41,115 nt of DNA, taken from contig NZ_PVWJ01000037.1 of NCBI RefSeq assembly GCF_003003775.1, positions 1 through 41,115 of the forward strand. Reading direction: 5' to 3'. Both the position numbers and the translations under genes were made by a program. Source of the stretch: Merismopedia glauca CCAP 1448/3. Its GTDB lineage: Bacteria; Cyanobacteriota; Cyanobacteriia; Cyanobacteriales; CCAP-1448. Below are positions 1 through 41,115 of this stretch, one piece after another; position 1 is the first letter of the stretch; each line of letters starts with the position of its first letter. Below the pieces are notes generated by a model. That model did no database searches, was not told the origin of the DNA, and was given only the letters and a program-made list of their open reading frames with translations.

Positions 1-71
1 GAATCAAGGTATGAAATAGGTTGACAGCAAAAGTGGGAAGAGTGAGAGATAAGGGTAAAAGAAAACCCAAC

Positions 72-99
72 CAACAATCAACAATCAACAATCCACAAT
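72..99. repeat. heptamer tandem repeat (CAACAAT, 4 units)
   Basis: Three exact CAACAAT units and one variant (CCACAAT) end 6 bases before the cbiD start codon. It resembles the short tandem heptamer repeats found elsewhere in this window at gene borders. Confidence 0.85.
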
Positions 100-105
100 C
101 CCCTT

Positions 106-1218
106 ATGCCTCCTCGTTCCGGTTATACTTTACCAGTTTATGTAGCTGCGGCGGCTGTAGCAGCCTTAAAATGGTTAAAATCCCCTGAATTTATGCCGAC
201 GACGATCGCTATCAATCTACTTGAACCAGCGCAAACCGTAGAAATTCCGGTAGAAGAGGTAGCTGAAATCAGTAAAAACACAGCTTTAGCCATTACCCGC
301 AGCGATCCAGGAGATAATTTAGATTTAACGCGGGATATGGCGATTTGGGCGATGGTTTCTCTAAAAGTAAAGAATGGTAGTGAACCTCAGATTACTCTTG
401 AAGGTGGGGAAGGTGTCGGTAAAATCGTCGATTTAGACTATCAACCAGCTATTTACAGTTACGCGCAAAGAGTTATTTGCGAGAATTTGCAGGGATATTT
501 AAGCCCAGAAGAAAAGATTAGCGTCAAAATCATTTTCCCACAAGGCCGATCGCTTGCTACTTGTACTTCTAATAGTGCTTTTGGGGTGGTGGAAGGACTT
601 TCTCTGTTGGGAACTACCGGAATTTCTCAACCTCTGAGCGCTCCTGGGCAGCTAGAATTGTGTTTAGAGCAGTTGCGCTCAAAAGCTGCTGCGCCTGTAG
701 TTTTCTGTATTGGGGAAAATGGTCTAGATTTAGCGCAGAAAAATGGGATTAATCCTAAATACTTGGTGAAAACGGCTAACTGGCTAGGACCAATGTTAGC
801 AGAAGCCGGAGTACTCAAAATTCCTCAAGTACTGATATTTGGCTACCACGGAAAACTGATCAAACTAGCTGGAGGAATATTCCACACGCACCATCATCTA
901 GCTGATGGACGCTTGGAGATTCTAATTGCCTATGGCGCTAAAGTAGGACTAGAAATTAGTCATTTACAACAACTTTGGCATAGTGCTACCACTGAAGAGG
1001 GGTTGCAGTATTTAAGACAAATTGATGCTCACAATGGTACGGACTGGGTAAAACAAGTATATAACGCGATCGCCCAAGCCATAGATACACGCTCTCAAGC
1101 CTACATCTACAACCACTCCCAAGCACAAGTCAAAGTCGGATCTATTTTATTTGATCGCAATCGCCAAATTTTAGTTTCCTCCCCTGCGGCTACCGATCTA
1201 ATTCCAGAGTTGTGCTAA
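106..1218 (+). CDS. cbiD: cobalt-precorrin-5B (C1)-methyltransferase CbiD
   Basis: CbiD methylates C1 of the corrin ring with S-adenosylmethionine in the early-cobalt (anaerobic) route to cobalamin; it acts in the cytoplasm. The 370-residue product has the usual CbiD length and opens with the family signature RSGYTLPVYVAAAA. A glycine-rich stretch (GGEGVGKIVD, around residue 100) and the LSLLGTTGIS segment near residue 165 also fit the family. The ATG at 106 places the signature at residue 4, as expected. No cobalamin riboswitch is visible in the 105 bases upstream that are inside the window. It lies 138 bp before guaA on the same strand, so co-transcription is possible but not shown. Confidence 0.93.
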   Translation: MPPRSGYTLPVYVAAAAVAALKWLKSPEFMPTTIAINLLEPAQTVEIPVEEVAEISKNTALAITRSDPGDNLDLTRDMAIWAMVSLKVKNGSEPQITLEGGEGVGKIVDLDYQPAIYSYAQRVICENLQGYLSPEEKISVKIIFPQGRSLATCTSNSAFGVVEGLSLLGTTGISQPLSAPGQLELCLEQLRSKAAAPVVFCIGENGLDLAQKNGINPKYLVKTANWLGPMLAEAGVLKIPQVLIFGYHGKLIKLAGGIFHTHHHLADGRLEILIAYGAKVGLEISHLQQLWHSATTEEGLQYLRQIDAHNGTDWVKQVYNAIAQAIDTRSQAYIYNHSQAQVKVGSILFDRNRQILVSSPAATDLIPELC

Positions 1219-1345
1219 TCTGGTACGAATCATATATTAATAAATCTCAATAAAGTCTTAACTAGTTTTATGTTTCAAGCCACAGGGGTTTTCGCTATCA
1301 TGCTGACAAATACCCTAGCGCTTCATCATTGATATTCGTTATTTT

Positions 1346-1350
1346 AGGAG
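1346..1350 (+). promoter_or_regulatory. ribosome binding site setting the GTG start of guaA
   Basis: AGGAG lies 6 bases before the GTG at 1357. This supports a non-ATG start and the long N-terminal extension of GuaA. Confidence 0.6.
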
Positions 1351-1356
1351 CCATTA

Positions 1357-3009
1357 GTGACCCCCCCGACAGACACTCTGCAACCTAGCACAGAGGTGCT
1401 AAACACAATATCTACCGAACTAGGTCACGATAAACCGATAACAGAGGCGCTCAATCGTCAGATAGTCCTGGTTTTAGACTTTGGTTCCCAATATTCTGAA
1501 TTGATTGCTCGTCGGATTCGAGAAACTCAAGTATATTCCGAAGTAGTTTCTTACCAGACATCAGCCGCACAAATCAAAGAGCTAAATCCCAAAGGGATTA
1601 TTTTATCTGGAGGGCCTAGTTCAGTTTATGACGAATATGCCCCCAAATGCGATCGTGAGATCTGGAATTTAGGAGTTCCGGTATTGGGAGTTTGCTACGG
1701 AATGCAGTTGATGGTGCAGCAGTTAGGTGGAGATGTTAGGAAAGCTGAACGGGGAGAATATGGGAAAGCATCCCTATTTATCGACGATCCTACCGATTTA
1801 TTGACCAATGTAGAAGATGGTTCTACGATGTGGATGAGTCACGGAGACTCCTGCGTAGAGTTACCATCTGGATTTACTACCTTAGCCCATACAGATAATA
1901 CACCTTGTGCGGCGATCGCCCATCACGATCGCCAACTTTATGGCGTTCAATTTCACCCCGAAGTCGTCCATTCTATTGGTGGAATCGCTTTAATTCGCAA
2001 CTTTATTTACCATATTTGTCAGTGTCAACCCACCTGGACAACCGCAGCCTTTGTTGAAGAAGCTATTAGAGAAGTTCGGGCTAAAGTAGGCGATAAAAGA
2101 GTTTTATTGGCTCTTTCTGGAGGTGTAGATTCTTCTACCTTAGCATTTTTACTGCATAGAGCCATTGGCGATCAATTAACTTGTATGTTTATCGATCAAG
2201 GCTTCATGCGTAAGTATGAACCAGAACGGTTAGTTAAGGTATTTGAAGAGCAATTTCACATCAATGTAGAGTATGTTAACGCTAGAGACAAATTTTTGAG
2301 TGCGATCGCCAATATAACCGATCCAGAAGAAAAACGCCGCCGCATCGGACATGAATTTATCCGCGTCTTTGAAGAACAATCTAAGCGTTTAGGTCCATTT
2401 GACTATCTCGCCCAAGGCACATTATACCCAGATGTGATCGAATCTGCTGGGACTAATATTGACCCGAAAACCGGAGAAAGAGTCGCAGTCAAAATCAAGA
2501 GTCATCACAATGTCGGTGGGTTACCCAAAGACTTACAATTCAAGTTGGTAGAACCCCTCCGCAAACTCTTTAAAGATGAAGTAAGGAAAGTCGGACGTTC
2601 TATTGGTTTACCTGAAGAAATTGTCCAAAGACAGCCATTTCCAGGTCCTGGTTTAGCAATTCGGATTTTAGGCGAGGTAACCGCAGAAAGATTAAATATT
2701 CTGCGAGATGCTGACTTAATTGTCCGTCAAGAAATCAACCGTCACGGCATTTATAATGACCTATGGCAAGCTTTTGCAGTTTTACTCCCAATTCGGAGTG
2801 TGGGAGTAATGGGAGATAAACGCACCTACGCTTATCCTATCGTCTTGCGGTTTGTTTCTAGTGAAGATGGAATGACAGCAGATTGGTCTAGAGTTCCCTA
2901 TGACATTTTAGAAATTATTTCTAACCGGATTGTGAATGAAGTTAAAGGTGTCAACCGAGTGGTTTATGATATTACCTCTAAGCCACCTGGAACGATAGAG
3001 TGGGAGTAA
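1357..3009 (+). CDS. guaA: GMP synthase (glutamine-hydrolysing)
   Basis: GuaA converts XMP, ATP and glutamine to GMP in purine nucleotide synthesis. The 550-residue product has an N-terminal class I glutamine amidotransferase domain (about residues 36-222) with the nucleophile Cys113 in GVCYGMQL and the His200/Glu202 pair in QFHPEV. The ATP-pyrophosphatase domain follows with SGGVDS at 254-259, and the C-terminal dimerisation domain ends in PPGTIEWE. About 35 residues precede the usual start of the amidotransferase domain. The GTG start is supported by AGGAG 6 bases upstream. All catalytic residues are present, so the enzyme should be functional. Confidence 0.98.
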
Positions 3010-3022
3010 GCTGTACGGAGAT

Positions 3023-3064
3023 GGGGACAAGGGGGACAAGGGAGACAAGGGAGACAAGGGAGAG
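3023..3064. repeat. degenerate GGGACAA/GAGACAA heptamer repeat after guaA
   Basis: Purine-rich units of 7 bases (GGGGACAA, GGGAGACAA variants) begin 13 bp after the guaA stop. It is another heptamer tract touching a gene end. Confidence 0.7.
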
Positions 3065-3245
3065 ATAGTTTGATGACGCAAAAAGCTCACTCAATCGCAT
3101 ATAATCTAGCAGGGTTCCAAATAAGCTGCTCCGCATTTAAATCATATACTTGGGGCAGGCAGGATGCCTACACCACAAGAGATGAAATCAATTTCCAGAT
3201 CCAAATTAGATACGTTTTAGCTTAACTTCTGCCAAATCCTTTACT

Positions 3246-3279
3246 AACTTCTGACTTCTGACTTCTGACTTCTGACTTC
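3246..3279. repeat. TGACTTC heptamer tandem repeat
   Basis: Four exact TGACTTC units (3252-3279) follow a partial one and end 7 bases before the next start codon. The same unit recurs at the 3' ends of ftsH and of the RuvX-like gene. The rest of 3010-3286 holds a GC-rich imperfect inverted repeat near 3153 (GGGGCAGGCAGGATGCC) and an AT-rich motif (ATTTAAATCATAT, about 3136-3148) also found near 27799 and, in a diverged form, near 39838. No gene was seen there. Confidence 0.85.
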
Positions 3280-3286
3280 GTTAACT

Positions 3287-3631
3287 ATGTCATCACCATC
3301 ACTGCTGCTAAATTTAGTTGAGGGTTCTGTATCTTTCAGTTTCACCCTAGAAGCTGCGAGAAACCTGCAATCAGCCTTGACTGAACTGGTACAAAGGCTT
3401 AAATCTAGAGTTGCTCAACCTGTTGGGGGTAAACCAAGTCCCCAAAAACCGATGGAATATCAATATACAGGGGATATATTTTTAGAAATATTCTGCAATC
3501 CTAATATTTGGGCAACTCCTTTTGCTGCTAAAGTTTTAATTACGATTAGAGACGATCGCTTGCGTTTAACTACAGAAGCTGAGTTGACTAGGGTAATTGA
3601 AGATGTCAACAATTATTTAGAAAACAATTAG
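3287..3631 (+). CDS. small protein of unknown function, 114 aa
   Basis: I do not recognise this protein. It begins with a hydrophobic-polar stretch (SSPSLLLNLVEGSVSFSF), then a helical segment, a Pro/Gly-rich linker around residues 45-55 (PVGGKPSPQKP), and a mixed alpha/beta C-terminal half with an aromatic patch (YQYTGDIFLEIF). No signal peptide or membrane segment is evident. The ATG at 3287 follows directly on a heptamer repeat and has no clear Shine-Dalgarno sequence. Codon use looks like its neighbours, and a perfect palindrome 20 bp after the stop may end the transcript. It is probably a real cyanobacterial gene. Confidence 0.65.
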   Translation: MSSPSLLLNLVEGSVSFSFTLEAARNLQSALTELVQRLKSRVAQPVGGKPSPQKPMEYQYTGDIFLEIFCNPNIWATPFAAKVLITIRDDRLRLTTEAELTRVIEDVNNYLENN

Positions 3632-3650
3632 TACCCGCGCAGAATTCAAG

Positions 3651-3677
3651 TAGAGACGTAGCAATGCTACGTCTCTA
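3651..3677. repeat. perfect palindromic repeat, copy 1
   Basis: TAGAGACGTAGCA and its exact reverse complement are separated by one base (13+1+13). Near-identical copies lie at 16617-16647 and 32773-32816. It stands 20 bp after a gene stop and could form a terminator-like hairpin. Confidence 0.85.
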
Positions 3678-3728
3678 GAGAAATTATCAGCTAGGTATTT
3701 GAGAATCTCAAATTAAAAATGGCTTTAG

Positions 3729-5240
3729 ATGAACCGGATTGGTTTACCAATTTTCGTTTTGCGTCATTTGTTGAAGCGAACTGCTGACAACTTTCATTGC
3801 TGTTTATTCAAACCAGAAACGACACAATTAGCTCTTCAAAAACAGCTTTTCTCGGCTTTTCAAAGCAGTCAATATTTTAGAAGTTTTGCAGATAAATCTA
3901 TTTCTCAGTGGTCAGAAGTTCCGATTATTGAATATAAAGATATTCAATATTTAATTAGTCAGCAAATTAGTCAAAAAAACAACTTTTTTACAAACGAACC
4001 AGTTCAGTTTTATGAAAAAACTTCTGGAAGTAGATCGGCGGCTAAGCTAATTCCTTATACTAAATCTCTGCTGAATAGTTTTAATAATATGTTTTGCATT
4101 TGGGCGTATGATATTATCATCAATGCTCCCAAATTATGTAAAGGTAAGATATATTTCTGTGTCTCTCCTCAATTAGCAGAAATAAATAGTAATGAATTTG
4201 GTTTAGCTAATGATAGTGAATATTTAAATCCTTGGCTGAGGTGGTTTTTGCAGCCTTTCTTAGTATCTTCAGAGGGATTAAATCGGCTTACAGATCCAGA
4301 GTTATTTAAACACGAACTGGCAAAAAGATTACTCTTAACTGAAGATTTAGAAATTATTTCTATCTGGAATCCAACTTTTTTAAAAGTTCATTTAGATTAT
4401 ATTCAAATACATCAAGAAAGTCTATGTAAAGAACTAAAAAACAGTTTATCTAAAGAGCGATCGCAACTACTATTATCATCTGAAATTGACTGGAAAAAAA
4501 TGTGGTCGCACCTGAAAATTATCTCTTGTTGGGATAGCGCGCACGCGGCTAGTCAAGCCAACTATTTGCGATCGCTTTTCCCCACAGTCATGGTTCAAGG
4601 TAAGGGATTACTCGCCACTGAAGCACCCATGACTATCCCCTTAATTAAGGCTGCCGGATGCGTACCAATGCTGACAGAAGTATTTTTTGAATTTGTCGAT
4701 GAAGCCGGAAAAATTCATTTACTTCATGAGTTAGAAATTGGGGCAACTTATGAAATTATTTTGTCACAAAAAGGAGGATTATATAGATATAAGATAGGCG
4801 ATCGCGTGCGAGTTACTCACTATTATCTCAATACTCCCTGTCTAGAATTTATCGGACGCAGTGCAGCCATTAGCGACCTAGTTGGAGAAAAGCTACACGA
4901 AGATTTTGTCAAAGATTGTTTGATAAAACTGGATTTGAAAGATACTTTCTTTCAATCATTATTACCAGTTATAGAACCTATTTCCCACTATGTTTTATTA
5001 TTAGATAAAACGCAAGAAGATTCTGAACAAATGGCTAATAGATTTGATACTCTTCTCCAAGAAGCATATCACTATCGTCAAGCTAGATTGTTAGGACAAT
5101 TAGCACCTATTCAGGTATTAGTATCGTCAAACATTTCAGATTTAGTAGTTAAATATCAAATCAAAGCTGGAAAAAAGTGGGGAGATATCAAACACCAATT
5201 TATTCTCAATCCAGTCATCGATATCAAATTAATATTTTAG
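3729..5240 (+). CDS. GH3-family acyl-acid amido synthetase-like protein
   Basis: The 503-residue product looks like a bacterial member of the GH3 family, adenylating enzymes of the ANL superfamily; plant members join amino acids to jasmonate or auxin. What I see: an ATP-binding loop FYEKTSGSRSAAKLIPYT near residue 100, the LLATEAPMTIP segment near residue 290, and YRYKIGDRVRV near residue 355, equivalent to the ANL hinge motif. The N-terminal region (first 90 residues) is helical, as in GH3 proteins. It stands alone, with convergent and unrelated neighbours, so the substrate cannot be guessed from context. Bacterial GH3 proteins have few assigned substrates. Its AT-rich codon use is only slightly unlike that of guaA. 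Confidence 0.82.
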   Translation: MNRIGLPIFVLRHLLKRTADNFHCCLFKPETTQLALQKQLFSAFQSSQYFRSFADKSISQWSEVPIIEYKDIQYLISQQISQKNNFFTNEPVQFYEKTSGSRSAAKLIPYTKSLLNSFNNMFCIWAYDIIINAPKLCKGKIYFCVSPQLAEINSNEFGLANDSEYLNPWLRWFLQPFLVSSEGLNRLTDPELFKHELAKRLLLTEDLEIISIWNPTFLKVHLDYIQIHQESLCKELKNSLSKERSQLLLSSEIDWKKMWSHLKIISCWDSAHAASQANYLRSLFPTVMVQGKGLLATEAPMTIPLIKAAGCVPMLTEVFFEFVDEAGKIHLLHELEIGATYEIILSQKGGLYRYKIGDRVRVTHYYLNTPCLEFIGRSAAISDLVGEKLHEDFVKDCLIKLDLKDTFFQSLLPVIEPISHYVLLLDKTQEDSEQMANRFDTLLQEAYHYRQARLLGQLAPIQVLVSSNISDLVVKYQIKAGKKWGDIKHQFILNPVIDIKLIF

Positions 5241-5254
5241 TTAAATCTGAAGAA

Positions 5255-5281
5255 AGCGTATAGCTAGATTTGCCATACGCT
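5255..5281. terminator. hairpin between convergent genes
   Basis: AGCGTAT and ATACGCT form a 7-bp stem with a 13-base loop in the 78-bp gap between the GH3 gene and the convergent gene ending at 5319. It could serve both strands. No strong T-run follows. Confidence 0.45.
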
Positions 5282-5318
5282 CTATATTTACAGTCAATAT
5301 TTGAGAAACTACTCAAAT

Positions 5319-6128
5319 TTAAAATGCTCTAGTAACGTTGACTGCTACATTATTGAACCCACTTACAGAACTTCCTCTAGAAGGAAAAGTTTGAGGACTG
5401 ATTAACACCAGCTTTACTGCATATACCCCAGGTCCTCCCTTAACAATAGCTTCGGTAATTTTAAACTTGATAGATTGACCTGGAGAGATGGGTAAAACCT
5501 CTTTGAAAGTATCTGTGCGCGTCGTCACATTCGTAACAACTAACCTCAATTGAGAAGTAGAAACTCTAGTCAAGGGTGCAGTGTAGGCATAATCAAAACT
5601 TAACACGACCGAAGACAGTCTCTTAATATCTTCTTGACTGAGATTGGGGGAAAAAGCAGAAGTACCGCTACAGGTTACCGGTGGAGGAACAATGGCTACA
5701 CTAGAACCACATAAAACCCCAAAATTCTCCTTAAAAAAGAAGTTGAAAACCCCTGTATTGATGTCTCCTTCAGGTCTACCAACACCACCATTAACATACA
5801 CAAAGTTTTCCACTAATACAGGTAAAACTACTGTAGAGTTGGTGGGGCTAAACGGAGCCTTTAAAAAATTGCTAAATCGGTCGGAAATTTGCTTACCAGA
5901 ACTATCTGGAAGAGGGTCGTTTGGACTAGCTTGAGCTATTAAATTGCCTGAATTTATAGCGTTAGAGCCATTTTCCCGATCGCTTGAGGCTAAAGTTGCA
6001 GCACTGGTGCTATAGATACTAGCTAAACAAATAAATCCAGCAAGTGTCATATTCCAGGAGCAATTTCGGAAATTAAGCATAAATCCTCGGTTCCGTATTT
6101 GATTTAAAACAGCAAAGACTTTCCTCAC
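5319..6128 (-). CDS. exported protein of unknown function
   Basis: The 269-residue product has an N-terminal export signal. The hydrophobic core is MTLAGFICLASIYSTSA (about residues 27-43), followed by a probable Ala-X-Ala cleavage region. An alternative ATG at 6080 (MLNFRNCSW) would give a more typical signal peptide, so the true start may be 6080. The mature part is rich in beta-type Val/Thr/Ser patterns, has two Cys residues (GVLCGS and PVTCSG) that could form a disulphide, and no membrane segments. I recognise no family. It diverges from dacB with about 150 bp between likely starts; both products are exported, but no functional link is shown. Confidence 0.7.
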   Translation of the reverse strand: MRKVFAVLNQIRNRGFMLNFRNCSWNMTLAGFICLASIYSTSAATLASSDRENGSNAINSGNLIAQASPNDPLPDSSGKQISDRFSNFLKAPFSPTNSTVVLPVLVENFVYVNGGVGRPEGDINTGVFNFFFKENFGVLCGSSVAIVPPPVTCSGTSAFSPNLSQEDIKRLSSVVLSFDYAYTAPLTRVSTSQLRLVVTNVTTRTDTFKEVLPISPGQSIKFKITEAIVKGGPGVYAVKLVLISPQTFPSRGSSVSGFNNVAVNVTRAF

Positions 6129-6277
6129 TACGATTGTGTAGGCTAGCTTTGTCCTGCGTGTTATCCGCTAGAGAACTACAGGTCTTTAATTGCACATTCC
6201 GCAATATTGCATGGCAAATTAGAATCAACAGACGATATGCTACGATCCACTTCCAATGCCATAGCTTCCCCGATCTT

Positions 6278-7774
6278 ATGAATTTTTATCATCTAATTGT
6301 GAACTTAAAGCCAATTTACCTGCCAATTCTGTTATTAACAGCGCAAATATCTTTAATTAAACCTGCTAGCGCTCAAAATTCAGTTCAAGCTACACCTGTA
6401 GATAATTCTAGTCCTCGTATTTGTCCAGCCAATTTACCCAGTGAAATTCAAAAGATTACCACTCGTCCCTTATTAGCCAAAGCCAGGTGGGGAATCGCAG
6501 TGGAAACCTTATCTGGTGGAAAAACTTTATATAGTCAGGAACGGGATAAATACTTTATTCCTGCTTCCAATGTGAAACTTCTCACTAGTGCTGCGGCGTT
6601 AACTCGTTTAGGATCTGATTTTCGGATTCGGACTTCTATTTATGCTACAGATTCACCAAAACAATCGCTATTATTAGTTGGTAGAGGCGATCCTAGTTTT
6701 AGTAACCCGCAGTTGAGGGAATTAGTCAGACAGCTACAAGCCAAAAACTACACGCAAATTGAAGAACTGAAGGTCAGCGATCGCTATTTTCAAGGTACTA
6801 CAACTCATCCTACTTGGGAATGGGAAGACGTACAATACTATTACGGCACGATAGTTAATAGTCTAATTCTCAATCAAAATGCCGTAGGATTGACTATATA
6901 TCCGCAAAAAGTTGGTAATCCCTTAAATTATGTCTGGAGCGATCCTTTAGCTGTCTGGGGAAGACCTGTAGCCAACGAAAGCCTCACCTCTGAGGCAAAT
7001 TCAGCAGCTAATCTCCAATTAATTGGAATTCCTGGCAAATCTCTCCTCAAAATTCAAGGACAATTACCTGTAGGAAGTCAACCAGAGTCTCAATCTCTAG
7101 CAGTTATCGATCCTGCCAAGTATTTTACAGATAGTTTTCAGGTAGCATTGTTATCTGTCGGAATTAAGGTTAAAGCGGTCAAATTCCTTTCCACAACGGA
7201 AGCGCCAAACCCAGAAACAGAAGTAGCATTTGTCGAATCTCCCCCATTAACTGACTTGTTAATGGAAGTGAACCAAAATAGCAATAATCTGTATTCAGAG
7301 GTACTATTGCGGACATTAGGAGCTATAAAACAGCCAAAACAAGATTATGATGTATCTGTTGTCGGTTTATCAACCATTAAAGACACCCTCAAACAGATTG
7401 GAGTCGATCCCCAAAGCTATATAATTGTCGATGGTTCTGGATTATCTCGCCACAATTTAGTTAGTCCCGATAGCTTGATTCAAACCCTGAAAGCGATGGA
7501 TAAATCGCCTTATGCTAGTGTTTACCGCCAATCTTTACCCGCATCTGGAATGAATGGAACTTTAAAAAACAGATTTGGGAATGCAGTCAACCTCATTCAA
7601 GCTAAAACAGGAACTATGACTGGGGTAGTTGCCTTATCTGGTTATATCACCCCAACAGATTATGAACCATTAGTTTTCAGCATTATAGTCAACCAATCAG
7701 ACCAAAAAGCGATCGCCACTCGTCAATCGATAGATGAGGTGGTAATTTTATTAACTAGGTTGCGAAGATGCTAA
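6278..7774 (+). CDS. dacB: D-alanyl-D-alanine carboxypeptidase/endopeptidase (PBP4 type, S13 family)
   Basis: DacB trims peptidoglycan stem peptides in the periplasm. I chose the ATG at 6278 rather than upstream in-frame codons because it starts a clear signal peptide (hydrophobic residues 13-27, cleavage near ASA-QN at about 32); the region before it reads as non-coding. The 498-residue product carries the three penicillin-binding motifs: SxxK as Ser97-Asn-Val-Lys100, SxN in NQNSNNLYSEV, and KTG in QAKTGTMTG. A long insert between the first and second motifs is typical of PBP4-class enzymes. All catalytic residues are present. It ends 49 bp before the toxin-antitoxin pair. Confidence 0.93.
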   Translation: MNFYHLIVNLKPIYLPILLLTAQISLIKPASAQNSVQATPVDNSSPRICPANLPSEIQKITTRPLLAKARWGIAVETLSGGKTLYSQERDKYFIPASNVKLLTSAAALTRLGSDFRIRTSIYATDSPKQSLLLVGRGDPSFSNPQLRELVRQLQAKNYTQIEELKVSDRYFQGTTTHPTWEWEDVQYYYGTIVNSLILNQNAVGLTIYPQKVGNPLNYVWSDPLAVWGRPVANESLTSEANSAANLQLIGIPGKSLLKIQGQLPVGSQPESQSLAVIDPAKYFTDSFQVALLSVGIKVKAVKFLSTTEAPNPETEVAFVESPPLTDLLMEVNQNSNNLYSEVLLRTLGAIKQPKQDYDVSVVGLSTIKDTLKQIGVDPQSYIIVDGSGLSRHNLVSPDSLIQTLKAMDKSPYASVYRQSLPASGMNGTLKNRFGNAVNLIQAKTGTMTGVVALSGYITPTDYEPLVFSIIVNQSDQKAIATRQSIDEVVILLTRLRRC

Positions 7775-7793
7775 TTTAGGCAGTTTATATTAC

Positions 7794-7815
7794 GCTAAAC
7801 TTAGTTTAGCTAAGT
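7794..7815. promoter_or_regulatory. palindromic operator candidate of the toxin-antitoxin pair
   Basis: GCTAAACT and AGTTTAGC form an inverted repeat around one base (7794-7810), overlapping a second one, CTTAG...CTAAG (7801-7815). It lies 8 bases before the antitoxin start. Phd/YefM antitoxins bind palindromes in their own promoters, so this is a plausible autoregulatory site (inference). Confidence 0.5.
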
Positions 7816-7823
7816 AATTAACT

Positions 7824-8084
7824 ATGAAAATAATTAATATTCACCAAGCTAAAACCACCCTCTCTCAACTGATTGAATCGGTGTTGGCTGGAGAGGAGGT
7901 AATTGTCAGCAAAGCAGGTAAACCCCTAGTACGGCTGATACCCTATCAGCCAGAGAAAAAAAACAGAACCCCTGGTTACTGGGAAGGTAAAGTCAAGATG
8001 GCTGATGATTTTGACGATCCATTACCTCCAGAGATTTTAGCTGGTTTTATGGGTGTAAGCACAGAAGATGAAATTACTTCTTGA
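7824..8084 (+). CDS. Phd/YefM-family antitoxin
   Basis: The 86-residue product would bind and neutralise the PIN toxin encoded next to it and repress the shared promoter. The N-terminal half fits the Phd/YefM fold: MKIINIHQAKTTLSQLIE, then VLAGEEVIVSKAGKPLVRLI, the usual conserved block. The C-terminal 40 residues are acidic and Pro-rich, as expected of the toxin-wrapping tail. The gene overlaps the toxin gene by 17 bp, which suggests coupled translation. A palindrome lies just upstream. Confidence 0.9.
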   Translation: MKIINIHQAKTTLSQLIESVLAGEEVIVSKAGKPLVRLIPYQPEKKNRTPGYWEGKVKMADDFDDPLPPEILAGFMGVSTEDEITS

Positions 8085-8445
8085 TACTCATGCCTTATTG
8101 TGGTGGTTGAGTAAAGATGCCAAGTTATCTCAAGGTGCTATGGAAGCAATCTCTAACCCAGATAATTTAGTGTTTGTCAGTGCAGCTAGTGCTTGGGAGA
8201 TTGCGATTAAGAAAGCGATCGGTAAATTGACAGCGCCAGATAATTTGAAAGAAGCCTTAGATGCCAATAATTTCCTAGAACTTCCGATTACCATAGAACA
8301 TTGCCAAACTCTCTACCAACTACCTTTACATCATCAAGATCCTTTCGATCGCATTATGTTGGCACAAGCAATGAGTGAGAGGTTAATCTTGGTAAGTCGG
8401 GATGCCAAATTTACTCTTTATGAAATATCCATGCTTCAGGCATAG
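8068..8445 (+). CDS. PIN-domain toxin (VapC-like ribonuclease)
   Basis: The 125-residue product is a PIN-domain RNase predicted to cleave RNA using Mg2+. Acidic residues of the active site are visible: Asp6 in LLLDTHALLWWL, Glu in SAASAWEIAIKK, and Asp residues in HHQDPFDRIMLAQA and LVSRDAKF. The pattern matches the Sll0205-like PIN subgroup common in cyanobacteria. The ATG lies inside the antitoxin gene, and no other start makes sense. The domain is complete, so the pair is probably active. A strong hairpin terminator follows 42 bp downstream. Confidence 0.9.
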   Translation: MKLLLDTHALLWWLSKDAKLSQGAMEAISNPDNLVFVSAASAWEIAIKKAIGKLTAPDNLKEALDANNFLELPITIEHCQTLYQLPLHHQDPFDRIMLAQAMSERLILVSRDAKFTLYEISMLQA

Positions 8446-8487
8446 AAAAAACTCTAATTAGCTACCTTACCAATTTCCACACCAAAG

Positions 8488-8522
8488 AAAGAGATAGCTG
8501 GTGTTGTACCAGCTATCTCTTT
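8488..8522. terminator. intrinsic terminator after the toxin gene
   Basis: A 15-bp perfect stem (left arm 488-502, right arm 508-522 within the 8-kb block) with a 5-base loop is followed by T-rich sequence. It fits a rho-independent terminator for the + strand toxin operon and may also serve the convergent ftsH. Confidence 0.85.
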
Positions 8523-8609
8523 TTCTACTCAGCTTCATTAGCTGAAAACCAACAATTGCAGCAGTAGCCAAAACACTTAGGGCATTTTCAAAGGCAAAAA
8601 CTGTTGATT

Positions 8610-10544
8610 TTACTTCTGACTTGTGACTTCTGACTTCTGACTTCTGCCATAGGCAGTCACTAACTCTGGCTGTAATGAAACCTTAAACTCAGCCACAATT
8701 TTCCTAAATTCATCGCCATCTAAGGTTTCTTTATCAATCAAAGTTTCGACCAATATGTCTACCAACGAGCGATTTTCACTGATAATCCGTTTAGCTTGCT
8801 GGTAACACCGATCGACAATGCTGCGGACTTGGTTATCAATGTTAGTGGCAATTTCCTCAGAATATTCCGAACGGTTACCTCCCCAATCCCGTCCCAAAAA
8901 CACTTGCTGATTAGGACTTTCTAGCGCTAATGGTCCGAGTTCTGACATTCCAAACTGAGTTACCATCAGTCTGGCTCTTTCCGTTAAGGTTTCTAAATCT
9001 TGACTAGCACCTGTTGTAATCTCATCTTTGCCAAAAATGATTTCCTCAGCCGCTCTACCGCCTAAACTCATGGTAATTCGAGCTAAAATTTGAGTTTTAG
9101 AATCTAAACCTATTTCTTCGTTAGGAGTATACCAGGTGAGTCCATTGGCTTGACCTCTAGGTACTAAAGTGACTTTCTCAACTGGATTGGCAGCAGGTAA
9201 CATAGTCGCTATCAAGGCATGACCTACCTCATGATAGGCAATTAGTCGCTTATTTTTGCTATCTACTAGAGGCGTACCCTCCATTCCCGCAATCACGCGA
9301 TCGAGAGCATCATTAATCTCAGTCATCTCTATTTGATCTTTATGCCGTCTGGCAGCGAAAATAGCCGCTTCATTCAGCAAATTTGCTAAATCTGCACCAG
9401 TAAAACCTGGGCTGCGTCTGGCGATCGCCTCTAAAGATACTTCCTCGGCTAATTTTTTATTCTTGGCATGGACTTCTAAAACTCCGAGACGACCCTTAAA
9501 ATCTGGCGGATCGACCATGATTTGGCGATCGAATCGTCCTGGACGCAACAAAGCAGAATCTAGTACGTCAGGGCGGTTGGTAGCAGCAATGATAATGATG
9601 CCTGTATTGCCTTCAAACCCGTCCATTTCCGTGAGTAATTGGTTCAGGGTCTGTTCTCGCTCATCGTTTCCACCCCCGATTCCCGTGCCTCTTTGCCGCC
9701 CTACAGCGTCTATTTCGTCGATGAAGATCAAACAGGGGGCGTTTTCTTTCGCTTTTTTGAACAAGTCTCGGACGCGAGAAGCACCCACACCCACAAACAT
9801 TTCGACAAATTCGCTCCCAGAAATGCTGAAGAAAGGAACTCCTGCTTCCCCAGCAATAGCTTTGGCTAGCAAAGTTTTTCCTGTTCCTGGAGGACCCACT
9901 AACAACACACCCTTGGGAATTCGAGCGCCAATAGCCGTGAATTTTTCTGGTTGTTTGAGGAATGAGACAACCTCGCTCAGTTCTTCTTTTGCCTCTTCAA
10001 TTCCCGCGACATCATCAAATTTGACTCCGCTTTCCGCTTGCATTTGAAATCTAGCTCTGGATTTACCAAAGTTCATCGCTTGACCAGAAGCACTAGCCGA
10101 TCGCCTTAACAGCATGACGATCTCAGTGAGGAGCAAGAAAACGAATAACAGATTTAAAGCTAAACCTACAGCCGCACGCCGATCCGCCGATGGTTTTATT
10201 TCCACCTCGACTTTTTTGTCCAAGCTCCTTTTAAGTAATTCAGGATTTTCCTCTAGCAAACCGACTTCTTGGATCTGATTTGGCTCTTTCTTGAGCTTGA
10301 CTTTGGCGATTTTATTAACCGGATCGATTTCGAGTCGGCTCACTTCATTGCGATCAATTTTCTGCAAAAGCTGACCATAACTTAAAGGTTCTGGTTGATC
10401 TTTAGCAAAAGCTGGTGTTCCCAGCAACACGCTTTGACAAACTAACCAGCCCGCAGCCCAACGCCATAAAGAACGTGCTGTAGAATTGTCACTACGGCTG
10501 ATTTTTCTCTCCATTGGTGCTATTTCCCAGGAACTTTTATTCAT
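8610..10544 (-). CDS. ftsH: ATP-dependent zinc metalloprotease FtsH
   Basis: FtsH is a membrane AAA+ protease; cyanobacterial members degrade damaged photosystem and membrane proteins. The 644-residue product has an N-terminal hydrophobic segment (about 30-48), a periplasmic or lumenal domain, a second membrane helix (about 124-147), Walker A GPPGTGKT at 217-224, Walker B ending in DEID at 276-279, the second region of homology ([20 protein letters not shown]) and the zinc motif HEVGH at 438-442. Cyanobacteria have several FtsH paralogues; I cannot say with confidence which this is. The last 11 residues ([11 protein letters not shown]) are encoded by a TGACTTC heptamer repeat read on the minus strand, so the natural C-terminus has been replaced or extended. 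Confidence 0.97.
8612..8646. repeat. TGACTTC heptamer repeat inside the ftsH 3' end
   Basis: Four units (one variant, TGACTTG) plus partial ends coincide with the last codons and stop codon of ftsH on the minus strand. Confidence 0.85.
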
Positions 10545-10739
10545 GCATCTGCCCTTTCCCTGCTGCTTTTAACTCTACTTTCCTCAGTTAATTCTGCTCT
10601 AAGCTTCCTCAAAAAAAGCTGAGTTAAACTTCATTTCTTCTAGTTTAGCTTTCTACTTTTGACTATGCCCTAGTTCCTCCAAACCAAATATGCCAAGGCG
10701 CAGGCTTCGCCTTCATATCGCACCGTACTGTTAAGTCTC

Positions 10740-11033
10740 TCAATTCCCTCGCATAGTTTGATATCGGTAAAAAGCGTAAGTGTCAAATAGTGCGCCTACT
10801 AAACTACAGGTGATGCTAATCACCAATAAGCCTTGCAATGGGCATCCATTGCCAAAAACTGCTAAAAACTGCTTAATGTGGTTAGTGCTAGTTAGAGTTA
10901 GGGCTGTCACGCCAGGAAAACAGCCTACTATGAGTAAACTAATAAAAATAGTAATAGTAAGTAAAATAGGGGCAATAAAGCTCAGAAAAATACTTAGAAC
11001 TACAGAACGTAGGAAGCTGTGAGAAATAGTCAT
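10740..11033 (-). CDS. small membrane protein of unknown function, 97 aa
   Basis: The 97-residue product has two clear hydrophobic helices: about residues 10-38 (long, perhaps a hairpin) and about 66-90, with a polar loop (STNHIKQFLAVFGNGCP) between them. I recognise no family. It starts at an ATG and lies upstream of ftsH on the same strand, about 195 bp away. That gap holds an imperfect inverted repeat (AGGCGCAGGCTTCGCCTT, near 10694-10711) that may end its transcript. The upstream region 11034-11391 (358 bp) contains only a hairpin at 11188-11211 and presumed promoters. The reading frame could be fortuitous, but the hydrophobic pattern argues for a real gene. Confidence 0.55.
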   Translation of the reverse strand: MTISHSFLRSVVLSIFLSFIAPILLTITIFISLLIVGCFPGVTALTLTSTNHIKQFLAVFGNGCPLQGLLVISITCSLVGALFDTYAFYRYQTMRGN

Positions 11034-11187
11034 TGCCGCTCCCGATCGCTAGTGTGGGAAAAATCATTGCTGCCAATCTCCACGATAAAAGGAATTATGG
11101 CTTTAAAACCTAGATGTGAGAAATCTTAAAAAATAATTAAAAAACTTTGGTAAATTGCCATCGAGAGCTTAAGCAATGTTATCGACC

Positions 11188-11211
11188 CTCAACTTTTGTA
11201 CACAAGTTGAG
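11188..11211. other. inverted repeat in the gap before the PHP gene
   Basis: CTCAACTT and AAGTTGAG (8-bp arms) flank TTGTACAC. It lies in a 358-bp gap between divergent genes and lacks a T-run, so a protein-binding site or RNA hairpin is as likely as a terminator. Confidence 0.4.
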
Positions 11212-11391
11212 ATTGATAGTTCAATCGCTTACCCCACAAGGAACTAAGCGCTCTATTTGTTCCTAGATAGTTGCAGTTGATGGCAAATTTTAGCGACAAT
11301 TGTTACTGAACGTTTATTTTCTGTTTGAGCTAACCTTAACAATTAGAAACTTTTCTTGGAACCCAGGTTCCCCAACGCGGGATACATTAAT

Positions 11392-12108
11392 ATGGTCACC
11401 AATTTCGCAGGTCGAACTGCTGCTAACTCCATAGCAGCTACAGATGTAATAGCACTCAGAGAGGTTTTGGGTCAAATTGATGCCCATAGTTGTCCGCAGT
11501 TCTACAATTTCCATATGCATACCCTGTGTTCTGATGGACGGTTAGAACCAGAAAGATTGATGCAGCAAGCAGTCGCTATTGGTCTTTTGGGCATGGCAAT
11601 TACAGACCATCACAGCACCTCTGGCTACAATTTAGCCCAGCAGTGGTTGACCAACATCCAAGAACAGTCAGATAGCTCTCTAGCCGCCCAAAAGCTCCGT
11701 TTATGGACGGGTGTAGAGATTACAGCCCATTTATTAAATACAGAAGTACATATTTTGGGTTATGCTTTCGATCCCAACTCTTCTAGCCTAGAGCCATATC
11801 TTCAAGGTAAATCTACCAAAGGAGATTTAAGCCAAGCATTTAGGGTAATTAATGGGATACACCAAGCTGGCGGATTAGCCGTTTTAGCCCATCCAGCCCG
11901 TTATCACTCTCCCGCGACAGATTTGATCCCCGCCGCCGCCGATTTGGGGATAGATGGAGTGGAAACTTACTACGCCTATAATAATCCTAGTCCTTGGCAA
12001 CCGAGTCCCAAACAAACCGAACAAGTGAAGCAATTGGCTCTAGCTCATGGCTTGTTACATACTTGCGGTACAGATACTCATGGAACTAATTTACTCCAAC
12101 GTCTTTAG
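11392..12108 (+). CDS. PHP-domain phosphoesterase
   Basis: The 238-residue product (ATG at 11392; an upstream in-frame TTG at 11356 is less likely) is a PHP-superfamily metal-dependent phosphoesterase. Metal ligands are visible in order: His41 and His43 in NFHMHTLCSDG, Asp72-His73-His74 in ITDHHSTSG, HPARYHSPATD near residue 165, and DTHG at the C-terminus. PHP proteins of this size act on nucleotides or small phosphates; the substrate cannot be told here. It ends converging on narB, about 250 bp away, across a short open stretch on the other strand (12086-12229). Confidence 0.85.
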   Translation: MVTNFAGRTAANSIAATDVIALREVLGQIDAHSCPQFYNFHMHTLCSDGRLEPERLMQQAVAIGLLGMAITDHHSTSGYNLAQQWLTNIQEQSDSSLAAQKLRLWTGVEITAHLLNTEVHILGYAFDPNSSSLEPYLQGKSTKGDLSQAFRVINGIHQAGGLAVLAHPARYHSPATDLIPAAADLGIDGVETYYAYNNPSPWQPSPKQTEQVKQLALAHGLLHTCGTDTHGTNLLQRL

Positions 12109-12229
12109 CTAAAGCCGTTTGTAAATCTTGAGTGAGATCGCTAACAGCTTGCTTGGCGCTGCGACGACTTGCCTGATAACTATGCCAACGCTCTGAAATA
12201 TAGCAGTTCTCAATTGAGTGAGGTACAAA
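12086..12229 (-). pseudogene. possible C-terminal remnant of an unidentified gene
   Basis: A 48-codon open stretch reads on the minus strand, with a helical, charged sequence (ISERWHSYQASRRSAKQAV, then SDLTQDLQTALAKDVGVN) and a stop that overlaps the end of the PHP gene. It has no start codon and is cut off upstream by a TAA at 12230-12232. Its composition is protein-like rather than random, so I list it as a possible remnant. I do not recognise the parent gene. Confidence 0.3.
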
Positions 12230-12251
12230 TTAGTTGTTTAAAACTCTTGTG

Positions 12252-12272
12252 GGGTGGGTATCTTGCCCGCCC
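12252..12272. repeat. GC-rich interspersed inverted repeat
   Basis: GGGTGGG(TATCTTG)CCCGCCC is an imperfect inverted repeat between the 3' ends of the PHP gene and narB. It resembles the GC-rich repeat near 3153 and may act as a two-way terminator. Confidence 0.5.
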
Positions 12273-12361
12273 ATGAGTACTTGATAGACAGGAGAACCGC
12301 TATAGATATCATTCACACTAAACGAATCGCACTCGGAGTACCGATATACCGGTGGGAGAGG

Positions 12362-14587
12362 TCAAACAGAAACAGGAGATGAGAAAATATGAGTAACTTT
12401 AGATTTCTGTATTTCCTCAGTAGCCATCGATTTAGCTGAAATCGGCATTAAATTGACAGCACAAGCTTTAAGTTCTGGTTGGAGAGAGTCAGGACAAGAT
12501 TCGGGGTGAGTCAAGGCGTTAGCTTCCGATTGTTCTGCCCAAAGTGCGCCCCAGTGCATGGGCACAAAGACAGTTCCAGGAGAGATTCCTTTGGTAATTT
12601 TAACTGGAAACCGAGCTTTACCGCGACGCGATCGCACTTCGATCCATTCCCCTTCAATCATTCCTAAACTTATGGCATCTCTGGGGTGAATTTCAATAAA
12701 TGGTTCGGGATGCATTTGGGTAATTTTGGGAATCCTACCAGTACGGGTTTGGGTATGCCAATGTCCGTATAGTCTACCTGTAGTTAAGACAAAAGGATAA
12801 CTGGGATCGGGTGGTTCTGCTAGTCCGCGAGAGTGATAAGCACCAAATCTAGCGCGCCCATCAGGGGTATGGAACCGCCCGTTAGTATAAAGACGTTTAG
12901 AATCCTGTAGAGATGTTACAGTTACATCTAACGTCTCTGAACAGGGCCATTGAATTGGACCTTTTTCCGTCAGTTTTTCGTGACTAATGCCACTTTGATC
13001 GCAGGGACGACCTTTAGTAATTTCGACAAATTCGGCATAAACTTGGGCGGAGTTAGAGAAGGTGAATTCCTTGACAAAACCCAATCTGCGTCCAACTTCC
13101 GCAAATATTTCCCAATCCGCCTTGGCTTCCCCGACAGGGGGTTTAAAAGCCGAACATAGAGTCACCACCCGTTCCGAATTAGTCATCGTTCCGGTTTTTT
13201 CGCCCCATTGAGCCGCAGGTAACAAAACATGAGCGTAGGCGGCAGTTTCGGTGGGATAGTAGGCATCTTGGTAGATAGTAAAAGGCGATCGCTTCAAAGC
13301 CGCCTTAGTTCTTTCCAGATCTGGCATACTCACCGCCGGATTGGTAGCTGCTACCCATAACACCCCCACATCACCAGTTTCTAACCCCGTAATCATGTCC
13401 CAAGCGGTCATGCCTGGAGTAGAAGGTATTTTACCAGGTGTTAATCCCCAAAATTCTTCAATTTCCCGACGATGGACTTCATTTTTCACCACTCGATAAC
13501 CTGGAAGCAGATGGCTGAGTCCTCCTGCTTCCCTTCCTCCCATCGCGTTGGGTTGTCCAGTCAAGGAAAATGGTCCAGCACCTGGTTTACCGATTTGTCC
13601 TGTCATCAAATGTAGGTTGATCAAACTTCTGACCTTAGCAGTTCCTTCTGAAGATTGATTCATTCCCATTGACCAAAGAGACAGAACTTGCCCAGATTCT
13701 CCCCAATATCTGGCTGCTGTCTCCAAATCAGTCTGGCTAATCCCGCAAGTTTGGGCGACTGCTTCTGGTGGGTAGTGGTTAATTACTTCGGCAAAAGCTG
13801 GAAAGTTGACCGTACACTCATCAATAAATTCCGAATTGATATATCCCCAACGCAATAATAAATAAGCCATGCCATTGAGGAGATCTATATCTGTACCTGG
13901 TTTAATGGCTAAGTGCAAGTCAGCCGCTTCCGCAGTTGCAGTATGGCGGGGATCGACCACAATCAATTTCACATTTGGGTTTTTCTTGTGGTATTTCCGC
14001 AGGCGGTTAAATATGATTGGGTGACATTCGGCGGTATTAGTCCCAATTAATAAGGCACAATCGGTTAATTCTAAATCGTCATAGCAACAAGGTGGGCCAT
14101 CTGCGCCAAAACTTTGAATATACCCCGCCACCGCCGAAGACATACACAAACGAGAGTTAGCATCAAAATTATTAGTTCCCAAGCAGCCTTTGAGGAGTTT
14201 TTGGGCAATATAGTAATCTTGAGTTTGAAACTGACCGGAACCATACATACAAATGGCATTTGGCCCTTGAGTAGCTGCAACCTGGTTAATGCGATCGACT
14301 ATACGGTTAAAAGCTTCGTTCCAAGAGACTCTCTTAAATGGTTCATCCAGGGAATTCCGTACCATTGGGTAGAGAAGCCTGTCTTTATGCAAAGATTCCG
14401 CAATAGTTGCACCCTTAACGCAAACCATACCCTGACTCGAAGGATGAGATTTGTCGCCTTGAACTTTCCAAATCGGTGTTCCTTGTGCATCCCGATTGAT
14501 TGGTTTACCTGGTTGTGCTGGCGGCGACACTTCCAATCCGCAGCCAACACCACAATAAGGACACAGAGTTTTGGTTGTCTCACTCAT
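12362..14587 (-). CDS. narB: ferredoxin-nitrate reductase
   Basis: NarB reduces nitrate to nitrite with electrons from reduced ferredoxin, using a bis-molybdopterin guanine dinucleotide cofactor and one [4Fe-4S] cluster. The 741-residue product has cluster ligands Cys9, Cys12, Cys16 (CPYCGVGC) and Cys56 (GMVCVKGA), and the likely Mo-binding Cys148 in NSRLCMSS. The C-terminal molydopterin dinucleotide-binding domain is seen around [19 protein letters not shown]. Length is normal and no residue is missing. It is the third gene of the minus-strand nitrate cluster but has its own NtcA-type promoter (14781-14822), so it can be expressed apart from nirA-nrtP. Confidence 0.97.
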
Positions 14588-14773
14588 AAATCTTTTACCT
14601 TCATCCCCAAGTAGAGGCGATCGCTACTCGTAGTGTGCGGTTTTTTCACCTAATTTCTATCAACTGAATTAATCTAGATGACTGACTAAACATCCAATTG
14701 CTTACCACTTAATTAATGTAGTGTTCGCAATTTATATCAGCATATTTAGTGAAGATAATTGCGGTATTCTGAT

Positions 14774-14788
14774 AGTAGAAAATCTACT
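14774..14788. promoter_or_regulatory. palindrome on the narB -10 region
   Basis: AGTAGA-AAA-TCTACT is a perfect inverted repeat (6+3+6) that covers the candidate -10 element TAGATT of the narB promoter. Its position suggests a repressor or co-regulator site; this is inference. Confidence 0.4.
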
Positions 14789-14822
14789 ACTTTTCGACAA
14801 CTATTTCTGTATTTATTGTTAC
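14781..14822 (-). promoter_or_regulatory. NtcA-activated promoter of narB
   Basis: On the minus strand GTAACAATAAATAC (14809-14822) fits GTA-N8-TAC exactly, and 22 bases later TAGATT (14786-14781) fits TAN3T, the class II NtcA promoter layout. The narB start is about 195 bases downstream. The remainder of the 427-bp gap 14588-15014 holds the hairpin 14970-14998 and no gene. Confidence 0.8.
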
Positions 14823-14969
14823 TTAACAGACCTTTTCATTCATCAATAAAAATCAATTATTAACCAATGGTAGGTTAGGTTGAGTTTTGATAGGCTCAAT
14901 TACCACAAAGCAGAAACCCAACACCCCACTGTTCGAGAGTGAATAATCATCAAGAAACCTTGACAAAGA

Positions 14970-14998
14970 ATTGGGGGAACCCCCTCAGTCCCCCCAAT
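14970..14998. terminator. GC-rich hairpin after nrtP
   Basis: ATTGGGGG and CCCCCAAT form an 8-bp stem with a 13-base loop 16 bp past the nrtP stop. Only a short T-rich stretch follows on the minus strand, so termination may be partial. Confidence 0.55.
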
Positions 14999-15014
14999 AT
15001 ATTAAACACTATTT

Positions 15015-16532
15015 CTAGTAAGTTTCCTTGCCATCTAGTAAGATTGGCTGTTCCTGTTTTGGTAACATTTCTGGGATTTCATCAGCATGGTGAGCGGCAA
15101 AAGATCCTTTAGGTTCCTTGAGGAAGAAAGCACACAAGCTACCGCAAATCAAAGCTGCAATCCCCATCGTGGCGAACAAAGTGGGAGCATTGGTCAAACT
15201 ATAAATAGTTAGATACATAACTCCACCAAAGTTGCCATAAGCACCTACATTACCGGAAATTTGCCCGGTAATTTCCTTCTTAATTAAAGGGACAATTCCA
15301 TAAGTTGCACCGCAACCAGCTTGAGCGAAATAGGCGGCTAACATAGTTGCTGCTATGGCTAAAGGAATCGGCCAACTCTTGTTGATTCCAAAAGCGATGA
15401 GATAACTTATCCCAATCCCAAAACAAATAAATGTCATAGTCCATTTGCGGCTACCCAACTTATCAGAAATTAACCCACCACTAGGACGAGAAACTAAGTT
15501 TAAGAAAGGATAACAAGCGGCGATCATCGATGCTTGAGCGTGTTCTAAACCGAAAGTATATTCAAAGAACAGAGGTAGCATTGATACTGCGGCTAATTCA
15601 CTACCAAAGTTAGTAACGTAGGTAAACTCTAATAAGGCAACTTGGCGGAATTGATAACGTTCGCTAGGTGAATATGTTTTAGTACCACTAACTACTTCTT
15701 TGTTAACTTCCCAAGACTTGTAACTTTGGTAGGCGTACAAGGCTAACAATAGTCCCCACACCCCATACATTTGCCCAGTACTTAAGAAGTTAATCTTCGG
15801 TTGAGCTAAACGCCAAGCTAACACGCCGAGGGCAAAAATCAAACCAAAGTTCATGACTAGCAAGGCATAGAAACTGCGGGCGCTGGTAACTTGCAGTCCT
15901 CCATTACGCTTGGGCTTTTTATAAGCTTTCCCAGCAGGAGTATCTTGGACGCTGTTGTAGTAAATCACCCCATAGATAGCAGCTATCACACCAGTCAAAG
16001 CTATAGCTACCCGCCAGTTATAAGCGCCACCACTCAAGAAAGCCGTACCAATAGCTAAGGCTGGGAGCGCAAATTCGGCACCAAAAGCCCCAAAGTTACC
16101 CCAACCACCGTAGATGCCTTCAGCAATCCCAATTTCTTTAGGTGGAAACCACTCAGAAACCATCCGAATACCAACCACAAAGCCCGCACCAACTATCCCC
16201 ATCAATAAGCGACTGAAAACCAGTTGGTTAAAATCTTGAGATAGTGCTGTGGCGAAACAAGGTACTATAGCAAAAACCAGCAGGGCTGAATAGGTAATCC
16301 GAGGGCCGTACTTATCGAGTAACATCCCGATAATAATCCGCGCCGGAATCGTGAGAGCTAGGTTACAAATCCCTAAAGTCGTGAGTTGACCTTTATCTAA
16401 TGCCAGACTTTTACCGATAGTTGACGCAAAAGGGGCAAAGTTGAACCAACAGACAAAGGTGAGGAAAAATGCTAACCAAGTCAGGTGTAAGGTTTTATAG
16501 CGACCTCGAAACGAAAACAATTCTTTGAGCAT
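15015..16532 (-). CDS. nrtP: nitrate/nitrite permease (MFS, NNP family)
   Basis: NrtP carries nitrate and nitrite across the cytoplasmic membrane. The 505-residue product has about 12 hydrophobic helices and two copies of the glycine-rich nitrate-nitrite-porter signature: EGIYGGWGNFGAFGAEF near residue 138 and GNVGAYGNFGGVMY near residue 429. The MFS loop motif appears as GMLLDKYGPR after helix 2 and, with variation, as GGLISDKLGSRKW in the second half. It uses the single-protein transporter type instead of the ABC type NrtABCD. It follows nirA by 134 bp, a gap that contains a palindromic repeat, and is probably co-transcribed from the NtcA promoter upstream of nirA. Confidence 0.95.
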   Translation of the reverse strand: MLKELFSFRGRYKTLHLTWLAFFLTFVCWFNFAPFASTIGKSLALDKGQLTTLGICNLALTIPARIIIGMLLDKYGPRITYSALLVFAIVPCFATALSQDFNQLVFSRLLMGIVGAGFVVGIRMVSEWFPPKEIGIAEGIYGGWGNFGAFGAEFALPALAIGTAFLSGGAYNWRVAIALTGVIAAIYGVIYYNSVQDTPAGKAYKKPKRNGGLQVTSARSFYALLVMNFGLIFALGVLAWRLAQPKINFLSTGQMYGVWGLLLALYAYQSYKSWEVNKEVVSGTKTYSPSERYQFRQVALLEFTYVTNFGSELAAVSMLPLFFEYTFGLEHAQASMIAACYPFLNLVSRPSGGLISDKLGSRKWTMTFICFGIGISYLIAFGINKSWPIPLAIAATMLAAYFAQAGCGATYGIVPLIKKEITGQISGNVGAYGNFGGVMYLTIYSLTNAPTLFATMGIAALICGSLCAFFLKEPKGSFAAHHADEIPEMLPKQEQPILLDGKETY

Positions 16533-16616
16533 TTAATAATTTCTCGCTGAGTAATTTAAGCAAAATTCTGGGTTTAATTCCCCTTAGCTGACTTCTGTAG
16601 AGAGGTAGCAGTCCCC

Positions 16617-16647
16617 TGTAGAGACGTAGCAGTGCTACGTCTCTACA
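16617..16647. repeat. perfect palindromic repeat, copy 2
   Basis: TGTAGAGACGTAGCA and its exact reverse complement are separated by one base (15+1+15). A broken half copy (GTAGAGAGGTAGCA) lies directly before it at 16597-16610. It sits between nirA and nrtP and could lower read-through or protect mRNA ends. Confidence 0.88.
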
Positions 16648-16666
16648 ACTAGTTTTCTTCATTAAT

Positions 16667-18580
16667 CTAGGCTTCTATGGCTATTTTTCCTGCTGGTCTA
16701 GAAATACAGGTCAAAATCCAGCCTTGTTCCTTTTCTATATCGTCTAAGCCATCAAGTTCGCCTTCATATTGCACTTCTCCACTCGCCAGCTTGTGCTTGC
16801 AAGTACCGCAAGTCCCTGCGCGACAGCTACTTTCTATCTCAATCCCAGCTTTTTCAGCCGCATCGAGGATGAAATCGCCACCTTCGCACGTTACTTCTTT
16901 CCCCGATTGGGTAAAGCTAATTACACCAGATGGAACTGCTTTAACTGCACCATTGCCATTTGTTATGGTTGGAGTCGTTGGAATGTAAGGCTTGAATTCA
17001 ATTTGAGTAGTTACAGGGGCTGATTCTTCGATGACGGGTTTGGGTTTTTGTCCTGGATAAGCGCCAAACTTCTCGATTAATAAGTCTCGCAACACGGGTT
17101 TTAGATCGTTGCAAGGAATCCCTTTGGTAACGCAAGTACCTAGTTCAGCGTGTTTACCAACTTTTCCACCCAGATAAATATCTACACCCTCTAAAGTTTT
17201 GCCATCTTTGCGGGTTTTGGTTCCCATCAAGCCGATATCAGCGACTTGAGGTTGACCGCAAGAGTTGGGACAGCCAGTCCAGTGGATTCTGACGGGGTGA
17301 GGAGTGATTAGTTCTTGCTCTAGTTCAGAAATCATGGCTAAAGCGCGATTTTTAGTTTCAATCAGCGCAAAACCGCAGAATTGACTGCCAGTGCAAGATA
17401 CTAAGCCTCTGGCTAGATTATCTGGGTTGACGCTTAACCGTTTGAGGAGAGGTTCTTTTAATAGGGGAGCAATCCGCGAGTCGGGGACATTGGGAATAAT
17501 CAGGTTCTGCTCTACAGTTAGGCGAATTTCGCCGCTACCATAGACATCAGCAATTCTGGCTAGATCCAACATTTCTTGGGGATAAATCCGCCCTACGGGA
17601 ACATTTAGCCCGATGTAGTTTAATGCTGGTTGTTTCTGGGCATGAATTCCAATGTGATCTCGCTTGTCCCACAGAATCTCATCTTTTTCCGCCGCAGGTT
17701 GCAAGGTAAAGCCCAGAATTTTTTCTAATTCGGCGCGGAATCTGTCTACACCCCATTCTTCAATCAGATACCAAATCCGAGATTTTTGACGGTTGGCGCG
17801 CAAGCCGTTATCGCGATAAACGAGTAAGACAGCTTCAGATACTGCAACTACATCGCGGGAATCTACCCAAGCATTTAAGGGTATGGCTGCGATACAAGCT
17901 TTAGCCGAGAAGAAACCACCGACTAAGACATTAAAACCAATGATTCCGTTTTTGTAAGCGGGAACGAAGGCGAGATCGTTGATTTCGGCGTGGACTGAGT
18001 TATCGCGACAACCAGCGATCGCAATATTAAATTTCCGAGGTAAGTTACTAAATGATGGGTTACCTTCCCCATTATTAGTAATCATGTCTTGGACTTTGCG
18101 ACACAATCCCCGCGTATCGATTAATTCATCCGCATCGATTCCCGCAACGGGAGAACCTGTAATATTGCGGACATTATCCATCCCCGATTGGATGCTGGTT
18201 AAACCAGCTTGTTCCAATCTCTTGAAGATATCGGGAACGTCTTCAATATGAAATTGGCGTAACTGAAAGTTTTGGCGAGTAGTAATATCCGCGTTCCCGT
18301 CATTGCCATAACGTTGTAATATTTCCCCTAAAACTCGCATTTGACCGCTAGTTACTATCCCATTTGGCAGTCGCAACCGCATCATGAATTTGCCAGGAGT
18401 CACGGCGCGATAGAATAAACCCAGCCATTTGAGGCGATAGACGCGATCGTTTTCCTCCATCGCTTCCCAGCCGATGTTAGCAAAATGTTCTAACTCATTT
18501 TTAATTAGTAGACCATCTTTTTCTGACTTTAATCTTTCAAATTTATTTTGGGATTCTTTGGCGGGAACAGCTTGTACCAT
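16667..18580 (-). CDS. nirA: ferredoxin-nitrite reductase with C-terminal [2Fe-2S] ferredoxin domain
   Basis: NirA reduces nitrite to ammonium with six electrons from ferredoxin, using siroheme and a [4Fe-4S] cluster. The first 510 residues are a complete reductase; cluster/siroheme cysteines lie in CTGSQFCGFA and WTGCPNSCGQPQ. A linker of about 40 residues rich in Pro and Thr follows, then a plant-type ferredoxin domain (about 554-637) with cluster ligands Cys586, Cys591, Cys594 and Cys625 (C-x4-C-x2-C-x30-C). Most NirA proteins lack this domain; from memory, a similar fusion was described in Plectonema boryanum. It may supply electrons within the same chain. It is the first gene of the nitrate cluster, behind a near-ideal NtcA promoter. 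Confidence 0.97.
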   Translation of the reverse strand: MVQAVPAKESQNKFERLKSEKDGLLIKNELEHFANIGWEAMEENDRVYRLKWLGLFYRAVTPGKFMMRLRLPNGIVTSGQMRVLGEILQRYGNDGNADITTRQNFQLRQFHIEDVPDIFKRLEQAGLTSIQSGMDNVRNITGSPVAGIDADELIDTRGLCRKVQDMITNNGEGNPSFSNLPRKFNIAIAGCRDNSVHAEINDLAFVPAYKNGIIGFNVLVGGFFSAKACIAAIPLNAWVDSRDVVAVSEAVLLVYRDNGLRANRQKSRIWYLIEEWGVDRFRAELEKILGFTLQPAAEKDEILWDKRDHIGIHAQKQPALNYIGLNVPVGRIYPQEMLDLARIADVYGSGEIRLTVEQNLIIPNVPDSRIAPLLKEPLLKRLSVNPDNLARGLVSCTGSQFCGFALIETKNRALAMISELEQELITPHPVRIHWTGCPNSCGQPQVADIGLMGTKTRKDGKTLEGVDIYLGGKVGKHAELGTCVTKGIPCNDLKPVLRDLLIEKFGAYPGQKPKPVIEESAPVTTQIEFKPYIPTTPTITNGNGAVKAVPSGVISFTQSGKEVTCEGGDFILDAAEKAGIEIESSCRAGTCGTCKHKLASGEVQYEGELDGLDDIEKEQGWILTCISRPAGKIAIEA

Positions 18581-18752
18581 ATTAGCTTTAGTCCTGATTA
18601 ATTGAGGGATTATTGGTTTATTTATGTTCTTAAAATCTGTCTGAAATTCCCATAAAACTAGGAATTTGGGATTTCAATTACCTTAGTCGCTTGGGGCAAA
18701 TTAACTTGTTAAACCGCTTACATAACCACAAAAATTTCCCTCAACAACTGTT

Positions 18753-18795
18753 AAGGTACGAAGTTTGAAGAGGTAGGATTCGTATCTTTGGTTAC
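18753..18795 (-). promoter_or_regulatory. NtcA-activated promoter of nirA-nrtP
   Basis: On the minus strand GTAACCAAAGATAC (18782-18795) fits GTA-N8-TAC exactly, and 23 bases later TACCTT (18758-18753) fits TAN3T. The leader to the nirA ATG is about 165 bases. This is the best-formed of the four NtcA-type sites in the window. Confidence 0.85.
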
Positions 18796-18878
18796 AGTTA
18801 TTGATTTGAGTTGAATTATATACATGAAGATTATGCAATAAACGCATAATGAGAGAAGACACAAAGTCAAGATCGTGA

Positions 18879-19055
18879 ATCAATCTTGTTAAATCTGCAC
18901 TAAAAAAAGACGGGTGGATAATTACAGATGATCGATTAAGAATTCGTTGTGGTGGAATTAAGATTCAAATCGATCTGGGTGTAGAAAAACTAATCCCAGC
19001 ACAAAAATATCTAGAAAAAATCACTAATGAAATTATTTTTGCCTCTCATGGGTAA
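18879..19055 (+). pseudogene. xisH: remnant of xisH (fdxN-element excision controlling factor family)
   Basis: A 58-codon stretch without a start codon reads INLVKSALKKDGWIITDD, then RLRIRCGGIKIQIDLGVEKL, which matches the N-terminal half of XisH-family proteins. An in-frame TGA (18876-18878) cuts off the missing first residues. After IPAQK the sequence drifts (YLEKITNEIIFASHG in place of the usual EKIAVEIKSF) and stops at less than half of the normal length. XisH works with XisI; no xisI was seen. It ends 37 bp before hsdR and marks the left edge of the accessory island. Confidence 0.8.
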
Positions 19056-19092
19056 TATTGGGTAGGATGCAATCCAATTAGCCCCATTGAGC

Positions 19093-22000
19093 ATGACGAT
19101 AGAATCAGCTAATTTTCAGTTTCTACAACTCCATGACGTGCAGCTAGTGCGTTTGGGTGCTTTGGCGGAACGGTATTTTCTAGACGATCCCTGTACCTGT
19201 TCTATTAAATTGCGGCAGTTTGGAGAACTTTTAGCCCAGTTGAGTGCGGCAAAAGTGGGGCTGTTTGTCTCGACTGATGAAGCCCAAGTGGATTTGTTGC
19301 GTCGGTTGAAGGTAGAAAGGGTGATTTCGCAAGAAGTTGCCGAACTATTTCATCAGATTCGGACGATTGGGAATAAGGCAACTCACAGGTATAGCGGAGA
19401 TAGATCGGAAGCGCTAACATCGCTGAAGATGGCTCGGCAATTGGGAATCTGGTTTCATCGCAGCTTTAGCGATCGCAATTTTACACCCGCACCTTTCGTC
19501 CCTCCAGCCAAGCCAGCCGATGCCACGGCGGAACTGACGCAGGAATTGGCAAGGTTGCAACAGGTTTTGGCTGAAAGTCGCACAGAGGCAGAGAAAGCAA
19601 AGCAGGCGGCAGCAAAACGGGAGAAGGCGGCGTTAAATGCCGAAGAAAAAGCCGCCAAGGAAGCTGAAGAACGGGCGTTGTGGGAGCAGTTGGCGCAGGA
19701 GTCGGAACGGGCGAGATTTGCTCTGGCGGCGCAATTGGCAGAGCTTCAGGCAGATTCTCAACGGTTGCCGGAGCGGGAAACGGTGAAAATTATTGATTTG
19801 GCAGATCGGGCGGCATCTTTTATCGATTTGGATGAATACGAGACGCGATCGCTGATCGATCGCCAGTTGCAAGAGGCAGGATGGCTGGCGGATAGTCGGA
19901 ATTTGCGCTATGGATTGGGAACTAGACCCATTAAAGGGCAAAATATGGCGATCGCGGAGTGGAAAACTGCCGATGGGATTGCCGATTATGCCTTGTTTGT
20001 GGGGATGAGGTGCGTTGCCACGATTGAAGCTAAACGGCGGCGCAAGAATGTTTCGGCGGCGATCGACCAAGCGGAACGGTATGCCAAGGGATTTAGAGCG
20101 GCTAAGGGCTTTGAGGCGGGGAATTGGGGGGAATTTTGGGTTCCCTTCGTCTTCGCGACTAACGGACGATCCTACCTGAAGCAGCTAGAGACGGAAAGCG
20201 GGATTTGGTTTCGGGATGTCCGCAAAGCTACTAACCGCCGTCGCGCTTTGACGGGTTGGGTTACTCCAGAGGGGTTAATCGCCCAATTGGGGATGGATGC
20301 GGATGCGGCTAATGAGTTCTTGAAGCAGCAACCCTGTCGGTTTGGCTTTTCCTTGCGTCCGTATCAGGAAAAAGCGATCGCCAAAATTGAAGAAAATATC
20401 GCCGCAGATTGTCGGGAAATGCTGGTAGCTATGGCGACGGGAACTGGGAAGACGAAACTGGCGATCGCCTTGCTATATCGCTTGCTAGCGGCTAAACGCT
20501 TCCGCAGAATCTGTTTTGTGGTTGATCGCAGCGCCTTGGGAATTCAGTCGATGGGGGAGTTTCGCACGACTAAGGTGGTTGGCGCTAAGGCTTTCGGGGA
20601 TATCTTCGGCTTGCAGGGGTTAGAAGATATCGTCCCGGAATCGGAAACTAAGGTGCATATTTGCACGATTCAGGGATTAGTCAAACGGATTCTCTATGCT
20701 AAGGAACCTGGTAGCGTGCCTCCGGTGGATCGATACGATTTGCTATTGATTGATGAATGTCATCGAGGCTATCTCTTAGATCGCGAAATGTCCGATTCTG
20801 AATTGAGTTTTCGCTCTCAGGATGATTATGTTTCTAAATATCGCCGCGTTTTAGAGCATTTTGATGCGGTGAAGATCGGTTTAACGGCAACTCCGGCTTT
20901 ACATACCGTCCAGATTTTCGGGGAGCCAATCTATACCTATAGCTATCGGGAAGCGGTGGTAGATGGCTTTTTAATCGACTGCGAACCTCCGGTGCAGATT
21001 ACTACGGCTTTGAGTCAAGGAGGGATTGAGTTTGCTTCTGGAAGTGAAATGGAGGTATTGAATGCAGCGACGGGGGCGATCGATCTGGTTCATGCGCCTG
21101 ACGATCTGCGCTTTGATGTGGAGGATTTTAATAAAAAGGTGATTACGGTGGCGTTTAATGCTGCTGTAGCGCGGGAATTAGCAAAACATATCGACCCCAG
21201 TTTGCCTGGAAAAACCTTGATTTTTGCTGCCAATGATGCCCATGCCGATATCGTGGTAGAAGAGGTGAAACAGGCAATGGGAGACTATTACGGGGAGATT
21301 GAGGATGCGGCGGTGCGGAAAATTACTGGAAGTGTCGATCGCCCGTCGGATCTGATTCGTTCTTATCGTAACGATGCGATGCCGAAAATTGCTGTAACAG
21401 TCGATTTGCTGACTACCGGAATTGACGTTCCCAGTATTACAAATTTAGTCTTTTTGCGGCGGGTGAATAGTCGGATTCTCTACGAACAGATGTTAGGTAG
21501 GGCAACTCGCAGGTGCGACGAGATTGGGAAAGAAACCTTTCGGATTTTTGATGCGGTGGATTTATATGGCAAGTTGCAGCATTTAACGGATATGAAACCG
21601 ATTGTGGTGAATCCTAAGATTAGTTTAGAGCAGTTGTTTGATGAATTCGTACAGGTTAGGGAAGATAGCCACCGTCAAGAGATTCGCGACCAAATATTAG
21701 TTAAATTAGGTCGTCAGATGAAACAAATGGCAGAACGAGCCAGAGAAATGTATAAATCCGAGGTGGGGGAGCCTCCCGAAGCGACCTGGGAGCGGTTTAA
21801 AACCGGATCTCTGCCAGAATTGACGGGCTGGGTGCGGGAGAAATCTGGCATCGGCAGGATTTTGGATTGGAACCCCGAAGCTGGAGGAGGAACCATTTTA
21901 CCCATTTCTTATCATGCCGATGAGGTAATTGCCGTGACGCGGGGCTATGGAACGGGACAAAAACCGGATGACTTTTTAGAGGATTTTAATACATATATTC

Positions 22001-22467
22001 GGGATAATGTCAATCAATTAGCCGCCTTAACGGTGGTATTACAGCGACCTCGCGAACTGACCCGCGCTCAACTGCGAGAATTGCGGTTGGAGTTGGATAA
22101 GATGGGTTATTCGGAAGCTAATTTGCGGCAGGCTTGGCAGGATGCCAAGAATGAAGATATTGCGGCTTCCATTGTCGGTTTTATCCGTCAAGCGGCTTTG
22201 GGCGATCCTTTAATTCCCTATGGGGAAAGGGTGAAAGCTGCCATGAAACGCATCCTCAGTCGGCAAGCTTGGAGCGCACCTCAGCGCAAATGGTTGCAGC
22301 GCATTGGGGAACAGGTGGCGCGAGAGTTTATTGTAGATCGGGAGGCGATCGATAAAGAGCCTTTCCAGGCGGATGGAGGATTCAAGCGGCTCGATCGCAT
22401 TTTTGACGGACAACTAGAAGCGATTCTAGGAGATATAAACGAGGAACTGTGGCAAGAGAAAGCTTAA
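19093..22467 (+). CDS. hsdR: type I restriction enzyme, R subunit (EcoEI-like)
   Basis: HsdR is the ATP-driven translocase and nuclease of type I restriction complexes. I chose the ATG at 19093; a TTG two codons upstream is possible. In the 1124-residue product, the first 125 residues resemble the DUF4145 domain, then comes a charged coiled coil (about 145-225), the nuclease domain with Asp300 and Glu314-Ala-Lys316 (numbered from the TTG), the helicase with Walker A ATGTGKT at 450-456, DECH at 556-559 and GLTATPA, and a C-terminal R-subunit domain. The frame is intact. The gene overlaps hsdM by 19 bp. Codons look richer in GC than those of flanking genes, in keeping with acquired DNA. Without a working HsdM it should not cut DNA. 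Confidence 0.95.
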   Translation: MTIESANFQFLQLHDVQLVRLGALAERYFLDDPCTCSIKLRQFGELLAQLSAAKVGLFVSTDEAQVDLLRRLKVERVISQEVAELFHQIRTIGNKATHRYSGDRSEALTSLKMARQLGIWFHRSFSDRNFTPAPFVPPAKPADATAELTQELARLQQVLAESRTEAEKAKQAAAKREKAALNAEEKAAKEAEERALWEQLAQESERARFALAAQLAELQADSQRLPERETVKIIDLADRAASFIDLDEYETRSLIDRQLQEAGWLADSRNLRYGLGTRPIKGQNMAIAEWKTADGIADYALFVGMRCVATIEAKRRRKNVSAAIDQAERYAKGFRAAKGFEAGNWGEFWVPFVFATNGRSYLKQLETESGIWFRDVRKATNRRRALTGWVTPEGLIAQLGMDADAANEFLKQQPCRFGFSLRPYQEKAIAKIEENIAADCREMLVAMATGTGKTKLAIALLYRLLAAKRFRRICFVVDRSALGIQSMGEFRTTKVVGAKAFGDIFGLQGLEDIVPESETKVHICTIQGLVKRILYAKEPGSVPPVDRYDLLLIDECHRGYLLDREMSDSELSFRSQDDYVSKYRRVLEHFDAVKIGLTATPALHTVQIFGEPIYTYSYREAVVDGFLIDCEPPVQITTALSQGGIEFASGSEMEVLNAATGAIDLVHAPDDLRFDVEDFNKKVITVAFNAAVARELAKHIDPSLPGKTLIFAANDAHADIVVEEVKQAMGDYYGEIEDAAVRKITGSVDRPSDLIRSYRNDAMPKIAVTVDLLTTGIDVPSITNLVFLRRVNSRILYEQMLGRATRRCDEIGKETFRIFDAVDLYGKLQHLTDMKPIVVNPKISLEQLFDEFVQVREDSHRQEIRDQILVKLGRQMKQMAERAREMYKSEVGEPPEATWERFKTGSLPELTGWVREKSGIGRILDWNPEAGGGTILPISYHADEVIAVTRGYGTGQKPDDFLEDFNTYIRDNVNQLAALTVVLQRPRELTRAQLRELRLELDKMGYSEANLRQAWQDAKNEDIAASIVGFIRQAALGDPLIPYGERVKAAMKRILSRQAWSAPQRKWLQRIGEQVAREFIVDREAIDKEPFQADGGFKRLDRIFDGQLEAILGDINEELWQEKA

Positions 22468-23574
22468 TTAGTACTAGTAGCGTCACTCGCGATATTGTCG
22501 CTAAGTTGTGGAATTTGTGCCATATATTGCGCGATGACGGGATTACTTATAACGAATACGTCACCGAGTTGACTTATTTGCTGTTTTTGAAGATGCTGGC
22601 AGAAACAGGACGGGAAAGCCGCTTGGCGGAGGAATATCGCTGGGAGGAGTTGGATAAGCGGGAAGGATTGGAGCAATTAGATTTTTATCGCCGCTTGCTG
22701 CTAGATTTGGGCAATGCAAAGCTGGTAATCGATAAGGGGGTGCTGGCGATTTTTGGCGACGCACAAACGAAGTTGCGGAAGCCGACGAATTTGAAAGCGC
22801 TGACGGATGCCATAGATCGCTTGGACTGGTTTTCGGCGCGGGAAGAGGGTTTGGGCAATTTGTATGAGGGGTTGCTGGAGAAGAATGCAGCCGAGAAGAA
22901 ATCCGGTGCGGGGCAATATTTTACGCCGCGTCCGTTAATCGATTGCATTGTCAGGTTAATTAAGCCGCAAGCTGGGGAAACGATTCAAGATCCGGCGGCG
23001 GGTACGGGGGGTTTCTTAGTAGCAGCAGATCGATATATTAAGGATTTAACGAACGATTTCTATACTCTGAAGCCAGAAGAGGCGAAGTTTCAGCGTTTTG
23101 AGGCTTATAAGGGCTTGGAATTGGTTCCCGATACCCATCGCCTCTGTTTGATGAATCTGCTGTTGCACGGGATTGAATGCAATGTGGAGTCTGGGGATAG
23201 TTTGTCGCCGGATGGGGAAAGTTTGGGTAAAGCGGATGTAATTTTAACTAATCCACCGTTTGGAACGAAAAAAGGCGGCGGCAGACCGACAAGGGCTGAT
23301 TTTTCGGTGACTGCGGAAACTTCTAACAAGCAATTGGCGTTTGTCGAGCATATTTATCGCGCTTTGAAGCCTGGGGGAAGGGCGGCGGTTTCGCTGCTTT
23401 AGTCGGGAGCAAATAGCGGCGCGTAACGACAATTTAGATATTGCTTGGCTGAGGGATACAAGTAACGATCCTGAAGATGAATTAAGCGAACCCGAAGAAA
23501 TTGCAGGGGCGATTTCTACTCATTTGGGTAACGCCTTACGGGAAATTGAGGCGCTGATGGAGGAGTTAGGATAA
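22449..23574 (+). pseudogene. hsdM: type I DNA methyltransferase subunit, internally deleted and frameshifted
   Basis: HsdM would methylate adenine and is required for both modification and restriction. It starts at a GTG inside the end of hsdR (19-bp overlap). The first 317 codons are normal: the N-terminal helical domain, the AdoMet motif DPAAGTGGF (181-189) and catalytic NPPF (268-271). After LKPGGRAAV the frame hits a TAG at 23400-23402. One base on, a second frame continues as SREQIAARNDNLDIAWLR to a TAA at 23572-23574, which is the usual C-terminal end of the family. About 100 residues that should lie between are absent, so the gene lost an internal segment not divisible by three. A functional product is unlikely. 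Confidence 0.9.
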
Positions 23575-23599
23575 TGGATGAGGAATTTAAGGAGTCAAT

Positions 23600-23821
23600 A
23601 TGATGACTTTTCAAGAAATAGTTGATTCTATCGATCGCTTGTCAACTGAAGAACGTGACAGCTTATTTGAATTAATCCACCAGCGACGTATTCAAGAACA
23701 AGAAGCAGAAATATTAGCTAGTCGTCAAGAGTTAAAAGAAGCGATCGCTAATGGAACAGCTAAAAGGGGTGGCGTTCGCGAACTAATTGCCGAACTACTA
23801 GGAAATGATGATGATAGCTAA
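23600..23821 (+). CDS. small antitoxin-like protein paired with Uma2
   Basis: The 73-residue product is helical and highly charged (FQEIVDSIDRLSTEERDSLF, then a Glu-rich stretch and VRELIAELLG). It looks like the small partners often encoded before Uma2 or RelE-type genes in cyanobacteria, but I cannot name a family. AAGGAG 6 bases upstream supports the ATG at 23600. The gene overlaps the Uma2 gene by 17 bp, the same overlap as in the toxin-antitoxin pair at 7.8-8.4 kb. Together they form a two-gene cassette between the broken hsdM and hsdS. Confidence 0.75.
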   Translation: MMTFQEIVDSIDRLSTEERDSLFELIHQRRIQEQEAEILASRQELKEAIANGTAKRGGVRELIAELLGNDDDS

Positions 23822-24401
23822 CCTCAAACACCACTCAATGACCCCAGCAGAGTATCTAACCTGGGAAGCCGAACAACCTCTGAAATACGAATACTTTCAG
23901 GGTGAAGTTTATGCCATGACGGGTGGAACTCTACCCCATAATGACATTGCCGTGAACTTAACCAGCGCTTTGAGAGGTGCGCTGAGGGGAACTGGTTGTA
24001 AGGTGCGAATGGCTGATGCTAAGGTCAAAATTTCACAGCAAGGACCTTATTTCTATCCTGACATTGTAGTCAGTTGCGACGATCGCGATCGCACGGCGAT
24101 GGATGCGATTTGCTATCCCGTTTTAATTGTTGAGGTTTTATCGCCTGGTACGGCTGGTTTTGACAGGGGAGACAAGTTTAAGTTTTATCGACGCATACCG
24201 ACACTGCGAGAATACCTGTTGATTGATGCTGAGAAAGTGGCGATCGATTGTTACCGCAAGGGAAATTCAAGAAGGTGGGAACTGATAGCATATCCAGAAG
24301 ATGCAGCAGATCCAGAAAATCCAGTTTTGGAGTTGGAAAGCATTAATTTTAGTTGTTCTTTGGAGATGGTTTATGAAGAAGTAGAAGTAAGGGGAGAGTA
24401 A
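23805..24401 (+). CDS. Uma2-family putative endonuclease (DUF820)
   Basis: The 198-residue product belongs to the Uma2 family, a PD-(D/E)XK-type nuclease fold greatly expanded in cyanobacteria; their role is not settled. Seen in order: the opening MTPAEYLTWE, KYEYFQGEVYAMTGGT, the acidic YPDIVVSCDD, VLIVEVLSPGTAGFDRGDKF with the expected Glu, and LREYLLIDAEKVAIDCYR. Length and motifs are complete. Three ATG codons in a row start the frame; the first is used here. Its TAA stop falls in a GAGTAAA heptamer repeat. It is embedded in the restriction locus, which suggests insertion between hsdM and hsdS. Confidence 0.92.
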   Translation: MMMIANLKHHSMTPAEYLTWEAEQPLKYEYFQGEVYAMTGGTLPHNDIAVNLTSALRGALRGTGCKVRMADAKVKISQQGPYFYPDIVVSCDDRDRTAMDAICYPVLIVEVLSPGTAGFDRGDKFKFYRRIPTLREYLLIDAEKVAIDCYRKGNSRRWELIAYPEDAADPENPVLELESINFSCSLEMVYEEVEVRGE

Positions 24402-24416
24402 AGAGTAAAGAGTGAA
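24396..24416. repeat. GAGTAAA heptamer repeat at the Uma2 stop
   Basis: Three units (GAGTAAA, GAGTAAA, GAGTGAA) start inside the last codons of the Uma2 gene, supply its TAA and end exactly where hsdM-tail homology begins. It marks the right border of the inserted cassette. Confidence 0.75.
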
Positions 24417-24494
24417 GATGCGATCGCTATTGCAACTCATTTGCGAAGTGCTTTGGCATAGATTGAAGTTTTATGGGAAGAGGTAGAAGCGTGA
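24417..24494 (+). pseudogene. C-terminal tail of a second, diverged hsdM
   Basis: 25 codons read DAIAIATHLRSALA, a TAG, then IEVLWEEVEA and a TGA. This matches the end of the hsdM upstream (EIAGAISTHLGNALREIEALMEELG) residue by residue but differs strongly in DNA, so it is not a recent copy. Its TGA overlaps the GTG start of hsdS as GTGA, the usual tight junction of hsdM and hsdS. It is therefore most likely the remains of the hsdM that originally belonged to this hsdS. Confidence 0.7.
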
Positions 24495-26029
24495 GTGAAT
24501 TGCCGAAGGGATGGTGCTGGGTAAATATTGAAGATATTTCCGAAAGAATTCACTATGGCTATACTGCAAGTTCTAAAAATATTCCAACAGATACTAAATT
24601 ACTTAGAATTACTGACATACAAGACAATTCAGTAAATTGGGAAGCAGTTCCTTTTTGCGAAATAAGTGAAGTAGAAAGACAAAAATATTTATTAACGAAG
24701 GGCGATTTGGTTTTTGCTAGAACTGGCGCAACTGTAGGGAAAAGTTTTTTGATAGAAGGTGACATACCAGAGACTGTTTTTGCTTCTTACTTGATAAGAA
24801 TTATTCTATTCAAATCAATCTTTGAAAAGTTTGTATATAATTTTTTCCGCTCTGAATCCTACTGGGAACAAATTCATGAAAAGCAGGTAGGAACTGGGCA
24901 ACCAAATATAAATTCTACTGTTTTATCTCAAATAAAAATTCCTCTTCCTCCTCTCAACGAACAGCGCCGCATTGTTGCTAAGCTGGACAGTCTGTTAGGT
25001 CGCACCCGTAAGGCTCGCGAGGAGTTGGAGAAGATTGGGAAGTTGTGCGATCGCTACAAACAAGCCGTCTTATCTGCTGCCTGTTCTGGTAAACTTACTG
25101 CTGATTGGAGAGAGCAAAATACTGATATTGAAAATACATCAGAATTGATGGAAAGAATCAGTATAAGTCGAAGGAAACAGTGGGAAGAGATACAAATTCA
25201 AAATAGTAAAGTGTTGGGTAAAACATTGCAAGGTGAAAGCTGGAAGACAAAATATAAACCCTCTGAAGTAATTAATACCCATGAATTAATTACTTTACCG
25301 CATAATTGGAGTTGGGCATCTGTAGACTCAATTTCTACAAAGGTAGTGGATGGAGTTCATAAGAAACCCAATTATGTTGAGACTGGAATACCATTCGTAA
25401 CAGTTAAAAACTTATCTAGGGGGGATGGTATAAGCTTTGATGATATCAAATATATCTCTGTAGAAGATCATGAAGATTTTGTTAAACGTGCCAATCCAGA
25501 GAGAGGAGATATATTAATCACCAAAGATGGAACTCTAGGAATCACAAAGGTTATAAGAACTAGTCAAGTGTTTAGCATATTTGTTTCTGTTGCTTTAGTG
25601 AAACCTGTCTGTTACGAAATGAGTGATTACCTAGAACTTGCATTTTCATCACCATTACTCCAAAAGCAGATGGTTGGTACTGGATCTGGTTTAATGCATA
25701 TTCACCTAATAGATTTAAGGCGCTATAGTTTGCCTATTCCCCCACTTACAGAACAAAAAGAAATTGTCCGCCGAGTTGAAAAACTCTTCAAAGCGATAGA
25801 CACAATCCAGCAAGAAACCCAAAAAGCCTTCAAACTCTGCGACAGACTCGAACAATCTACCCTCGCCAAAGCCTTCCGAGGCGAACTCGTCCCCCAAGAT
25901 CCCGACGACGAACCCGCATCCGTCTTGCTAGAACGCATCGCCGCCGAAAAACAGCAAGCAGCCGCATCTAGCCCAAAATCTCGCACCAAAACCCCAAAAA
26001 CCAAACAACTCACCCTCGACGATATCTAA
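24491..26029 (+). CDS. hsdS: type I restriction enzyme specificity subunit
   Basis: HsdS chooses the DNA target of the complex. I place the start at GTG 24491 (MSELPKGWCWV, the common HsdS opening), not at the in-frame ATG 24473, because the GTGA overlap with an hsdM tail is preserved. The 512-residue product has two target-recognition domains (about 1-160 and 255-420), each followed by a conserved helical spacer: PLPPLNEQRRIVAKLDSLL near 165 and PIPPLTEQKEIVRRVEKLF near 415. The first domain is AT-rich and the C-terminal quarter GC-richer, the mosaic look typical of hsdS. It appears intact but has no complete partner HsdM here. Confidence 0.93.
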   Translation: MSELPKGWCWVNIEDISERIHYGYTASSKNIPTDTKLLRITDIQDNSVNWEAVPFCEISEVERQKYLLTKGDLVFARTGATVGKSFLIEGDIPETVFASYLIRIILFKSIFEKFVYNFFRSESYWEQIHEKQVGTGQPNINSTVLSQIKIPLPPLNEQRRIVAKLDSLLGRTRKAREELEKIGKLCDRYKQAVLSAACSGKLTADWREQNTDIENTSELMERISISRRKQWEEIQIQNSKVLGKTLQGESWKTKYKPSEVINTHELITLPHNWSWASVDSISTKVVDGVHKKPNYVETGIPFVTVKNLSRGDGISFDDIKYISVEDHEDFVKRANPERGDILITKDGTLGITKVIRTSQVFSIFVSVALVKPVCYEMSDYLELAFSSPLLQKQMVGTGSGLMHIHLIDLRRYSLPIPPLTEQKEIVRRVEKLFKAIDTIQQETQKAFKLCDRLEQSTLAKAFRGELVPQDPDDEPASVLLERIAAEKQQAAASSPKSRTKTPKTKQLTLDDI

Positions 26030-26078
26030 CGCCAGTTCTGGAGTCATCAGCGTCAACTTAACTGTGAAAGCTTTGCTC

Positions 26079-26191
26079 AGCCGTGAACTCAAGTTCACGG
26101 CTTATAGCTCAAGTCCACTCAAGTGGACTAAAACTACTCCTTAGTCCTCTTTAGAGGACTTTGGCTGTGAGACAGGGGTTGAAAACCCCTG
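26079..26191. repeat. array of four different hairpins
   Basis: Four perfect inverted repeats follow one another: AGCCGTGAACT-CA-AGTTCACGGCT (26079-26102), AGTCCACT-CA-AGTGGACT (26112-26129), AGTCCTCT-TT-AGAGGACT (26143-26160) and CAGGGGTT-GAA-AACCCCTG (26173-26191). Spacers are 9-13 bases. Arm sequences differ, so this is not one repeat copied four times. It lies 50 bp after hsdS. It may encode a structured RNA or be a non-autonomous repeat element. The rest of 26030-26286 shows nothing else. Confidence 0.85.
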
Positions 26192-26286
26192 GCGGTTGTG
26201 GCTCAAAACCAGCTTACGTTGACACCAATGAAAGCTTTACGCCCCTACAGAGGGTTAATATGTAGCATATATATAGTTATTTAATA

Positions 26287-27306
26287 TCACACCCAAAATT
26301 TAACCTGACGGACTAAATTTGGCAGTTTTCTCGGATCTTCTCCTTGAGAAATGCGATCGCGGATCGATTCGACGAAAATATGAATAGTATCAGCAGGGGT
26401 ATTGGCGAATTGAGTGCCGTATTTTTCGATTACTTGATTCTGTGTCGCCAAAATATCGACATCTTGACTAATTATATGTTGGGCTGTCCAACGGACGAAG
26501 GGAGAAGCTAATTTATTCCAGATACCGTAGTTGAATGTTACATCCGTGTAAACTAGGGTAGAGTCTTCGGTTTCGGGAATTGACTGACTGGTGATGAAAA
26601 ATCTGCGATCGCTGCCAAAATCATACTCAACGCTGGTAATGTTGGGCATATGAAAACTATCTGTATGGCGGATTTCTTGCCCTTGAGGGTTTAGGAAATG
26701 ACTGTACCATCCCAAATTGGTATTTTCGTTGCGATACTCCACTAAGACCGAACCATCGCACCTCTCGACTTTCATTTCTAACTGCTGCTGGCGAGATTGG
26801 CGAAAAACTCCAGGATGCACAAAAGCTGTATGGGGGATATCGATGAAATTTTCGGCGCAGTTGGTGACGTTGTTGTGAAACCGATTGATGACTCTGACAG
26901 TTTCCCACCCCGCTTGTTGATAGTAAGGCATGGCAAAGGGCGGAAAGTCTTCTGTAGGGCTAGCTAATCTGACGTAGATATAGCCATCTTGCTCTAAAGT
27001 ATCGTAGCTTTTAGCACATCGACTGGGAAGATGGCTAAAATTATCGCCTTCTGTGGGTACGGCGACGATTCTGCCATTACCATCGTATACCCAGCCATGA
27101 TATGGGCATTGTAATCGACCTTGACTAACTTTACCACCAGAAAGACGAGAGTTGCGATGCATACAGCGATCGCGCAAAGCGACAGGTTTCCCATCTTCTC
27201 CCCGAAAAATCGCCAGCCATTCGCCTAAAACTATTCGCGATAAAACGGTGGATGATTTTAGGTGTTTACTCTCTGCAACTATGTACCAAAAGTCTTCAAA
27301 TTTCAC
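26287..27306 (-). CDS. Rieske-type non-haem iron oxygenase
   Basis: The 339-residue product has the two-domain layout of Rieske oxygenase alpha subunits. [2Fe-2S] ligands are Cys48, His50, Cys67 and His70 (CMH, CPYH). The mononuclear iron site is seen as Asp156-x2-His159-x4-His164 in NFIDIPHTAFVH, after a conserved NCAEN. The GTG start (27304-27306) overlaps the ferredoxin gene by 11 bp, which suggests one operon read ferredoxin then oxygenase. Substrate unknown; this general group includes pheophorbide oxygenase-like and natural-product enzymes. No dedicated reductase is encoded nearby, so electrons probably come through the neighbouring ferredoxin from photosystem I or a reductase encoded elsewhere (inference). 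Confidence 0.92.
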   Translation of the reverse strand: MKFEDFWYIVAESKHLKSSTVLSRIVLGEWLAIFRGEDGKPVALRDRCMHRNSRLSGGKVSQGRLQCPYHGWVYDGNGRIVAVPTEGDNFSHLPSRCAKSYDTLEQDGYIYVRLASPTEDFPPFAMPYYQQAGWETVRVINRFHNNVTNCAENFIDIPHTAFVHPGVFRQSRQQQLEMKVERCDGSVLVEYRNENTNLGWYSHFLNPQGQEIRHTDSFHMPNITSVEYDFGSDRRFFITSQSIPETEDSTLVYTDVTFNYGIWNKLASPFVRWTAQHIISQDVDILATQNQVIEKYGTQFANTPADTIHIFVESIRDRISQGEDPRKLPNLVRQVKFWV

Positions 27307-27583
27307 TGATTTCTATGTCACTAGTTAAATCGATTTGACAAGCTAATCTCGCTTGGGGGTTATCTGGTGCGAGAATTTCTAAAAGTTCTTTTTCATCAGC
27401 TTGAGGTGGGGAAATTTTACCTTTAATTGCGACGATGCAAGTCCCACAAATTCCAGTACGACACCCAAACAATACTGGCGAGTTAGTGACAGTTAAATGT
27501 TCGGATAGATGAGAGTGCTGAGGCAGTTTTATCGGTTTATATTTGACATCAGAAAATTTAATTAGGTACTCGATTGAGTTCAT
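27296..27583 (-). CDS. plant-type [2Fe-2S] ferredoxin
   Basis: The 95-residue product is a small ferredoxin with ligands Cys41, Cys46, Cys49 and Cys82 (C-x4-C-x2-C-x32-C, in FGCRTGICGTCIVAIKG and LACQI). It is the likely electron donor to one or both Rieske oxygenases in the cluster. Its end overlaps the start of the downstream oxygenase by 11 bp. It differs clearly from the ferredoxin domain fused to NirA, and the acidic stretch of photosynthetic ferredoxins is reduced, which fits a dedicated role (inference). Confidence 0.93.
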   Translation of the reverse strand: MNSIEYLIKFSDVKYKPIKLPQHSHLSEHLTVTNSPVLFGCRTGICGTCIVAIKGKISPPQADEKELLEILAPDNPQARLACQIDLTSDIEISEI

Positions 27584-27643
27584 GATTTTTATTGAGATAT
27601 ATTAGAGAAAATAGAAAATAATACAACAAATATTTGTTTTATA

Positions 27644-27701
27644 GGGGCGGGTTTAGCAAGGAAATTTATACAAAGCTATCGACATTAAACAAAACCCGCC
27701 C
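27644..27701. repeat. 58-bp element with terminal inverted repeats, copy 1
   Basis: The ends GGGCGGGTTT and AAACCCGCCC are inverted repeats. A relative of the same 58-bp length lies at 39750-39807 in the opposite orientation, sharing CGGGTTTAGCA and CAAACAAAACCCGC-type ends with a diverged middle. Confidence 0.7.
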
Positions 27702-27787
27702 TCTTCACATCAATTTCAATTTTACAAATCTATATTAAACCAAACCTGTCCTCTTCACATGGATTTCATTTTACAGATATATATTAA
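27687..27787. repeat. diverged tandem repeat of about 51 bp
   Basis: Two adjacent copies share AAAC-AAACC-G-CCTCTTCACAT and a following ATTTCA-TTTTACA...TATATTAA. They start at 27687 and 27737, and the first overlaps the end of the 58-bp element. After them come a motif (ATTTAAATCATATATTTGCT, 27798-27817) and TTCCTTC heptamers to about 27844, an order also seen at 39830-39942. Confidence 0.7.
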
Positions 27788-27861
27788 GCTCCTGTGGATT
27801 TAAATCATATATTTGCTTTTCCTTCTTCCCTCTTCCTTCTTCCTTAATTGAAACAATCTGA

Positions 27862-28884
27862 TTATTTTGTGTTTTTTGACCATTGAGAAGGTGTGAGTTC
27901 ATTGACATAGTTGATGTATTGAATTAGGGGGCGATCGATGTTTAATATAGTTTTGGGATTAAAGTTAATATTGTCATAAATTATGCCGTCTTCTTGTTTG
28001 AGAGTATAGTAGGCTAATCGGGTGAGTAATAATAGGATTTGAGAGACGAGCCAACCCACGATTCCCGATCTTTTTTGGGTGACATATATCGGTTGAATAA
28101 TTGCTAGGCGATCGCGCCAGCTAACCGGAGGTTTATCGCTTGATGGTTTGTACGCATAAATCATATGTAATGGCGGCATAAAACGGACGTTTTTCATAAT
28201 AGTCAACATCCCAATACAACCATCAACATATCTCATCGAGTATTCATATTTTTCACCTAGGATAAATCTTCCCATTCTCTCGCGCCAAGTAGTAAAAGGC
28301 AGTTCTCCTTTTAAGGTGAAATCAATAATATTAGTAGTGAAGTTTCGGTTTACAGATAACTCCATTTTAATATCTAATTTATGAACTGTTTGTAAATGTT
28401 GTACGTCTATTCCATTCATCATACAAATATGATGATGACATTTTCTAGTAAAAGCTTTATCCCAAGAAACAACTATTTCTCTGCCTTTTAGTTCGTCAAA
28501 ATCTGGTAATTGCTTGTCTGGAAATAACTCTGGATATACCCAAATAAAACCATATTTTTCAGTCGTCGCATATCCTCTAGTTTTTGCAGTTTCAGGAATG
28601 AAGTTTTGGCAGGGAATATCTTGGCATTTACCAGTTTCATCAAATGCCCAATGATGAAAAAAACACCTGACTAAATTACCGTCAACTTTACCTATACCTA
28701 AGTCTGTTCCTAAATGAGGACAGTAAGCATCTAAAGCTTTGACCTTGCTATCTTCTCCTCGAAAAAGTACTATTCTTTGTCCACAAATATCTAAAGATTT
28801 AATCTTGCCTTGAACAAGTTCTTGACTGGGAATAGTAACATACCAACCTTTAGGAATTATGTCCCAATTATTGAAGATATTCAT
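27862..28884 (-). CDS. second Rieske-type oxygenase, with a hydrophobic C-terminal segment
   Basis: The 340-residue product has Rieske ligands Cys55, His57, Cys74 and His77 (CPHLG, CFFHH) and a mononuclear iron motif D-x2-H-x4-H in NGIDVQHLQTVH. A hydrophobic run near residue 275 (WLVSQILLLLTRLAYYTL) could touch or enter the membrane. The general layout recalls the KshA / sterol-7-desaturase branch of Rieske oxygenases, but that placing is weak. It differs greatly from the oxygenase at 26.3-27.3 kb, so they are not recent duplicates. It lies 278 bp upstream of the ferredoxin gene on the same strand, across a repeat-filled gap. Substrate unknown. Confidence 0.9.
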   Translation of the reverse strand: MNIFNNWDIIPKGWYVTIPSQELVQGKIKSLDICGQRIVLFRGEDSKVKALDAYCPHLGTDLGIGKVDGNLVRCFFHHWAFDETGKCQDIPCQNFIPETAKTRGYATTEKYGFIWVYPELFPDKQLPDFDELKGREIVVSWDKAFTRKCHHHICMMNGIDVQHLQTVHKLDIKMELSVNRNFTTNIIDFTLKGELPFTTWRERMGRFILGEKYEYSMRYVDGCIGMLTIMKNVRFMPPLHMIYAYKPSSDKPPVSWRDRLAIIQPIYVTQKRSGIVGWLVSQILLLLTRLAYYTLKQEDGIIYDNINFNPKTILNIDRPLIQYINYVNELTPSQWSKNTK

Positions 28885-28972
28885 GTCAAAAATTTTTCAC
28901 GAGTCTAGCTTATTTGAAGATAAATTTATGATAGCTCTTGGTCGTTGAAAAACAAGTCAGAGACAAAAATTA

Positions 28973-29050
28973 ATGGCGTTAAATCGGGTTTTGTACGGCT
29001 TTTTGTGGGCTTTTGGCATGGCGATCGCTCGCTATCTCTGGATACGGTAA
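28973..29050 (+). CDS. possible 25-residue hydrophobic microprotein
   Basis: An ATG-started frame encodes a short, mainly hydrophobic peptide (MALNRVLYGFLWAFGMAIAR, then YLWIR) with basic ends, like a small single-pass membrane protein. It lies in the 316-bp gap between divergent genes. No convincing Shine-Dalgarno sequence is present, and the frame includes a HIP1 octamer, so chance is a real alternative. Confidence 0.25.
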   Translation: MALNRVLYGFLWAFGMAIARYLWIR

Positions 29051-29200
29051 TATAAGCGATAAATCGCGTCTCTAATTTCGACTCGTGCTATAAGCTGTCA
29101 TCTTGGCAAGATCCAGGCAAATTGTGCAATTTTAGATAGACAGCTAAGCCATTGCAAGTTAATCTGATAGATCGATCGCTCGTACATAAAGTAATTGACT

Positions 29201-30142
29201 ATGCGTATATTAGTTACTGGTGGTGCAGGATTTATTGGTTCTCATCTGATAGATAGTTTAATGTCACAAGAGCATGAGGTCATCTGTTTAGATAATTTTT
29301 ACACTGGTACTAAGCGCAATATCCTCAAATGGATTGGGCATCCTTATTTTGAACTGATTCGTCATGATATTACTGAACCAATCCGCTTAGAAGTAGATCA
29401 AATTTATCATCTCGCTTGTCCCGCTTCTCCAGTTCATTATCAGTATAATCCGGTAAAAACCGTCAAAACTAACGTGATCGGAACCTTACATATGCTAGGT
29501 TTGGCGAAACGGGTGAAAGCCAGGTTTTTGCTAGCTTCAACTTCCGAAGTATATGGCGATCCTGACGTACATCCCCAAACAGAAGATTATCGGGGAAATG
29601 TGAACCCAATTGGGCTGAGGGCGTGTTATGACGAAGGAAAGCGAGTTGCAGAGACGTTATCTTTTGATTATCACCGCCAAAATGGGGTAGATATCCGAGT
29701 TGCTAGAATCTTTAACACCTATGGTCCCCGAATGTTAGAAAATGACGGTAGAGTTGTCAGTAATTTTATCGTTCAGGCGCTACAGGGGATTCCTTTAACA
29801 GTGTATGGGGATGGTTCGCAAACGCGGAGTTTTTGCTATGTTTCCGATTTGGTAGAGGGATTGATGGGGTTGATGAATGGCGATCGCATTGGTCCTGTAA
29901 ACTTGGGTAATCCTGGAGAATATACCATTCTAGAATTAGCTGAAAAAATTCAACAAATGGTGAATCCAGATACAGATATTGTCTTTAAACCTTTACCCCA
30001 AGACGATCCCAAACAAAGACAACCAGATATTACCCAAGCGAAAACCTATCTAGGATGGGAACCAACTATAGCTTTACAAGATGGCTTAAAAATAACCATT
30101 GGTGATTTCCGCGAACGAATGATGGAAGAGAATTCAAACTAA
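29201..30142 (+). CDS. UDP-glucuronate decarboxylase-like SDR epimerase
   Basis: The 313-residue product is an extended short-chain dehydrogenase. The NAD site is GGAGFIG at residues 7-13, and the catalytic Tyr/Lys pair is in [12 protein letters not shown]. The segments [18 protein letters not shown] and [14 protein letters not shown] are characteristic of UDP-glucuronate decarboxylases (UDP-xylose synthases), which make UDP-xylose for surface polysaccharides. I place the start at ATG 29201, which gives [11 protein letters not shown]; a TTG two codons earlier is less likely. Close relatives include dTDP-glucose dehydratases, so substrate assignment is good but not certain. Confidence 0.9.
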
Positions 30143-30193
30143 AACTTAGCAATTCTTATCGCAATCGCAATTTTCCCCCAGTAATTCCCCAGC

Positions 30194-30300
30194 TTTTCCC
30201 CAAGCTGAAGTAGCTTTTCCACAGATAGTTGATAGTTTTCCACAGGTAAAAATTGAGATTCTCGGTATTGGCTTCCCACTCAAAATTTAGCTGTGGATTA
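30194..30300. other. cluster of DnaA-box-like sites
   Basis: TTTTCCACA occurs at 30215-30223 and 30236-30244, TTTTCCCCA at 30194-30202, and TAATCCACA on the minus strand at 30292-30300. The DnaA consensus is TTATCCACA, and TTTTCCACA is the form common in cyanobacteria. The sites lie in the 426-bp gene-free stretch 30143-30568. They could be a replication origin, a DnaA-titration site, or a chance cluster. Confidence 0.45.
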
Positions 30301-30485
30301 CTCAGATCTACCAAATGAGGTAGCTGTTTATTAAACAATGTTAAGCCAATCGACTCCAAACCCTAATCAAATCGTCAAGTCCGAATCGTTAAACTGTCAT
30401 TTGTAACATTACGCAATATTGACAGAACCCGACAAGAATTAGAAAATAGTCCGACTAGGAGAAATTAGATACCTTAGTCCAGCTT

Positions 30486-30526
30486 CTAGGGAGAACTTCC
30501 CTGGGGAGGGTCTTTGTGTTTTTTTT
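30486..30526 (+). other. hairpin and T-run in the DUF2811 leader
   Basis: CTAGGGA-GAACT-TCCCTGG forms a 7-bp stem (one G-T pair); GGAGGGTC follows, and a run of eight T lies at 30519-30526, about 40 bp before the start codon. It could be an attenuator or the terminator of a small RNA. The distance from stem to T-run is long for a simple terminator. Confidence 0.35.
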
Positions 30527-30568
30527 ACCTGGTAATACTATTGATTTTTGCCATTGCTAAGGAGTTTG

Positions 30569-30793
30569 ATGAGTCTCAAAGTCAGCATTTTGACAGAAAT
30601 CCCAGAAGAACTACACGCATCCTTGCGATCGTACCTCGAAAGTCATCCTAACTGGGATCAAGATCGAGTTTTTGCCGCCGCTTTATCTCTCTTTTTGCTG
30701 CAAAACCAACCAAATAAACCGATAGAGGCATCTCCCAACTATCGTGCTTGTGCGCGCGTTTACTTAGAAAGTCTATTTCAGCGTCCCGCTTAA
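30569..30793 (+). CDS. DUF2811 family protein
   Basis: The 74-residue product (MSLKVSILTEIPEELHASL, then a block with PNWDQDRVFAAALSLFLLQN and ARVYLESLF) matches, from memory, the cyanobacterial DUF2811 family of unknown function. It is soluble and mostly helical. AAGGAG at 30559-30564 supports the ATG at 30569 rather than the TTG seven codons upstream. It precedes pth by 59 bp on the same strand and may share a transcript with it. Confidence 0.75.
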   Translation: MSLKVSILTEIPEELHASLRSYLESHPNWDQDRVFAAALSLFLLQNQPNKPIEASPNYRACARVYLESLFQRPA

Positions 30794-30852
30794 TCACCAA
30801 AGCGCTTGTAGGATAGAAAAGACGCACATATTTTTGATTGGTAGAAGTTGGT

Positions 30853-31461
30853 ATGACTGAGGATAAATCCCCAAGACCTTTAGTAATTCCCCAGTTAATT
30901 GTAGGTTTAGGCAATCCAGAGGCAAAATACCAGCAAACACGTCATAACATTGGTTTTACTGCGGTAGAGGCTTTAGCTCGCTTTTGGCAACTTAATTGGA
31001 GTGAAAATCGCAAATTTCAAGGTTGGTTTGCTGAAGGGACTACGGCTGAAGGTAACAAAGTTAAGCTACTTAAACCAACCACATATATGAATAATTCTGG
31101 CACCGCTATCCGAGCGGTGATAGATTGGTACAAACTACCGCCAGAGTCAGTGTTAGTAATTTACGATGACATGGATTTACCTCTAGGTAAATTGCGATTG
31201 CGCCTTTCTGGTTCGGCTGGAGGACACAATGGGATGAAATCGACAATTTCCCATTTGGGAACCCAAAACTTTCCCCGTTTGAGAATCGGAATTGGTCGTT
31301 CTAATGGTAACTATGAGTCAATTTCTCATGTTTTAGGAAATTTTTCGCAATCGGAAATTGAATTACTAACTCCAACTCTAGATATAGTCGTGAAAGCTGT
31401 TGAATCTAGCTTAATCTATGGAGTTGAGAAGGCAATGAGTTTGTACAATAGCAAGAGTTGA
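30853..31461 (+). CDS. pth: peptidyl-tRNA hydrolase
   Basis: Pth frees tRNA from peptidyl-tRNAs that drop off ribosomes. The 202-residue product has the family opening GLGNPEAKYQQTRHNIGF with catalytic His31, the tRNA-binding TYMNNSG segment, the DDMDLPLGKLRLRLSG block with the conserved Asp, and GGHNGMKS. The residue after GLGNP is Glu where Gly is usual, a mild variation. ATG 30853 is chosen over an upstream TTG at 30838. Normal length; expected to be essential. Confidence 0.97.
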   Translation: MTEDKSPRPLVIPQLIVGLGNPEAKYQQTRHNIGFTAVEALARFWQLNWSENRKFQGWFAEGTTAEGNKVKLLKPTTYMNNSGTAIRAVIDWYKLPPESVLVIYDDMDLPLGKLRLRLSGSAGGHNGMKSTISHLGTQNFPRLRIGIGRSNGNYESISHVLGNFSQSEIELLTPTLDIVVKAVESSLIYGVEKAMSLYNSKS

Positions 31462-31517
31462 GTGCTTCACTAGACTTCTGGCAAAAATCAAGCTTGAATC
31501 TCTTTTCCCCCGTAAGA

Positions 31518-32732
31518 TTAAACGGCTACAGTTCTTAAACTTTCAGCCACAGCAAAAATGTTCTCTATCGCTTCTTCCACCACTCGATCTGGAGTCGAAG
31601 CACCTGAAGTCACCCCTACAGTTACTTTTCCTTCCGGTAACCAGTTCTCAGCGACTTGTAACTCTTCACCAAGAGGTTTGTGTTCGATGCGATTATCAGA
31701 ACCTATGCGATCGCTGCTATCTATATGATAGGAAGGAATATTTCGCTCTATGGCAATTTCTTGTAAATGGGTAGTGTTAGAAGAATTAAACCCACCAATC
31801 ACCACCATAACATCTAGAGGTTCTTCCACCAACGCGAACATGGCATCTTGCCTTTCTTGAGTGGCATCACAAATCGTGTTAAAGCTTTGAAAATGCTCTG
31901 TTAGTTCTGTTGGGCCATACTTCTGCATCATCGTGCGTTCTAGCAGCTTGCCGATGTGTTCGGTTTCGGTTTTGAGCATGGTAGTTTGATTGGCAATTCC
32001 GACTCGTTCTAAATCCACATCAGGATCGAAACCAGCAGACATGGCACGAGCAAATTTAGCTAAAAACTCCTCTCTATTGCCACCATTGAGGATGTAGTTA
32101 CACACATACTCAGCTTGTTGTAAATTTAAAACGATCAGATATTTCCCTGCAAAGGAACTAGTAGCAACAGTTTCTTCATGGTTATACTTGCCGTGGATAA
32201 TGGAAGTATATTCTTTCTTTTTATGCTTTTCTACAGTATTCCAAACCTTAGATACCCAAGGACAAGTCGTATCTACTATTTTGCAGCCTTTTTCGTTTAA
32301 TAACTGCATTTCTTGGACACTAGCTCCAAAAGCTGGCAAAATTACCACATCCCCAGCACCAACTACAGAAAAGTCTTTTTCGCCAGCAATTACCTCGATA
32401 AATCCGACTTCCATATCCCGCAATCGCTGATTTACCGAAGGGTTATGAATAATTTCATTAGTAATCCAAATCTTTTCGGTGGGGAAATGCTGACGGGTTT
32501 CGTAAGCCATTGCTACGGCGCGTTCTACCCCCCAACAAAACCCAAAAGATTGAGCTAACTTAATGGTGACATTACCTCTTGTCAGGGTGTAATTATTTTC
32601 CCGAATTTGCTGGATGAGGGGACTTTGATATTCTGAATCCATCACCCCAGCAACTTCCTCGGCATGACCGAATCCTTTACGATGGTAGTTATCTGAGTTG
32701 TGGAGCGATCGCTTAAAGGCTTTTGTATCCAT
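31518..32732 (-). CDS. ispH: 4-hydroxy-3-methylbut-2-enyl diphosphate reductase
   Basis: IspH catalyses the last step of the MEP isoprenoid pathway, making IPP and DMAPP with an iron-sulphur cluster and ferredoxin electrons. The 404-residue product begins [20 protein letters not shown], the usual opening of the cyanobacterial/plastid type, so ATG 32732 is preferred over the GTG at 32741. The three cluster cysteines are in [20 protein letters not shown] and [10 protein letters not shown]. Cyanobacterial IspH is longer than the E. coli enzyme (about 316), and this length is normal for the group. It converges with pth. Confidence 0.97.
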
Positions 32733-32772
32733 ATTTGCCACTGGGCACCAATCATCGTCACTATCAATGATA

Positions 32773-32816
32773 GTAGAGACGTAGCACTTCGACTTCGCTC
32801 AGTGCTACGTCTCTAC
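32773..32816. repeat. palindromic repeat, copy 3
   Basis: GTAGAGACGTAGCACT and AGTGCTACGTCTCTAC are 16-bp perfect inverted arms around a 12-base loop. The arms match copies 1 and 2; the loop is different and longer. It lies between amt and ispH (both minus strand), after the amt stop. Confidence 0.85.
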
Positions 32817-32843
32817 AGATAAACCTGCTCCTACAAAGTTGAA

Positions 32844-34289
32844 TTAACTAGTCGCAGTTTTATCCACATAACTCAAGCCAGCCGCAAACTCTTCGCCATA
32901 ACCTTCTTCACCATGCTCGTTGATATCCAAACCTTGGTCTTCTTCCATTGATTTGACGCGCAAGGGCGTAATTGCACCCACAATTTTGATGAGAATGAAA
33001 CTACCAACGGCTGCGAATATGTAGGTTCCTACTACCCCAATCACTTGACTGACTAATTGACTGCTATTACCATCAACTACGCCCAAATCGATCACAGTTT
33101 TACCGTCAGCACCAAGAATAGGATACAAAGCTTTAGTAGCAAAAATTCCAGTCAATATAGCCCCGACAGTTCCGCCAACTCCGTGGATAGGAAAAGTATC
33201 TAAGGAATCATCAAACTGCATTTTAGCTCTCAGGCTAACTGCAAAAAAGCAACAAACTGCTGTAATGCTACCAATTAAAATAGCACTTATGGGACTAACC
33301 ATACCTGCCCCTGGGGTAACTCCTACTAATCCAGCTAAGAAACCACTAGCAATACCGATGGCTGTAGGTTTGCCTCTAAGTACCCATTCAAATATTGTCC
33401 AAGTTAAACCACCAGCAGCAGTAGCTACTGTGGTGGCGACAAAAGCTACAGTAGCTACGGAATTAGCAGCTAAAGCGCTACCACCGTTGAAACCAAACCA
33501 ACCAAACCAGAGCATTCCAATCCCTAGTAAAACATAGGGTACATTGTGAGGAGCAGCAGGTTGAGTTGGATAGTTTTTTCTAGCACCTAATACCCAAGCT
33601 AGAACAACAGCAGAAACCCCAGAACTAATGTGAACTACCGTACCACCAGCAAAGTCTAAAGCACCGCCACCCCAAGGCATAACTCCAATCCAACCTTTAC
33701 CCCACACCCAGTGAGCTAAAGGAGAGTAAATGAAGGTTGACCAGAGTATAACGAAGAGGAAGAAAGCCTTAAAGCTCATCCGCTCGACAATTGCCCCAGA
33801 AATCAAAGCTGGCGTAATCATGGCGAACATCATCTGATACACCATGAATACTTGGTGAGGGATGGTGGTAGCAAACCCTACAGGATCTGGAGCATCATGA
33901 GCTACTCCATTGAGGAAAAGCCATTTTAAGCTACCGATGAACGGATTCGCTATAAAAGTTGGGTCACCTGCCTTCACATTTTGGAGCAGTTCTGTGGGAG
34001 CAAATGCTAAACTATAACCCCACAATACCCAGGTAACCCCGACTAATGCCATGAGGATAAAGCTCATCATCATAGTGTTGAGGACGTTGCGCGATCGCAC
34101 TAATCCCCCATAGAAAAATGCTAAACCTGGAATCATGAACAGCACTAACGCTGATGAGGTTAGCATCCAGGCAGTATCCCCTGTATTGAGCGGGTTTTCC
34201 TCTGCTGCTATGGCTTTTCCTGTCATTGGCCCGCTCAGCAGCCACAAGGCAAGCAATCCAATAGTCAAAATGTTCCTGAACACTGGCAT
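32844..34289 (-). CDS. amt: ammonium transporter (Amt)
   Basis: Amt proteins carry ammonium across the cytoplasmic membrane as trimers. The 481-residue product has an N-terminal signal-like helix (residues 7-28, ending GKAIAAEE), then 11 membrane helices starting at TAWMLTSSALVLFMIPGLAF. The twin-histidine pore is seen in YSPLAHWVWGKGW and FPIHGVGGTVGA, and the signature DFAGGTVVHISSG is present. The C-terminal tail EDQGLDINEHGEEGY is the conserved cytoplasmic region that contacts PII proteins. It lies downstream of a second amt gene, from which it is split by a terminator and its own NtcA-type box. Confidence 0.97.
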   Translation of the reverse strand: MPVFRNILTIGLLALWLLSGPMTGKAIAAEENPLNTGDTAWMLTSSALVLFMIPGLAFFYGGLVRSRNVLNTMMMSFILMALVGVTWVLWGYSLAFAPTELLQNVKAGDPTFIANPFIGSLKWLFLNGVAHDAPDPVGFATTIPHQVFMVYQMMFAMITPALISGAIVERMSFKAFFLFVILWSTFIYSPLAHWVWGKGWIGVMPWGGGALDFAGGTVVHISSGVSAVVLAWVLGARKNYPTQPAAPHNVPYVLLGIGMLWFGWFGFNGGSALAANSVATVAFVATTVATAAGGLTWTIFEWVLRGKPTAIGIASGFLAGLVGVTPGAGMVSPISAILIGSITAVCCFFAVSLRAKMQFDDSLDTFPIHGVGGTVGAILTGIFATKALYPILGADGKTVIDLGVVDGNSSQLVSQVIGVVGTYIFAAVGSFILIKIVGAITPLRVKSMEEDQGLDINEHGEEGYGEEFAAGLSYVDKTATS

Positions 34290-34375
34290 TATTCCTTCAT
34301 CTAGTAAGGTTATGTATACGAAGTAATTTTGTATCGCTGAGCTACGATTTTGTATTTGTCAAGAGCCAGTATTCT

Positions 34376-34389
34376 GTATCAAAATATAC
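34376..34389 (-). promoter_or_regulatory. NtcA box upstream of the downstream amt gene
   Basis: On the minus strand GTATATTTTGATAC fits GTA-N8-TAC. The candidate -10 21 bases later is TACAAA, which lacks the final T of TAN3T, so this promoter is less perfect than the others. The start codon is about 85 bases past the box. Confidence 0.6.
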
Positions 34390-34483
34390 TTTTATGCCTG
34401 ACCTCAAGCAGTTTGGGGTTTACCGATTAGCCTCTTTTGTGACTCTAGGAACAGAAAGATCTCGATTAAAAGTCATTAAAATA

Positions 34484-34516
34484 AATAACGGAGTAGACTT
34501 GGCATACTCCGTTATT
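34484..34516 (-). terminator. intrinsic terminator after the upstream amt gene
   Basis: AATAACGGAGTA and its exact reverse complement form a 12-bp stem with a 9-base loop. On the minus strand a T-rich stretch (TTATTTTAATG) follows. It separates the two amt genes into distinct transcripts. Confidence 0.85.
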
Positions 34517-34548
34517 GATTCAGAAATTATCAGGTAAGTTGTTAGAAC

Positions 34549-36108
34549 TTAATTAACTGCATTGCTTGGCATATCTACCGCATCCCCACTAGTATAAGGC
34601 TCGGATGCTTTAAGAAAGCCATGATAGGCTTCCATCCCGTGTTCCCCAATATCTAAACCAGACAATTCTTCTTCTGGAGATACGCGAATGCCTAAAGTAG
34701 CCTTTAAAGCTAACCAGAAAATACTGCTGAGAACAACTGTTGTTGCACCCACTGCTAAAATGCCTACAATTTGAGGTAGTAAAGAGCTAGGATTTCCATC
34801 TCCTAGCAAACCGTGAGGACCGACTGGATTTCCAGCCAAATCTACCATCCAGGGGTATTTACCAGGACCAACACCAAATAATGCAACGGCAAAAGTTCCC
34901 CAAACCCCGCAAACTAGGTGTACGGAAATTGCACCAACAGGGTCGTCGATTTTCAGTTTGTCAATGAAGGTAACGGCAAATACCACGAGAATTCCAGCTA
35001 TAGTCCCAATAATTGCCGATGAAGGCACAGAAACAAAAGCACAACCTGCGGTTACTCCCACCAACCCTGCTAAAATCCCGTTAACTACCATCGATAAATC
35101 TGGTTTGCCCAAGTAAAACCAAGCTGTAAAGGTAGCCGCAACACCGCCGAAAGCAGCAGCCGTATTGGTGGTAATGGCAATATGAGATACTGCACCTGGA
35201 TCGAATGCCATTGTAGAGCCAGGGTTAAATCCGAACCAACCGAGCCACAAAATTAAGCATCCCAAGGTAGCAATACTCATATTATGCCCTGGGAAGGCGA
35301 TACTGCCACCATCTTTAAAGTATTTACCAATTCTTGGTCCTAAGAAGATTGCGCCCATTAAAGCTGCCCAACCCCCAACAGAGTGAACTGCGGTTGAACC
35401 AGCAAAGTCAAAGAAGCCCATATCAGCTAGCCAACCTGCTCCCCAAATCCAGTGTCCGGTAATTGGATAAGCAATTCCAACTAGAAGCAAGCTGAAAATG
35501 AGAAAGTCTACAAACTTAATTCTTTCAGCCACTGCACCGGAAACAATAGTAGCAGTAGTTCCGGCAAACACTAGTTGAAAGAAGAATTTGGCTAGTAATG
35601 GCACGCCCGTCCAATTCAGAGCGCTAAAAGCTCCTTGATAAGCATCTCCAGTAGCAGGACTATTATCGGCTCCGTTCAGGAAGAAAACGGCACTTGTACC
35701 AATATAATCATTACCATCGCTAAACATTAAACCAAAGCCGATCGCCCAGAAAGCAATAGTTGACAAGGCGAAAACAATGAGGTTTTTCGCTAGTACGTTA
35801 ACGGCATTTTTCTGGCGACAAAAGCCGGTTTCTAGCATACAAAAACCAGCATTCATAAAAAAGACCAACATCCCAGCAATCATTACCCACATGGTGTCTA
35901 AACCAACTTTCAAGTTGGCTTGACCATCGGCTAAACTTTGTAAAGTAGGCGGATCTGCGGCTCTAGTAGCTACACCCCAGAATAAAAAAATAATTACAGC
36001 TAAAGGGATGCAAGCTTGCCATGTAGGGGTTAGCTGGCGACGATATTTATTTAATAGGGGCAAAAGCTCATAATTGGTAGTCTTTCTCTTTAATTGGCGA
36101 TCGCGCAT
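34549..36108 (-). CDS. amt: ammonium transporter, second type
   Basis: The 519-residue product belongs to the Amt family but to a different branch from its neighbour. Its N-terminus is basic ([11 protein letters not shown]), followed by a hydrophobic segment (about 35-50) that may act as a signal, then the first helix [20 protein letters not shown] with [14 protein letters not shown]. Pore histidines lie in [13 protein letters not shown] and [11 protein letters not shown], and the signature is [13 protein letters not shown]. The tail [15 protein letters not shown] is conserved. It has its own NtcA promoter and terminator. Two distinct Amt types side by side suggest different affinities or roles (inference). 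Confidence 0.96.
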
Positions 36109-36283
36109 CCTCTTCTATCTCTCTTTATATGATTATGATGAGCAATATTTAGGCTGCTTAATTTTTCCTGTGAAGATAATAAATTCTCAGAAAAGCTTAA
36201 GCTCTAACTATCAAGAACACAGAAAAACTGAGCTTTCCAAATCGCGATTGGAAGCTGACACAATTCGATTCATTTTTATAGTT

Positions 36284-36324
36284 AGATTAGCTGGTTAGTT
36301 GAATGTAGTTGTATCAAAAGTTAC
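36284..36324 (-). promoter_or_regulatory. NtcA-activated promoter of the upstream amt gene
   Basis: On the minus strand GTAACTTTTGATAC (36311-36324) fits GTA-N8-TAC exactly; 21 bases later TAATCT (36289-36284) fits TAN3T. The leader to the ATG at 36108 is about 170 bases. The box lies 33 bp past the purE stop. Confidence 0.75.
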
Positions 36325-36357
36325 ATAAATAAATACCATTAACCAGATCGAGTTGCA

Positions 36358-36891
36358 TTAGGTTTTATTTTGGCTCATATTTTCTATGTAAACCAGATAA
36401 CCAACAGTTTCAAGTTTATTTTGTTTATCTATAACCATTTGATGCAAATTATCTCTATAAATCTGGACTTTTGCTAATAAATCTGGATCTGATGTAGCCA
36501 AAATTTGGACTGCTAGCAAACCTGCGTTAGTAGCATTGCCTATAGCAACTGTCGCTACTGGGATACCCGCAGGCATTTGGACAATGGAATGAAGGGAATC
36601 TACCCCTGAAAGGTGACGGGTGGGAACTGGAACGCCGATGACTGGTAAGGGGGTTAATGAGGCTACCATCCCTGGTAGATGTGCAGCACCTCCAGCCCCA
36701 GCTATAATCACTTTTAAGCCTCGTGCTGAAGCAGTTTTGGCATATTCTACCATCCGTTCGGGAGTACGGTGAGCGGAGACGATAGCCACTTCACAGGGAA
36801 CATTAAATTGCTCGCAAATGGCGATCGCATTTTGCATAGTTGGTAAATCGGAATCACTACCCATGATGATTCCTACTATGGGTTGAGTCAT
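36358..36891 (-). CDS. purE: N5-carboxyaminoimidazole ribonucleotide mutase
   Basis: PurE converts N5-CAIR to CAIR in purine synthesis. The 177-residue product has the class I opening [18 protein letters not shown], the AHRTPERM loop with catalytic His, and [17 protein letters not shown] 36891 is preferred over a TTG one codon earlier. Normal length, with a short extra C-terminal tail. It precedes the amt gene on the same strand but is separated from it by an NtcA promoter. Confidence 0.97.
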
Positions 36892-37286
36892 CAAAACTAC
36901 TCTGGCAACACTTTTATTAGAATGACATGAAAAGCGATGCTATAGAGTGGATAGTGAGCGATCGCTTACCTGAATTAATGTTTAAAAGATGGCTGAAATT
37001 TCTACTTAAATTAAGCTGCTGTGTAGATAAAAATTGCTGATTGACTTGCCTTATTTTCTCTGATGATTTTTAGATCGTTGACTGTATAAATTTCTACTTG
37101 CATGACAGAGAGTGGTAAAGTTAATTTTCTCATCTTTGAGAGAACCTATTTTTTTTTAATTAGTATTTGGCTCATTTCTCACAGATAGCCGCACCAATTT
37201 CACACAATCCAGCTAGGAAGAAGAAAAATAGCGATCGCGCCATGTCTAAAATTCCTGTAGTATTGTGGCATTTTACGCCTGATTTC
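36892..37286. other. gene-free stretch
   Basis: About 400 bp between purE and the 3' end of the GTPase gene. It holds a HIP1-centred near-palindrome (GTGAGCGATCGCTTAC, about 36955-36970), AT-rich sequence and a nine-T run near 37150. It presumably contains the purE promoter. I see no convincing gene or RNA. Confidence 0.5.
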
Positions 37287-37316
37287 TGTAGGGGCGCAAG
37301 GCTTTGCGCCCCTACA
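37287..37316. repeat. GC-rich palindrome overlapping the GTPase stop codon
   Basis: TGTAGGGGCGCAA and TTGCGCCCCTACA are 13-bp perfect arms around a 4-base loop. The CTA at 37312-37314 within it is the TAG stop of the minus-strand GTPase. Its TGTAG...CTACA ends resemble the repeats at 3651, 16617 and 32773, but the core is different. Confidence 0.8.
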
Positions 37317-38778
37317 TCTGATTTCTGCTATATAACTTCGCTCTCAACTCTTGCTCGATCCGACTGATGATTGATTTTTCATCCAAAGTTGATAAAATCT
37401 TATTGACGACAGCTTTAGGCCCATCTGGTCCCCAAGAAGCACCGTTAGCGAGATAGGTTTTGGTGACTTGAGCGATCGCATAAGTAGACACGCCTGCTAC
37501 ACTAGCTTGTGCTATAGCTACAGATGCATAACCAGCTAGGGAAGCGCCACCAGTTACGGGTGCGGCGATTCCTAACAGAGATTTGAGGGAACTCAACCCA
37601 AAATTTGCTAGCAGTTCGCTGGCGCTAATTCCCCCCATACTCAAGGCGATTTTTTGCAAAAGGCGCAAAGCACCTGGTTGAGTCATGGGAATGCCATAGA
37701 GGCGAGATAAGGTTAAAATGGCGCTGAGATCGACAGCCGCACCCGTCACCAAATCGATGACTGTAATCGGGTTCAAAGCGACAACCAAGGCTTTGGCAAT
37801 TACGGCTTTCCAAACGATTTGATGGGCATTTTCTTCCCGAATTGCCATTTTTCTGGCTACTACTCGTTCGTTGATTTCCCCAGCATAGAGCATCGTATTG
37901 AGTGCGACGAGGGATTTTCCTTCTCGATGGAGAATCTCTAGAATTTTCAGCTTCAATTCGCCTACTTGAGGGTTTCCGACTCGTCTGATGACTCCTAAAG
38001 AACCGTCTGGACGACGTACAGCTTCAGCAACTAAGGGAGAAGCCGCCACCATTACAATTTCCGCAGGAGAAAGCAATTGTTGCACTCTTTCATCCCGAAT
38101 TTTCTGATAAATGGCTAGGCGATCACTATCTGGATATTGGTCAATTTTGTTAAAAACCAACAGCATTGGCTTCCCAGCTTCCCGCAATCGAGATAGCGCT
38201 TCAAATTCCACCTTTGTCATATCCCCAGCGATAATGAATAAAATCAAATCTACCTGGGTAGCTACCTGACGCGCTAAAATCTCTCGTTGTTCTCCTTCTA
38301 CCTCATCAATTCCTGGAGTGTCAATCAGTTCGACTTGAGAATTACCGGAACCTGTCAGGGTAATTCTCTGTAAATCTGCTTCTAACTCTGGAATTTGCCA
38401 AGTAACAGCCGTAGCGTCGCGAGTTACTCCATGCAAAGGCCCTGTGGTGAAGACTTGCTGACCGACTAAGGCATTGAGTACAGAAGATTTCCCTCTTCCT
38501 ACCATACCAAAAGCCGCGATGTGAACGATCGAACGCTCTAACTTATCGAGCATCCCCGTTAAATCTGAGATTTCTGTGGCTAAGCCAGCTTTTTCTTGGG
38601 GTTGTAAATCTAGAGTTTCAACGATATCTCGCAATACATCCCGCGCTTGCTGATAATTGAGTTCTTCCTGAATTTGCTCAAAACTAGAAATGGTAGTAGC
38701 TAAATCTTCCCCGAAACTGCTACTTTGATTCTCAGATTCAGAAGGCGATGTATGAGACAAAGGTTCTCCTGCGTTCAA
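37312..38778 (-). CDS. GTPase with C-terminal DUF697 domain
   Basis: The 488-residue product has a GTP-binding domain with P-loop GMVGRGKSS (91-99), Thr-containing switch region, DTPG at 153-156, and NKID near residue 212. The C-terminal half (about 330-470) has glycine/alanine-rich hydrophobic segments typical of DUF697, probably membrane-associated. Such dynamin/Era-like GTPases are common in cyanobacteria, with no firm role. No ATG precedes the P-loop region, so the TTG at 38778 is the best start; an upstream in-frame stop at 38812-38814 leaves no better choice. The last codons and stop (RNQM) are formed by a palindromic repeat. Confidence 0.88.
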   Translation of the reverse strand: MNAGEPLSHTSPSESENQSSSFGEDLATTISSFEQIQEELNYQQARDVLRDIVETLDLQPQEKAGLATEISDLTGMLDKLERSIVHIAAFGMVGRGKSSVLNALVGQQVFTTGPLHGVTRDATAVTWQIPELEADLQRITLTGSGNSQVELIDTPGIDEVEGEQREILARQVATQVDLILFIIAGDMTKVEFEALSRLREAGKPMLLVFNKIDQYPDSDRLAIYQKIRDERVQQLLSPAEIVMVAASPLVAEAVRRPDGSLGVIRRVGNPQVGELKLKILEILHREGKSLVALNTMLYAGEINERVVARKMAIREENAHQIVWKAVIAKALVVALNPITVIDLVTGAAVDLSAILTLSRLYGIPMTQPGALRLLQKIALSMGGISASELLANFGLSSLKSLLGIAAPVTGGASLAGYASVAIAQASVAGVSTYAIAQVTKTYLANGASWGPDGPKAVVNKILSTLDEKSIISRIEQELRAKLYSRNQM

Positions 38779-38885
38779 GTATCGAGTTTTATTTCTATGG
38801 TAACGACTGAGCTATCGCATTTGAATTCGATTTGCCAAAATAGTTGAAGTGCATAGTTACTAATGTTATAGCTAGTTAATATTGA

Positions 38886-38917
38886 GCGATCGCGCAAAGT
38901 GCAGCGCAAGCGATCGC
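38886..38917. repeat. paired HIP1 octamers in an inverted repeat
   Basis: Two GCGATCGC octamers flank a 16-base GC-rich core (GCAAAGTGCAGCGCAA), a form of HIP1-bounded interspersed repeat. It lies in the 229-bp gap between the GTPase gene and the divergent DUF3146 gene. Confidence 0.6.
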
Positions 38918-39007
38918 CAAATGCCTTCTGTTTGCTATGGTAATTTTTAAGCCCTAGTTTTTCATCGGGTATTTTCTCTTCCAAGGTTCATCCTCTCAAC
39001 CTGTAAC

Positions 39008-39271
39008 ATGAGTCCTAAATATTTACCAGAAACTACTGCTTATCTGAAGATAACCCATCTATCTTGGCATCAAGGATTTATCTGTGGGGAAGTCAGTGCT
39101 GGAGAATTTATTTGGGAGTTTGAATGGCTTTTTCGGAAAGACAATTTATTAGTTAAGCCATCTATCGGTAGAGCTTTAATTCAAGAACCTTTAGGTAGAT
39201 TTTTAGAAAAATGTGACTACCAATTAGAACCAGGTGGAGATTATGCGTTCACAATTCGAGCGCAACTTTGA
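39008..39271 (+). CDS. DUF3146 family protein
   Basis: The 87-residue product (TTAYLKITHLSWHQGFICGE, then a central VSAGEFIWEFEWLFRKDNLL and the C-terminal QEPLGRFLEKCDYQLEPGGD) matches, from memory, the cyanobacterial DUF3146 family. It is a compact beta-rich soluble protein of unknown function. It lies next to the RuvX-like and DUF3084 genes; I recall this neighbourhood from other cyanobacteria. ATG start at 39008; no alternative. Confidence 0.78.
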   Translation: MSPKYLPETTAYLKITHLSWHQGFICGEVSAGEFIWEFEWLFRKDNLLVKPSIGRALIQEPLGRFLEKCDYQLEPGGDYAFTIRAQL

Positions 39272-39311
39272 AATTAAATTAATAGGTTGGTTGTTGAGTG
39301 TTCATTGTTAA

Positions 39312-39719
39312 CTATTCGTCTTGACTTCTGACTTCAACCAAATATCTTTCTAGTAAAATGATGGCTACAATATCATCAATTGGTCTGGGAGGTTCGCGCA
39401 TCCCTTGAGGCACTAGACGTATTAAACCTTGAGGGGGGTACATTTGCCAATAGCGATCGCGTGCTTCTAAGGTACTATATCTTTCATCTATTAAAATAAT
39501 TGGTAAATTTCCCATCTCTTGTTTTAGTCTCTTTTCCCAGGTTTTTGCTGTAGTTTGATTTCCCATCACTAACTTAGTAACTTGAAACTTTTGAGATAAA
39601 TTTTGGAGAGTTGAAACAGCTTCTGGCGACGAAATTACTTGATGGTAAATAATTTTTCCATCCGTCTCCAAAATCGCTACGCCACACTTATCTTTCCCCG
39701 GATCGAAACCTAATAGCAT
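39312..39719 (-). CDS. RuvX/YqgF-like RNase H-fold nuclease
   Basis: The 135-residue product opens MLLGFDPGKDKCGVAI, the RNase H-fold start of the RuvC/YqgF group, with Asp6 as first acidic ligand. Further acidic residues are in LIDERYSTLEARDRYW and RPIDDIVAIILLERYL, in the order of the YqgF (pre-16S rRNA nuclease) family. It is a separate branch from the canonical RuvX, so its substrate is uncertain. The last codons (EVRSQDE) come from a TGACTTC heptamer repeat, as in ftsH. It lies downstream of DUF3084 on the same strand, across a repeat-rich gap. Confidence 0.85.
   Translation of the reverse strand: MLLGFDPGKDKCGVAILETDGKIIYHQVISSPEAVSTLQNLSQKFQVTKLVMGNQTTAKTWEKRLKQEMGNLPIILIDERYSTLEARDRYWQMYPPQGLIRLVPQGMREPPRPIDDIVAIILLERYLVEVRSQDE
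39322..39335. repeat. TGACTTC heptamer pair inside the RuvX-like gene end
   Basis: Two exact TGACTTC units lie within the last codons of the minus-strand RuvX-like gene and encode most of its final residues. Confidence 0.8.
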
Positions 39720-39749
39720 ATACTTATTACTTACTACTTATTATCGTTA

Positions 39750-39807
39750 GAGCGGGTTTTGTTTGATATTAATCTGTCTCATGAAAATCGATCTGCTAAA
39801 CCCGCTC
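39750..39807. repeat. 58-bp element with terminal inverted repeats, copy 2
   Basis: The ends GAGCGGGTTT and AAACCCGCTC are perfect inverted repeats. It is the same length as the copy at 27644-27701 but inverted, with a diverged middle. It lies between the RuvX-like gene and DUF3084. Confidence 0.75.
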
Positions 39808-39865
39808 CTACATTACCTATTACCTAAGCTACCGTACATTTAAATTTCATATTTGCTTTCCCTTG

Positions 39866-39942
39866 TTCCTTGTTCCTTGTTCCTTGTTCCTTGTTCCTTG
39901 TTCCTTGTTCCTTGTTCCTTGTTCCTTGTTCCTTGTTCCTTA
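39866..39942. repeat. TTCCTTG heptamer repeat, 11 units
   Basis: Ten exact TTCCTTG units and a final TTCCTTA form the longest heptamer tract in the window. It ends 3 bases before the stop codon triplet of the minus-strand DUF3084 gene. Unit number is likely to vary between strains. Confidence 0.95.
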
Positions 39943-39945
39943 ACT

Positions 39946-41115
39946 CTACGTTGTAAACAATATTTGACCATTAGCACTAGCTACCAGTTTAATTTTTAAT
40001 GGACCAGAAGTATAAGTATTTTCTTCAACTACGACTTCTACCTCTACAGCATCTCTATATTGATTTAACTTACCTAAAAAATCAGCATAATCTCTACCAT
40101 CTATTTGAATTTCTCCTAGCATTCCAGCTTCATTAGATTTTAATTCTGAAGCAGCTAACAATTGATTAACCAATTTGCGAATATTGTCTTGATTAGTATT
40201 AGATAAATCCGTTGAGACTTGTGCTAAAACTTGTCCTTGAGAAAACACTAACTTGTTTAATATTGCATCTGCATAAACTTCTACTTGAGTTTCTCCAACT
40301 AAGTAATTTCCAGTCGAAATGATTCTGACTAAATAATATTTTCCATCTTTAAGATTATCTAATAATTTTTCAATTTCTGCGGGACGAATTTGGACTACAC
40401 GAGCATTTGGAGAGTTAGAATTAACTTTAGTTGCTGCGATCGCTTTGCGGTTGGCTTGAGTTAATAGACTATCAATTGCAGAACGTGCGGCGGTGGGATC
40501 GACAACACTAAAAACCCCAGCAGCTAAGACTTCATTGCGGAAGACACCAAATCTTCCTTGGCGTAAAGCTTGATAATTGTCTTCAAGATTTTTTTCTAAG
40601 TCTTTAACGGCTGATTCCAAAGTAGCTAAACGCGCCTCCTTTTGTTTCATTTGAGTTTCTAATTCTTTTAGTTGTCGATCTTTTTGAGTTAGTTTAACTT
40701 CTAAATCTTTCAGTTGAGTATCTAATTTAGCAATTTGCCTTTCTCGATCTGCTAGCTGGCTTTCCCGTTCAGTAAGTTTCACTTCCAGGGTTTGTAATTC
40801 TCGATCCTTTTCCATCAGTTTAGATTCCAATTGTTTCAATTCTACCTGCCTTTTAGATAGTAAAATCTCCTTACTCTCAAGTTGTTTGCTGAGGGTTTGT
40901 AACTGTGACTCCCGTTGCAAAACAGCATCTTTTAGTTTAACTTCTAGTTGTTGTCGCTCAGCAATAATGCGATTTCTTTGACTAATCGTTAAATCCCGTT
41001 TAGCAATTTCGCGATCGCGCAACCCAATCTGCTCTTTAAGTTGATTTACTTGAGCATATAAATTCCCTAATTGACTTCGCAAACCATTGATTTCTTGATT
41101 GAGACTACCTACTTC
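39946..41115 (-). CDS. DUF3084 coiled-coil protein, N-terminus outside the window
   Basis: The frame is open to the right edge, so the gene is partial; the expected N-terminal membrane segment is not visible. About 390 residues are seen. The first half is a long coiled coil with repeated units such as LESKLMEKDRELQTLEVKL and LKDLEVKLTQKDRQLKELE. The second half (from about VFRNEVLAAGVFSVVDP) is a globular domain that matches, from memory, cyanobacterial DUF3084 proteins of unknown function. It precedes the RuvX-like gene on the same strand. An 11-unit heptamer repeat abuts its stop. Confidence 0.85.
   Translation of the reverse strand, partial: EVGSLNQEINGLRSQLGNLYAQVNQLKEQIGLRDREIAKRDLTISQRNRIIAERQQLEVKLKDAVLQRESQLQTLSKQLESKEILLSKRQVELKQLESKLMEKDRELQTLEVKLTERESQLADRERQIAKLDTQLKDLEVKLTQKDRQLKELETQMKQKEARLATLESAVKDLEKNLEDNYQALRQGRFGVFRNEVLAAGVFSVVDPTAARSAIDSLLTQANRKAIAATKVNSNSPNARVVQIRPAEIEKLLDNLKDGKYYLVRIISTGNYLVGETQVEVYADAILNKLVFSQGQVLAQVSTDLSNTNQDNIRKLVNQLLAASELKSNEAGMLGEIQIDGRDYADFLGKLNQYRDAVEVEVVVEENTYTSGPLKIKLVASANGQILFTT

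Follow-up and report, generated by a model that had tools for sequence, protein, structure and literature searches.

Phages and islands integrate at the 3′ ends of genes and restore them, and integron cassette arrays are made up of tandem small cassettes that often encode toxin-antitoxin pairs. The pneumococcal tvr and R-linked ORFs are presumably further cases of accessory genes inside type I restriction-modification loci, besides prrC. According to the account cited here, prrC sits inside the ecoprrI type I locus (PMC12707154). For EcoKI, a stop/start overlap between hsdM and hsdS as well as translational coupling have been reported, and in the structural model described in the same source the C-terminal helical region of HsdM lies along the HsdS helices (PMC3510504). 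A toxin-antitoxin pair of Microcystis is described as being fenced by 152-bp direct repeats (PMC7935541), and Uma2, abundant in cyanobacteria, has been put forward as a likely solo toxin (PMC2701414). As far as these sources are drawn on here, accessory genes inside type I loci, a cyanobacterial toxin-antitoxin pair between direct repeats and Uma2 as a likely toxin are already in print. Among the titles and abstract openings returned by searches of one open-licence library, none described cassettes that carry hsdM 3′ ends, which is no proof of absence.

Results

An additional hsdM 3′ end precedes hsdS

The window, by which we mean the entire contig of 41,115 bases, contains a type I restriction-modification operon with hsdR, hsdM and hsdS on one strand. 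All features of the operon given below lie on the plus strand unless noted otherwise. hsdR (19087–22467) encodes 1126 aa of the PRK11448 family (NF008521, 1540.6 bits versus a cut-off of 729). It is followed by the body of hsdM (22449–23402), the remainder of the current hsdM 3′ end (23401–23574) and an inserted module of two genes: a small ORF of 72 aa (23603–23821) and a gene for a Uma2-family putative nuclease of 198 aa (23805–24401; PF05685, E = 1.1e-35). hsdS (24491–26029, 512 aa) starts with GTG, and an in-frame ATG is found at 24473. Directly in front of hsdS lies a sequence that we read as a displaced, decayed hsdM 3′ end and subsequently call the echo (24417–24494, with an in-frame TAG at 24459–24461). 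Translation of 24402–24494 gives RVKSEDAIAIATHLRSALA, stop, IEVLWEEVEA, stop, in which the echo itself is read as EDAIAIATHLRSALA, stop, IEVLWEEVEA, stop; the 87 nt with which the current hsdM 3′ end closes (from 23488) are its counterpart. Further downstream, at 27678–27772, a 45-nt sequence is repeated directly after a spacer of 50 nt (82% identity), between a ferredoxin-like gene and a Rieske oxygenase gene on the minus strand.

A first-pass annotation of this DNA had proposed a second hsdM 3′ end before hsdS, and this is borne out: aligned with the hsdM tail of the window, the echo scores 53, a value reached by none of 200 shuffles of the same pre-hsdS DNA (maximum 30). The proposed stop/start overlap is present as well, the TGA of the echo (24492–24494) overlapping the GTG of hsdS (24491–24493) within GTGA. 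The expected match to HsdM profiles was obtained with a 27-residue 3′-end profile, at E = 0.021 in the genome and with one TAG inside, and is marginal when taken alone. A putative Shine-Dalgarno-like sequence for hsdS, GGAAGAGG (24476–24483, read by eye), would lie inside the echo. Like EcoKI, the window thus has a stop/start overlap of the hsdM-hsdS type (PMC3510504, as far as cited here); unlike in EcoKI, the overlap partner is a leftover 3′ end, and hsdM proper stops 917 nt upstream of the hsdS start. The uninterrupted operon L089 (loci and genomes of the comparison are given by our own L and G numbers) has nearly the same hsdM-hsdS junction (AAGCGTGAGTGAATTACCGAAAG) as the window, so that the echo-hsdS junction looks like an ordinary hsdM-hsdS junction.

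The echo had further been said to match the hsdM tail in protein without a close match in DNA, which holds, as only 21/34 nucleotides are identical. Over the same 34 nt the echo shares 26/34 with the corresponding scrap of G199 and at best 22/34 with the 120 hsdM 3′ ends compared, while the hsdM tails of the window and G199 are identical at 29/34 positions. Read by eye, the echoes of the window and G199 have 22 identical nucleotides across the GTGA junction. These identities form the pattern that would be expected from one displacement before the two loci parted, with a later exchange of the insert, 34 nt being a short basis for it.

The hsdM gene of the window is broken

Compared with the intact hsdM genes of G199 and G058, which encode 485 and 495 aa, the window gene lacks 332 nt and carries a frameshift (junction at about 23383–23391), and its ORF stops at 23402 after 317 aa; the remainder of the 3′ end is in another frame than the body. 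The breakpoints of this deletion are G-rich, similar sequences. The first-pass annotation missed the break, and the hsdM tail that it used is in a frame other than that of the body. hsdR and hsdS remain open frames despite the deletion. Since the 332-nt loss leaves the window without a complete HsdM, the type I enzyme is probably inactive.

Extra hsdM tails between hsdM and hsdS in other genomes

G199 has an intact hsdM that ends in a tail of its own; after it come four small ORFs, a second tail and hsdS. This second tail reads NRAIAPNHLRNALAEIGAYSEKMEGDEPQEERAA, stop, and overlaps hsdS by the same GTGA as in the window; the gap ORFs are toxin-antitoxin-like, with a PIN domain in one of the two that were scanned. 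The gap of G114 (2.6 kb) contains a DUF4351 gene, a tail, a frame matching ParD/ParE, a tail, a small ORF with a PIN-domain gene, and a third tail before hsdS. The arrangement in G195 is an ORF, a tail, two ORFs like the last pair of G114, another tail and the apparent start of a broken hsdS. Each of the extra tails, three in G114 and two in G195, stands after a different cassette of its locus, and the G195 tail beside hsdS is close to hsdS-touching tails of uninterrupted operons (48/57 to G319, 49/60 to G276).

A shuffle test on 33 gapped loci of all phyla, which took in neither the window nor G195 and for which 22 shorter loci were dropped in favour of longer versions, accepted an echo in four (G114, G199, G343 and G348); the close relatives L079 and G058 gave none in this test. 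Against its own hsdM tail the G199 echo is weak, with 3/100 and 1/200 shuffles as good. Short echoes are likely in G348 (score 44, shuffle maximum 31) and in G343 (score 54, shuffle maximum 38), where the match lies mid-gap and nothing adjoins hsdS. Candidates in L074, L095 and L201 (scores 45, 35 and 36) exceeded all of 100 shuffles and were not counted, being 1 to 2 points above the maximum with 33 loci tested; the L074 match, moreover, falls within a small antitoxin-like ORF. Also not counted was a candidate in L082 (score 38; 1/100 shuffles as good).

Searching 388 genomes of the order with the 27-residue profile yielded 40 matches at E <= 0.001. Twenty-six are long frames (over 350 aa, classed by frame length only), seven are broken hsdM genes (the window, G015, G379, G167, G138, G215 and, by frame length, G342), five are echoes (three in G114, two in G195) and two are hsdM 3′ ends directly before Uma2, namely in G293, with no hsdM body seen, and in G009, with the last ~90 codons only. 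The window echo with its E of 0.021 falls below this listing, and the G199 echo is absent even at E <= 1. Across the phylum, 12 of 339 genomes had a match; eight of these belong to the order set as well, and none of the matches adds a further stand-alone tail.

hsdM and hsdS are separated by at least 150 nt in 19/31 genomes of the order (18/30 without G342, which is measured from an internal stop) and in 4/8 named cyanobacterial loci, compared to 9/63 loci of other phyla. These counts refer to loci with a downstream hsdS found, from 34 order, 10 named cyanobacterial and 70 other-phyla loci examined; the 34 are part of 38 order genomes with an hsdM match, the window genome and three for which no locus was retrieved having been left out, and G195 is outside the tally as its hsdS was unrecognised. 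The gap of L072 (G173), after position 6782, spans 4.8 kb between hsdM and hsdS and holds PIN, nucleotidyltransferase-like and UPF0175 genes and an IS110 transposase. At L035 (G064), after position 5472, a ParD start passes, after ~20 codons, into an apparent tail end just before hsdS, which looks like the outcome of a cassette deletion.

Tails and the genes downstream of them

Tails were compared from a conserved anchor to the stop. Between-genome pairs that share downstream DNA have a mean tail score of 50.4 (36 pairs) versus 34.4 (585 pairs), a difference reached in 0/5000 label shuffles; the permutation used 36 of 44 tails, those of the larger subfamily, and excluded the eight of the window's subfamily. 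Common descent of entire loci (G320, G110, G273) inflates this result, and the telling cases are therefore those in which tail and body disagree. The hsdM tail of G114 agrees with G015 at 44/45 positions and with G135, its closest hsdM-body relative, at 35/57, and G114 and G015 share the downstream cassette (97.2% over 500 nt). The tail of G064 matches echo 1 of G114 (69/75) better than G135 (47/75), which is closest by hsdM body, and the ParD start behind the G064 tail is the one behind this echo (94.6% over 92 nt). For G195, the values are 50/51 to its own echo 1 and 43/57 to G135. Over the 60 nt before the anchor G114 has 50/60 in common with G135 and 46/60 with G015, a small difference; the low upstream match to the echoes is no evidence, because the echoes are cut short there. 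The tail of G360 is close to echo 1 of G114 (63/78), yet no ParD start occurs in the 40 nt after it. Among the loci compared, only the tails of G199 and G058 match the window hsdM tail with its small ORF, so that the import of tails is argued from G114, G064 and G195. The comparison across genomes thus demonstrates extra tails and, at the level of sequence, mismatches between tail and body, and it appears that tails can travel with the gene downstream.

The inserted module

Uma2 is above its family cut-off. Its 72-aa partner had no family above its cut-off in the family search and is antitoxin-like by size and position only. Toxin-antitoxin-type matches in other loci comprise ParD/ParE, PIN, HicA, HepT-like and nucleotidyltransferase families. 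Among 376 genomes, with up to eight candidates scored per genome, the nearest relatives of the window Uma2 are those of G293 (73%), G009 (70%), G031 (70%) and G058 (71%). Three of these four nearest by E-value follow hsdM or a bare hsdM tail: the Uma2 genes of G293 and G009 stand behind a bare tail, that of G058 behind hsdM, a small ORF and another Uma2. None of the other 26 Uma2 loci (G031 and 25 more; 29 loci examined besides the window) has this position. At L237 (G009), in a reverse-complemented piece at about 5919–6200, the last ~90 hsdM codons are directly followed by Uma2; this hsdM end lies about 150 nt downstream of a tRNA-Met gene, and the 10-kb piece contains no other part of hsdM.

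Relatives of HsdM and HsdS

The first-pass annotation favoured a hybrid operon, in which hsdR-hsdM and hsdS would stem from two different type I systems and the echo would be the end of the second hsdM. We regard such an origin, with one recombination joining the two, as unlikely. The difference in DNA between echo and hsdM tail (21/34) would fit it, as would the relatives of HsdS: as a full-length protein HsdS has its nearest relative in G173 and the next in G245, whose HsdM proteins belong to another subfamily, and its first recognition domain is closest to that of G245 (50%), its second to that of G173 (73% identity to TRD2 of L072). Type I recognition domains are, however, described as being exchanged (PMC3874165), so that the likeness of these domains to G173 and G245 says little about origin. 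The HsdS C-terminal conserved region (residues 430–512) points, together with the echo, to the lineage of the window hsdM; by score it is closest to L079 (64% identity) and G199 (67%), and the window HsdM is 86% identical to G058, 86% to G199 and 80% to L079, a Limnothrix locus. The central conserved region (residues 145–262) splits: G185 and L089 lead by score with G199 fifth, which does not favour G199, whereas by identity G199 is at the top among the 12 listed (61% over 84 residues). When HsdS alone was used to scan named genomes, no relatives came up, and these genomes were surveyed by HsdM alignment instead. A single joining, moreover, would not yield the several tandem tails with which the layout recurs. 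The annotation had also named an alternative, an insertion that split the operon followed by renewal of one hsdM tail. This fits better, because this split is seen in other genomes too, where the inserts differ and the tails match their cassette partners.

Borders of the displaced ends

A HIP1 octamer, GCGATCGC, is found at the left border of the echo (24420–24427, unstranded). When the first hsdM-like base, judged by eye, is taken as the left border in the window, G199, G293, G114 (three) and G195 (two), the octamer starts 0–14 nt before seven of the eight; the third border of G114 lacks it. Since G114 and G195 share one border sequence, this amounts to four independent HIP1 borders. Positions within 15 nt of an octamer make up 3–7% of these loci, and 11/30 hsdM-attached 3′ ends contain one anyway; the link between HIP1 and these borders is suggestive only. 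According to the source cited, evidence ties the octamer to site-specific recombination and none ties it to homologous recombination (PMC4390886, as far as drawn on here).

Both this association and the position of the octamer at the four independent borders would be in line with site-specific insertion in which a recombinase acts in trans on the hsdM 3′ end and the element supplies the replacement end, and such an event would leave the same replacement-end signature. Speaking against it, the family search found no recombinase among the two ORFs of the window insert, and a Pfam scan of 20 of the 74 gap ORFs of other loci gave one IS110 transposase (G173) and one sub-threshold transposase-nuclease match, in the DUF4351 protein of G114. 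As tail lengths vary too, we consider site-specific insertion quite unlikely. Very improbable is a purely local origin, in which slippage or unequal crossing-over around an inserted gene duplicated the hsdM 3′ end, no tail was imported and decay accounts for all differences: the near identity of the G195 tail and echo 1 would suit it, as the match continues past the stop (93% over 114 nt), but the tails of G114 and G064 resemble cassette-linked tails of other genomes more than those of their hsdM-body relative G135, and Uma2-linked tails occur with an hsdM fragment only (G009) or with no hsdM seen (G293).

Discussion

We consider it probable that the echo is the old hsdM 3′ end, left beside hsdS when an accessory module with an hsdM 3′ end of its own came in between. 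The echo would be what remains of the final ~25 codons of an earlier hsdM that continued directly into the present hsdS. A module consisting of the small antitoxin-like ORF and the Uma2 gene would have entered at the hsdM 3′ end and brought its own hsdM 3′ end, so that hsdM kept a complete end, now that of the module, while the displaced one stayed in front of hsdS. We infer that the present hsdM tail of the window is the incoming one and that recombination takes place between the resident hsdM 3′ end and a unit made up of an hsdM 3′ end plus at least one small gene; the exchange would proceed by homologous recombination within this end, with the other border at the HIP1 octamer. Repeated arrivals would stack such units, the oldest end always remaining beside hsdS, and the loss of 332 nt from the window hsdM would have come later. 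The old end holds the ribosome-binding-site-like GGAAGAGG and the stop/start overlap with hsdS, which may be why this piece was kept. This order of events, like the reason for the retention, is what the arrangement of the loci suggests.

More tentatively, the cases may reflect a general habit of this cyanobacterial order, a possibility that we hold with some reserve. Toxin-antitoxin and nuclease genes might travel in units, each headed by a copied hsdM 3′ end, that pile up between hsdM and hsdS; the hsdM 3′ end would act as the attachment repeat. Each arrival would rewrite the C-terminal helix of HsdM while both hsd genes stay translatable, and the operon, with no need for its own recombinase, would serve as a platform for cassettes.

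Such units share features with phage and island integration, in that a new gene end comes with the insert while the displaced one is found at the far side; they differ in the lack of a recombinase found in the window insert, in their size of one or a few genes and in being stackable. They resemble integron arrays as tandem, small and often toxin-antitoxin cassettes, but the repeat between them is a piece of coding sequence, and no integron integrase was among the families found for the two window ORFs and the 20 of 74 gap ORFs scanned. With prrC in ecoprrI the window has in common that stress or abortive-infection genes lie within an hsd locus (PMC12707154); unlike in the window, the accounts of type I loci compared, to the extent used here, mention no copy of a host gene end with the accessory gene. 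The Microcystis pair is likewise a cyanobacterial toxin-antitoxin pair flanked by direct repeats; in contrast to the hsdM echo, its first repeat is described as starting 14 bp beyond the neighbouring gene's stop codon and not in that gene's 3′ end (PMC7935541).

The separation of hsdM and hsdS is frequent in these cyanobacteria compared to loci of other phyla. If modules bring along the end of the gene they enter, this would account for the entry of defence and addiction genes into a co-transcribed operon that stays unbroken. The proposal further predicts that HsdM C-termini, which lie along HsdS in the EcoKI model, are swapped in modules, and this could be tested in laboratory cyanobacteria.
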